From: Ruminococcus sp. | GTDB lineage: Bacteria; Bacillota; Clostridia; Oscillospirales; Ruminococcaceae | NCBI GenBank assembly: GCA_015066845.1 | Contig: SVNO01000008.1 | Location: forward strand, 1 to 44,426 | DNA length: 44,426 nt | Direction of reading: 5' to 3' | Shown here: piece by piece, positions 1 through 44,426 of the stretch | Layout of the letters: each line of letters begins with the position of its first letter | Numbering within the stretch: the stretch's first letter is position 1 | The notes under the pieces: model-generated | Told to the model about the DNA's origin: nothing | Seen by the model: the letters and a program-made list of their open reading frames with translations, nothing else | The model's database searches: none | Program-made: the position numbers and the translations under genes

Positions 1-157
1 ATAGCTCCGCACAAGGGGTTCGGGGACGAAGTCCCCGAAAAATAGCCCCTCCCCCGTTGGGGGAGGGGTTGGGGTGGGGGCAGTTACAGGGGTGCTAACC
101 CCAGAAAAAGACTTTTTCGACAAGCTGGAGGGACAATGAGTTTGCATCGTCCCTTTA
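1..157. repeat. Hairpin-array intergenic repeat, copy A (cut by window edge)
   Basis: Stacked palindromes: 21-37 (arms CGGGGAC/GTCCCCG), 46-68 (C-rich arm, G-rich arm), 104-118 (GAAAAAG/CTTTTTC) and 130-152 (GGGACAATG/CATCGTCCC, followed by TTTATTT). The reverse complement matches the block at 13674-13880 almost base for base over several modules, so this is the inverted copy of the same family. It starts before the window. The last hairpin lies directly after the stop of the ABC gene at 171 and may also end transcription. Confidence 0.8.
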
Positions 158-170
158 TTTGTATCACCAG

Positions 171-1910
171 TCAATTCTCAAACTGACTCCGATACAGATT
201 TGCATAGAACCCATCCTGTGCCATCAATGCCGCATGGTCGCCCTGCTCAATAATATTACCATCACGCATGACCAGAATGTGGTCAGCACTGCGGATGGTC
301 GAAAGACGATGCGCAATGACAAAACTTGTTCTGCCCTGCATGAGCTTTTCAAATGCCTTCTGAATGCGCTGCTCCGTGCGGATGTCAATGCTGCTGGTCG
401 CTTCGTCCAGAATCAGCATGGGTGGACTTGTCAGCATGATCCGTGCAATGCACAACAGCTGCTTCTGTCCTTGCGATAATCCACTCGAATCCGAAATCAC
501 CGTGTCATACCCCTCCGGCAGACGCTTGATAAAGCCGTGCGCATAGGCTGCCTTCGCTGCCGCTTCGATCTCCTCGCGCGATGCATCGGGCTTGCCATAG
601 GCAATGTTCTCGGCAACAGTACCCGTGAAAATCCACGTTTCCTGCAAAACCATGCCGAACTGACTGCGCAGGCTGTCACGCGTGAGCGTTGCAGTGGATG
701 TCCCGTCCAGTGTGATGCTGCCGCGCTCTATTTCATAGAACCGCAGGAGCAGGTTGATGATCGTAGACTTGCCGCAGCCGGTCGGGCCGACAATGGCAAT
801 GCGCTGTCCGGCTTTCGCTTTCATGCTGAAATTGCGAATCAGCGGCTTTTCCGGTACATACGAGAAATGCACATCGCAAAATTCCAGCTCGCCGCGGCAG
901 TCGCTTACCGCTTCCATGTAGCTGTCGTCCGGCTCGGAGGGCGTGTCGAGCACCTCAAAAACACGCTGCGCACAGGATACCGCATTCTGCAATTCTGCCA
1001 CAACACCGGAAATTTCATTGAAAGGCTTTGTGTACTGGTTCGAGTACGACAAGAAGCTTGCAAGCCTGCCGACACTCATTGCACCCACCCACGGCAGGAC
1101 GCCGATCGTACCCAACGCGCCCACTGTGCCCACTGCCGCGTAAATCAGCCCGTTGACAAATCGTGTGGAGGGATTGCTCATGGAGGAGAAAAATGTCGCT
1201 TTCAGACTTGCCGCGCCAAGCTCCTGATTGAGCTTTGCAAATCGTTCCTCCGCGCGCGCTTCGTACGCAAATGCCTTGACGATTTTCTGACCGCCCAGCA
1301 GCTCCTCCGTCAGTCCCCCAAGCTCGCCGCGCAGGGCTGCCTGCCGCTGAAAGGAATTGTGCGAAAGTGCGGTGATTTTTGCCGCAACAAAAAGGGAAAT
1401 CGGTGTCATGAGCACCACAAGGATGGTGATCTTCACATTGATGGTCAGCATGAACAGCAGTGTTCCCACAATTGTTACCACACCCGTGAACAGCTGTGCA
1501 AAGCCTTGCAGCAGACCGTCCGAGATGATTTCAATATCGGGAATCACACGTGCGATAAGGTCGCCCCTCGCGTTGCCGTCAATATACCGCAGCGGCACAT
1601 CCTCCAGTTTTTTTGTCAGCTCCGTGCGCAGGTCGCGGATAGTACCAAAGGCAAGACGGTTGATGAGCAGTCCTGCGATCCACTGGAACGCACCGCTGAC
1701 GAGTACGGAAATTGCCAGAATCACGGCGATTCTTGCAAGTCCTTCAAAATCCACCCGTCCTGCGCTGACTGCACAGTCCACCGCTTCGCCGATGAGGATC
1801 GGTACGAGCAGTGAAAGGCTCACGCTCAGCAGGGTGCAGAGCATTGTCAGTACCAGATACCGCCGGTAGGGGCGGCAATAACGCAGAATTCTAAGAATTG
1901 TCTGTTTCAT
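171..1910 (-). CDS. ABC exporter, fused membrane and ATPase domains (catalytically complete half)
   Basis: Half of a heterodimeric multidrug- or lipid-type ABC exporter. The first ~310 residues form a six-helix membrane domain; the last ~240 form the ATPase domain. Visible motifs are Walker A GPTGCGKST, Walker B MLILDEATSS with its catalytic Glu, and the switch FVIAHRLST. The signature is LSQGQ instead of LSGGQ. It pairs with the upstream gene (12-base gap), which has LSGGQ but a defective Walker B and switch, as in LmrCD/TM287-288-type exporters with one consensus and one degenerate ATP site. The ATG at 1910 is chosen over the one at 1916 because the latter abuts the AAGGAGGG site with no spacing. 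Substrate unknown. Confidence 0.93.
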   Translation of the reverse strand: MKQTILRILRYCRPYRRYLVLTMLCTLLSVSLSLLVPILIGEAVDCAVSAGRVDFEGLARIAVILAISVLVSGAFQWIAGLLINRLAFGTIRDLRTELTKKLEDVPLRYIDGNARGDLIARVIPDIEIISDGLLQGFAQLFTGVVTIVGTLLFMLTINVKITILVVLMTPISLFVAAKITALSHNSFQRQAALRGELGGLTEELLGGQKIVKAFAYEARAEERFAKLNQELGAASLKATFFSSMSNPSTRFVNGLIYAAVGTVGALGTIGVLPWVGAMSVGRLASFLSYSNQYTKPFNEISGVVAELQNAVSCAQRVFEVLDTPSEPDDSYMEAVSDCRGELEFCDVHFSYVPEKPLIRNFSMKAKAGQRIAIVGPTGCGKSTIINLLLRFYEIERGSITLDGTSTATLTRDSLRSQFGMVLQETWIFTGTVAENIAYGKPDASREEIEAAAKAAYAHGFIKRLPEGYDTVISDSSGLSQGQKQLLCIARIMLTSPPMLILDEATSSIDIRTEQRIQKAFEKLMQGRTSFVIAHRLSTIRSADHILVMRDGNIIEQGDHAALMAQDGFYANLYRSQFEN

Positions 1911-1922
1911 AGCCATCCCTCC

Positions 1923-3632
1923 TTATGTCATCTGGGAATTGTAAATTTCCCGATATTCTTCACAAGTTTCCAAAAGCTGTGTATGTGTACCCTGTCCGAC
2001 ACACCTGCCGTCATCCATCACGAGGATGTGGTCAGCATCCATGAGGGAGGTCGCGCGCTGGGAAATCATGATAATCGTCATGTCCGCGCATTGCTCACGC
2101 AATGCCGTGCGCAGTGCAAGGTCTGTGGCATAGTCGAGCGCACTCATACTGTCGTCCAGAATCAGAATGGACGGCTGTCCGGTCAGTGCACGGGCAATGG
2201 TCAAACGCTGTTTCTGTCCGCCGGAGAGGTTGCGGCCGCCCTGAATCAGGTGGGTTTGTGTGCCGTACTGGAGCTTGCCGACAAATTCCGAAGCCTGCGC
2301 AATGTCCAGTGCTTTCTGCATCTGCACTTCATCCGCCTGTGCATCCGCCCAACGCAGATTTTCCGCGATCGTGCCGGAAAAGAGCACGGCTTTCTGCGGT
2401 ACAACGCCGATACAGCGGCGCAATGCCTTGGTATCGTATTCCTGCACAGGTTTGCCGAATATGCAGATTTCACCGGATGAAGCGTCGTAGAAGCGCGGAA
2501 TCAGGTTTGCCAGTGTGGATTTACCGCTGCCAGTACCGCCAATAATGCCCAAAGTCCGTCCTTTTTTCAGCGCGAAGGTGATATCATCCAGCGCATTGTC
2601 ACCTGCGCCGGCATAGGCAAAATTGACATGGGAAAAGGTGATAGCATCCTCGGACTGCGTATCGGGGAGCTGTGTGCCCTCGGTCATGGAGGGGGCAGTG
2701 GACAGGACATCGTGAATGCGCAGTGCGGATGCTTGTCCCTTGGTGAGGATGACAATGAGATTCGCCATAACGACCATAGCAAGGAGAATCTGCGTCATAT
2801 AATTGGTAAAGGCAGTCAGGTCGCCCTGTGTAAGGCTGCCTGTGTCGATCTGCATACCGCCGAACCAGATGACAGCGACAATGCCGAGGTTCATGATCAT
2901 GAATGTGAGGGGATTGAGGATGGCAGAGATTCTGCCGACTGCCAGCATACTCTGTTCCAGATCGGCGCATTCCCGTGAAAATTCGTCCTTTTCCTGCTGC
3001 TGACGGCTGAATGCACGAATCACGCGCATACCGTCCAGATTTTCGCCGGTATGCCTTGCGATATTGTCAAGCTTCTGCTGATTCTGGCGGTACATCGGCA
3101 CGGTACGGTTCATGACGAAATAGAGCAGTAAACCGACAATGGGTGCAATGACGAGGAAAATCAGGGAGAGTTTCACATCAATGAGGAGTGCCATGACAAT
3201 TGCACCGATGATGAGGAACGGCGCACGGACAGCAAGTCGGATGAACATATTCACGCCCGTCTGTGCGGCAGCGGCATCGGCAGTGATACGGTTGATGAGG
3301 GTGGACGTGCCGAGGCGGTCAATTTCGGTATGGGAGAGGGTATTGATGTGCCGATAGAGCGCAGCACGCAGATCCGTGCCAAAGCCAAAGGCACATTTTG
3401 CGGCGAAATACTGGCAGGTCAGCGCAAAGCCAAGACCGCACACGCCGAGCAGGACGATCAGAGCGCACATTTTGCCGACATAGCCGGCATCGTTCTGTGC
3501 AATGCCATTGTCGATGATTTTTGCCATGACGACAGGAACGATCAGCTCAAATACGGCTTCAAGGAGCTTGAAAAACGGGCCGAGTATCAGCTCTTTCCGG
3601 TAGGGCTTGAGAAAACGGAGGAGATGCTGCAT
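1923..3632 (-). CDS. ABC exporter, fused membrane and ATPase domains (degenerate half)
   Basis: Partner of the next gene in an asymmetric ABC exporter. The N-terminal ~310 residues carry six hydrophobic helices, followed by an ATPase domain with Walker A GGTGSGKST and signature LSGGQKQR. Walker B reads LILDDSMSALD, so the catalytic Glu is Asp. The switch reads IMISQRATS, so the conserved His is Gln. These two changes predict that the ATP site built on this Walker A is non-hydrolytic, while its LSGGQ completes the active site with the partner. AAAGGAAG precedes the ATG. It begins 23 bases after the fic stop, so fic and both ABC genes probably share a transcript. Confidence 0.93.
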   Translation of the reverse strand: MQHLLRFLKPYRKELILGPFFKLLEAVFELIVPVVMAKIIDNGIAQNDAGYVGKMCALIVLLGVCGLGFALTCQYFAAKCAFGFGTDLRAALYRHINTLSHTEIDRLGTSTLINRITADAAAAQTGVNMFIRLAVRAPFLIIGAIVMALLIDVKLSLIFLVIAPIVGLLLYFVMNRTVPMYRQNQQKLDNIARHTGENLDGMRVIRAFSRQQQEKDEFSRECADLEQSMLAVGRISAILNPLTFMIMNLGIVAVIWFGGMQIDTGSLTQGDLTAFTNYMTQILLAMVVMANLIVILTKGQASALRIHDVLSTAPSMTEGTQLPDTQSEDAITFSHVNFAYAGAGDNALDDITFALKKGRTLGIIGGTGSGKSTLANLIPRFYDASSGEICIFGKPVQEYDTKALRRCIGVVPQKAVLFSGTIAENLRWADAQADEVQMQKALDIAQASEFVGKLQYGTQTHLIQGGRNLSGGQKQRLTIARALTGQPSILILDDSMSALDYATDLALRTALREQCADMTIIMISQRATSLMDADHILVMDDGRCVGQGTHTQLLETCEEYREIYNSQMT

Positions 3633-3655
3633 GGGGGAATCTTCCTTTCTGTTGT

Positions 3656-4861
3656 TTATTGCTGTGACAGATACGCATTGATTGCATCCAGCTCCAGCTT
3701 GTAGAAAATACGTCTGTTTTCCGTGGTTTTCATAAGCATGGCATCAGGGATTTTCGTGAGCATCCCTGTCAGAGTATTTGCAGAAACTTCCAGATATTCC
3801 AGTAAATCCTTTCTTGAAACGCCATTGTCGGAAAAGAGTGCAGCCTGAATCAGGGCATAGTACAATTCCGGCATTTTCTTGGACCAGTCTATCGCCGGAA
3901 GATTTGCAATCCGGTCAGAATAATAACGCAGACGCTCTGCGCGTTCCGCAAGTGCTTGCAGTAGATTTTTTGCTGCTGTTTCCACAATGCCGAGGAACAT
4001 TTCAATAAACGGCGTTAAATCACCCTTATTATTGGGATTGTTGCAGATTTTGAATGCCTTGTAGTATTCGCCGATATGCGCCTTGATGGTGTAGGAAATC
4101 CGGTATCCCATCAGGGGGTCAAGCTGTCTTGACAAAAGGTAGCTGCTGATAAAGCGGCTGGTACGTCCGTTTCCGTCGTAGAACGGGTGAATATAGCCGA
4201 ACAGGTAATGGAATACGGCAATGCGGATGAGCATATCCACAGAATTGTTATTCAAAAACTGCAATGCCTGCTGCATGGTGTCAATGATGATACGTTCCGG
4301 ATAGAGTCCCGTGTGTATCACCTTATCCGTTGCGGAATGCACATGCACGGATTCTTTGCGGAAAATCTGACCATCGGGCAAATCCTTTTCATCCATGACG
4401 GCAATTTCATCCCGAAAAAGGTCGTCATAGAGATTGCGGATGTCCTGACAGGTCTGCAAGGAGATTTCCTCCTCTCGTTCCAATTGCTGGTACTTGCGGA
4501 CAATGCCGAAAAACCGCTGCTTTTTTTCAGGATTCTGTAAAACTGCGTCAATTTCCCTGCGTGTACTGTGCACACCCTCGATGTTGTTGGTCAGCAGGAT
4601 TTCGTCAATCAGACAGTTACGGATGAATTGATGAATGGCAGCAGGGGGTAATTTCTGTTTTTGCAGGAGAATGCCTTTATCTGCCCGTTCAATCGCCGCT
4701 ATCTGATTAAGCATCTGCGGTGTGACATAGAAAAACGCAGGATGCTCGTTAATCGTCAGCGGCAGGTGGATGGTGTCGGGATCATCAAACCGTCTGCGGT
4801 ATTCCTGCTCGTACTCCGCAGGATTGCTATAGAATAGTTTATCCAGTCTTTTTTTCTGCAT
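3656..4861 (-). CDS. Fic family protein with N-terminal inhibitory motif
   Basis: Fic proteins usually transfer AMP from ATP to a hydroxyl side chain of a target protein. The Fic motif HPFYDGNGRTSR is at about residues 225-236, with His225 as catalytic base. TNNIEG at 91-96 fits the class II inhibitory pattern (S/T)xxxE(G/N), in which the Glu blocks ATP binding, so the protein likely carries its own brake. The last ~70 residues look like a winged helix (SRKDLLEYLEVSANTLTGML), suggesting DNA binding or self-regulation. An in-frame GTG at 4870 lacks a ribosome site, whereas GAGGTGAG sits six bases before the ATG at 4861. Target unknown; it may be a stand-alone regulator or toxin-like enzyme. 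Confidence 0.93.
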   Translation of the reverse strand: MQKKRLDKLFYSNPAEYEQEYRRRFDDPDTIHLPLTINEHPAFFYVTPQMLNQIAAIERADKGILLQKQKLPPAAIHQFIRNCLIDEILLTNNIEGVHSTRREIDAVLQNPEKKQRFFGIVRKYQQLEREEEISLQTCQDIRNLYDDLFRDEIAVMDEKDLPDGQIFRKESVHVHSATDKVIHTGLYPERIIIDTMQQALQFLNNNSVDMLIRIAVFHYLFGYIHPFYDGNGRTSRFISSYLLSRQLDPLMGYRISYTIKAHIGEYYKAFKICNNPNNKGDLTPFIEMFLGIVETAAKNLLQALAERAERLRYYSDRIANLPAIDWSKKMPELYYALIQAALFSDNGVSRKDLLEYLEVSANTLTGMLTKIPDAMLMKTTENRRIFYKLELDAINAYLSQQ

Positions 4862-4942
4862 TTTGCTCACCTCGCTGCATAGTATGGATGACTTCCTATA
4901 AAATATGCGTATTTTTCACACGATACCTCAAAAATCCCATTC

Positions 4943-5011
4943 CAGAAACGCAAAAACAGCTGAATTTGCGTTTCTGAATATTATTCTACCACAGTTTCTC
5001 TCAAAAGTCAA
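4943..5011 (-). promoter_or_regulatory. fic promoter with a 12-bp inverted repeat at the start site
   Basis: TTGACT (5006-5011), 17-base spacer, TGG-TAGAAT (-10 at 4983-4988). Directly downstream, perfect 12-base arms CAGAAACGCAAA (4943-4954) and TTTGCGTTTCTG (4965-4976) are separated by 10 bases and begin at about +1. This could be an operator, perhaps for the Fic protein's own winged helix, or a 5'-end stabilising hairpin of the mRNA. Confidence 0.75.
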
Positions 5012-5023
5012 TTGTTTTTGCGC

Positions 5024-5054
5024 AAAAAAAAGGAACAGCAACAGCCGTTCCTTT
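5024..5054 (-). terminator. Rho-independent terminator after nifU
   Basis: Read on the minus strand: stem GGAACGGC/GCTGTTCC followed by an uninterrupted run of T. It lies just past the nifU stop and immediately upstream of the fic promoter, separating the two units. Confidence 0.85.
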
Positions 5055-5059
5055 CAAAC

Positions 5060-5482
5060 TTAGTGACAATCCTCACAATCCGGCACCTTACCGATCAGCG
5101 GCTCCGGATCAACGCCCTGCTTCTCATAGTAATTCCACAGCGCGGACTTGATTGCCTGCTCTGCAAGCACGGAACAGTGTACTTTCACTGCCGGCAGTCC
5201 ATCGAGTGCTTCCATCACTGCCTTGTTCGTCAGCTGCAATGCCTCCTCGATCGTCTTGCCCATAATCAGCTCCGTTGCCATGGAGGATGTTGCAACCGCT
5301 GCACCACAGCCGAATGTCTTGAACTTGACATCCGTAATCACATTGCCGTCAATCTTCAGATACATCTTCATAATATCGCCGCACTTGGCATTGCCTACCT
5401 CGCCGATACCATCCGCATTCTCAATTTCGCCCACATTACGGGGATTTGTAAAGTGGTCCATCACCTTTTCGCTGTAAATCAT
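5060..5482 (-). CDS. nifU: Fe-S cluster assembly scaffold, NifU/IscU type
   Basis: 140-residue scaffold on which NifS sulfur and iron are assembled into [2Fe-2S]/[4Fe-4S] clusters. The three cluster cysteines are visible at Cys34 (NAKCGDIM), Cys59 (KTFGCGAAVA) and Cys103 (KVHCSVLAE), with Asp36 next to the first, as in IscU. The short tail CEDCH adds two more cysteines. AGGAGG precedes the ATG at 5482; upstream in-frame starts lack spacing and similarity. It lies 20 bases after nifS in the same operon. The layout (NifS plus a bare NifU N-domain without Isc chaperones) is typical of anaerobic Firmicutes. iscU would be an equally valid symbol. Confidence 0.95.
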   Translation of the reverse strand: MIYSEKVMDHFTNPRNVGEIENADGIGEVGNAKCGDIMKMYLKIDGNVITDVKFKTFGCGAAVATSSMATELIMGKTIEEALQLTNKAVMEALDGLPAVKVHCSVLAEQAIKSALWNYYEKQGVDPEPLIGKVPDCEDCH

Positions 5483-5502
5483 AATTCCTGCCTCCTCTTT
5501 TT

Positions 5503-6696
5503 TTATACCAATGCTGTGCCTTCCTTGCACATCTTTTCCCACATCGGGGACATCTCACGCAGACGGTTTACTACCTGCGGAATCACTTCCAGAATATAGT
5601 CCACATCCTCCTGCGTGAAATCCTCGCCAAAGCTCAGACGCAGCGAACCATGCGCTACCTCATGCTTCAGACCAAGGGACAACAGCACATGGGACGGGTC
5701 AAGTGAGCCGGAGGTACATGCAGAACCGGAGGATGCACAGACTCCATAATAGTCCATCATCAGCAGCAGACTCTCACCCTCAATGCCCACAATGGATACA
5801 TTTACATTGCCGCACAGACGATGCTCACGGCTGCCGTTCAGTCTTGTCTGTGGCAGCTGTAAAATGCCGTCGATCAGCTTGTCACGCAAAGGCGTGAGCT
5901 TTGCAATCTTTTCCGGAATTGCCGCAGTCGCAAGCTCAATTGCCTTGGCAAGTCCCATGATGCCGGCAACGTTTTCCGTGCCCGCACGTCTGCCCGATTC
6001 CTGTCCGCCGCCGTGTACCAGATTCGGCAGGATAATGCCGCGTCTGACATACAACGCACCCACACCCTTCGGCGCGTGGAATTTGTGGCCGGACAAGGAA
6101 AGCATGTCAATGTTCTGTGCCTTGACATCAATTTCCACATTGCCCACAGCCTGTACTGCGTCCGTGTGGAACAGTACCTTGTGTGCCTTGCAGACAGCAC
6201 CAATTTCTGCAATCGGCTGAATTGTGCCGATTTCATTGTTGGCATACATAATAGTGACGAGTGCAGTGTCCTCGCGGATTGCCTTTTCTACATCCGCTGC
6301 GTCCACCAAGCCCTCCGCACTGACGGGGAGATAGGTCACTTCAAAGCCGTGCTTTTCCAGATATTCACAGGTATGCAGCACTGCATGGTGCTCAAATACG
6401 CTGGTAATGATGTGCTTTTTGCCCTGCGCTGCCAGACGTTCGCAAACGCCCTTGATTGCCCAGTTGTCGGATTCTGAACCGCCGGCGGTGAAGTAGATTT
6501 CATTTGCCTGTGCGCCAAGGCAGGCTGCCACGCGTTCACGGGCATTGTTCAGGGCTGCGTGGGCTTCACGGCCCATTTTATAAATGCTGGATGCATTGCC
6601 GTACTGCTGTGTGAAATACGGCATCATTTCTGCCAGAACCTCAGGAGATACCGCAGTGGTGGCTGCGTGGTCGGCATAAATATAACGTTTTTCCAT
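5503..6696 (-). CDS. nifS: Cysteine desulfurase, NifS/IscS class
   Basis: PLP-dependent enzyme that converts L-cysteine to alanine and hands the persulfide sulfur to NifU. Residues 8-14 (ADHAATT) start the class V aminotransferase fold. The PLP lysine is Lys205 in [11 protein letters not shown]. The active Cys327 lies in SSGSACTSG, the long mobile loop of class I desulfurases. The 397-residue length is normal. The ATG at 6696 follows GGAAAGGA; a longer frame to 6735 would run into the repeat element and has no homology. Transcription starts beyond the MITE-like element at 6724-6896, so that element is part of the mRNA leader. Confidence 0.96.
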
Positions 6697-6723
6697 AGTC
6701 GTTCCTTTCCTTTTTCGGTAAAG

Positions 6724-6896
6724 GCAATACCGCACAAAGACCGCCTGCGGCTCAGTACGTCATCTTTGCCGCATCTTTTCCGACATCTCGCACAATTCTT
6801 CCTTGTGATACATACAGTATCACTGCGTCATCATTGTACGATCTGCCAAAAAATCTACAGCAAATATGACGCACTGTCCTTTGTGCGGTGCTGCCT
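6724..6896. mobile_element. MITE-like foldback element in the nifS leader
   Basis: 173 bp with imperfect terminal inverted repeats: GGCAATACCGCACAAAG at 6724-6740 and the complement of GGCAGCACCGCACAAAG at 6880-6896. A second inverted pair lies inside (CAGTACGTCAT / ATGACGCACTG), and the centre is a hairpin (GTGATAC/GTATCAC). No coding capacity. The same end sequence recurs at 39251. It lies between the promoter and the start codon of nifS and is therefore transcribed. Confidence 0.8.
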
Positions 6897-6925
6897 AAAA
6901 ACAATCCTGTTTAAGAATCCTACTT

Positions 6926-6954
6926 ATTATACCACATTCCGTGGAAAAATGCAA
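6926..6954 (-). promoter_or_regulatory. nifS-nifU promoter
   Basis: TTGCAT (6949-6954), 17 bases, TATAAT (6926-6931) with extended TGG. It sits between the stop of the DUF1836 gene and the MITE-like element, about 230 bases before the nifS start. Confidence 0.8.
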
Positions 6955-6970
6955 TATCTGCCGCGTCCTG

Positions 6971-7546
6971 TTAACCAGTGCAACTGGGCGGTTCATATTC
7001 CTGCTTGTCAATGAAGCGTTCCGCGAGTGTTTTGGTAATGGACGCGCACACGCCGACCTGTGTCACAAGGTCGTAAATGCGGTCGGAGATCCGCGCCTGC
7101 TCCTCAAACAGCGGCAATGCCACACTGTCCACATTATCTGCCACAAAATGGTAGGCTTTCTGCTGATTGATGACAAAGGAATTGTACCGGTCACGCAGAA
7201 TTTCCCCCTCCAGCTCCAGCGGAAAGAGCTTTTCAATGGCAGAAATACCCAGCGCATCCTTCAGTGAGCAGATCACCACGAGATAGGCAAGGTGGGTGCG
7301 GTTGTATTTTTTCTTGATAGGCGGCGGCATAATACGCATTTTGACGTAGTTGTTGATCATGGAAGCCGTCACCGTTTTTTCCGGCTCGCCGTCCCCGATG
7401 GCAAGATAGCGGTTGATGAGGACTGTCATCTGGTCCATGTACAGCTCAATATCGGGGAATTCCTCCCATGTCGGGAGCTTAAAATTCCGGAGAATCGCGG
7501 AAATTTCGTTGTAATAGCTGCTGAAATGTTCCTTGTTGTACCGCAT
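6971..7546 (-). CDS. DUF1836 domain protein, predicted regulator
   Basis: 191 residues. The block from about residue 55 to 165 (ASMINNYVKMRIMPPPIKKKY, then HLAYLVVICSLKDALGI) matches what I know of DUF1836, a Firmicutes family with a MerR-like winged-helix start and no firmly established function. Asn/Tyr/Val-Lys residues in the first helix and the KKKY wing suggest DNA binding. AGGAGG lies five bases before the ATG. It has its own promoter at 7621-7649 and is divergent from degV. Its 3' end abuts the nifS promoter, but nothing proves that it controls nifS or degV. Confidence 0.85.
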   Translation of the reverse strand: MRYNKEHFSSYYNEISAILRNFKLPTWEEFPDIELYMDQMTVLINRYLAIGDGEPEKTVTASMINNYVKMRIMPPPIKKKYNRTHLAYLVVICSLKDALGISAIEKLFPLELEGEILRDRYNSFVINQQKAYHFVADNVDSVALPLFEEQARISDRIYDLVTQVGVCASITKTLAERFIDKQEYEPPSCTG

Positions 7547-7620
7547 TCGGCACCTCCTGTCCTGATGTATGGCAGCGCACGAACAGCGTCCGGCGCGTCA
7601 TGTAACACGATTTCCCTTTT

Positions 7621-7649
7621 ATTATACCATCTTTTCGTTGCTTTGTCCA
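7621..7649 (-). promoter_or_regulatory. Promoter of the DUF1836 gene
   Basis: TGGACA (7644-7649), 17 bases, extended TGG-TATAAT (7621-7626). Divergent from the degV promoter about 45 bases away. Confidence 0.8.
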
Positions 7650-7692
7650 GAAATTCCGGTAAAATTTTCTTTGTGTTTTTTACCGTAACCAC

Positions 7693-7721
7693 TTGACAAA
7701 ATAAGAGATATGATGTAATAT
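7693..7721 (+). promoter_or_regulatory. degV promoter (first copy)
   Basis: TTGACA (7693-7698), 17 bases, TAATAT (7716-7721). The start codon follows 66 bases later. Confidence 0.75.
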
Positions 7722-7787
7722 AGTATTAGATACCAGATGAAACTGCACAACGAACGTGCAGAAAACGAGGAAAAAGGAGCGAGAACC

Positions 7788-8654
7788 ATGCGTGAATTTG
7801 TAATTTTTACCGATGGCCCGTGTGATTTGACAAAGAGCTATTGTGAGGAGCACAATATAACCGTCATTCCGCTGTATGTCAGTCTGGATGGAGGAGAGCC
7901 GGTTCCGTTTCCGGCAGACACCTTTGACACGAAGGAATTCTATGCAGCACTGCGGCAGGGAAAGGATGTCAAGACCTCTGCACCGAGTATTGACGATGTA
8001 AAGCGGTATATGCAGACAGCATTGAGTGCCGGCAAGGACATTCTGTATGCAGGATTTTCTGCAAAGCTCAGTGCGACGTTCAATACCGCCAGACTGGCAG
8101 CAGAGGATCTGAAGGAGCAGTATCCGGCGCGTGAGATTCTCTGTCTGGACACGAAATGCGCGTCACTCGGACAAGGACTTTTCGTGGATCTGCTGGTGCA
8201 GAAGCGTGAAAGCGGCGTAGGACTGGAAGAAACCTTTGCCTATGGTGAGCAGATGGTAAAGCGCATTCGTCACTGGTTCACAGTGGACGACCTGATGCAC
8301 CTCAAGCGCGGCGGCAGAGTCAGCGGTACAACGGCAATTCTGGGCACAATGCTCCAGATCAAGCCCATTCTGCGCGTTAACGAGGAGGGAGGACTCGAAC
8401 CGTACAGTAAAATCCGCGGCAGACGAGCAGCACTCAAGCAGCTGGCGGACTACATCGGCGAGAACATGGTACCGGGTTCTACCATTGCGATCAGCCATGG
8501 CGACTGTGAGGAAGATTTGCAGTTTGTACGCGATATTATGCGCAGAAAGTACGGGGTAAAGAAGATGCTCATCAATCTGATTGACCCTGTAGTCGGCGCA
8601 CACAGCGGTCCCGGAACACTTGCGGTGTTCTATGTGGATAAGAATGAGGAATAA
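7788..8654 (+). CDS. DegV family fatty-acid-binding protein
   Basis: 288 residues. DegV (FakB-like) proteins bind a fatty acid and in several Gram-positives present it to the kinase FakA. The opening FVIFTDGPCDL, the KTSAPS segment near residue 62, the LHLKRGGRVSG-like segment (LMHLKRGGRVSG) and ISHGDC near residue 240 are family landmarks. The ATG at 7788 is chosen because AAAAAGGAG precedes it and homology begins there, whereas an upstream in-frame ATG at 7737 adds a charged tail without a ribosome site. A second DegV lies at 33480; the two are clearly diverged. No fakA-like gene is in the window. Confidence 0.93.
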   Translation: MREFVIFTDGPCDLTKSYCEEHNITVIPLYVSLDGGEPVPFPADTFDTKEFYAALRQGKDVKTSAPSIDDVKRYMQTALSAGKDILYAGFSAKLSATFNTARLAAEDLKEQYPAREILCLDTKCASLGQGLFVDLLVQKRESGVGLEETFAYGEQMVKRIRHWFTVDDLMHLKRGGRVSGTTAILGTMLQIKPILRVNEEGGLEPYSKIRGRRAALKQLADYIGENMVPGSTIAISHGDCEEDLQFVRDIMRRKYGVKKMLINLIDPVVGAHSGPGTLAVFYVDKNEE

Positions 8655-8658
8655 TATG

Positions 8659-8694
8659 AACGCCGGAGGCATTCACCTGTCTCCGGCGTTTTTT
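8659..8694 (+). terminator. Rho-independent terminator after degV
   Basis: Ten-base stem AACGCCGGAG (8659-8668) / CTCCGGCGTT (8681-8690) running into six T. Confidence 0.93.
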
Positions 8695-8700
8695 GTATTC

Positions 8701-8736
8701 TTTTATGCCGGAGGCAATGGAACAATTTTGGTCGGG
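8701..8736. repeat. Remnant of the hairpin-array repeat family (copy E)
   Basis: The reverse complement reads CGACCAAAATTGTTCCATTG followed by CCTCCGGCATAA. This matches the module at 13615-13650 and 40184-40219 with few differences. Only this module is left, between the degV terminator and the HAD gene end. Confidence 0.75.
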
Positions 8737-8753
8737 CAGCGCGGATTCCGCGC

Positions 8754-9413
8754 CTAAATCTGTCCCAGAATCTCCAGCAAATGACAGCCCGTCAATGTGC
8801 AGGTCTCCTGCATGGCATCCCATTCTTCCGGAAGAATTGCCGCGTCATATACACCGGCTGTCAGAAATCCTGCTGCCGCTGCTGTTCTGACGCAGTGCAG
8901 TGCATCCTCCACAACCAGTGTTTCATGCGGCTGTGTGCCGAGCTTTTGTGCCGCTAACAGGTAAATTTCCGGATTCTTCTTGCCGGACGGTACATCTTCC
9001 CCCGTCAGCACAAACTGCATCCGTTCCCATAACCCCAGCCGCCGTAATGCTGCCATTGCAGAATTGCGGTAGGTTGCCGTTGCTATGCCATAGGGAATGT
9101 GCGCTTCATCCAGTGCATCCAGAAATTTCCGTACATAGGGCTTTTCCGGTATGCTCTCCCGATATGCCGTTTCTGCAAGCTCCTCAATGCGCCGGATGAC
9201 ATATTCCGGCGTGTAGGGCATCCGGAATGTCCGGATAAAATAATCCGCCCACTCTGTAATGCTCATTTTTCCTACAATTTCAGAAATATTTTCCGGCGGT
9301 TCAATGCCGTTTTCCGTCAGGAACTGCAAGTCGATTTCATGCCACAGCGGCATGGAATCGAGCAGCGTTCCATCCAAATCCAGAATCACACCGCGGATAC
9401 CACCGTTATTCAT
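8754..9413 (-). CDS. HAD superfamily hydrolase, beta-phosphoglucomutase/phosphatase-like
   Basis: 219 residues. Haloacid-dehalogenase phosphatases use an Asp nucleophile. Here motif I is LDLDGTLLDS near the N-terminus, followed by an alpha-helical cap (about 20-90). ATATYRNS (near 125) is the motif II region, and SGKKNPEIYLLAAQKLG and VVEDALHCV supply motifs III and IV. This is the subclass IA layout of beta-phosphoglucomutase, PGP and YhcW-like enzymes; the substrate cannot be told. Its ATG overlaps the tmcAL stop by one base (TGATG) with GGAGG seven bases before, so the two are translationally coupled. A TTG at 9416 is a less likely start. Confidence 0.9.
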   Translation of the reverse strand: MNNGGIRGVILDLDGTLLDSMPLWHEIDLQFLTENGIEPPENISEIVGKMSITEWADYFIRTFRMPYTPEYVIRRIEELAETAYRESIPEKPYVRKFLDALDEAHIPYGIATATYRNSAMAALRRLGLWERMQFVLTGEDVPSGKKNPEIYLLAAQKLGTQPHETLVVEDALHCVRTAAAAGFLTAGVYDAAILPEEWDAMQETCTLTGCHLLEILGQI

Positions 9414-10612
9414 CAAAGCACCTCCGGAATGATCTTTGCACGGAAATCCTGTTCCGCAGAGAACATATCCTCCACAGCAAGTCCGTATACATTGGTAGCA
9501 TGTTCCTCCAGCTGCACAAAACGCTCTGAAAGCCTGCCCGTTTCGCTGAGCTTGGCAAGGGATGTGCCCACCGGAATGCTGCTCCTGCCCTTTGCTGTGC
9601 CGAGCAGTTCCATGCCGCGTTCATTGAATGCGATCACGCGCGCGTAGGGGGGATAGTACTTCTGGTCATCCTTGCGGATGCCGATGAGTGCTGCCATCAG
9701 AATACGGCGGATGCGCGACATGGTGTAGCACTTTGCCTTGACCGCGCCAAGCAGTTCGTCCAGACTATTGGCATTTCTTGCGGCATAAATGCGGTTCTGG
9801 AGGGATTGGTTCACATCCGGCAGTTCCAGCAGTTCTTCCGGTGTCATCATGCGCAGGCGATAGAGAAGCGGACGCTCCAGTCTGCGGATGTCGGCAGTTC
9901 TGCCCTCCTGAATGCGGCGTGTGAGCAGCTGCGCGGTAGAACGCGGAATATAGTCGAGATAGGACGGATCGCCCTCGGATACGCTCTTGCGGATGAAGCT
10001 TGCGCTGGCAAACATCTCCTTGGGGGAAAGGCTGTCGTGCATCACACACTGCCGCTGTACGGCAAAGGGCTTGATGGATGCGTCAAGCTTGGTGAGGGCT
10101 TTGATGTATTCGATGGCAAGTACATTATTAGGATCAAGCATCATGCCTGCAACTTTGTTGCCGTAACGCTGGCGTACGATTTCCCAGACTGCCGCCGGAT
10201 AGGAATCGCCCTCGCGCATCCTGTCGCGGATGCGGTCGCGGTAGAATTCGGTAGTGGACATGGACGCTTCCGCGAGCAATTCCAGACATTCCTGATCACT
10301 GCACGAGCTGCCGAAGCTCAGCTCATCAACAATGCCGAGGTTATGGAGAATGGACACTGCACCGGTTGCAAAGAGTTCTGCGGAGGCAGTTGCAAAGGCA
10401 ACGGGCAATTCAATGACCAGATCCACACCGCACTGGAGCGCAAGACGCGCGCGGTCGAATTTATTGAGCAGGGCAGTATCACCGCGCTGCACGAAATTAC
10501 CACTCATCACACCGATAACATGCGTCGCACCATTGGCTCTTGTTTCGCGGATATGGTGCACATGTCCGTTGTGGAGGGGATTGTATTCACAGATAATTGC
10601 ACTGACTTTCAT
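9413..10612 (-). CDS. tmcAL: tRNA(Met) cytidine acetate ligase TmcAL (YlbM family)
   Basis: 399 residues. The family acetylates the wobble cytidine of elongator tRNA-Met using acetate and ATP. The opening CEYNPLHNGH carries the HxGH nucleotidyltransferase motif; VMSGNFVQRGDTALLNKF and the ELPVAFATASAE block are strongly conserved in YlbM/TmcAL. The rest is the helical tRNA-binding half. The ATG at 10612 has AAAGGAG seven bases upstream; the in-frame ATG at 10642 does not. It is followed by a translationally coupled HAD gene and lies divergent from ackA. The pairing with acetate kinase may be chance, though both use acetate. No clear promoter seen. Confidence 0.93.
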   Translation of the reverse strand: MKVSAIICEYNPLHNGHVHHIRETRANGATHVIGVMSGNFVQRGDTALLNKFDRARLALQCGVDLVIELPVAFATASAELFATGAVSILHNLGIVDELSFGSSCSDQECLELLAEASMSTTEFYRDRIRDRMREGDSYPAAVWEIVRQRYGNKVAGMMLDPNNVLAIEYIKALTKLDASIKPFAVQRQCVMHDSLSPKEMFASASFIRKSVSEGDPSYLDYIPRSTAQLLTRRIQEGRTADIRRLERPLLYRLRMMTPEELLELPDVNQSLQNRIYAARNANSLDELLGAVKAKCYTMSRIRRILMAALIGIRKDDQKYYPPYARVIAFNERGMELLGTAKGRSSIPVGTSLAKLSETGRLSERFVQLEEHATNVYGLAVEDMFSAEQDFRAKIIPEVL

Positions 10613-10739
10613 ATAATATCTCCTTTCAGGGTGAATCATCATCAGGGGCAGGGGGGCACAGCACCGGCTTCCCTTTGCCCCTCAAAATGGAGAATTTCCC
10701 CCATTCTTTATTTTTTTACAAATATTTCTCTCAAAAGTA

Positions 10740-10767
10740 TTGCTTTTTTCCGAAAAAAGTATATAAT
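10740..10767 (+). promoter_or_regulatory. ackA promoter
   Basis: TTGCTT (10740-10745), 16 bases, TATAAT (10762-10767). The -10 is embedded in an AT-rich stretch, 72 bases before the start codon. The 120 bases upstream, towards tmcAL, show a weak hairpin followed by a T-run (about 10685-10718) and nothing else. Confidence 0.7.
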
Positions 10768-10839
10768 TATAGTAGTGCTCTTTCTTGAGCTGAAAAATCA
10801 ATCATTTTTTACCGATTATATGGAAAGGAAGAAAAAACT

Positions 10840-12036
10840 ATGCTGATTCTTGTTGTAAACGCAGGCAGCTCCTCCCTGAAGTACCAGCTTCTGGATATGA
10901 AGGATGAGAGCGTACTTGCAAAGGGTAACTGCGACCGTATCGGAATTGACGGTCATATCTCCCACAAGACATCCGACGGCAGAGCGTATGACGCTGACTG
11001 CAATTTCCCCACACATACCGAGGCTTTCATGGAGCTTGTCAAGGTGCTGACTACCGGTGACGCTGCTGTCATCAAGAGCATGGACGAGATTTCCGCTGTT
11101 GGTCATCGTATCGTACAGGGTGCGGAGGTTTTCTCTGAAACCACACTGGTTACTGATGAAATCATCGACAAGATTGACGAACTGCGTGAACTGGCTCCTG
11201 TACATAACCATGCTCATGCTCTGGCTCTGCGCGCATGTAAGGCAGTACTGCCGGCAAGCGTTCCGCAGGCTGCTGTATTTGATACCGCATTCCACCAGAC
11301 AATGCCCGAAAAGGCTTATATGTTCGGTTTCCCGTATGAGGATTACGAGCAGTACCATGTCCGTAAGTACGGTTTCCACGGTACATCCCATCGTTTTGTA
11401 TCCGCTGCACTTGCAAAGGCAATGGGCAAGGATGCAAAGGAACTGAAGGTTGTTTCCTGCCATCTGGGCAATGGTTCTTCCATTACTGCAATTGACGGCG
11501 GCAAGTCCGTTGATACTACCATGGGCTTCACACCCCTTGACGGTGTCCTCATGGGCACAAGAACCGGTGCAGTTGACCCGTCCGCTGTAACATTCCTGAT
11601 GGAAAAGCACGGCTTCACACCGTCTGAAATGTCCGACTACATGAACAAGAAGTCCGGCTTCCTCGGTGTATCCGGTGTCGGCTCTGATAACCGTGATGTT
11701 ACCGCTGCTGCACAGGATGGCAACAAGCGCGCACAGCTTTCCAAGGATATGCTGGTATATGAAATCAAGAAGTATATCGGCGCTTTTGCCGCAGCTATGA
11801 ATGGTCTGGACGCTGTACTGTTCACAGGCGGTATCGGTGAAAATGCACCGGACGTGCGTGAAGCAGTATGCTCCGATATGGATGTACTGGGCATCAAGAT
11901 CGATGCAGTTGCAAATGCTGGCGTAAAGGGCAAGCTTGCTAAGGTTTCCCAGTCCGATTCCAAGGTAGAGGTATGGGTTGTACCGACCAATGAGGAGCTG
12001 CTGATTGCCCGTGATACACTGGCTCTCATTTCCTGA
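10840..12036 (+). CDS. ackA: Acetate kinase
   Basis: 398 residues, the normal length. It makes ATP and acetate from acetyl phosphate in fermentation. Motifs seen: VNAGSSSLKYQ at the N-terminus (phosphate/ATP site), VGHRIVQGAE near 88 (catalytic Arg), FDTAFHQTMP near 147 (catalytic Asp), FHGTSHRFVS near 178, CHLGNGSSITAI near 207, and FTGGIGENA near 328 in the second actin-like ATPase domain. AAAGGAAG precedes the ATG. No pta neighbour is present; the gene is monocistronic or weakly linked to cdd. Its codons are strongly biased towards few synonyms, in keeping with high expression. Confidence 0.98.
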   Translation: MLILVVNAGSSSLKYQLLDMKDESVLAKGNCDRIGIDGHISHKTSDGRAYDADCNFPTHTEAFMELVKVLTTGDAAVIKSMDEISAVGHRIVQGAEVFSETTLVTDEIIDKIDELRELAPVHNHAHALALRACKAVLPASVPQAAVFDTAFHQTMPEKAYMFGFPYEDYEQYHVRKYGFHGTSHRFVSAALAKAMGKDAKELKVVSCHLGNGSSITAIDGGKSVDTTMGFTPLDGVLMGTRTGAVDPSAVTFLMEKHGFTPSEMSDYMNKKSGFLGVSGVGSDNRDVTAAAQDGNKRAQLSKDMLVYEIKKYIGAFAAAMNGLDAVLFTGGIGENAPDVREAVCSDMDVLGIKIDAVANAGVKGKLAKVSQSDSKVEVWVVPTNEELLIARDTLALIS

Positions 12037-12079
12037 TTGCCATAGTATCATTATAACACGAAATTTGTTGAAATGCAAG

Positions 12080-12166
12080 GGCATCTCTAAAAACCGGAAC
12101 ACGAGCAGAATCTCGCACATGAGTGGCAATAAAAATTCTGCCGTGAGGGAGGTTTTTAGAAGTGCC
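12080..12166. repeat. Foldback element between ackA and cdd
   Basis: Imperfect terminal inverted repeats GGCATCTCTAAAAACC (12080-12095) and GGTTTTTAGAAGTGCC (12151-12166). An inner pair (CACGAGCAGAAT against ATTCTGCCGTG) lets the whole 87 bp fold into one long hairpin. It resembles a MITE or the shrunken ends of an insertion sequence. A separate stem, ACAGCGCAC/GTGCGCTGT at 12182-12209, follows and may end the ackA mRNA. Confidence 0.65.
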
Positions 12167-12226
12167 TGCAAGAGAAGCAATACAGCGCACTGTGAAAACG
12201 GTGCGCTGTTGTGATAGGAGGATGCA

Positions 12227-12604
12227 ATGGACGAGCTGATGCAGGCAGCGAGGGCTGCCAGAGAATATGCCCATTGTCCGTACTCCGGTTTTGCCGTGGG
12301 TGCGGCATTGCGGACAGTGGATGGCAGGATATACACGGGCTGTAATGTAGAAAATGCGTCCTATTCGCTGGGATGCTGTGCAGAGCGCACGGCAATATTC
12401 AAGGCGGTGTCGGACGGACAGCGTGAATTTTCGGCAATTGCCATTTGCGGCGCACCGGTGGGGGAATCCCCCGAAGCACCATGCATTCCCTGTGGAGCAT
12501 GTTTGCAGGTCATGGCAGAATTTTGCGGTGATGATTTCCCGATCATCCTGACAGATGGGGCACACCGGCTTTCGGAGTTTTTGCCGAAGCGGTTTATATT
12601 GTGA
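12227..12604 (+). CDS. cdd: Cytidine deaminase
   Basis: 125 residues, the small homotetrameric class. It deaminates cytidine and deoxycytidine for pyrimidine salvage. CNVENASY (39-46) binds the ribose. CAERTA at 51-56 holds the zinc ligand Cys51 and catalytic Glu53; PCGACLQ at 88-94 supplies Cys89 and Cys92. ATAGGAGG lies seven bases before the ATG. A strong terminator follows immediately. No other salvage genes are nearby. Confidence 0.96.
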   Translation: MDELMQAARAAREYAHCPYSGFAVGAALRTVDGRIYTGCNVENASYSLGCCAERTAIFKAVSDGQREFSAIAICGAPVGESPEAPCIPCGACLQVMAEFCGDDFPIILTDGAHRLSEFLPKRFIL

Positions 12605-12606
12605 GA

Positions 12607-12648
12607 AAAAAGACACAGGAACGGTTTGTGCCGTTCCTGTGTCTTTTT
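12607..12648. terminator. Bidirectional terminator between cdd and the secreted-protein gene
   Basis: A 16-bp perfect stem, AAAGACACAGGAACGG (12609-12624) / CCGTTCCTGTGTCTTT (12631-12646), is flanked by an A-run and a T-run. It serves cdd on plus and the convergent gene on minus. Confidence 0.93.
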
Positions 12649-12664
12649 ATATCATTTCATAATT

Positions 12665-13165
12665 TTACCTTGCAAAATAACAGTTCTCACTAGCGTCGAT
12701 GCTCCACATGTAACAGCCACCACCATTAAGCCATGTATTTGCTTCCCATCTACAAGTATATGGAGTAATTCTGACTTTATATCCTGAATATCTGCCGGGA
12801 AGAGTTAGCTTTTGACCACTTCTCACTTTGTAAACACCTATAAGTTTTCCAGAGGATGTACGAACTTCTACTGATATTAAGGAATAACTTCTCAATCCGA
12901 TTCTGTCAAAAGAGCAAACTTTAATCTTCGGTGATTTGTAAAAACCAAATCCGCTTTTTGTAGCATTAATATAAGTATAACCTGTCCAACAACCAGCATA
13001 GCCATTAAAATACCCCTTGCGTACATCAGCCGCTTCAGCTTCAATCGTCTGCACAACGCTGTAAGTCTCCTGCATTTCCTGCGGCATTGCCTGCGGTACT
13101 GCCACTGCGGACAGCATCATCAAGCCAGAAAGCGCGATACCCATCAGTCGATTACTTTTTTTCAT
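12665..13165 (-). CDS. Small secreted protein of unknown function
   Basis: 166 residues. The N-terminus has a clear signal peptide: MKKSNR, a hydrophobic core GIALSGLMMLSAVAV, and probable cleavage near residue 26. The mature part (from ~45) is rich in Gly, Tyr, Trp and Ser with five Cys (59, 84, 138, 151, 162), looking like a compact beta protein. I do not recognise a family. The mature-part DNA is visibly AT-richer than the signal-peptide part and the neighbours, hinting at an acquired cargo behind a native-looking secretion signal. AGGAGGG precedes the ATG. The promoter is bracketed by two palindromes next to a divergent XRE regulator, so it is probably tightly repressed. It could be a toxin, bacteriocin-like protein or surface factor. 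Confidence 0.85.
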   Translation of the reverse strand: MKKSNRLMGIALSGLMMLSAVAVPQAMPQEMQETYSVVQTIEAEAADVRKGYFNGYAGCWTGYTYINATKSGFGFYKSPKIKVCSFDRIGLRSYSLISVEVRTSSGKLIGVYKVRSGQKLTLPGRYSGYKVRITPYTCRWEANTWLNGGGCYMWSIDASENCYFAR

Positions 13166-13204
13166 GTGAATCCCTCCTATTTGTATTGCTTGTTGTGAAA
13201 TTTC

Positions 13205-13281
13205 ATTAACGGTATACCGTTAATTGTATTATATCACAAAAGTAAGAAAAAGTCAACGGTAAACCGTTAATTATTTTGACT
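13205..13281. promoter_or_regulatory. Divergent promoters with twin operator palindromes
   Basis: Minus promoter for the secreted protein: TTGACT (13251-13256), 17 bases, extended TGA-TATAAT (13228-13233). A perfect 20-bp palindrome ATTAACGGTATACCGTTAAT lies at 13205-13224, just past the -10. A second site, AACGGT-AA-ACCGTT at 13255-13268, overlaps the -35. The centres are 47 bp apart. On plus, TTGACT at 13276-13281 with an AT-rich -10 about 17 bases on can serve the XRE gene. The layout predicts repression, possibly by looping, by the neighbouring regulator. Confidence 0.82.
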
Positions 13282-13331
13282 GAAAAATGCTATCATATTT
13301 TATATAGAATTCACAAAGAGAGGATGATAGC

Positions 13332-13574
13332 ATGAACATTTCAGAAGCGGTTGCGGCGCGGATTCTGGAGTTGTGTGCCGCAAAGCGTATTACGGTGAAC
13401 AAATTGAGCAATATTTCCGGTGTCACACAGTCCACGGTGAATGACATCGTGAATCATCGTGCAAAGAACATCGGGATTGTCACGATTAAAAAGCTGTGTG
13501 ATGGTCTGGAAATCACGATTACGGATTTTTTTGATACAGCATCCTTTCGGGAATTGGAGCAGGAATTGTATTGA
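13332..13574 (+). CDS. XRE-family HTH regulator, short form
   Basis: 80 residues, almost entirely a Cro/CI-type helix-turn-helix domain (about 8-65). VNKLSNISGVTQSTVNDIVN is the turn and recognition helix, and the segment around IVTIKKLCDGLEITITDFF is the family's typical last helices. There is no sensor domain, so it probably acts as a dimer alone or responds to a small partner. The ATG at 13332 follows GAGAGGATG. It is divergent from the secreted-protein gene, with twin palindromes between, and is the natural candidate to bind them. No obvious terminator until the hairpin array that follows. Confidence 0.92.
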   Translation: MNISEAVAARILELCAAKRITVNKLSNISGVTQSTVNDIVNHRAKNIGIVTIKKLCDGLEITITDFFDTASFRELEQELY

Positions 13575-13604
13575 ATGAGGGAGCTGTGTGAAATATTCAC
13601 CCCT

Positions 13605-13952
13605 GAAAAAAGCTCGACCAAAAACGTTTCCATTGCCTCCGGCATAAGAGAATCGTTTTCTGACAAACCAAAAGGGACGATGCAACCCATCGTCCCTCAG
13701 CTTGTCAAAAAAGTCTTTTTTCTGGGGTTAGCACCCCTGTAACTGCCCCCACAGCCGCAGTTAAATCCTATTGCGGCATACCGTCGCCCTCGGGCAGCAT
13801 CCTGCCTCAGGCTCAGGCACTCAACCCCTCCCCCAAAGGGGGAGGGGCTATATTTCGGGGACTTCGTCCCCGAACCCCTTTTGCGGAGCAATCGCTCCGC
13901 GTTTGATTTTAGGTTTTTCGACAGACTGAGGGACGATGCAACCCATCGTCCC
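13605..13952. repeat. Hairpin-array intergenic repeat, copy B (longest)
   Basis: A string of hairpins with no gene. The left module at 13605-13669 is shared with 40175-40239. Identical GGGACGATG-N5-CATCGTCCC hairpins lie at 13674-13696 and 13930-13952 and bracket the rest. Between them are a C-run/G-run stem at 13825-13847, CGGGGAC/GTCCCCG at 13856-13872, GCGGAGC/GCTCCGC at 13883-13900, and the end signature TTTTTCGACAGACTG (13914-13928). The last hairpin runs into a T-run on plus and probably terminates the XRE transcript. Confidence 0.85.
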
Positions 13953-13962
13953 TCTCTCTTTT

Positions 13963-14925
13963 TTATTCATCCGTACATTCCTGCGTCCCCTTGCCCATTC
14001 CGCAGAGCATACCAATGAGAAAACCGAGTACATCCGCAAGAATCGAGGCAATGCGCAGAACGAGTACATACAGCAGGATTTCTGCCTCCCAGTCCGCATT
14101 CCGGCAAAGAAACAGCATCACCGATTCACGGATACCAATGCCGCCCGGTGCGCCGGGTGTGATAAAGCCCACGATCCATGCAAAGAGAAATGCACCCGTG
14201 AGCGTGAAAATCTGGTCGGGGGGGATGGCTTTGCCGCTTGCCTGAAAAATCAGCAGCAGCACTGTGCCGTATACCACCGCAGAAACGATATTTTGCAGAA
14301 AATAATAGAGAATGCCGCGCAGCAGCAGCGGACGGTTCTCCTTGGAACATGCGCTGCGGTAGCGCAGCAGATAACTCTGGCATTTGTCACGGAATTTCCA
14401 GAACACAAGCATAGCCGCAAATACTGCTGCGACAATGCCGATACCGCCGATGAGCAGGAAGTTTTTGCCGTATTCCTGCAAAACTTCCCCGATTGCCCCA
14501 CCCAGCAGGAGCAGGGAGATCACGCCCGTGGACAGTACGCCGAACAGAATATCCAGAATCGTTGCACATGCCACGTCCACATGGCTGATGTGCATATCTG
14601 CCGCAAGCTGATTGCGCCCGATGTACTGGAACACGTTGCCGGGAACGTATTTGTAGAGATTCGAGCGCGTGAAAATCGGCATGGCGCGCCGGAACGGGAT
14701 TTTCGTCCCCGAAAGCGACTGCGTGAATGCAAGCCACGGGTAGGTGTTGCAGACCACGACCGCCGTCAGCGTCAGTGCGGCAAGCGCAAGTCCGCAGAGA
14801 ATGCGAGGCTGCGTCAGCTTTGCAATGTCCACGTCCATTTTCATGAACTTGTGCACAAGAAACGCAAGCGCGGCAAGCATGAGCAGATTTCCGGCGATTT
14901 TCGCCAGTTGTTTCAGCTTCTTCAT
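13963..14925 (-). CDS. Lysylphosphatidylglycerol-synthase-like integral membrane protein
   Basis: 320 residues with about eight hydrophobic helices. The segment PGAPGGIGIRE near residue 263 is the hallmark of the LPG_synthase_TM/UPF0104 family, membrane domains found in MprF-type flippases and next to glycosyltransferases. No aminoacyl-transferase domain is attached, so it is more likely a lipid or glycolipid flippase-like factor than an LPG synthase. It is the last gene of the glycan cluster, starting 10 bases after the preceding stop with GAGGTGG before the ATG at 14925. An ATG at 14949 overlaps the previous gene and lacks a site. Role in the pathway is inferred from position only. Confidence 0.88.
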   Translation of the reverse strand: MKKLKQLAKIAGNLLMLAALAFLVHKFMKMDVDIAKLTQPRILCGLALAALTLTAVVVCNTYPWLAFTQSLSGTKIPFRRAMPIFTRSNLYKYVPGNVFQYIGRNQLAADMHISHVDVACATILDILFGVLSTGVISLLLLGGAIGEVLQEYGKNFLLIGGIGIVAAVFAAMLVFWKFRDKCQSYLLRYRSACSKENRPLLLRGILYYFLQNIVSAVVYGTVLLLIFQASGKAIPPDQIFTLTGAFLFAWIVGFITPGAPGGIGIRESVMLFLCRNADWEAEILLYVLVLRIASILADVLGFLIGMLCGMGKGTQECTDE

Positions 14926-14935
14926 ATGCCCCACC

Positions 14936-16009
14936 TCACAGCGTTTCAATCAGGTCAAGGTACTGGTCACAGATGGATTCCCACGAATACACATCCCTTG
15001 TGTACTGCTGAAACTGCTTTGCCGTTTCCCTGTATGCCGTTCGGTTGGCACAGATGTCCCTGATTTTCGCAAGATACTGCGGAACATTGCCGCTTTCCAG
15101 CAGATAGCCGTTCTTGCCGTCGATAATCGCATCCTTGATGCCCTCAATGCCGGACGCAACCACCGTCAGTCCTGCAAGGCTTGCCTCCGCTGCCACCAGT
15201 CCGAAGCCCTCCATATCGCCGTCCACCGGAATATTCGGCATGATGAACGCGTCCGCGTGGGTGTAGATGGCATTGAGCACCGGCGTTTCCACGCGTCCGA
15301 GGAGCTTGACCTGCGATTCCAGACCATGTTCCGCGATACCGGCGGCGATGGTGTCGTGATCCTCTCCTGCGCCGACGATCAGGTATTTCACTGCCTCGCC
15401 CTTGAGAGAGGGCATGACATTGCGCACAAACCAGTTCACGCCCTTGCGCCTGACCAATCTGCCGACCGTGATGAGTACCGTGTCATTTTCGGAAATGCCG
15501 TGATTCCGGCAGATTTCCGCATAGTCCGCACATTCGCCGGAGAACTGCTGCGTATCAATGCCGGGGGTGATGATGACGGAATCATGTGCACCGCGCCGCT
15601 GCAGGGCATTGTCCGTTTCCTTGCTGATGGAGATGTATTTGTCAAAGCACTTGTAAAACCGCCGCAGATACCATTGGTAGAGCTTGTTTTTGAAGGTGAT
15701 GTCAAGTCCGAATACATTGACGATCACCTTTTTTTTGCGGTGAAAGAGCTTGGTAAACCAGCCGATGGAGGAAAGCAGCGCATCCCCGACAAAAATCACG
15801 TCATAGCGATGGGCAGTGCAGACGGTTTTCAGCAAGGCATAGGGGAGAAACCAGAGCAGATGCTTCTGCGATCTGCCGAGAGAAATCAAGTCCGTTTCCA
15901 CGCGGTTTTTGTCGAAATGGTTGTACAAATGGTAGCTGAAATTCTCCATGCCGCCGACAGCCGGCGGATATTTCCGCGTGATATAGAGCATTTTAAGCTT
16001 GTCCGCCAT
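14936..16009 (-). CDS. Glycosyltransferase family 4 (GT-B fold)
   Basis: 357 residues. Retaining GT4 enzymes move a nucleotide sugar onto a lipid-linked acceptor on the cytoplasmic face. KYPPAVGGMENF at the N-terminus is the glycine-rich acceptor loop. ITVGRLVRRKG (about 184) starts the donor domain, and GFGLVAAEASLAG (about 270) carries the E-x7-E donor-binding motif. The ATG overlaps the stop of the upstream GT2 gene by one base (TAATG), so they are coupled. PimB/PimC-like mannosyltransferases share this layout, but the sugar cannot be read from sequence. Confidence 0.93.
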   Translation of the reverse strand: MADKLKMLYITRKYPPAVGGMENFSYHLYNHFDKNRVETDLISLGRSQKHLLWFLPYALLKTVCTAHRYDVIFVGDALLSSIGWFTKLFHRKKKVIVNVFGLDITFKNKLYQWYLRRFYKCFDKYISISKETDNALQRRGAHDSVIITPGIDTQQFSGECADYAEICRNHGISENDTVLITVGRLVRRKGVNWFVRNVMPSLKGEAVKYLIVGAGEDHDTIAAGIAEHGLESQVKLLGRVETPVLNAIYTHADAFIMPNIPVDGDMEGFGLVAAEASLAGLTVVASGIEGIKDAIIDGKNGYLLESGNVPQYLAKIRDICANRTAYRETAKQFQQYTRDVYSWESICDQYLDLIETL

Positions 16010-16962
16010 TATTCCTCATCCTCCGGCTCACAATCTGCCTTACGCACCCTGTACTGAATATCCTCTAAAATCTTCCGGTTTGCTGCAATCGTATCGCCAA
16101 GCAGACCGATGGTGACAGTCTGAAAGCCCATCATGATGAGGATTGCCGTGAGGATGAGCGATTGGATATGTCCGCTGCCATCGCCCATGGCAAAAAAGAC
16201 GAGGAAGCGCACACCGAGAATGCCGCCGAGCAGGAGGAGGATCGTGCCGATGGTGAGGAAGAATTTCAGGGGCTTGTACATCACAAACGAGCGCGTAATG
16301 ACAGCTGCCGAGCGTTTCATATACCGCCACATGCTGGAGAACAGGCGCGAGGGGCGCGTTTCTGCATTTGTGCGGATGGGTACGGAGGTCATTGCCATTT
16401 TGTTGTGACCTGCCTGAATGATGGTTTCGAGGGTGTAGGTATATTCGTTGACCACATTCAGCCGCAGAGCCGCATCCCTTGTGTAAGCGCGGAATCCGCT
16501 GGGTGCGTCAGGGATGTCGGAATTGGAGGCAACGCGTACCACCCAGCTGCCAAGATGCTGGAATTTTTTCTTCTTCCATGAAAAATGCTCTGTCTGGTCG
16601 ATCGGACGTTCACCGATGACAATATCTGCCTTTTCGTCAAGAATCGGGCGCACGAGCTTTTCAATATCCGCACCGCAGTACTGGTTATCCGCGTCCGTAT
16701 TGACAATAATGTCCGCGCCCAGATGCAGGCAGGCATCCAGACCTGCCATGAAGCCCTTGGCAAGTCCCTTGTTGCGCTTGAACGATACAATGTGATGAAA
16801 TCCCAGTTCACGGGCTTTTTCCACGGTTTTGTCCTTGCTGCCGTCATTGATGATGAGATATTCGATGGTATCAATGCCATCGATATGACGGGGCAGGTCA
16901 TTGTACGCAAGCTCCAGCGTTTCTTCTTCATTATAACAAGGTATCTGAATAATCAGTTTCAT
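16009..16962 (-). CDS. Glycosyltransferase family 2 with C-terminal membrane helices
   Basis: 317 residues. IIQIPCYNEEETL at the N-terminus is the GT-A nucleotide-binding strand. INDGSKDKT and NTDADNQY (the DxD metal motif) follow, then a dolichol-phosphate-mannose-synthase-like core to about 225. Two hydrophobic segments (about 233-255 and 266-288) anchor it in the membrane. This DPM1/GtrB-like form usually makes polyprenyl-phosphate-sugars that feed GT-C enzymes, which fits the multi-membrane protein encoded just upstream. The ATG at 16962 has AAAGGA upstream; a longer frame to 16998 overlaps the previous stop and adds no homology. Confidence 0.93.
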   Translation of the reverse strand: MKLIIQIPCYNEEETLELAYNDLPRHIDGIDTIEYLIINDGSKDKTVEKARELGFHHIVSFKRNKGLAKGFMAGLDACLHLGADIIVNTDADNQYCGADIEKLVRPILDEKADIVIGERPIDQTEHFSWKKKKFQHLGSWVVRVASNSDIPDAPSGFRAYTRDAALRLNVVNEYTYTLETIIQAGHNKMAMTSVPIRTNAETRPSRLFSSMWRYMKRSAAVITRSFVMYKPLKFFLTIGTILLLLGGILGVRFLVFFAMGDGSGHIQSLILTAILIMMGFQTVTIGLLGDTIAANRKILEDIQYRVRKADCEPEDEE

Positions 16963-17001
16963 GTAGATAGTCCTTTCTATGGGAATGGGGATCGCCATGC
17001 A

Positions 17002-19068
17002 TTATCCGATTCCGTCATACTGCCCCACGACCACCATATCCTCCGTCTGCCAGAAGCGGTACGAAAAGGGAATGAGCAGTCCTGTGTGGTTCAGATCGTC
17101 CTCGGAATGATGGCTGCGGTCACGGTAGAGGATGGTGAAGCTTTCCTCCGGAATCTCCTCCTCCGTCACAAAGAGCACTGTTTCATACTGCTGTGCCAGT
17201 GCCGCAAGCTGTGCCGTTCTGTCCTCGCCTTCCGGATACACTGCCGCGTTCGTCATGGCATCCAGCGGCATCCAGAAATGCTGGAGATAGGCGTTGTCCA
17301 CCAGAATACAGTCGGCATCCTCTGCCGTTTCTGCCACATCCAGCAGCGTTTCCCATTCCATGCGTGTGTCGTCCCTGTGTCCGAGCAGGTAGAGGTCAAA
17401 GGGCAGGACGCTGAGCAAGCCCAATGCCGCCGCAGGCAGCAGGAGCTTTTTGTCGAAACGGTCAAGCGTCATTGCGGCAAATACCGCTGCAATGGCAATA
17501 AACGGTGCGAGATAACGGGCATAATAATAGTAATACTGAATCTCAAAGCGCAGCACTGCCGCATAAACGAGAATGCAGTAAAAGAACATCAGAAACACTG
17601 TCAGCCGCGCATTGTTCCGTGCATAGAGCTTGGGCTTGCAAATGCCCACAAGCAGTGCAATGGGGCAGAGCAGGAGTCCTGCATTGCCGAAAAAGCCCAG
17701 CAGTGCAAGGTTATTGTACGCGCCCCAGTCCCTGCCATAGGAAAGCACCGCGCGCAGGACAATGAACGCCGCCGGCAGAAGCAGCAGAAGTGCAAGGAAG
17801 ATGCAAAAGCCGCGGCTGCGTGATGCGCGGTGGTTCCAGTTCTGCATGATGTAGAATTTCTGATTGGTGCGCGAAATCAGCCACACAAAGAGCAGTACAG
17901 CCGCCAGTGCCGCAAGACTTGCCGCAACTACGGCAGTGGTGATGTTGTGGACATTGATACCGCCGACAAACAGGGGACTATAGTTGTTCATCGTGTAGAC
18001 GGGCTGAATATGGCGCATTCCGAAATAGCTTGCCAGATACCCGACCACCGTCATCGGCAGGAGTACTGCAAACTGCTTTTCACGCGTAAAGAAATACATA
18101 CCGCCGTACACCATCAGGAACAGCGGAATCATGGTGTAGAACGATACATGAAAGCACCCGAATACCGCCACGGGCAGAATGGACAGCCAGCGTGTGCTGC
18201 GGTTTTCGCGGTCGGTCATGATATAGAGAAACAGTGCCGGCAGCAGCGCGAGGAACATTTCCGTCAGCGCGGCTTTGGACACCCAGATAACAATGGGCGC
18301 AAACGCCGTCCCAAGTGCGGCAAGGGCGCAGGAAAGAGGACGGAGCTTGAGATTGCGGCAGATGCAGAATACAAGGAAAATCAGACAGCAATAGAAAATC
18401 GTTTCCACATCCCCCATATGCTCCAGTCCAAACAGTTCTCCCCACATGGTAAGGAGTGCTGTATGTGTCGGGATACCGTGGATGATGCCGGACGCGTCAC
18501 CTACTGTGCGGTCATACACCGTATCCGGATAATCCACCGAGGGAATGTCATAGCCGCCGAGCTTGTGCCGGACTGCCATGAGAAATTCCGCTTGCTGTGC
18601 CGTATCCAGTACGGCATATTCCTCGAAATTCTTCTGCCGTGCCGTGTCCTCATGCAAAAACAGAATTGCCTGCGTCTGGTATACGCCTTGGTCCTGTCCC
18701 ATGCCGAAAAACTCGTTTTTCTGTAGGGTGAACGGGAGCGCGAGCAGGCAGATGCACAGGGGCAGGAGCATGGGCTTGAGCGAGAAATCACACCGGAACA
18801 AGCCGCCCCATGCAAAGGGCTTCGGTCTGCGCACGGCAATGACTGTGCCGAGCACTGCCGCGTCCAGTGCAAGCGTCAGGCAGATGGTGCGGAATACGGT
18901 GTAGCCGTCCACCAGAAACAGCCCGAAGCTTGCCAGTACATGCGAGCAGAAAAACCAGACGATGCCCAGTACCGCGGATTCGATCACATTGCGCTTGCCG
19001 TACCAGATGGTGGTTGTCAGTACGGCGGACAATACCGCAAGAACGAACAGAATCACATAGCTGCTCAT
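17002..19068 (-). CDS. Large polytopic membrane protein, probable GT-C glycosyltransferase
   Basis: 688 residues with about a dozen hydrophobic helices. An acidic segment after the first helices (FFGMGQDQGVYQTQAILFLH, about 122-141) and a short extracytoplasmic C-terminal domain resemble family 39/83-like GT-C transferases, which use polyprenyl-phosphate sugars outside the membrane. The adjacent DPM1-like GT2 could provide that donor. Its ATG overlaps the upstream stop by four bases (ATGA) with GAGGTGG before it. A polymerase or ligase role is possible; family assignment is by layout rather than by a firm motif. Confidence 0.82.
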   Translation of the reverse strand: MSSYVILFVLAVLSAVLTTTIWYGKRNVIESAVLGIVWFFCSHVLASFGLFLVDGYTVFRTICLTLALDAAVLGTVIAVRRPKPFAWGGLFRCDFSLKPMLLPLCICLLALPFTLQKNEFFGMGQDQGVYQTQAILFLHEDTARQKNFEEYAVLDTAQQAEFLMAVRHKLGGYDIPSVDYPDTVYDRTVGDASGIIHGIPTHTALLTMWGELFGLEHMGDVETIFYCCLIFLVFCICRNLKLRPLSCALAALGTAFAPIVIWVSKAALTEMFLALLPALFLYIMTDRENRSTRWLSILPVAVFGCFHVSFYTMIPLFLMVYGGMYFFTREKQFAVLLPMTVVGYLASYFGMRHIQPVYTMNNYSPLFVGGINVHNITTAVVAASLAALAAVLLFVWLISRTNQKFYIMQNWNHRASRSRGFCIFLALLLLLPAAFIVLRAVLSYGRDWGAYNNLALLGFFGNAGLLLCPIALLVGICKPKLYARNNARLTVFLMFFYCILVYAAVLRFEIQYYYYYARYLAPFIAIAAVFAAMTLDRFDKKLLLPAAALGLLSVLPFDLYLLGHRDDTRMEWETLLDVAETAEDADCILVDNAYLQHFWMPLDAMTNAAVYPEGEDRTAQLAALAQQYETVLFVTEEEIPEESFTILYRDRSHHSEDDLNHTGLLIPFSYRFWQTEDMVVVGQYDGIG

Positions 19069-20249
19069 GCTGCCACCTCGTCAATCACGGCGCGGAATTT
19101 CTCCATGATGACATCCCATGCATAATATTGGTCAATATAGGCACGGGCATTCTCACACATTGCTGCATATTCCTGCGGATGTGTGAGCAGGAATTCCACA
19201 ATGCCCTCAAATTCCAGATATTCATAATAGTACAGCCCTGCATTGCTCTTGACGCAGTGTCCGCGCAGGACATCGCAGCCGCCGTTGACAATGACCGGCA
19301 CATGCAGTGCCATCGCTTCGAGCACGGAAATGGACAGGCTTTCAAATTTCGAGGGCAGCACCAGTGCCTTTGCGCCGGAAATGCCGTCAAATTTGTCCTC
19401 CTCGCTGACAAAGCCGAGGCTGATAATATCGCCGTGCCGCGGAATCATACAAGCCTGCTTGCCCATGAGCACAAGCTTCAGGCGGCTTTCCGGATGCCGT
19501 GCCTTGAATTCCAGAAAATACTGGAACAGCCGCGGACATTCCTTACCCTCGTCAATTCTGCCGACATAAATCAGATAGTCATCCTCAATTCCGAATTTCT
19601 GCCGGAATCGTGCAGCATCAGGCTCTTGGGGAATATCCACCCCCGTTCCCATCACGTCACAGGGAATTTCCCCGACAGGGAATAAGCCCTGTACCAGTGC
19701 CTTTTCTTCGTCCGTCAGGAAAATAAAGGCTTTCGGCAGTTTGAACAGGGTTTCATAGGTCTGAAAATGAATGAAGGGTTCTTCATGCGCAGTCGGAATA
19801 AAAATGGCTTTATCTGCCACCTCCGGCATTCCCTTCACAGTCAGATAGTAGAGATAGGTTACGAAAATAAACGCGTCATAGTCATCACGGTGCGTCCGGA
19901 TGTAGTCGATTGCCGCCGGACTGTACGGCCCTTGCTTCTCGAACCAAGCCGCTTCCTCTGCAAGGTCGCGTTTACCGTCTGCAAGCTTCTGGAGATACGC
20001 GCCGTTGTAGTCGTTGAAATCCTTTGCGCGCGGCTGCTCCACAGGAAAGCGCAGAACGCGTACACCGCCCAGTTCCTCCTCATCGGCAGGATAGTGGTTT
20101 TCCCATGTGGTATAATCCAACGCCTTGGTGGTAATGACATCCACCTGATAATGCGCGGTCAGCCGTTCTGCAATGAGCCGCGTGTAATATTCCGAACCGC
20201 CGTTGACTTCCAGTCCATAACGTTGGTTGACAAGTGCGATACGCTTCAT
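19065..20249 (-). CDS. Glycosyltransferase family 4, tandem paralogue 1
   Basis: 394 residues, GT-B fold. The start (NQRYGLEVNGGSEYYTR) holds the acceptor-side glycine loop. LIYVGRIDEGKECP (about 226) opens the donor domain and PSKFESLSISVLEAMALHVP (about 310) carries the E-x7-E motif. It resembles the next gene along its length: both have a charged (I)RTHRDDYDA or (I)RSHREEYAV segment near 145 followed by a hydrophobic F-x-P/T-YL stretch, which points to gene duplication. Both ends overlap neighbours by four bases. Sugar unknown. Confidence 0.93.
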   Translation of the reverse strand: MKRIALVNQRYGLEVNGGSEYYTRLIAERLTAHYQVDVITTKALDYTTWENHYPADEEELGGVRVLRFPVEQPRAKDFNDYNGAYLQKLADGKRDLAEEAAWFEKQGPYSPAAIDYIRTHRDDYDAFIFVTYLYYLTVKGMPEVADKAIFIPTAHEEPFIHFQTYETLFKLPKAFIFLTDEEKALVQGLFPVGEIPCDVMGTGVDIPQEPDAARFRQKFGIEDDYLIYVGRIDEGKECPRLFQYFLEFKARHPESRLKLVLMGKQACMIPRHGDIISLGFVSEEDKFDGISGAKALVLPSKFESLSISVLEAMALHVPVIVNGGCDVLRGHCVKSNAGLYYYEYLEFEGIVEFLLTHPQEYAAMCENARAYIDQYYAWDVIMEKFRAVIDEVAA

Positions 20250-21451
20250 GCCTGTACCTCCCCGGCAATTTCTGCAAAAAATGCAAGATATTTCTTTGTA
20301 ATAATGTCCCAGTCAAACTGTGACTTCACATATCCGCAGCCGTTTTTACCCATAATACCGGCAATTTCCGGATGCTCCAGCAGGTAATTCACACAGCCCT
20401 CGAATTCAAAGAAATCTGCGAAATACAAGCCGCCGTTGGATTCCTGTGCAAAATTCTTCGTCACCGCGCAAGCATCATGCACCAGAACCGGTCTGCCGCA
20501 CAGCCAGCTTTCCATGATCACCAGTGAAAAGCTCTCATTTCTGGATGGCTGGCACAGGCATACTGCCGCCGCGCAGGCATCGTACTTGTCCTGCGCATCC
20601 ACAAAACCGAGGTCATGCACCGCATCGCGGATGTCCTCCGGAATGTCCAGTTTGCCGCCGCCAATGAGCACAAGCTGCAAGTCGGAGGGCTGGCGTTTTT
20701 TGTATTCGGAAAAATATTGCAGCAGCAAGGGCACATTCTTTCCGACATCCTTTCTGCCGGCATAGAGCAGAAACGGCTGTTCCAAGCCGTATTTCTGCCG
20801 GAATCGCGCAGCGTCCCCAGAAATGCCCGTATCCATGCCAATGCCCATGAGAATCTGGCGGACATTGGTGTCCGAGAAGCCGTAGAGCCGTTCTGCAAGC
20901 TCCATTTCGGGCGCGGCATTGTACACCATACCTGCCGCCTGCCGGAACACCTCGCGGAATCGCTGAAAATACGCATACCCCTCATCGTGGAAGCACGGAA
21001 TCAGCACTGCCTGTTCCGGTGCAGCCTGTACGCCGTAATACGTCGTACCGAATAGGTAGGGGATGAATACAAAGACGGCATATTCCTCCCTGTGCGACCG
21101 GATATGATCGTACAATGCCGGACTGTTGACCATCTCGCGCAGGAAAATATCCTCCTCCTCCAGCGTGATGGGCTGTTTCCCGATGAGCTTGGCATTGATT
21201 GCGTCAAATGCCGCAGTATCGCGTTTTCTGACGGGAAAACGATGGATGGGAATGCCGCTTTCCAGTGTGGAGCTGCCGGCTTTGTGGAAATTCACACTCC
21301 AGTCCGCGGAAAATTCCCTGACGCAGGTCGTGAGGATTTCCACCGGTACGCCGGCTTTGTGCAGATGTGTGGAAACCTCGCGCAGCTCCATTTCCGCACC
21401 ACCCGGAATATGGTCGTCAAACCATGGGGCAACAAAGGCGATTTTCTTCAT
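20246..21451 (-). CDS. Glycosyltransferase family 4, tandem paralogue 2
   Basis: 401 residues. APWFDDHIPGGAEME is the N-terminal loop. LYAGRKDVGKNVPLL (about 237) and PSRNESFSLVIMESWLCGRP (about 320) are the donor-domain landmarks with E-x7-E. GGAGGGAACAAG precedes the ATG at 21451; a longer upstream frame would overlap the previous gene and is out of homology. It is the closest relative of its downstream neighbour in the window. The pair may add similar sugars in a repeating unit. Confidence 0.93.
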   Translation of the reverse strand: MKKIAFVAPWFDDHIPGGAEMELREVSTHLHKAGVPVEILTTCVREFSADWSVNFHKAGSSTLESGIPIHRFPVRKRDTAAFDAINAKLIGKQPITLEEEDIFLREMVNSPALYDHIRSHREEYAVFVFIPYLFGTTYYGVQAAPEQAVLIPCFHDEGYAYFQRFREVFRQAAGMVYNAAPEMELAERLYGFSDTNVRQILMGIGMDTGISGDAARFRQKYGLEQPFLLYAGRKDVGKNVPLLLQYFSEYKKRQPSDLQLVLIGGGKLDIPEDIRDAVHDLGFVDAQDKYDACAAAVCLCQPSRNESFSLVIMESWLCGRPVLVHDACAVTKNFAQESNGGLYFADFFEFEGCVNYLLEHPEIAGIMGKNGCGYVKSQFDWDIITKKYLAFFAEIAGEVQA

Positions 21452-21452
21452 A

Positions 21453-22532
21453 TCACTTGTTCCCTCCGTCAATAAAATAGCGAAGATACGCGGTAAACTG
21501 TTCGCGTATGGTTTCGTACCGGAAATCTGCAAGCCTGCGCTCCTGTCCTGCAATGACCTGTTCACGCAGAGAATTGTCCTGCATGAGCCGTTCGAGCAGC
21601 ATTGCTGCCTCCAGCGGATCGTTGTCCCTGAGCAGGAGTCCGCTGCCGCCGAGCGTGGAGGCAATGGCACTGGTATCGTAGGCAATGACCGGCACATGGA
21701 AGAACATCGCCTCCACAAGCGGTACGCAGAATCCCTCGTGCTCACTCATGCACAGGAATGCGTCAGCAATGTGATAATAGGCGAGAATTTCGGCAAATTT
21801 GATATGCCCCGTGAAAATCACATCGGGCAGCTCCAATGCCTGCACATAGGTTTGCAGGCGTTCGTAATAGTTTTCCATGCCCTGATACGAGCCGACAAGG
21901 ATCAGACGGGATTTGGGATTGCGCTTCTTGTAGTGGTAGAATGTCCGGATGACGTTTTCCTGCTTCTTGTTCGGTGCGATTCTGCCGACAAAGATGATGT
22001 TTGTCCAGCCGTCCTGCGAATATTTGCGCAGGATGGCTTCATCCGGTTTCTTTTCGTAATCCGAAAAAGGGATGAGGATGGGGCGCACGTCAATCGGGCA
22101 GGTATAGCCCATATCACGCAGATTCTGCTTGTTGAACGGGGAATCTGCCATGCAGTATTCTACCTTGCCGCGCAGGTGCTTTACGCCCTCCAGTCCGTAC
22201 TGCGTCAGGGATGCCGCCGCGGAATTGTAGGGGGTGAAGAATTCCGGCGGTGTGATATTATGGTAAATCATGCACTTGCGGCATGGGAATCGTTCCAGTG
22301 CAAAGCTCAGATCCGTGCCGGTGGATTTGTGATAGAGGAGAATATCCTCCGCCTTGAGCGCGGGCATGTCCTGCACCTGAATCGCTGTGCGCTTAGGCAG
22401 TCGGGGGTCAATGTTTTCGGCATAGATTGCCGTATCATAGCCCATTTCTGCGATAACGTCACGCAGCGCGATGGTGTCATTGCTCACCGCGTCCCCGAAG
22501 GACAGGGTGGTCAGAAGCTGTACGATCCGCAT
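21453..22532 (-). CDS. Glycosyltransferase family 4
   Basis: 359 residues. The N-terminus MRIVQLLTTLSFGDAVSND and IIFVGRIAPNKKQENVI (about 195) with SEHEGFCVPLVEAM (about 275, E-x7-E) mark a GT4 enzyme of the WbaZ/mannosyltransferase style. LLYHKSTGTDLS near 86 and YHNITPPEFF near 111 are typical of such O-antigen-type transferases. The start at 22532 is two bases past the previous stop. It may add the first sugars to the chain that the Wzm/Wzt transporter exports. Confidence 0.92.
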   Translation of the reverse strand: MRIVQLLTTLSFGDAVSNDTIALRDVIAEMGYDTAIYAENIDPRLPKRTAIQVQDMPALKAEDILLYHKSTGTDLSFALERFPCRKCMIYHNITPPEFFTPYNSAAASLTQYGLEGVKHLRGKVEYCMADSPFNKQNLRDMGYTCPIDVRPILIPFSDYEKKPDEAILRKYSQDGWTNIIFVGRIAPNKKQENVIRTFYHYKKRNPKSRLILVGSYQGMENYYERLQTYVQALELPDVIFTGHIKFAEILAYYHIADAFLCMSEHEGFCVPLVEAMFFHVPVIAYDTSAIASTLGGSGLLLRDNDPLEAAMLLERLMQDNSLREQVIAGQERRLADFRYETIREQFTAYLRYFIDGGNK

Positions 22533-22533
22533 A

Positions 22534-23019
22534 TCAGCCCTGCTTTCCAAGACGGGAGCGCAGTGCGGCATTTTCCTGCTGAAGTGCAGCAAGGCGCAAA
22601 GAGAGATTCTTCTGGTTCAGCTCCAGTACCTCCAGCCGCTTCATCAGCTCTGCCGTTTCCGGATGTTCTGCCTGCGTCTGCGCATTGAGTACGCGTACCA
22701 CGTTGGCATTGAACTGGTTCTGGTCTGCGGCGATGGGTTCAATGTAGAATTTCACAAGCTTGCGGATGACCTTTTTCACGAATACTGCCACCGGATTGCC
22801 GGTCAGGGGCTTGTAGGGCTGTACATTGTAGTGGGCATTGAGGTAGACCATCGCATTGCGCAGCTCCTCCGCGTCCATGGCACTGCCAGCCACAGCGTCC
22901 TCTGCCTTGCGGTAGGGCACATCCTCAAAGCTCAGCATATCGGCATTGAGTCCCTTGTCCTTGATGTCCTGCCGGATGCCCTGCATAATTTCTTCAATAT
23001 TTACCGTTCTGTTGTCCAT
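22534..23019 (-). CDS. Coiled-coil partner protein of the glycan methyltransferase
   Basis: 161 residues. An acidic N-terminal helix (MDNRTVNIEEIMQGIRQDIK) is followed by a basic, hydrophobic stretch (PVAVFVKKVIRKLVKFYIEP, about 77-96). The C-terminus is a heptad-rich coiled coil (about 120-156). From memory, similar N-terminal sequences occur fused to methyltransferases in other Firmicutes glycan clusters, so this looks like a separated subunit of the adjacent enzyme, perhaps a membrane-associated molecular ruler. That link is inference. It has its own site (GAGGAAACAG) before the ATG. Confidence 0.8.
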   Translation of the reverse strand: MDNRTVNIEEIMQGIRQDIKDKGLNADMLSFEDVPYRKAEDAVAGSAMDAEELRNAMVYLNAHYNVQPYKPLTGNPVAVFVKKVIRKLVKFYIEPIAADQNQFNANVVRVLNAQTQAEHPETAELMKRLEVLELNQKNLSLRLAALQQENAALRSRLGKQG

Positions 23020-23050
23020 GTTCTGTTTCCTCTCTTTCTTTAGGCATTCC

Positions 23051-24211
23051 CTATGCTTTCACCGCAATGACTGCATAGTCCTGCGCACCATAGAGAATTT
23101 CTGCCATCTTCCTGACATCCGTATCTTCGCTGTGCAGTTCCACTGCGGGCTTGCTCTGTTCCGGATAGCGTATCTCAATCTGTGTGAAGCCTGCCTTTTC
23201 AAGGAAATAGCGCATCGTCAGCGGATGCACGGGCTTCTGGTGGGAGGGGTCAATGTAGAATGCCCCTGTATAAATGGCAAGGGAAGTGGGATTGGGTGTT
23301 TCAATCACCAGACAGCCGCCTGCCGTCAGTTTTTCATATGCCGCGTCACACAGCGCGATGATCTGTTCTGTCCGCAAATGCTCCACGACCTGTCCGACAA
23401 AAATGCCGTCCACGCTGTCCTGTGCTTGCAGATAAGCGATACCATCGCCGCATTCTGCCGAAAGTCCCTGCATTCTGCAATGCTCCACATAGGGCGCATA
23501 CACGTCCACGCCATGCGCCGCAATGCCGTGCTCCTGCATCAGGGAGAGGAATTCGCCGCGGCCGCAGCCAATGTCCAGAACCTTTTGTTTCCCCTCAAAA
23601 TAGGGAAGATAGAGCCGCTGGGCTTCCTTGATATGCGCAATGCTGCCACGGAAATGATTCTCGAAATCAAAATAATCGATCGCCGAATAGTCCGATTCCT
23701 GCGCCGCTGCCGGAGCTGCTGCTGCCGGAGCTGCTGTGCGCTGCTGGCGTTCGATGGTGTTCAGCTTGACTTTGTACAGCGCGTTGTCACTCTGGAGTGC
23801 TTCAAGCTGCGCATTGTTGCCGCGCATATTTTCGTTGAGCATGTGCAGATTCTGCATCATTGCCCCCTCTGCCGAGAGCTGCTCCTGTAAGAGCAAAAGC
23901 TGTTCATGCAAGCCGGCATTTGCCTGTTCTGCCGCGTCAAGCCGCAGCTGCAATGCACGTTTTTCCGTTTCTGCCGTCTGCGTGAGCATCTGGATCTGCT
24001 CCTGAAACTGCACCTTTTGCTGTTCTGTCCGCTGTTCGTGCTGCTGCTGTATCTGCGTCAGCTGTTCCTGTATCTCCATGCGGAGAATGTCCATGTCCTG
24101 CACGGTATTCTGAAAACCGGCAAGCATTCCGGCAAACAGCCGTTTTGTCAATTTGCCGCGCAGACCGCTGCGCTGTGCAAATGCATTCAGAAATTCCTGT
24201 AATCTGCTCAT
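23051..24211 (-). CDS. Coiled-coil SAM-dependent methyltransferase, predicted glycan chain terminator
   Basis: 386 residues. About 40-150 form a Gln/Glu-rich coiled coil, followed by an Ala/Pro linker (157-170). A class I methyltransferase domain starts near 175 (YFDFENHFRGS) with SAM motif VLDIGCGRGEFL near 213 and DGIFVGQVVEHL near 270. A methyltransferase tethered to a long coiled coil next to Wzm/Wzt recalls WbdD, which caps O-antigen chains and sets their length; that parallel is inference. The start overlaps the wzt stop by four bases (ATGA), preceded by GGAGG. No kinase domain is present, unlike WbdD. Confidence 0.9.
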   Translation of the reverse strand: MSRLQEFLNAFAQRSGLRGKLTKRLFAGMLAGFQNTVQDMDILRMEIQEQLTQIQQQHEQRTEQQKVQFQEQIQMLTQTAETEKRALQLRLDAAEQANAGLHEQLLLLQEQLSAEGAMMQNLHMLNENMRGNNAQLEALQSDNALYKVKLNTIERQQRTAAPAAAAPAAAQESDYSAIDYFDFENHFRGSIAHIKEAQRLYLPYFEGKQKVLDIGCGRGEFLSLMQEHGIAAHGVDVYAPYVEHCRMQGLSAECGDGIAYLQAQDSVDGIFVGQVVEHLRTEQIIALCDAAYEKLTAGGCLVIETPNPTSLAIYTGAFYIDPSHQKPVHPLTMRYFLEKAGFTQIEIRYPEQSKPAVELHSEDTDVRKMAEILYGAQDYAVIAVKA

Positions 24212-25509
24212 TTCTGCTCATCCTCCGTGCTGCTGCGCAGCCATTCATGCCCGATGCGGACGATTCCCACATCACCAATGGGGGAAATCATCTCGATCCG
24301 GCAGGCTTCTCTGAAGTAATCCACCGGAATCCCGTCACCGGATTCAATGGCAAGGTCAATCAGATAATCCCCCGGCAGGAGCATGACCTCATGCAGGCGG
24401 ATCTCCACACTGCCGCTTTCCGTCAGCCGGAACTGCGGGAGCTTGTCAATATGCGTATTCGTGCCGTAGCACTGTACGCCGTCCCGATTGAAAATGCCAA
24501 TGCCAAATACTGCATCCTCCACGGGCTTGCTGACCTTGTAGTCCACGCGGATGTGCACCGCGTCCCCCGTCCGGAAGGTGCGCTGTTCTCTGCCGTCCGC
24601 CGTGCAGACGTGAATGCGCCGGATGCGCGCATTGCCGTTGCCCCAGCGTTTTTTCACTTCCTCCGGCTCTTCCTCCGGTTCTTCCGGCAGCTTCTCTGCC
24701 TGTTCTGCTGCCTCCTGCGCTTCACGCGCCGCCTGTTCTTCCAATTCCTGTGCAGTGCGTTCCTGTATTTTCTGCCCCATGTATTCCAGATAGGCAAGGT
24801 CAATTTCCTTGGGATCGCCCTGTGCACGGATGACACCCTCGTGAATCCAGATGGAGCGTTCACAAATCTGCTCGATCTGTCCGAGCGAGTGGGATACAAT
24901 GACAATGGTCGTGCCCTTTGCCTTGATCTCACGCAGCTTGTTGAAGCATTTCGCTTGGAAATTCGCATCGCCTACGCCGAGGATTTCGTCAATCAGCAGA
25001 ATATCCGCGTCCACATTGATGGCAACGGAAAAGGCAAGGCGCATATACATGCCCGAAGAATAGGTGCGCACGGGATTGTCAATAAATTCCTCCAGCTCCG
25101 AAAACCGGATAATATCCTCCAGTCTGCTGTCAATTTCCTTTTTCGTCAGACCGAAAATAGAGGCGTTCGTGTAAATATTCTCCCGTCCACTCATATCCGG
25201 ATGAAACCCTGCACCCAGTTCGATCAGGCTCGACACTCTGCCGTGCATGGTGATCGTGCCGCTGTCGGGGTACATGATTTTCGTCAGCAGTTTGAGCGTG
25301 GTGCTCTTGCCGCATCCATTGTGTCCGATCAGTCCAATGGCTTCACCGCGGCGCACCTGAAAGCTGATGCCGCGCAGCACTTCGCGTTCTTCATAGCGGT
25401 TTCTGCTGCGGAACAGCAGCCGTTCTTTGAGCTGACTGCCCTTGTCCAGATAGATTTTGAATTTTTTGGTGATGTTCTGCACATCAATGACGATTTCGTT
25501 CTGGTTCAT
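24208..25509 (-). CDS. wzt: Polysaccharide ABC transporter ATPase with C-terminal glycan-binding domain (Wzt type)
   Basis: 433 residues. ATPase domain 1-~240: Walker A GHNGCGKST (62-70), signature YSSGMYMRLA, Walker B ILLIDEILGVGD. A charged Glu/Ala/Pro linker (about 255-290) leads to a beta-rich C-terminal domain (about 295-425, with FRTGDAVHIRVDY and LLPGDYLIDLAI) matching the Wzt carbohydrate-binding domain that recognises the chain end. This is the form used in export coupled to chain capping, in line with the methyltransferase beside it. The ATG overlaps the wzm stop by one base (TGATG); GGAGG precedes it. A GTG at 25512 is a weaker start. Confidence 0.95.
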   Translation of the reverse strand: MNQNEIVIDVQNITKKFKIYLDKGSQLKERLLFRSRNRYEEREVLRGISFQVRRGEAIGLIGHNGCGKSTTLKLLTKIMYPDSGTITMHGRVSSLIELGAGFHPDMSGRENIYTNASIFGLTKKEIDSRLEDIIRFSELEEFIDNPVRTYSSGMYMRLAFSVAINVDADILLIDEILGVGDANFQAKCFNKLREIKAKGTTIVIVSHSLGQIEQICERSIWIHEGVIRAQGDPKEIDLAYLEYMGQKIQERTAQELEEQAAREAQEAAEQAEKLPEEPEEEPEEVKKRWGNGNARIRRIHVCTADGREQRTFRTGDAVHIRVDYKVSKPVEDAVFGIGIFNRDGVQCYGTNTHIDKLPQFRLTESGSVEIRLHEVMLLPGDYLIDLAIESGDGIPVDYFREACRIEMISPIGDVGIVRIGHEWLRSSTEDEQK

Positions 25510-26288
25510 CACAGTTCCTCCGCAAAATGCTGCTGCAATTTCTCAAAGACCATCCATCCCGCAACAAGGAACAGCAGCCCCAGTCCGAAAGAGGAGGCAA
25601 GGGAGGTCAGGTCGGGAATCCGTGCATAATAGAGCACATCGCGGTAGCAGCCGATGATATGCGTCATGGGATTGAGATTGAAGATGGGACGGAATTCCTC
25701 CGGTACGATGGCACTGTCGTACATGATGGGTGTCAGGTACATCCACGCCATCGAAACAATGCCCAGAATGTGCTCCAAGTCCTTGAAGTACACCGTTACC
25801 GCGGACGCAAGCAGAGCCATGCCGATGGCAAGCAGGTATTCGACAAGCATAATCACCGGCAGACAGAGCAGTGCAAGGGGATTGAGTCCCACGCCCGAAC
25901 AGAGCACTACGACAAAAATGACGAGAAAGCTCAGGAGCATATTGACAAAACAGCTTGTCACATAGGAAATGGGAATCACCTGTCTTGGGAAGTAGATTTT
26001 CTTCACAAGGTCTTTCTGCGCCACAATGCAGGACGCACCGCCCGTGATGGAGGCAGAGAAGAAAATCCACGGAATCAGGGCGACAAAGAGGTAGAGATAA
26101 TACTTTTCAATGCCGCTTTTGAGAATGAATGAAAAGACGATGGTATAGACAACGAGCTGGAACAGGGGATTGATAAATGTCCAGAGGAAGCCTAAAACGC
26201 TGCCCTTATACCGACCGCGCAGGTCTTTTTTGACCAGACTGAAAATCATCTGCCGGTATGCGTACAGCTCTTGAATTCGTGAAATCAT
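25509..26288 (-). CDS. wzm: Polysaccharide ABC transporter permease (Wzm type)
   Basis: 259 residues with six membrane helices in the ABC-2 fold. LVKKDLRGRYKGSVLGFLW (about 18-36) is the conserved cytoplasmic amphipathic start, and FNLNPMTHIIGCYRDVLYY (about 200-218) the conserved C-terminal loop. With Wzt it exports a finished polyprenyl-linked polysaccharide across the membrane. In Gram-positives such pairs (TarGH, RgpCD) supply wall teichoic acid or rhamnan; the CBD-bearing Wzt favours a capped polysaccharide. It lies 24 bases after the metallophosphoesterase gene, with no promoter between. Confidence 0.95.
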   Translation of the reverse strand: MISRIQELYAYRQMIFSLVKKDLRGRYKGSVLGFLWTFINPLFQLVVYTIVFSFILKSGIEKYYLYLFVALIPWIFFSASITGGASCIVAQKDLVKKIYFPRQVIPISYVTSCFVNMLLSFLVIFVVVLCSGVGLNPLALLCLPVIMLVEYLLAIGMALLASAVTVYFKDLEHILGIVSMAWMYLTPIMYDSAIVPEEFRPIFNLNPMTHIIGCYRDVLYYARIPDLTSLASSFGLGLLFLVAGWMVFEKLQQHFAEEL

Positions 26289-26312
26289 AGAAACTGAAAT
26301 TCTCCTTTGGGT

Positions 26313-27152
26313 TTATGCCGGAACAATGTCGATCACCGACAGTTCCGGTCGGTTGCAGATTCGCGGAAACAGCAGCATTCTCGGCGGTTTGGCAAGTCCG
26401 CGGCTGACGATCTGCGTGGTATCGCCGCTTTCACGCTGTCCGTTTGTGAATGCCGGAAAAATGCCTTGGTCGGGTGCATATACGCCCTGCGGCAGAAGCT
26501 CCGGAACGATCCATTGCCCACCATGGGCATGTCCGGACAGTACAAGGTCAAAGTGCTTTTCCAATCCGGCACTTTCTGCCGTGACAGTTTCCAGCTGTTC
26601 GGGCTGGTGCAGGAGCAGCAGGGAGAAATCCTCCTCGCCGGTCAGGCTTTCGCAGCTCTGTGTGAGCTGGCGGTGATATCCCACCGCATCCACAACACCG
26701 CAAATGCGGATCGTCTGTCCGTTTGCCTGTATGTCGCAGGAATTCCCCATCAGCACGGGGAGATGCAGTTCTGCGTCTGCAAAAAATGCCTCGTAATCAT
26801 CGCGCATGAACTCATGATTGCCCGGACTGTACGCACAGGGGTGCTGTGCCGCCGCGGTCTGCATCAGGTGCAGTGCCTTGTCCGTGCCGCCGCTCATGTC
26901 AATGACATCGCCGCCGAACAGTACGATGTCGGGGGATTGTTCCTGTATTTTTTCCCATAATCCTGCGTTCTCCTTGCCGCCGTAGGTGCAGTTGTGCAAA
27001 TCGGAAACAAAGACAATGCGGAAAGGCTCTGCGAGCGTGTCCGACTGCATGGTATAATATTCTACGGCAAGGCGGTTGCCGAAGAAATTCATGATAATAT
27101 TGAGCACAAGCGCGGCTGCAAGAAAGATGAAAAGCTTTTTATATTTGCGCAT
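26313..27152 (-). CDS. Membrane-anchored metallophosphoesterase (YkuE/YaeI-like)
   Basis: 279 residues. One N-terminal helix (about 7-24) anchors it with the catalytic domain outside. The metal-binding series is complete: VSDLHN (Asp51, His53), GGDVID (80-85), GNHEF (111-115) and SGHAHGGQW (about 197). Relatives act on phospho-lipids or UDP-sugar lipids such as UDP-diacylglucosamine. Here it is the first gene of the glycan operon, so a role in removing a phosphate from a lipid carrier or intermediate is plausible but inferred. The ATG at 27152 follows GGAGGAACAGA; upstream frame residues are not homologous. Confidence 0.92.
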   Translation of the reverse strand: MRKYKKLFIFLAAALVLNIIMNFFGNRLAVEYYTMQSDTLAEPFRIVFVSDLHNCTYGGKENAGLWEKIQEQSPDIVLFGGDVIDMSGGTDKALHLMQTAAAQHPCAYSPGNHEFMRDDYEAFFADAELHLPVLMGNSCDIQANGQTIRICGVVDAVGYHRQLTQSCESLTGEEDFSLLLLHQPEQLETVTAESAGLEKHFDLVLSGHAHGGQWIVPELLPQGVYAPDQGIFPAFTNGQRESGDTTQIVSRGLAKPPRMLLFPRICNRPELSVIDIVPA

Positions 27153-27198
27153 ATTCTGTTCCTCCATCTGGGAATCCTGCCTAAAGGCATACATCTTA

Positions 27199-27227
27199 AT
27201 TATACGCGCAAATCGCCGGAAAGTCAA
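27199..27227 (-). promoter_or_regulatory. Promoter of the metallophosphoesterase-glycan operon
   Basis: TTGACT (27222-27227), 17 bases, TATAAT (27199-27204). No further promoter or terminator is evident in the short or overlapping junctions down to 13963, so it may drive all 12 genes. Confidence 0.85.
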
Positions 27228-27329
27228 GGGAATCCGGTAGTTTTTGGAGTTATGGGTATAAATGCAGAGGGGATAAACAGGAATTTTGTATGATTTACAG
27301 AAACAGGGGCGAAAGGGGCTGAAAAAGGG

Positions 27330-27360
27330 AAAAAAGAGGGACACGAAAACCGTGTCCCTC
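27330..27360 (-). terminator. Terminator after glgA
   Basis: Minus-strand stem GAGGGACACG/CGTGTCCCTC (27351-27360 and 27336-27345) running into six T. It insulates glgA from the downstream glycan operon. Confidence 0.9.
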
Positions 27361-27390
27361 CATTGCTTCTTATTTTCAGTGGGGTTTTGC

Positions 27391-28839
27391 TTATCTGCCT
27401 AACAGCCACAAATACATTCCCTCATACTGCCGCGCAGAGCTGTTCCATGAGAAATCTCTCTGCATTCCGCGCAGTACCATCTGATTCCAGTTGTCACGAT
27501 AATTGAAATACACCGATTTTGCGTAGTTTACCGTGTACAGGAAATCCTCCGCACTGAATGCACCAAATGTAAAGCCCGTGCCCGTCAGCTCGAATTCGTT
27601 GTATGGCTCGACCGTGTCCTTCAGTCCGCCCGTTTCACGTACCAGCGGAATCGAACCATAGCGCAGTGCCATCAGCTGCGTCAGTCCGCAAGGCTCAAAT
27701 AATGACGGTACAAGCATCATATCCGCTGCCGCATACAGCTTGTGCGCCAGTGTGTCGTTGTAGCAGATATTCGCCGATACACGGTCAGGATACCGCCCTG
27801 CATAATACCGGAATGCATTCTCATAATTCACATCGCCCGTGCCAATGAGCACAAACTGCGTGTGTTCATCCGCGAACCGGTCAAATACATGGCACAGCAG
27901 ATTCAAACCCTTCTGGTCAGTCAGTCGGGAAATCAGTCCGATGAGCATTTTGCCCTCGTCCTGCGGCAATCCAAGCTCTGCCTGCAATTGCAGCTTGTTC
28001 TGCTTTTTGCCCTCAATTGCGTCCTCTGCGCCATACCGACAGAACAGCTTTTCATCCGTCTGCGGATTGAATACGTCATAATCAATGCCGTTGACAATGC
28101 CGCGCAGGGACTGGCTGCGCGCATTGAGCAGACCATCAAGCTGCTCGCCGAATTCCGGCGTTTTGATTTCCTCGGCGTAGGTTTCGCTGACCGTTGTGAT
28201 GTAATCCGCATACACAAGTCCGCCCTTGAGCATATTCGCGTCCTTGTGGAATTCCAGCTTATCCGGTGTGAACATATAATCGGGCAGGCTCGTGTTTTTC
28301 TGGAATGTCTTGACATCCCATACACCCTGGAAGCGCAGATTGTGAATGGTCATGATGGATTTCACACCCTGATAGAACGGATGTGTTGCAAATGTGCTGT
28401 GCAGCAGTACCGGAATCAGACCTGTCTGCCAGTCGTGGCAGTGGATGATCTCCGGATGGAAGCCAATGACCGGCATCATTGCCAGTACCGCCTTGCAGAA
28501 GAATGTGAAGCGTTCAATATCCCATTTCAGGTCGTTGCCGTAGGGCGTTGCGCCGTTGAAATAATACTCGTTGTCCACGAAATAGAACTTGATGCCGCTG
28601 TATTCATACTCCATAATGCCCACATGCTCCTGCCTGTCCATGTAGTCCATGTAGAAGTGGTGACGGTAATGGAAGAAATTACGGAAACGCGCCGGAATAC
28701 AGGTGTAATAGGGGATGATGACGCGCACGTCAAACTGCTCGCGGTCAAGGTTCTTCGGCAGTGCACCGACAACATCGGCAAGACCACCGGTTTTGACAAA
28801 CGGTACACATTCGGACGCTGCAAATAAAATGTTAGTCAA
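27391..28839 (-). CDS. glgA: Glycogen synthase (ADP-glucose type), TTG start
   Basis: 482 residues, the normal length. GT5 enzyme that extends alpha-1,4-glucan from ADP-glucose. KTGGLADVVGALPK (16-29) is the N-terminal ADP-glucose site. GLISRLTDQKG (about 300) and PSLFEPCGLTQLMALRYG (about 382) with E-x7-type donor contacts follow. The start is TTG: AAGGAGGGATTCTTT lies ahead of it at ideal spacing, and homology (TNILFAASE) begins at the next codon. No ATG is available at the right place. No glgB, glgC or glgP lies next door, so the glycogen genes are dispersed. Confidence 0.95.
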   Translation of the reverse strand: MTNILFAASECVPFVKTGGLADVVGALPKNLDREQFDVRVIIPYYTCIPARFRNFFHYRHHFYMDYMDRQEHVGIMEYEYSGIKFYFVDNEYYFNGATPYGNDLKWDIERFTFFCKAVLAMMPVIGFHPEIIHCHDWQTGLIPVLLHSTFATHPFYQGVKSIMTIHNLRFQGVWDVKTFQKNTSLPDYMFTPDKLEFHKDANMLKGGLVYADYITTVSETYAEEIKTPEFGEQLDGLLNARSQSLRGIVNGIDYDVFNPQTDEKLFCRYGAEDAIEGKKQNKLQLQAELGLPQDEGKMLIGLISRLTDQKGLNLLCHVFDRFADEHTQFVLIGTGDVNYENAFRYYAGRYPDRVSANICYNDTLAHKLYAAADMMLVPSLFEPCGLTQLMALRYGSIPLVRETGGLKDTVEPYNEFELTGTGFTFGAFSAEDFLYTVNYAKSVYFNYRDNWNQMVLRGMQRDFSWNSSARQYEGMYLWLLGR

Positions 28840-28913
28840 AAAGAATCCCTCCTTAGGGTGGAATGTGTTTGAGCATGAACGAAGCAATGCCCCGTCGTGC
28901 TGTCTATATCTCT

Positions 28914-28942
28914 ATTATACTCCTTTTTCGCTCGAACGTCAA
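28914..28942 (-). promoter_or_regulatory. glgA promoter
   Basis: TTGACG (28937-28942), 17 bases, TATAAT (28914-28919). The 220 bases between this and the next plus promoter at 29163 are AT-rich; I see no gene in them. Confidence 0.85.
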
Positions 28943-29162
28943 GGGATATTTCACATTTTATCTGTTTGTTTGTATAAAATACACAAAATCAACATAAATT
29001 ACGGAAAATGCTCCGGATGCGGCAGGAACTTCGTTTTTCGGCAATATTCCGCGCTTTTATGCAGGAAAGGGGAATTGACGTGAAAATATGCACTCTTTGG
29101 CTAAAAAAATACGGGAAAACGGAAGGGGAATTGTGTTAAATGCGGAAATTTCGGAAATTTTA

Positions 29163-29191
29163 TTGACGAAACGGCAACAATCCGCTATAAT
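29163..29191 (+). promoter_or_regulatory. Promoter of the SCP2/histone-like gene
   Basis: TTGACG (29163-29168), 17 bases, TATAAT (29186-29191). The transcribed leader is long (about 120 bases) and contains a distant pair, CTGTAC near 29239 and GTACAG near 29274, that may form a stem. Confidence 0.85.
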
Positions 29192-29320
29192 ATATCCATA
29201 ACAGGCAAATTTTCAGAAACCAAACAAACGCAGTCAGCACTGTACCTGCGGCTGTTGGAGTCAGCATATCAATGTACAGGGCTGTGCGGCTGCACAAGAA
29301 ACAAAGAAGGGTGAGAAAAT

Positions 29321-29905
29321 ATGACTTATCAGGAACTCGTAAAAAAAGTAAGCAAGGCACTGACTGCTGCGGATGCGTCCGGTATCGGCGAGCATGTGGC
29401 TGTACAGGTAAATGTCACCGGCGAAGCAGAGGGCTGGTTCTATGTTGAAGTGGCAGAGGGCAAGGTCATGGTAGAGCCGTACACCTATGATGACAAGGAC
29501 GCTTGCATGACAGCGGACGGCGCAGATGTTCTTGCACTTTCCACCGGCAAGCTCGCACTGGAACAGGGCCTGACAGAGGGCAGACTGACAGTGGACGGCA
29601 GCTATGACAAGTTTATGCTGCTCTCCGGCATCTTTGCACAGATGCCCGTAAAGAAGGCAAGAAAGACAGCTGCAAAGAAAACTGACGATGCAGAAAAGCC
29701 GGCAAAGAAGCCCGCTGCAAAGAAAACCACCAAAAAGACCACAACCAAGAAGGCTGCGGAAACTGCGGAGGTTCTGACTGCACCGGCTGCGGAGGAAGCT
29801 CCTGCAAAGCGTAAGTGCGGCAGACCGAAAAAGGCTGAAACAGCTGCGAAAACAGCTGCTAAGACAACTGCAAAGAAAACTGCAAAGAAAACTGACGAGA
29901 AGTAA
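29321..29905 (+). CDS. SCP2-like domain fused to a Lys/Ala-rich histone-H1-like tail
   Basis: 194 residues in two unlike halves. Residues 1-~108 look like a sterol-carrier-protein-2 fold: WFYVEVAEGKVMVEP, then DACMTADGADVLALSTGKL and GRLTVDGSYDKFMLL. Residues ~110-194 are an unstructured Lys/Ala/Thr tail (KKARKTAAKK, repeated AKKT units) like eukaryotic H1 or bacterial Hc1/HupB tails, with one AT-hook-like core CGRPKKA near 172. A lipid-binding fold tethered to a DNA-binding tail is odd. It may be a nucleoid-associated protein, or the tail may bind RNA or anionic lipid. AGAAGGG precedes the ATG; the gene is monocistronic. Confidence 0.85.
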   Translation: MTYQELVKKVSKALTAADASGIGEHVAVQVNVTGEAEGWFYVEVAEGKVMVEPYTYDDKDACMTADGADVLALSTGKLALEQGLTEGRLTVDGSYDKFMLLSGIFAQMPVKKARKTAAKKTDDAEKPAKKPAAKKTTKKTTTKKAAETAEVLTAPAAEEAPAKRKCGRPKKAETAAKTAAKTTAKKTAKKTDEK

Positions 29906-29928
29906 TCATCCTGTTTTCGGGTAATTGC

Positions 29929-30089
29929 AAAAAAAAATCCCCTTGCCGCGGCAGGGGGATTTCCGGACTTTGTGCAGTAATTCCGGAACGCTCCGGATGC
30001 CTGCACAGCCCGAAAAAGCAGAAAAAGATATGACGGTGGTCATATCCTTTTCAGCAAAAATAAGAGAAAGAGGTTAGAAATAATTTTCT
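29929..30089 (-). ncRNA. Candidate small RNA, antisense-facing, with own promoter and terminator
   Basis: Minus-strand transcript predicted from about 30089 to 29929. It is preceded by a consensus promoter (30096-30124) and ends in a stem over 29938-29963 (AATCCCC...GGGGATT) followed by nine T on the minus strand only. Internal stems: GATATGAC/GTCATATC (30027-30046), which itself has a short T-run, and TGTGCAG...CTGCACA (29971-30007) enclosing TCCGGA-GCGT-TCCGGA. No convincing reading frame. It converges on the histone-like gene and is divergent from ffs. I do not recognise the RNA family. Confidence 0.55.
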
Positions 30090-30095
30090 TCTTCT

Positions 30096-30124
30096 ATTAT
30101 ACCAGATTGTGAAACGCTTTACAA
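30096..30124 (-). promoter_or_regulatory. Minus-strand promoter of the candidate small RNA
   Basis: TTGTAA (30119-30124), 17 bases, extended TGG-TATAAT (30096-30101). No gene on this strand follows before the T-run terminator at 29929. Confidence 0.7.
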
Positions 30125-30233
30125 GAGGTTTTTGTAAAATCTCAAACTTTGTAGGAATGCACAAAAAGCAATGATGAATTTTTGCGAATCTGTCAAAAGT
30201 TCGGACGCAGAGAAGAAAAATGCAATGGAATGC

Positions 30234-30262
30234 TTGCAATTCCTTAGAAGTTGTGATATAAT
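30234..30262 (+). promoter_or_regulatory. ffs promoter
   Basis: TTGCAA (30234-30239), 17 bases, extended TGA-TATAAT (30257-30262). Transcription would start near 30269. Readthrough could also supply dnaX. Confidence 0.85.
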
Positions 30263-30295
30263 AGGAATGTTGAGTACCGGAATGATTCCGGCATA

Positions 30296-30424
30296 TTCGG
30301 AATATAGGTGTGCGGGCCCTGTGCAATGACTTGCCGTGAACCATGTCAGGCGGGGAACCGAGCAGCATTAAGCGGATGGATTCATGTGCCGCAGCAAGCC
30401 TGCACACCTATGTTCCGAATTTTT
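30296..30424 (+). ncRNA. ffs: Signal recognition particle RNA (4.5S type)
   Basis: The universal SRP domain is plain at about 30345-30370: GUCAGG, a CGG-GGAA-CCG hairpin with GGAA tetraloop, then AGCAGC. The ends pair over about 18 bases (30296-30313 with 30402-30419), making the long single hairpin of the short bacterial form, and a T-run follows at 30420-30424. Location directly before dnaX is the classic Firmicutes position. It binds Ffh for membrane-protein targeting. The exact 5' end may lie a little further upstream if the primary transcript is not trimmed. Confidence 0.95.
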
Positions 30425-30437
30425 ATAGGAGGGCACT

Positions 30438-32033
30438 ATGTATCAGGCTTTATACCGGAAATGGAGACCTCTGAGCTTTGCGGATGTACTGTCACAGCCG
30501 CAGGTCACCACTACGCTGCAAAATCAGATACGCAACGGCACAACGGCTCATGCCTACCTGTTCACAGGTTCAAGAGGCACGGGCAAGACGACTTGTGCCC
30601 GCATCCTTGCAAAGGCAGTCAACTGCGAACATCCCCGACCGGACGGCAACCCCTGTCTGGAGTGTGCGATTTGCAGGGACGCGGAACAAGCGGTGCTGTC
30701 CGACTTGATTGAAATTGACGCGGCATCCAATAACAGCGTTGAGGATATTCGGGATTTGCGCGATGCAACGGTGTACACGCCGGAACGCTGCAAATTCAAG
30801 GTTTATATCATTGACGAGGTGCACATGCTGTCCCAGAGCGCGTTCAATGCGCTGCTGAAAATCATGGAAGAACCGCCGGAATACGTCAAATTCATTCTGG
30901 CAACTACCGAAATCCACAAAGTTCCGGCAACCATCATTTCCCGCTGCCAGCGATATGATTTCCGTCGCATCCGGCAGGAGGACCTTGTGACAAGGCTTCT
31001 GGAAATTGCCGGAAAAGAGGGCATTTCCCTTGTACCGGAGGCTGCTGAGCTGATGGCAAGGCTGTCCGATGGCGGTATGCGTGACGCGATTTCCCTGCTT
31101 GACCGCTGCTCGGCATATGGGGAAACGATCACGGCACAGATCACCGCGGAGGCGGCAGGCGCAGCCGGCAGGGAATACCTGCTGACGATTCTGAATGCAC
31201 TGCATGACAGTGACACAGCAAGCGTTCTGCAAAGTGTGGCACAGCTGCATGACGCGTCAAAGGATCTGCAAAGGCTCTGCGAGGAGCTGATTCTGATGCT
31301 CCGTGATGTGATGCTGCTGCAAGTGACGGGAGAAGTATCCCTGCTCCACTGCATGGCGGACGAGATTCCGGCATTGCAGAAGCTTGCCGCAGAAACGAAG
31401 CCGGACGAGGTGATGGCACAGCTGCAGCTTATGCAGACCTGCCGTGAACGCATGGGACGTGCAGTGAACAAGCGCGTGGAGCTGGAAATGACGCTGATCC
31501 GTCTTTGCAGCCATCAGCCCGTACAGGCGCAGCAGAGCGCACCTTCAGCCAATACCGCGGAAATACAGGCATTGTATGAGCGCATTGCACAGCTTGAGCG
31601 CAATGCAGCACAGGGCGGTGCAAGACCGGAAGCACCGGAGCTGACAAAACCACAGGCACCCCCCGTTCCTGAACCGGAGCCGGAGGTGGATTTCAAGAGC
31701 CTGCGGATGGAGGATTTCCGACCGGTTGCACAATGGGGCGAAATTCTGGAGGAATGCGGCAGACTCAATCCGGCAGTGCTTGGCACATTGGCAGGCTCGA
31801 ATGCTGTGACCTATGCCAACATCATCCTGATCGTCGCAGAAAATCCCTTCTTCCTGACCATGTTCAAGGACAAGCACAATGCAAAAACGCTTGGCGATGC
31901 CATCCAGAACATTCTGGGCAGGCGGTTTGTCATCCGCGCAAAGTGCTCCGCAGCGGCAGCAAAGCCGCGGCCGGTGCAGGAGATGCTGGAAAAAGCAAAG
32001 AACAGCGGCATCAATACGACCGCTGTCACATAA
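30438..32033 (+). CDS. dnaX: DNA polymerase III subunits gamma/tau
   Basis: 531 residues. This is the ATPase of the clamp loader that puts the sliding clamp on DNA and links polymerases. Walker A GSRGTGKTT (44-52), zinc-binding Cys63, Cys73, Cys76 and Cys79, Walker B IIDEVHML, and sensor ATTEIHKVPATIISRCQRYDF-region residues are in place. Domain III reaches about 350, then an Ala/Gln/Pro-rich linker and a C-terminal tau-like domain. No obvious slippery A-run for a frameshift, so it probably makes a single form as in other Firmicutes. AGGAGG lies before the ATG. Starts the dnaX-ybaB-recR operon. Confidence 0.97.
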   Translation: MYQALYRKWRPLSFADVLSQPQVTTTLQNQIRNGTTAHAYLFTGSRGTGKTTCARILAKAVNCEHPRPDGNPCLECAICRDAEQAVLSDLIEIDAASNNSVEDIRDLRDATVYTPERCKFKVYIIDEVHMLSQSAFNALLKIMEEPPEYVKFILATTEIHKVPATIISRCQRYDFRRIRQEDLVTRLLEIAGKEGISLVPEAAELMARLSDGGMRDAISLLDRCSAYGETITAQITAEAAGAAGREYLLTILNALHDSDTASVLQSVAQLHDASKDLQRLCEELILMLRDVMLLQVTGEVSLLHCMADEIPALQKLAAETKPDEVMAQLQLMQTCRERMGRAVNKRVELEMTLIRLCSHQPVQAQQSAPSANTAEIQALYERIAQLERNAAQGGARPEAPELTKPQAPPVPEPEPEVDFKSLRMEDFRPVAQWGEILEECGRLNPAVLGTLAGSNAVTYANIILIVAENPFFLTMFKDKHNAKTLGDAIQNILGRRFVIRAKCSAAAAKPRPVQEMLEKAKNSGINTTAVT

Positions 32034-32102
32034 ACGGAGATTTCCGGAATTCCGGTGGTTTCCGATGCAAATGAACCATTTATATAAAAGGAGAAATCAA
32101 TT

Positions 32103-32447
32103 ATGAGAGCAAGAGTACCGAAGAACATGGGCGGCAACGCTCAGAACATGAATTCCATGATTCGTCAGGCACAGAAGATGCAGGACCAGATCACCGACCT
32201 GCAGGATGACATCGAGGCTCGCGAGTTCAATGCAACAGCAGGCGGCGGTGCAGTTCAGGTGGTAATGTCCGGTAAGAAGCTCATCAAGTCCCTGACCATT
32301 GATCCTGAGGTTGCAAAGGACGATGTAGAGATGCTGCAGGATCTGGTAATGGCTGCGATCAACGAAGCAGTGACACAGATCGAGCAGACAACAGAGGACG
32401 AGATGAGCAAGATTACTGGCGGCGTATCTCTGCCGGGTCTGTTCTAA
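32103..32447 (+). CDS. ybaB: YbaB/EbfC family nucleoid-associated protein
   Basis: 114 residues. Small dimeric DNA-binding protein conserved between dnaX and recR. The N-terminal helix (MIRQAQKMQDQITDLQDDI) and the centre VVMSGKKLIKSLTIDPE are family landmarks; the tail ends in GVSLPGLF. AAGGAG precedes the ATG. It lies 69 bases after dnaX and two bases before recR. Confidence 0.97.
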   Translation: MRARVPKNMGGNAQNMNSMIRQAQKMQDQITDLQDDIEAREFNATAGGGAVQVVMSGKKLIKSLTIDPEVAKDDVEMLQDLVMAAINEAVTQIEQTTEDEMSKITGGVSLPGLF

Positions 32448-32449
32448 GA

Positions 32450-33052
32450 ATGGCAGGTCATGACGCACTGCCCCTTGTCGTATTGACAGAACAGTTTGCA
32501 AAACTGCCGGGCATCGGGATGAAAACCGCTGCCCGGCTTGCTTATCATGTGATGTCCATGGAGGCAGCAGAGGTGGAGGAATTTGCACAGGCTTTGCAGA
32601 ATGCCAAGAAAACCGTGCATTATTGCCAGTGCTGTGAAAATCTCACCGACCAGGAGCTTTGTCCCGTCTGCGAGGATGAGAGCCGCGACCATCAGGTCAT
32701 CTGCGTGGTGGAAACGCCCAAGGATATTGCGGCATTTGAGCGCACGGGGGAATACAAGGGCACATACCATGTGCTGCATGGGCTGATTTCGCCCCTGCGC
32801 GGTGTACTTCCTGACGACCTGAAAATACGCTCACTGCTACGCCGTGTGCAGGCAGGCGGCATTCAGGAAGTCATCATGGCGACCAATCCCACCGTGGAGG
32901 GGGATGCGACCGCGGCATATGTATCCCAGCTGCTCAAACCCCTTGGGGTAACGGTCAGCCGTCTTGCATTCGGTCTGCCGGTTGGCGGTATGCTGGAATA
33001 TGCTGACGAGGTGACGCTGTATAAGGCACTGGAAAACAGGAATATTATCTGA
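32450..33052 (+). CDS. recR: Recombination mediator RecR
   Basis: 200 residues. It works with RecF/RecO to load RecA at gapped DNA. The helix-hairpin-helix FAKLPGIGMKTAARLAYHV (about 16-34), zinc finger CQCCENLTDQELCPVC (four Cys, about 60-75) and TOPRIM start ICVVETPKDIAAFE (about 84) are all present. The C-terminal Walker-like LAFGLPVGGMLEYADEVTL is typical. The start two bases after ybaB with no clear Shine-Dalgarno suggests coupling. A stem CGTCCGCA/TGCGGACG follows at 33058-33078 before the repeat block. Confidence 0.97.
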   Translation: MAGHDALPLVVLTEQFAKLPGIGMKTAARLAYHVMSMEAAEVEEFAQALQNAKKTVHYCQCCENLTDQELCPVCEDESRDHQVICVVETPKDIAAFERTGEYKGTYHVLHGLISPLRGVLPDDLKIRSLLRRVQAGGIQEVIMATNPTVEGDATAAYVSQLLKPLGVTVSRLAFGLPVGGMLEYADEVTLYKALENRNII

Positions 33053-33081
33053 TTGCAGCGTCCGCAGAAATGCGGACGTTC

Positions 33082-33252
33082 GGTCTGTCAAGGCAGCATG
33101 TAGAAAAAAGTCTTTTTCTGGGGTTAGCCCCCCAAAGCCTGCCCCAGCCCCTCCCCCAACGGGGGAGGGGCTATATTGCGAGGGTACTGCGTACCCTCTG
33201 ACCCGCCAAAGGACTCCGCCCTTTGAACCTAATAAGGTTTTTCGACAGACTG
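33082..33252. repeat. Hairpin-array intergenic repeat, copy C
   Basis: Starts with GTCTGTCA and ends with TTTTTCGACAGACTG (33238-33252). Inner hairpins: GAAAAAAG/TCTTTTTC at 33103-33118, C-run/G-run stem at about 33147-33170, AGGGTACTGCGTACCCT at 33181-33197 and AAAGGACTCCGCCCTTT at 33208-33224. A different stem, CTTGCCATAC/GTATGGCAAG, follows at 33254-33277. The remaining ~100 bases up to the promoter at 33383 show nothing. Confidence 0.83.
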
Positions 33253-33382
33253 TCTTGCCATACGTTTGTATGGCAAGGAATTCCGGGGGCAGGATGACGG
33301 AACAGAAGTGCGAAAAGTACAGCCCTGTGCGGAATTTTTTTGATGTATTTCACGAATTTTCAAGGCATTTCCGGAAATCCTC

Positions 33383-33411
33383 TTGACGTAGGGCGCGTTT
33401 GCGTTTATAAT
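33383..33411 (+). promoter_or_regulatory. Promoter of the second degV-HAD pair
   Basis: TTGACG (33383-33388), 17 bases, TATAAT (33406-33411), 69 bases before the start codon. Confidence 0.85.
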
Positions 33412-33479
33412 GAACATGATACAAGGCTGCACCGCACGAATTTCCAGAATAAGAGAAACATACCGGAAGGAGAACCCCT

Positions 33480-34334
33480 ATGAGCAAGATCGCAGTAATT
33501 ACCGATACCAACAGCGGCATGACGCAGGAAGAAGCGGACGTGCGCGGCGTGTCCCTCGTCCCCATGCCCTTTATCGTGGATGGCAAGGAGTATTTCGAGG
33601 GCGTGGATTGTACCTATGCGCATTTTTTTGAAATGCTCGCAGCAGGCGGTGATGTGTCAACCTCACAGCCGGCTCCCGATGCTGTCACCTCGCTCTGGGA
33701 CAAGCTGCTTGCCGACCACGACCAGATCATTTATATCCCCATGTCCTCTGCACTGAGCAGTTCCTGCGCTACGGCAAAGGCACTGGCGGCAGAGTATGAC
33801 GGAAAGGTGTTTGTTGTCGATAACAAGCGCATTTCCATTAGCCAGAGAGAATCCGTACTGGATGCACTGCACATGGCACAGCTGGGGATGGATGCTGCAC
33901 AGATCTGCGAAACACTGGAGAAAAACGCATTCCATGCAAGCATTTACCTTGCTGTCAATACCCTTGCGCTGCTCAAGAAAAGCGGCAGAGTCACCGCAGC
34001 CGGCGCAGCAATTGCCTCCGTGCTCGGCATCAAGCCCGTTTTGCAGATTCAGGGCGAGAAGCTCGATGCCTTTGCCAAGGTGCGCGGCATGGCAAATGCG
34101 GAAAAGACCATGCTCGAAGCCATCAAAAAGGATTTGGAGGAGCGTTTTGCCGGCAGCAATATGAAGATTATGACAGCCTATTCCGGCGCGCCGGAAATTG
34201 GTGAAGAATGGCTGAAAACCGTGCGCGAATACTTTGGCGACGGCAGTATCGAGCAATTCCCTCTGCCCATCAGTATTTGCTGCCATGTCGCTGCCGGTGT
34301 CAAGGCAATCGGTATTGTGGAAAGTGCGGACTAA
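33480..34334 (+). CDS. DegV family fatty-acid-binding protein (second copy)
   Basis: 284 residues. Opening IAVITDTNSGM, the VSTSQPAPD segment near 60, IPMSSALSSSC near 84 (fatty-acid carboxylate site region) and LLKKSGRVTAAGAAIASVLGI near 162 are DegV landmarks. The segment ICCHVAAGVKAIGIV near the end takes the place of the usual HxGPG. It shares only the family core with the DegV at 7788. AAGGAG precedes the ATG. It is followed after ten bases by a HAD gene, probably co-transcribed. Confidence 0.94.
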   Translation: MSKIAVITDTNSGMTQEEADVRGVSLVPMPFIVDGKEYFEGVDCTYAHFFEMLAAGGDVSTSQPAPDAVTSLWDKLLADHDQIIYIPMSSALSSSCATAKALAAEYDGKVFVVDNKRISISQRESVLDALHMAQLGMDAAQICETLEKNAFHASIYLAVNTLALLKKSGRVTAAGAAIASVLGIKPVLQIQGEKLDAFAKVRGMANAEKTMLEAIKKDLEERFAGSNMKIMTAYSGAPEIGEEWLKTVREYFGDGSIEQFPLPISICCHVAAGVKAIGIVESAD

Positions 34335-34344
34335 GGGGGATTCG

Positions 34345-35055
34345 ATGCAGTACAAGGCAATTTTATTTGACATGGACGGTACACTGGTACCGATGGACAA
34401 TGACGTATTTGTCAAGGGCTATTTCAAGGAGCTTGCCAAGAAATTAAGTCCCATCGGACTTGCACCTGACGCACTGATCGCGGCAGTCTGGGCAGGTACG
34501 AAAGCAATGGTGAAAAATGACGGCAGCAAGCCGAATGTCACGGTATTCTGGGAAACATTCGGACAGGTGACGGGAAAGGATGTCAGCGAGTACCGTGCGC
34601 AGTCGGATGCATTCTATGCCAATGAATTTATGGCGGCAAAGGTGTACACGCAGGAAAATCCGCTTGCAAAGGAGGCAGTACGTCTGGCACATCTTGCAGC
34701 GGAGAAGGTCGTCTGCGCATCCAATCCGCTGTTTCCGCTGACCGGACAGCACAGCCGCATGGGATGGGTAGGGCTTTCGGGCGAGGATTTCGACCTTGTA
34801 ACGAGTTATGAGAGCGATAGTTTCTGCAAGCCCAATCCGCAGTATTTCCTGTCCGTCTGCGACCGTCTGGGCGTAAAGCCTGAAGAATGCCTGCTCATTG
34901 GCAATGATGAACAGGAGGATATGCAGGCAGCGTCCTCCATCGGGATGGACTGCTATCTGGTGACGGACTGTGTGATTCGCCGGCAGGAATGCCCGTGGCA
35001 TGGAATGTCGGGGACATTTGCAGAGATGGTGGCGTTTTTGCGGACATTGGGATAA
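34345..35055 (+). CDS. HAD superfamily hydrolase
   Basis: 236 residues. Motif I FDMDGTLVPMD (8-18), an alpha-helical cap, motif II VCASNP near 126, CKPNPQYF near 162 and LIGNDEQEDM near 184 define a subclass I HAD phosphatase. The substrate is unknown. AAGGGGGA lies before the ATG at 34345; the longer frame starting at 34234 lies inside degV and is rejected. Followed by a strong terminator. Confidence 0.92.
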   Translation: MQYKAILFDMDGTLVPMDNDVFVKGYFKELAKKLSPIGLAPDALIAAVWAGTKAMVKNDGSKPNVTVFWETFGQVTGKDVSEYRAQSDAFYANEFMAAKVYTQENPLAKEAVRLAHLAAEKVVCASNPLFPLTGQHSRMGWVGLSGEDFDLVTSYESDSFCKPNPQYFLSVCDRLGVKPEECLLIGNDEQEDMQAASSIGMDCYLVTDCVIRRQECPWHGMSGTFAEMVAFLRTLG

Positions 35056-35058
35056 TGC

Positions 35059-35086
35059 AAAGGACAGCGGAATGCTGTCCTTTTTT
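35059..35086 (+). terminator. Terminator of the degV-HAD operon
   Basis: AAAGGACAGC (35059-35068) / GCTGTCCTTT (35074-35083) followed by T-run. Confidence 0.93.
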
Positions 35087-35150
35087 GTTCCCAAAAATCC
35101 TCCAAAACACGCCCTTTCCTATATATTCCATAAAAATTTCATTTTTCCTC

Positions 35151-35179
35151 TTTACATTTTCGTGAAAATATGATATAAT
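35151..35179 (+). promoter_or_regulatory. Promoter of the flavodiiron protein operon
   Basis: TTTACA (35151-35156), 17 bases, extended TGA-TATAAT (35174-35179). Confidence 0.85.
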
Positions 35180-35244
35180 CATAGTAATGCAATGAAAAAT
35201 GGACATACTTTTAATAGGAATTCCATACAAAAAAGGAGGAAACA

Positions 35245-37035
35245 ATGTTTATCTCAAATGACATCCGATACATCGGCGTAAATGACCACAAAATCGACCT
35301 GTTTGAAGGTCAGTACATCGTTCCGAACGGCATGGCATATAATTCTTACCTCATTCTGGATGAGAAAATTGCTGTCATGGATACCGTGGATGCGGCATTT
35401 ACCCACGAATGGCTCGACAATCTCCAGAATGCACTCGGCGGCAGAATCCCCGATTACCTCGTTGTACAGCATATGGAACCCGACCATTCTGCGAATATTA
35501 TGCAGTTTCTCAAGGCTTATCCGAATGCCACTGTAGTTTCCTCTGCAAAGGCATTTGTGATGATGAAAAATTTCTTCGGCACGGATTTCGCCGATAACCG
35601 CATTGTCGTAGGCGAGGGCGATACCCTGTGTCTCGGTACACATACCCTGACTTTTGTCACCGCCCCCATGGTGCACTGGCCGGAGGTCATTGTGACCTAT
35701 GACAGCACGGATAAGGTGCTGTTCTCTGCAGATGGCTTCGGCAAGTTCGGTGCACTCGATGTGGAGGAGGACTGGGCTTGTGAAGCGCGCCGCTACTATA
35801 TCGGCATCGTGGGCAAATACGGCTCACAGGTGCAGGCACTCCTGAAAAAAGCCGCAGGACTGGACATCCAGACCATCTGCCCCCTGCACGGTCCTGTGCT
35901 GACAGAGAACCTCGGCTATTATCTGAATCTGTACGATATCTGGTCAAGCTACCAGCCGGAGGAGGAGGGCATTGTCATTGCTTATACCTCTGTCTATGGC
36001 AATACACGCAAGGCTGTGCTCCAGCTTGCGGAAATGCTCAAGGCAAACGGCTGCCCCAAGGTCGTTGTCAACGATCTGGCGCGCTGCGATATGGCAGAGG
36101 CTGTGGAGGACGCATTCCGCTACAGCAAGCTTGTACTTGCCACAACAACGTATAATGCGGATATCTTCCCGTTCATGCGCGATTTCATTACCCACCTGAC
36201 CGAGCGCAATTACAGCAACCGCACCGTTGCCCTGATGGAAAACGGAAGCTGGGCACCCATGGCTGCAAAGGTAATGCGCGGAATGCTGGAAAAGAGCAAG
36301 AACCTGACATTTACAGAAACAACTGTCAAGATCCTTTCCGCCCTTAACGAGGACAGCACTGCACAGCTTGGTGCACTTGCAGAGGAGCTGTGTCGGGAAT
36401 ATCTGGCAAAGCAGGACGCTACCGCAAACAAGAACGACCTGTCCGCACTGTTCAACATCGGCTATGGTCTGTATGTGGTGACTTCCCATGACGGCAAGAA
36501 GGACAATGGAATGATTGTCAATACAGTAACACAGGTGACAAATACCCCCAACCGCATTGCCGTTACCATCAGCAAGGAAAACTATTCTCATCATGTGATC
36601 AAGCAGACGGGAAAAATGAATATCAACTGCCTGACGGAGGACGCACCCTTTGCGGTGTTCGAGAAATTCGGCTTCCAGAGTGGCAGAAATGTGGACAAGT
36701 TCGAGGACTGCACACCGTTCCGTTCTGGTAACGGCTTGATTTTCCTGCCGCGCCACATCAATTCGTTCCTCTCACTGAAAGTGGAGCAGTATGTGGATCT
36801 GGAAACACACGGCATGTTCATCTGCACTGTCACCGAAGCGCGTGTAATGTCCGACAAGCCCACAATGACCTACACCTACTATCAGGAGAATGTCAAGCCT
36901 CGGCCGGATACGGAGGGCAAGAAAGGCTATGTGTGCAAAATCTGCGGTTACATCCACGAGGGTGACACGCTGCCGGAGGATTTCATTTGTCCTCTCTGCA
37001 AGCATGGTGCAGCGGATTTTGAGCCGATTTTGTAA
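35245..37035 (+). CDS. Multidomain flavodiiron protein with flavin reductase and rubredoxin domains
   Basis: 596 residues; reduces O2 to water (and/or NO to N2O) to protect anaerobes. Residues 1-245 are a metallo-beta-lactamase-like di-iron domain with all ligands visible: His76, Glu78, Asp80, His81, His144, Asp163, His215. Flavodoxin domain from ~243 with FMN loop AYTSVYGNTRKA. A flavin-reductase-like domain (about 405-545, GYGLYVVTSHDGKKDNGMI start) follows. A short rubredoxin-like knuckle sits at 560-596 (Cys564, 567, 582, 585). This four-part fusion can carry electrons from NAD(P)H through flavin and rubredoxin to the di-iron site in one chain, as in class C/D-type proteins. AAGGAGG precedes the ATG. 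Confidence 0.96.
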   Translation: MFISNDIRYIGVNDHKIDLFEGQYIVPNGMAYNSYLILDEKIAVMDTVDAAFTHEWLDNLQNALGGRIPDYLVVQHMEPDHSANIMQFLKAYPNATVVSSAKAFVMMKNFFGTDFADNRIVVGEGDTLCLGTHTLTFVTAPMVHWPEVIVTYDSTDKVLFSADGFGKFGALDVEEDWACEARRYYIGIVGKYGSQVQALLKKAAGLDIQTICPLHGPVLTENLGYYLNLYDIWSSYQPEEEGIVIAYTSVYGNTRKAVLQLAEMLKANGCPKVVVNDLARCDMAEAVEDAFRYSKLVLATTTYNADIFPFMRDFITHLTERNYSNRTVALMENGSWAPMAAKVMRGMLEKSKNLTFTETTVKILSALNEDSTAQLGALAEELCREYLAKQDATANKNDLSALFNIGYGLYVVTSHDGKKDNGMIVNTVTQVTNTPNRIAVTISKENYSHHVIKQTGKMNINCLTEDAPFAVFEKFGFQSGRNVDKFEDCTPFRSGNGLIFLPRHINSFLSLKVEQYVDLETHGMFICTVTEARVMSDKPTMTYTYYQENVKPRPDTEGKKGYVCKICGYIHEGDTLPEDFICPLCKHGAADFEPIL

Positions 37036-37090
37036 ACCAATACCTGCGGCACACTGTGCTGACAGGCGATAAATGAAGGAGGATATGAAG

Positions 37091-37249
37091 ATGAAAAAGT
37101 ATGTATGCGATGCCTGTGGATGGGTATATGACGAGGAACTGGGCGCACCGGAGCTGGGAATTGCACCGGGCACAAAGTTCGAGGATCTGCCGGAGGATTT
37201 TGAATGTCCCCTGTGCAGTGTCGGCAAGGATATGTTCAGCGAGGAATAA
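37091..37249 (+). CDS. Rubredoxin
   Basis: 52 residues, Fe(SCys)4 electron carrier. Cys6, Cys9, Cys39 and Cys42 form the two CxxC knuckles ([11 protein letters not shown] and [11 protein letters not shown]); the middle [11 protein letters not shown] is the family loop. It lies 55 bases after the flavodiiron gene and is likely its co-transcribed electron donor, in addition to the fused knuckle. The ATG at 37091 is eight bases after AAGGAGG; an in-frame ATG at 37085 is too close to it. Too short for ordinary gene calls. Confidence 0.96.
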
Positions 37250-37272
37250 ACTGGACACCACCGCAAAAAAAC

Positions 37273-37303
37273 AAGGGGCGATGCAGTGGCATCGTCCCTT
37301 TTT
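37273..37303. terminator. Terminator shared by rubredoxin and the convergent TOPRIM gene
   Basis: AAGGGGCGATGC (37273-37284) / GCATCGTCCCTT (37289-37300) followed by T-run, A-run on the other side. The stem resembles the GGGACGATG hairpins of the repeat arrays at 130, 13674 and 13930. Confidence 0.92.
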
Positions 37304-38111
37304 ATGGGGTATCAGAGGTAATCACAGTGTCATAAAAACCATTCTGATTGCCATAATAATCTACAATCAGGAAAAGGCTGGTGTTCAGAACATAGAGCTT
37401 TGCTTCATTGCTGATTTTTACAGCCTGACAGTCTGCAATGTTTTTTGCTGTTGAAACATTCAGATAGGTTTCATAGTCGGTGAGTATGTCAAAGCAGGGC
37501 GCGGCTACGGATTTCAAACGTCCGAGATTCATGCAGATAAGATTGGTGAAATCTGCTCTTGTATAAGTATCTATGTTTTTCCCTGCTAAGCATTTCGTGC
37601 TTGCACATTTTTTGAACTCCGCCATTTTGTCAATGGGAATTTCAGGAGCAGGGTAGCCCTCCTCCTCACAGGTATCGCAATAGCGATAGGACTCCATCAT
37701 GGGGTAATTGATGTACAACCGCCCGATGGTCGGGTCGGTTTCGTCCGTAAAATGTTCAGCCATTTCAATCAGCTTGGGGAAATTATCTGTCAATCTGTCT
37801 GCAATGGTTACATCTTCTTTTATTTTTCGCAGGTGCGGTGATTTGTTGTGCAGATCCGCATCAAAGACCAGATAGGTGTATGTGAATTTCTCATGATAAA
37901 GTGTTTCGCATATCTCCTCATCAGGAACGATCTCACGCAGTACATCCCTGATATCACATGCAAATTCATAGGCTTTACACTTGGCATAGAGCGAATAGAG
38001 ATTCGTACCAACAACGAAAAGCTCCGCTTCCAAGCCGAATTGTCGGAGCAATCCCTTGAAGAACGCAGGCTCTGTTTTTGCCCCCTCTACGATTAACAGT
38101 ATTTTCTTCAT
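37302..38111 (-). CDS. TOPRIM-like protein of an ATPase-linked defence pair (RloB/AbiL/AriB-like)
   Basis: 269 residues. LLIVEGAKTEPAFFKGLL opens the protein, with Glu9 as the TOPRIM metal Glu; LVFDADLHN (Asp84, Asp86) is the DxD. INYPMMES near 134-141 resembles the P-x-F/M-E motif of RloB-like nucleases. Four cysteines (145, 148, 169, 174) may bind zinc. It overlaps the ATPase gene by four bases (ATGA). OLD-like, AbiL, RloAB and PARIS systems all combine an AAA15-type ATPase with a small TOPRIM nuclease, so a phage-triggered toxin or nuclease role is likely by analogy. The DNA is visibly AT-richer than the neighbours, hinting at transfer. Exact subfamily not settled. Confidence 0.82.
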   Translation of the reverse strand: MKKILLIVEGAKTEPAFFKGLLRQFGLEAELFVVGTNLYSLYAKCKAYEFACDIRDVLREIVPDEEICETLYHEKFTYTYLVFDADLHNKSPHLRKIKEDVTIADRLTDNFPKLIEMAEHFTDETDPTIGRLYINYPMMESYRYCDTCEEEGYPAPEIPIDKMAEFKKCASTKCLAGKNIDTYTRADFTNLICMNLGRLKSVAAPCFDILTDYETYLNVSTAKNIADCQAVKISNEAKLYVLNTSLFLIVDYYGNQNGFYDTVITSDTP

Positions 38112-39226
38112 GGCTCTACAAATGCTCCATTGATATACATCTTTTCCAGATTGTGTGCTTCACGGATCTCCTTGTCCGTTGCGCTGCGCAGATTGGTGAT
38201 CCTGTTATTTGACATCAGGAAACAGCAATCCGGTCTTGTCAGGCGATTCTGCATCAGGTAGGTATTATGTGTAGTAAGAATACTCTGAAACCTTGGCTCT
38301 GCATTATTCAGAAGCTTTACAAGCCGTTCCGCAGCTTCATAGTGCAGAAATGCGTCAAATTCATCAATGAACAGCAGGGACAGCTTAGGATATGCCTGTA
38401 GGCTCCATGCATAATACAGGAGCAGCATTTTTGTGCCTGTGGAAGCCAGTGCAGTAAATGGTGCTTTGTTTTTGCCGTCATTAAAATAGGCATACAATAC
38501 ATATTTGTCGTTTTCTTCCTCAAAACCGAGCTGATAATTCACATCATTGCTTCGCAGGAATTCTTCAAATTCTGCGAGCTTTCCCTCTCGATGGATAATG
38601 TCCGTGGGCTTTTCATCCTCAAAGCTGGGGGTAAATCCCATAAAAGAATTACCGTCGGACAAACTGCGGTACCAGAGCATATTATTGCAAAACTGCATCA
38701 GCTTTGTCAGGGGGGATTCAGGATTGACGGGGGTATTGCGGTAGATATATTTCAGCACGGACAGCGTTCCTTCTGTCGGCTCAATATTCAAAGTTCCTTT
38801 TAATGAGGGGTGTACGAAGTTTCTATCAGCAAGCTCATCGAAATGAAAGTATTCAATCAATCGTTCCCTGTTTACTTCCAGCAATTCCCATAAAAGAGTG
38901 CTCTGATTGGCTTTAAGATATTCATAAACAACACGGTCGTTTCCGAACTTAAACTGGTATTGAAATGCCACCGGATTATCAGGATGATGCAGATTTCTAT
39001 AAATTTTAACTGTTTTTTTGTGATTGTCCGTCAGATGCGTGGTAATATCGAACAGAGCCATACCCAAGGCACTTTTGCCAACTCCATTTTTTCCGTACAC
39101 GATCGCCTTGTTTACCACGCCGTTATAGACAAGATTCTGGTTAAAATTATAGTTATGGGCGGTCAGATCCCATTCCAGAAGTTCTGAAAATCCCATAAAA
39201 TTATCAACCTCAAAACGCTCCAGCAT
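38108..39226 (-). CDS. AAA15/OLD-like ATPase of a defence pair
   Basis: 372 residues. VDNFMGFSE near the start is the typical SMC/RecF-like N-terminal strand; Walker A is YGKNGVGKSALG (Lys51). STGTKMLLLYYAW near 258 stands where the ABC signature is found; Walker B LLFIDEFDAFLHYE (about 284-297) and TTHNTYLMQN (318-327) complete an ABC-type ATPase site. Such proteins act as sensors that hold a TOPRIM partner in check. The ATG at 39226 follows TAGGAGTG; the longer frame up to 39289 would run through the repeat element and is rejected. Its AT-rich composition, partner and lone position between repeats suggest a mobile defence module. Confidence 0.88.
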   Translation of the reverse strand: MLERFEVDNFMGFSELLEWDLTAHNYNFNQNLVYNGVVNKAIVYGKNGVGKSALGMALFDITTHLTDNHKKTVKIYRNLHHPDNPVAFQYQFKFGNDRVVYEYLKANQSTLLWELLEVNRERLIEYFHFDELADRNFVHPSLKGTLNIEPTEGTLSVLKYIYRNTPVNPESPLTKLMQFCNNMLWYRSLSDGNSFMGFTPSFEDEKPTDIIHREGKLAEFEEFLRSNDVNYQLGFEEENDKYVLYAYFNDGKNKAPFTALASTGTKMLLLYYAWSLQAYPKLSLLFIDEFDAFLHYEAAERLVKLLNNAEPRFQSILTTHNTYLMQNRLTRPDCCFLMSNNRITNLRSATDKEIREAHNLEKMYINGAFVEP

Positions 39227-39250
39227 TGCAGCTTCACTCCTATCATTCAG

Positions 39251-39275
39251 GGCAACACCGCACAAAGACCGCCTG
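39251..39275. repeat. Solo end of the GGCAACACCGCACAAAG element family
   Basis: GGCAACACCGCACAAAG (39251-39267) plus ACCGCCTG is nearly identical to the left end of the element at 6724. No matching opposite end is found in the next 250 bases. On the minus strand it forms a hairpin with the following GCAAAGCCG and lies in the mRNA leader, about 25 bases before the ATPase start, the same place as in nifS. Confidence 0.75.
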
Positions 39276-39315
39276 ACGGCTTTGCACATGGCTTGCTTGC
39301 AGATTTTCTGTTTTC

Positions 39316-39344
39316 ATTATAGCACATTTTCCCTTCAAGGTCAA
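39316..39344 (-). promoter_or_regulatory. Promoter of the ATPase-TOPRIM operon
   Basis: TTGACC (39339-39344), 17 bases, TATAAT (39316-39321), 90 bases before the start codon. Confidence 0.85.
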
Positions 39345-39517
39345 TGATAATCGTAAAAAAATTACGGCTTCGTAATAAAATTACAGCAGAAGTATATGCA
39401 GCATTCCGCTGCATATGCAGGAATCCGGTGTTTTTTGTTGATGTTCTGGCAGCGAAGCAAAAAAATATCCGGCAGCACATCCAATCTTTTCCCGTCTGCG
39501 TTGTTATATAGGTAGAA

Positions 39518-39635
39518 CGTGCGGTCAGCGCGTCAGGAAACCAGCAACGCACGGACTGATCATCCGGAGCAGGTTTCTGTCATTCTCTCCATGATGAACC
39601 TGTCCGGCTTCGGGCAGGTTCATCTATTAAGGAGG
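39518..39635 (+). promoter_or_regulatory. Structured leader with two mutually exclusive hairpins
   Basis: First stem CGTGCG (39518-39523) / CGCACG (39548-39553). Then AACCTG at 39597-39602 can pair either upstream with CAGGTT (39570-39575, helped by TCAT/ATGA at 39580-39583 and 39591-39594) or downstream in a 14-bp hairpin 39593-39624 (GATGAACCTG-TCCG / CGGG-CAGGTTCATC, loop GCTT). The latter ends four bases before the AAGGAGG site at 39629. This is the logic of a riboswitch or attenuator acting on translation. I cannot match a known class. No clear promoter found upstream; the 39345-39517 stretch holds another stem, ATATGCAGC/GCTGCATAT at about 39393-39415. Confidence 0.55.
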
Positions 39636-39642
39636 CTTCTTC

Positions 39643-40065
39643 ATGAAATGGATCAGGCGCATACTCTACATCATCCTGCAATGCACATGGGGATTACCGC
39701 AGACCTTGCTTGGCGCGGTGGTATTTCTCTTTCATCTGCATGGCGGACACAGCATCTACCACGGCGCAGTGGTCAGCCGGTGGAAACGGCAGTACAGTGC
39801 GTCCATCGGGCTGTTTCTGTTCATTTCGGAGCGTGACGTGCATTGTCAGCCGCTTCTTGTACATGAATACGGGCATACGCTGCAATCGCTGCTGCTTGGC
39901 CCGTTATATCTTCCTGTGATTGCGCTGCCATCCATGCTCTGGATGATGCTGCCGCCGTGCCAGAACATGCGCAGAAACCGGAAAATATCCTATTACCGCT
40001 TTTACACGGAACGCTGGGCGAATGCATGGGCAGAGCGTGTGTGCGGTGAGGAGGCACTGCATTAA
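39643..40065 (+). CDS. Small membrane protein with HEYGH metalloprotease-like motif
   Basis: 140 residues. Hydrophobic N-terminal segment (about 6-30), then LLVHEYGHTLQSLLLGPLYL (71-90), in which HEYGH (74-78) sits at the start of a membrane-embedded stretch. YTERWANAWAE near 121-131 supplies a Glu that could be a third zinc ligand. This resembles small uncharacterised membrane proteins with an HExxH motif in Firmicutes and Actinobacteria; protease activity is inferred, not shown. AAGGAGG is seven bases before the ATG. Regulated perhaps by the structured leader. Monocistronic. Confidence 0.85.
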   Translation: MKWIRRILYIILQCTWGLPQTLLGAVVFLFHLHGGHSIYHGAVVSRWKRQYSASIGLFLFISERDVHCQPLLVHEYGHTLQSLLLGPLYLPVIALPSMLWMMLPPCQNMRRNRKISYYRFYTERWANAWAERVCGEEALH

Positions 40066-40082
40066 AAGATGCATTGGAGTGG

Positions 40083-40240
40083 CAGTCTGTCGAAAAAGCG
40101 ACGGCTTAAAGAGATTTCGCGCACTGCGGTGCGCGACCAGAGGACTTTGTCCTCTGGACTCCTACGAGCTTTTTGAAAAAAGCTCGACCAAAAACTTTTC
40201 CATTGCCTCCGGCATAAGAGGATCGTTTTTCGACAGACAG
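40083..40240. mobile_element. Hairpin-array repeat, copy D, with intact terminal inverted repeats
   Basis: 158 bp bounded by CAGTCTGTCGAAAAA (40083-40097) and TTTTTCGACAGACAG (40226-40240), 14 of 15 bases inverted. Inside: CGCGCACTGCGGTGCGCG (40118-40135), CCAGAGGACTTTGTCCTCTGG region (40137-40157), GAGCTTTTTGAAAAAAGCTC (about 40166-40185), then the shared module CCATTGCCTCCGGCATAAGA. This is the copy that best shows MITE-like boundaries. No coding capacity. Confidence 0.83.
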
Positions 40241-40269
40241 AAACGCTCCGGAACAACTCCGGAGCGTTT
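40241..40269. terminator. Hairpin at the 3' end of the NadA-like gene
   Basis: AAACGCTCCGGA (40241-40252) / TCCGGAGCGTTT (40258-40269), twelve paired bases with a five-base loop, 11 bases past the gene's stop. The flanking T-run is weak. Confidence 0.75.
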
Positions 40270-40280
40270 GGCTTTTCGTA

Positions 40281-41222
40281 TTACAGCACACCAAATGCCT
40301 TGTACATTTTCTCAATCAGGCTGACAATTTTCTCAGAGGATGCGGAATCCATCTTCACTTCCGTTCTTCCGTCCGGTGCATTGTCAAAATCACAGGCATC
40401 AAGCACCTTGTCCAGACGCATGACATTGAATACACTACAGGAAATATAATTGCTCAGATGCACAAACTGCTTGTCGGGGAATTCTCTGCACATGCGCAGG
40501 TAGAAATTCTTCTCCACGCCGAGAATAAAGGTCTTGCAGTCAGAATTTGCAATGATTTCCATCATTTTGCCCGTACCAATGGCATAATCTGCCTTTGCAG
40601 TGATGGCTTCACAGCATTCCGGATGTACCATGACAAGCGCGTCAGGGTATTCCTCGCGCAGCTGCTCCAAATCATTGACGGATGCACTGTTGTAGACATT
40701 GCAGGTGGGCTGATTCGGATAAACCAGTACTTCCTTGTTCACCTTGCGCATGGCTTCTCTGGTGCAGTTGTACTCGCCAACATAAAGCAGACGTTCTGCA
40801 TCCACATGGTTGATGACTTCCGGTACATCGCCCGGAAATGCAATATAATCGGCAAGCAGCTTGATGCTCAGAGGGGAAGTGCCGTAGACAACCAGCGGCA
40901 GTTCCGGATACTGGTCACGCCAGAGCTTTACATGGTCAAACTGAAGCATATTGTCCATTGCCACAGGGCAGGTAGAGCCTCTGTCGGGAACGAACACATG
41001 CTTGTCACCCATGTAGGCAGCTGTCAGCTCTGCGAAGAAAGTCGGTGCAAGTACGAGGACATTTTTCTGCTTGCAGCCCTTGACAACATGGAGGAAGAAT
41101 TCGCGGCTGTCACCGAGGACATCAGCAATTTCGTGGGTTTCTGCCGGTGCGTAGTGGTGGGCAATGATGAAAATATCATGTTTCTTTTTCAGTTCTTGGA
41201 TTTTCTGGATTTGTGCATTCAT
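40281..41222 (-). CDS. NadA (quinolinate synthase) family protein, divergent
   Basis: 313 residues. Canonical NadA condenses iminoaspartate with DHAP to quinolinate on a [4Fe-4S] cluster. The fold is recognisable: IIAHHYAPAETHEIADVLGDS at the N-terminus, STCPVAMDNM near 84, YPDALVMVHPEC near 192-203, GVEKNFYLRM near 235. But the segment aligned to the CTSSNA cluster cysteine reads IAFPGDV (127-133), and the usual CPNMK/CMNMK reads SCSVFNV (261-267). Only HPEC is clearly canonical. No nadB or nadC is adjacent. It could be a NadA with altered ligands (Cys85, 203, 262) or a paralogue with another job. The ATG at 41222 is chosen by homology; AAAGGA lies upstream. Confidence 0.82.
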   Translation of the reverse strand: MNAQIQKIQELKKKHDIFIIAHHYAPAETHEIADVLGDSREFFLHVVKGCKQKNVLVLAPTFFAELTAAYMGDKHVFVPDRGSTCPVAMDNMLQFDHVKLWRDQYPELPLVVYGTSPLSIKLLADYIAFPGDVPEVINHVDAERLLYVGEYNCTREAMRKVNKEVLVYPNQPTCNVYNSASVNDLEQLREEYPDALVMVHPECCEAITAKADYAIGTGKMMEIIANSDCKTFILGVEKNFYLRMCREFPDKQFVHLSNYISCSVFNVMRLDKVLDACDFDNAPDGRTEVKMDSASSEKIVSLIEKMYKAFGVL

Positions 41223-41249
41223 GGTGGAGTTGTCCTTTCTGGTTTTTTG

Positions 41250-41297
41250 TGGGAATTTTCCCAAGTATAGTATATCAGTTTTTGGGAAATAAGTCAA
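41250..41297 (-). promoter_or_regulatory. Promoter of the NadA-like gene with a palindrome past the -10
   Basis: TTGACT (41292-41297), 17 bases, TATACT (41269-41274). A palindrome TGGGAA-AA-TTCCCA lies at 41250-41263 on the transcript start, and TTTCCCAAAAA lies in the spacer. It may be an operator. Confidence 0.7.
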
Positions 41298-41349
41298 GGT
41301 GGGTACTGACGCACCCCGTTTTTGGAGTCCGTCCCTTCCTAAAATAACA

Positions 41350-41375
41350 AGAGGACTCCATCAAAGGAGTCCTCT
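41350..41375 (-). terminator. Hairpin after the sortase operon
   Basis: AGAGGACTCC (41350-41359) / GGAGTCCTCT (41366-41375), loop of six, followed on the minus strand by TTGTTATTTT. It lies 11 bases past the last stop. Confidence 0.75.
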
Positions 41376-41385
41376 CACATCGTCT

Positions 41386-42288
41386 TTATTCCGTTTCCTG
41401 CTCCAGTGCGTTACCGCGTCTGCCGCTGACTGCACGGATAATCCCGAACAGTACCAGACATACAACGGAAATCACCAGTACAAGAATTGCCATGGACTGC
41501 GCACGGCTGACCAGAAGTTCCAGAAAACCAACCACTGCCGCGAAAATCTGCGGGTCTTTGATGGCAAAGCCTGCAAAATAATCCGTCTGCGTGACATACA
41601 CACAGGGTGCAAGCAGCAGCAGGGATGCTGTGAGTCCGGCTGTACCACACCAGTAGAGCATGTGGGACATCTGCCGGAGATTGCAAAGCAGCAGCAAAAT
41701 CAGTAGGATGCCCAGTACGATCAGACATGCCGCCTGTGCAAACAGCAGATAAGTCAGATAATGCCGCGCTGAGCCAAGCCAGCCCTTTTCATGCATCATC
41801 GACATCTTGAACGTATCTGCCACAAACAGGATTTCTGCCTCTGCCTCTGCAATGACGGAAGCGACCTTTTCTTCGTAAACTTTGTCCTTGACAACATTGT
41901 GTTCCGCTGCATAGTCACTGAAAAACTGTGTGACCGATTCCTCCAGTAAGGTGAAATCCATCGTGAATTCATAGGTTTCCGTCTTTCCGCTAAGGTAGTC
42001 AAATGCCTGTGCTACGCTGGCATTGATGCCCTCCTTCAGCGCCGGCTGCGGTATCGCGTCCATGAACACTTCTGCTGGAATGCCCGTGCTGTTCGCACGC
42101 GTTTTGAAATAGGTTTCCAGTGATTTGTACGCCTTTTCGTCCAGCTGCTCCTGCTCGGTAATGGTGCGGAAACTGTCGGCATTGAGTACCTGTGTGCGGA
42201 CAAATGCTGTCAGCAGAGTGGCAAGCAATACGAATACCAGCAGAATGGTCAGCAGAATATTGGGGATATAGCAACGTATTTTCATCAT
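41386..42288 (-). CDS. Integral membrane protein of unknown function in the sortase operon
   Basis: 300 residues. One N-terminal helix (about 9-30), an extracytoplasmic domain of ~140 residues (rich in Glu/Lys, e.g. ITEQEQLDEKAYKSLETYF), then about three more helices (about 175-205, 213-235, 255-285) and a charged tail. I do not assign a family; DUF1461-like proteins have a similar layout. It overlaps the sortase stop by four bases; of the two adjacent ATGs, 42285 is better spaced from AGGAGG than 42288. It could help present substrates to the sortase. Confidence 0.82.
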   Translation of the reverse strand: MMKIRCYIPNILLTILLVFVLLATLLTAFVRTQVLNADSFRTITEQEQLDEKAYKSLETYFKTRANSTGIPAEVFMDAIPQPALKEGINASVAQAFDYLSGKTETYEFTMDFTLLEESVTQFFSDYAAEHNVVKDKVYEEKVASVIAEAEAEILFVADTFKMSMMHEKGWLGSARHYLTYLLFAQAACLIVLGILLILLLLCNLRQMSHMLYWCGTAGLTASLLLLAPCVYVTQTDYFAGFAIKDPQIFAAVVGFLELLVSRAQSMAILVLVISVVCLVLFGIIRAVSGRRGNALEQETE

Positions 42289-43004
42289 TCCGCCTCCTGT
42301 GTGATGGTATCCTGCGCCTGTACATAGAACTGCTTGCTCACCAGTGATGCCAGTACGCCCACGCGTGTGGTGGACGTGCCGAGCACCTGCGCTTCGCAGG
42401 TGTAGAGCGTCAGATGGTCCGTTTCCTTGGGGAGGATGTGGGTTTTGTCGGTGTTTTCAAATTTTACCTGCTCATATGCCTCATAGGTGAAAATGCCGTA
42501 TTTGGTGTACAGGACGATTTCATCCCCCGGCGCGATCTTGTGCATATCCGCAAAAAAGGTGTTCACATGCGCGTCAATGACCACATTGCCCACTTCGCCG
42601 AGCACCTTGGATGCAGATGCCTGACATGCGCCGCGTTCGAGCAGCTCCGGTGTAGAACCCCAGTAAACCGGCACGGAAAGGTTGATGGCATCGCATTCGA
42701 GTACCGCGTACTGCTCACCAAAGGACGGCCGCTGAATTTCTCCGGTGTCGGAAAATTGCTGCTCCTGTTCCGCAGGTTTCTGTGTGCTGATTTCATTTTC
42801 CTTGATGACAAGCCCATCCAGACCGGATGCCGGCTTGATTTTCATATCGTCCATAAAGGCAATGTGCAGATAGGTCTGCACCTTTTCATAGGGCTTGATG
42901 AGTGCCGCTGCACTGACTGCCGTGCACAGGATCATCAGCAGCACCGTGGTGATAATGTACACCAGAGGATGCGCTCCCGTCCGTCTTTCTTTTTTTACTG
43001 CCAA
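42285..43004 (-). CDS. srt: Sortase (class C/D/E-like)
   Basis: 239 residues. An N-terminal membrane helix (about 13-36) anchors the enzyme with its catalytic barrel outside. The triad is visible: His146 (VVIDAHVNTFF), Cys203 in TLYTCEAQ, Arg214 (STTRVGVLA). The spacing is normal for sortases. A linker rich in Gln/Glu/Pro lies at 70-95. Its partner is probably the secreted protein encoded just upstream, whose C-terminus has a sorting-signal layout. Class cannot be fixed without structure-based comparison. Confidence 0.93.
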   Translation of the reverse strand: MAVKKERRTGAHPLVYIITTVLLMILCTAVSAAALIKPYEKVQTYLHIAFMDDMKIKPASGLDGLVIKENEISTQKPAEQEQQFSDTGEIQRPSFGEQYAVLECDAINLSVPVYWGSTPELLERGACQASASKVLGEVGNVVIDAHVNTFFADMHKIAPGDEIVLYTKYGIFTYEAYEQVKFENTDKTHILPKETDHLTLYTCEAQVLGTSTTRVGVLASLVSKQFYVQAQDTITQEAE

Positions 43005-43024
43005 GGTATACTCCTTTCTGCCGC

Positions 43025-43894
43025 TTACTGTACGCCGCCGTCAGTACGGCAGAGATGGCGGTAGACCAGTGCAAAGCCGGCTGCTGCAAGCAGTACGGCA
43101 ATGGCTGCGGCTGCAAGCAGACCATCGTGGGCAATGCCTGTTTCGTCAATGGTAATGCCGGTCGCGCTCTTGTCAATGATCGTGCCCTCGTCATCGCGTA
43201 CCGTAATGGCAATGCCCTCGGCAGAGATGGAGTCCACAGCAATGTTCATATTCATTTCTTTTGCTGCATCAATATAGCCCTGCAGCAGCTCCGCCTGGTC
43301 GTTCACATTCATCTGCTTGATGATGCTGTTGCGCTCACCGGGGGTGAGGTTGTTGAGAAATGCTTCCTTATCCGCAGGGGACATGGAATTGACATAGGCA
43401 ATTTTCTCGTCCAGTGACATCATAATGAAGTCGTAGGAGCTGATGGTGGTGGATGCAGGCTGCGTTTCTGCGGGTGCAGTTGTGCCGGCTGCTGTGCCGG
43501 AATTTGCCGGAGTCTGTGTGGCAGGCTGTGTCTGTGCAGCATCCGTCTGTGCAGGCGGCTGTGTTGCCGGCTGTGTCTGTGCAGGCTGCGTCTGTGCAGG
43601 CTGTGAAGGCTGTACAGTACCGCCGTTATTGAAAATATCGTCGATCTTGTCATCTGCCTGCTGGTCGTATTCGCAGAGTCTTGCGTAAGCTTCTTCTAAA
43701 TCTTTCTCGGTATATTCACCGGTTGCCCAGTAATTGTAGCCGAGCTGCACCTGCTCCTCCGGAAAGCCGACTTCACGCGCTTTCTGCGCAACATCGTCAA
43801 CGGTGATCGCAGCTGCATGGAGTCCGCCGCCGCAAAGACAGCAGGCAGTGAGGACGGCTGCAAATGCAGTATGTCTTTTGTAAATTCGCTTCAT
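43025..43894 (-). CDS. Secreted surface protein with Pro/Gln/Thr repeat linker, probable sortase substrate
   Basis: 289 residues. Signal peptide 1-~28 (KRIYKRHTAFAAVLTACCLCGGGLHA). A helical domain (30-90) is followed by a low-complexity linker at 94-150 built from QPAQT/QPATQ-type units, and a second helical domain (153-215). The end is ITIDETGIAHDG (247-258), a hydrophobic stretch 259-278 and a basic tail YRHLCR. This is the tripartite cell-wall sorting signal, with IDETG where LPxTG is usual. The sortase gene follows after 20 bases. Function on the surface unknown. Confidence 0.85.
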   Translation of the reverse strand: MKRIYKRHTAFAAVLTACCLCGGGLHAAAITVDDVAQKAREVGFPEEQVQLGYNYWATGEYTEKDLEEAYARLCEYDQQADDKIDDIFNNGGTVQPSQPAQTQPAQTQPATQPPAQTDAAQTQPATQTPANSGTAAGTTAPAETQPASTTISSYDFIMMSLDEKIAYVNSMSPADKEAFLNNLTPGERNSIIKQMNVNDQAELLQGYIDAAKEMNMNIAVDSISAEGIAITVRDDEGTIIDKSATGITIDETGIAHDGLLAAAAIAVLLAAAGFALVYRHLCRTDGGVQ

Positions 43895-43929
43895 AAATTC
43901 CCTTCCTTTTTTCTGTGTGTGAGCATTGC

Positions 43930-44426
43930 TCAGCGGTTTGCTTTCAGTCTTGCTTTGAATAGCTCCTTCATTTTCATCTTTCCTGCCTCGGTTTCTATTT
44001 CCGATGCTTTCAGCTCTCCCAGATAGATCGCCGTCATCAGCTGAATGTATGCTTCACCAAGTGCAGTCGTCAGCAGTCCTGCCGTTGCGCCGGAAATCAT
44101 ACCGCCAGCCACTGTTCCTGCGCCGGGGATGAGCTTGATGAGATTGGCAGTGATGGTTCTGCCCAGTACGGTCGCACCACCTGCGCCAAGGGTGGAGGAT
44201 ACAAAGCCTGTGAGGATGCTCCGGCTGATGTTCAGTCCGAAAATTGCCGTGATCGAGGCGATCATTGCCACCTGTGTCGGCACGAGCATTGCTGCGTCCG
44301 CAAAGGGGACGGGTGTCATACCCTCACCAAAGGCCGCTGTAGTCGCAGCCGCCACTGCCGCGTGAGCGCGTTTTTTTTTATGTTCCAGTGATACTTTCTG
44401 CACATGGCTGAGCGTGTCCTGCAATT
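43930..44426 (-). CDS. DUF697-type membrane-associated protein, N-terminus outside window
   Basis: At least 164 residues; the frame stays open to the window edge, and the first in-window TTG is probably internal. The visible part has two amphipathic glycine-rich hydrophobic hairpins (about 25-70 and 75-130: VPFADAAMLVPTQVAMIASI, GAGTVAGGMISGATAGLLTT), typical of DUF697, a C-terminal domain that often follows an Era-like GTPase. The missing part is therefore likely a GTPase domain. It ends in a basic, Lys-rich tail and lies 35 bases before the surface-protein gene. Confidence 0.85.
   Translation of the reverse strand, partial: LQDTLSHVQKVSLEHKKKRAHAAVAAATTAAFGEGMTPVPFADAAMLVPTQVAMIASITAIFGLNISRSILTGFVSSTLGAGGATVLGRTITANLIKLIPGAGTVAGGMISGATAGLLTTALGEAYIQLMTAIYLGELKASEIETEAGKMKMKELFKARLKANR

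What the first reader, a model, noticed from the sequence alone, without database searches (positions are those of the whole stretch)
37302..39226. AT-rich ATPase plus TOPRIM pair: candidate anti-phage system
Two overlapping genes encode an AAA15/OLD-like ATPase (Walker A GKNGVGKS, Walker B FIDEFD, TTHN) and a TOPRIM-like protein (VEGAKTEPAFF, DAD, YPMMES, four Cys). The pair has its own promoter and terminator, differs in base composition from its neighbours and is followed upstream by a mobile-type repeat end. PARIS, AbiL, RloAB and OLD systems share this plan, but the Cys-rich insert (145-174) and the PMMES motif do not fit any of them exactly in my memory.
Basis: partly seen in the sequence, partly recalled or inferred. 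Interest (0 to 1): 0.72.

Follow-up and report, generated by a model that had tools for sequence, protein, structure and literature searches.

The report
ATPase–Toprim candidate phage-defence gene pair
Two overlapping genes in a bacterial genome encode an ATPase and a partner that looks like a nucleic-acid-cutting enzyme; they belong to an already catalogued but little-studied candidate phage-defence family, probably a guarded toxin that shuts the cell down during infection.

Summary
Window 39226-37302 (-) holds a two-gene operon: A (372 aa, SMC/OLD-type ATPase) and B (269 aa, Toprim-like), overlapping by ATGA, in the lowest-GC stretch of its size. The family is already catalogued: A and B hit PADLOC's candidate system PDC-M12 (2e-110, 1e-37); a full-text search for that name found no paper. 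One genome scan found 143 relatives; B or a piece of it follows A in 72 of the best 80. Relatives also ride a filamentous Vibrio phage and 4-kb Escherichia plasmids.

By sequence it is a sister of AbiL/RloAB, not PARIS by the published rule (no DUF4435).

Most likely: the ATPase guards a toxic Toprim nuclease that aborts infection. B is disrupted or absent in 20 of 76 evaluable relatives with full-length A; in Clostridium ragsdalei a 171-bp in-frame deletion removes its DxD. Modest interest.

The parts
38108..39226 (-). Gene A: 372-aa SMC/OLD-type ATPase (PDC-M12A; AAA_21), sensor / antitoxin candidate
   Evidence: PADLOC PDC-M12A 2.1e-110; Pfam AAA_21 90.1 bits, cut-off 27; Walker A and B residues and H320 invariant in 46 sequences, this one included
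37302..38111 (-). Gene B: 269-aa Toprim-like putative nuclease (PDC-M12B), effector / toxin candidate
   Evidence: PADLOC PDC-M12B 1.1e-37; E9, G10, F83, D84, G130, P137, K167 invariant in 63 sequences, this one included, which were picked for an EG motif and length; profile similarity to RloB P 1.1e-6
38108..38111 (-). ATGA overlap of A stop and B start (translational coupling likely)
   Evidence: sequence
39316..39344 (-). sigma-70-like promoter TTGACC-17-TATAAT with extended TG
   Evidence: 11 of 12 matches; consensus match only
37279..37294 (-). terminator-like hairpin and T-rich tail just after B (convergent with the rubredoxin gene)
   Evidence: fewer found than in shuffles

Best explanation
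The pair is a complete PDC-M12-type module, a sister of AbiL/RloAB, that probably works as a guarded-toxin (abortive-infection) system. The SMC/OLD-type ATPase A, probably a dimer, binds B and keeps it inactive. A phage-borne trigger changes the ATPase state and frees or activates B. B is a metal-dependent Toprim nuclease (E9, D84, D86, E140, perhaps K167) that most likely cuts a cellular RNA such as tRNA and stops translation, halting phage production. Shown here: gene anatomy, family membership, conserved catalytic-type residues, mobile and patchy distribution, and repeated loss of B or of its active site with A retained. Inferred from relatives: toxicity, neutralisation by A, RNA as target. 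Unknown: the trigger.
For: Both proteins are PDC-M12 members, and 56 of 56 sequences of the B alignment hit PDC-M12B. B or a piece of it was found beside A in 72 of 80 loci. The Toprim-type motif set is conserved. B profile vs RloB: P 1.1e-6, aligning EG, FDxD and PxxE; A vs RloA: E 3.8e-27 over full length; control B vs RloA: probability 0.2%. Carried by a filamentous Vibrio phage (three similar records, one opened), 4.0-4.4 kb Escherichia/Raoultella plasmids (9 of 5426 E. coli genomes, no chromosomal place) and viral contigs (8 with full-length A, 7 of them with full B, two of the 8 being 99.9% identical). B disrupted or absent with full-length A in 20 of 76 evaluable loci, 11 of them without the DxD segment. 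C. ragsdalei vs C. ljungdahlii: a 171-bp in-frame deletion removes FDLDPQD; A dN 0.0034, dS 0.099. Published relatives: two TOPRIM_OLD toxins with AAA antitoxins among pairs validated by toxicity neutralisation (PMC10440598, section 11 read); F. nucleatum AbiLii toxic in E. coli (PMC3985639, passages); PARIS AriB a Toprim tRNase (PMC12409363, abstract and two sections).
Against: No fold prediction or activity test was possible. F. nucleatum AbiLii was toxic, but its AbiLi did not neutralise it, and lactococcal AbiLii was not toxic in E. coli (PMC3985639). The loci were chosen by similarity to A, so the sample favours intact A. Found through B, A is full-length in 10 of 11 evaluable loci (7 of 7, 3 of 4, the exception being L040); 20 of 76 B lesions against 1 of 11 A lesions is not significant (Fisher p 0.28). 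Nine of the 20 B lesions are frameshifts or stops only, some in MAGs, and could be assembly errors. E9 and G10 are invariant partly because I picked B sequences by an EG motif. Neighbours are only modestly richer in defence models, and the window's own neighbours that I scanned are metabolic or unassigned, with a sortase.
Confidence: 0.6

Rival explanations
1. DNA-targeting defence: A and B form an OLD-like two-subunit nuclease, and the ATPase licenses B to nick or degrade phage DNA rather than host RNA.
For: OLD proteins (PMC10568477, passages) and GajA (PMC10440598, passages) are ATPase-Toprim DNA nucleases. A belongs to the same broad ATPase superfamily. A and B are mostly together.
Against: The closest profiles are RloA/RloB-AbiL, some of whose relatives act as toxins. 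Recurrent loss of B's catalytic part fits a costly effector better than a target-specific nuclease, but does not exclude it.
Confidence: 0.25
2. Selfish addiction module: a toxin-antitoxin pair that stabilises small plasmids, filamentous phages and genomic segments, with no real role against phage.
For: Main cargo of 4-kb plasmids. Present on a filamentous phage. AAA-neutralised TOPRIM toxins exist, and another AAA-neutralised pair, with a non-Toprim toxin, gave no hits in the BASEL phage screen (PMC10440598).
Against: The 80 best hits come from genome contigs (chromosome or element not resolved for most). The PDC families are described as guilt-by-embedding candidates (PMC12988326, passages). 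Addiction and defence are not exclusive.
Confidence: 0.25
3. Housekeeping ATPase and nuclease pair in nucleic-acid repair or cell-cycle control, like archaeal Cran1.
For: Some OLD-family ATPases are not defence proteins (PMC12796447, start of abstract in search listings).
Against: B has a match in 4 of 38 genus genomes and in 16 of 391 class genomes, 5 of these 16 only through sister families. Frequent loss of B and carriage on phage and plasmids.
Confidence: 0.05

Closest known systems
PDC-M12 (PADLOC-DB phage-defence candidate, two genes)
   Same: Both genes hit the family models strongly and nearly full length; genes adjacent
   Different: Only lineage-specific details seen: a few residues at about 96-100 that most relatives lack, and the private Cys. 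No paper holds the name PDC-M12 in the library searched
AbiL (AbiLi/AbiLii) and RloA/RloB
   Same: Same two-gene plan; A homologous full length (E 3.8e-27; PADLOC AbiLi 1.2e-40); B homologous over the Toprim core (P 1.1e-6; PADLOC AbiLii 1.7e-5)
   Different: B is below the RloB cut-off (24.1 vs 31.5 bits); A falls in a separate clade from RloA (56 of 56 M12 sequences together, support 0.84)
PARIS (AriA/AriB)
   Same: ATPase plus Toprim-type effector; AAA_21 match 90.1 bits, PADLOC AriA 4e-24; a Vibrio phage record labels its relative 'Paris_II__AAA_21'
   Different: No DUF4435; no profile match of B to five DUF4435 proteins (probability 0.15%)
AAA-neutralised TOPRIM_OLD toxin-antitoxin pairs (NetFlax nodes D29 with D44/D60)
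   Same: ATPase antitoxin beside a Toprim toxin, D44 being RloB-like (PMC10440598)
   Different: Whether those pairs are PDC-M12 was not tested; their sequences were not at hand

Membership tests
PDC-M12 (PADLOC) | A-type ATPase matching PDC-M12A | tested here: met
   E 2.1e-110, residues 1-369 vs model 1-367 of 369
PDC-M12 (PADLOC) | B-type partner matching PDC-M12B | tested here: met
   E 1.1e-37, residues 2-256; 56 of 56 sequences of the B alignment match
PDC-M12 (PADLOC) | the two genes adjacent, same strand | tested here: met
   ATGA overlap; PADLOC's own system rules were not run
PDC-M12 (PADLOC) | anti-phage activity | not testable with these tools
   a candidate family; needs plating
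PARIS | AAA_15 or AAA_21 ATPase at 32 / 27 bits (rule in PMC9122126, passages) | tested here: met
   AAA_21 90.1 bits
PARIS | DUF4435 partner at 27 bits | tested here: not met
   no DUF4435 hit at E<=1, none in the own genome, not among the 25 of 30 families listed for the B alignment, hhalign probability 0.15%
AbiL / RloAB | RloB domain over the Pfam cut-off (31.5 bits) | tested here: not met
   24.1 bits; 31 of 56 sequences of the B alignment match RloB at E<=0.1
AbiL / RloAB | homology of both proteins to RloA and RloB | tested here: met
   with control; so kin, but a separate clade
OLD (class 1 or 2) | ATPase and Toprim in one polypeptide | tested here: not met
   two ORFs
Toprim nuclease | E...DxD...E metal site in a Toprim core | tested here: inconclusive
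   motifs present and conserved; fold not predicted
Toxin-antitoxin | B toxic alone, A neutralises | not testable with these tools
   only indirect: lesions in B

The most novel reading that the evidence does not exclude
In this family the Toprim effector is costly enough to be inactivated repeatedly, by excision of the metal-binding DxD segment or by frameshifts, while the ATPase is kept under purifying selection as a free-standing protector. Effector-less A genes would then act as immunity or anti-addiction alleles against incoming plasmids and phages that carry the full pair. The C. ragsdalei / C. ljungdahlii pair would be a ready-made natural experiment.
Probability: 0.2. Interest if true: 0.5.

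Novelty: new member of a known kind. Interest (0 to 1): 0.3.

Why it matters
The family is broad (by record titles: Clostridia, Bacilli, Bacteroidetes-type, Kiritimatiellae, Lentisphaeria, Moraxellaceae, Thermoplasmata and other archaea) and is carried by tiny E. coli plasmids and a filamentous phage, yet my searches found no paper that names it. It offers an easy test bed: a complete pair as the main cargo of a 4.4-kb E. coli plasmid, and a natural catalytic-deletion allele in Clostridium ragsdalei. If B proves to be an RNA-cutting Toprim, it would support RNA targets for the AbiL/RloB branch as in PARIS; if it cuts DNA, it would join OLD and Gabija.

Tried and rejected
Rejected readings: (1) PARIS: fails the DUF4435 test. 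(2) Cys insert as a defining trait: C145 in 19 of 63, the other three in this protein alone. (3) YPMMES as an unknown motif: it aligns with RloB NPCxE and recurs as SYPAVES and SSPCIEV in sister pairs. (4) Repeat as a mobile-element end of this pair: 41 matches genome-wide and 0.9 kb away. (5) Clean empty site: none found. In four genus relatives similarity ends at the rubredoxin stop; what follows is not shared with the window and, but for two of the four and a 169-base piece, not with each other. nadA has a close relative in one other genome, G008, where it adjoins sequence like window 16.0-24.8 kb, so the order differs there. (6) The flavodiiron neighbour as a 'core' contrast: it has a match in 32 of 38 genus genomes, but full length at 87-88% in only 4 besides the own, so I no longer lean on it.

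Weak or failed: neighbour survey (120 of 380 near proteins against 120 of 164 far ones, the first 120 of random samples of 150) gave 138 against 57 PADLOC models at E<=1e-10, but most listed models match one protein, so support is modest. B gave no match in phage records by tblastn at E<=0.01, although an HMM finds B beside A in the Vibrio phage. For B, solved structures gave two non-credible sequence matches (E 0.061 and 1.2) and no profile match. My first regex pass mislabelled some intact B genes as broken; the counts used come from profile coverage. The 63 B sequences leave out 18 loci (short frames, no EG motif found, or no start) and three duplicates.

Rows dropped before the 20 of 76 count, from 80 loci: L052 and L111 (contig ends), L082 (short contig, ambiguous), L058 (97% identical to L057). 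L079 was kept though its contig is short.

Full report
WHAT IS THERE. On the minus strand, gene A (39226-38108, 372 aa) and gene B (38111-37302, 269 aa) overlap by ATGA. A promoter-like site (39344-39316) and a terminator-like hairpin (37294-37279) bracket them; both are consensus matches, and the numbers found are not clearly above shuffles. GC is 42.6% against 51.2% for the window; of 1701 equally long stretches the lowest is the one on the pair. Neighbours scanned are a flavodiiron/rubredoxin block, a NadA-type gene, a sortase and two unassigned ORFs, not a defence island. Three genus relatives have contigs of the same length as records titled Oscillospiraceae or Ruminococcus MAGs, one from goat omasum.

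WHICH FAMILY. A and B match PADLOC's PDC-M12A and PDC-M12B (2.1e-110 and 1.1e-37). Pfam gives AAA_21 for A (90.1 bits) and a sub-threshold RloB for B (24.1 of 31.5 bits). A genome scan with four A sequences found 143 relatives; the best 80 were kept. B or a piece of it was detected beside A in 72 of the 80. Of the other eight, two end at a contig edge, three keep only remnants of B and three lack it, two of these 97% identical to each other. A tree of 76 ATPases, rooted on the AriA-like set, places all 56 PDC-M12 sequences, the window included, in one clade (support 0.84), apart from RloA.

B AS A TOPRIM-TYPE PROTEIN. Over 63 B proteins (this one included) E9, G10, F83, D84, G130, P137 and K167 are invariant. 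D86 is D in 59 and E in 4; E140 is E in 61 and Q in 2. The set was picked for length and an EG motif, so E9 and G10 are partly invariant by selection; 18 loci were left out. Profile comparison with eight RloB proteins aligns the conserved residues with RloB's EG, FDxD and NPCxE (probability 91, P 1.1e-6). The A profile aligns with RloA over its full length (E 3.8e-27). The control, B against RloA, gives 0.2%. B against five DUF4435 proteins gives 0.15%, but that set is small and uniform, and RloB against DUF4435 also fails, so this excludes membership, not remote kinship. A against the ATPases beside those DUF4435 genes matches only 84 columns (E 5.9e-11). Of the four cysteines only C145 recurs, in 19 of 63.

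DISTRIBUTION. In the genus, B has a match in 4 of 38 genomes: the own, two at 50-52% and one at 27%. The adjacent flavodiiron gene has a match in 32 of 38, but full length at 87-88% in only four besides the own. In the class, 16 of 391 genomes match B, five of them only through sister families. Full-length A is in 3 of 50,697 phage records, all with Vibrio cyclitrophicus hosts; the one opened is a 10-kb filamentous phage with B beside A, labelled 'Paris_II__AAA_21'. Two Oenococcus records match in part. Fourteen of 72,556 plasmid records match A, one of them chromosome-sized, and nine of 5426 complete E. coli genomes carry the plasmid pair or part of it, none on a chromosome. Eight viral contigs, two of them 99.9% identical, hold full-length A, seven with full B; in the eighth, L162, no B was detected.

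LESIONS IN B. After dropping two contig ends, one ambiguous short contig and one near-duplicate, B is disrupted or absent in 20 of 76 loci with full-length A. In 11 of the 20 the DxD segment is gone; in 9 all motifs remain but the frame is broken. The cleanest case is between named isolates. C. ragsdalei P11 (L083) lacks 57 codons, including FDLDPQD, that C. ljungdahlii (L085) has; the deletion is in frame, with GATATGG at both ends. A differs at 3 of 366 residues (dN 0.0034, dS 0.099); the rest of B has dN 0.010, dS 0.114. These rates include time before the deletion. The loci were chosen by A, so the sample favours intact A. Searching by B, A is full-length in 10 of 11 evaluable loci, the window included: 7 of 7 in the class search and 3 of 4 in the earlier ones, L040 being broken. 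20 of 76 against 1 of 11 is not significant (Fisher p 0.28). This is suggestive only.

MECHANISM. Relatives guide the inference. In PMC10440598 (section 11 read) two TOPRIM_OLD toxins paired with AAA antitoxins are listed as validated by toxicity-neutralisation assays; for a third AAA-neutralised toxin, not a Toprim, labelling pointed to protein synthesis as target and the BASEL screen gave no hits. In PMC3985639 (passages) F. nucleatum AbiLii is toxic, but its AbiLi did not neutralise it and lactococcal AbiLii was not toxic: a result against simple neutralisation. A Fusobacterium vincentii pair fetched here is PDC-M12; whether the tested AbiLii is of this type I could not tell. PARIS AriB is a two-metal Toprim tRNase (PMC12409363, abstract and two sections). 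I judge an ATPase-guarded Toprim toxin with an RNA target most likely, a DNA-targeting OLD-like nuclease or pure addiction less so. Trigger and target are not shown.

NOVELTY. The family is catalogued, so this is a new member of a known kind. The string 'PDC-M12' is in none of the 5.39 million papers searched. Ten papers hold 'PDC-M' and PADLOC; the PDC-M passages of two of them concern PDC-M13 and PDC-M05. PDCs are described as guilt-by-embedding candidates, most awaiting validation (PMC12988326, passages). The own genome holds a second ATPase-Toprim pair of a sister type on another contig (G000:C85).

One search was added; the flavodiiron contrast, the L162 remnant, the 'all relatives' wordings and the identity of L057/L058 were corrected.

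Noticed in passing
L216 / G000:C85 about 7.6-9.6 kb (own genome, other contig): A second two-gene ATPase-Toprim operon of a sister type (A best AbiLi 1.9e-53; B PDC-M12B 3.3e-11; motifs FDRD and SYPAVES), near a gene whose start looks to me like threonyl-tRNA synthetase (recall, not tested).
   Followed up: partly
window 40093-40246: Dispersed intergenic repeat of about 150 bases, 41 matches in this genome, itself and short pieces included, about ten of them starting at base 1 of a contig.
   Followed up: partly
window about 16.0 kb and 40.28 kb: Rearrangement relative to genus relative G008: its nadA adjoins sequence like window 16.0-24.8 kb.
   Followed up: partly
window 40281-41297: NadA-type gene with a close relative (85%) in only one of the other genus genomes; the rest match at about 26-35%. 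Possibly itself accessory.
   Followed up: no
L083 vs L085 (Clostridium ragsdalei / C. ljungdahlii), about 10.28 kb: Natural in-frame 171-bp deletion in B removing the DxD motif, with GATATGG at both ends.
   Followed up: yes
L127, L129 (4.3-4.4 kb plasmids of E. coli and Raoultella): Minimal Rop-bearing plasmids whose main cargo is the AB pair.
   Followed up: partly
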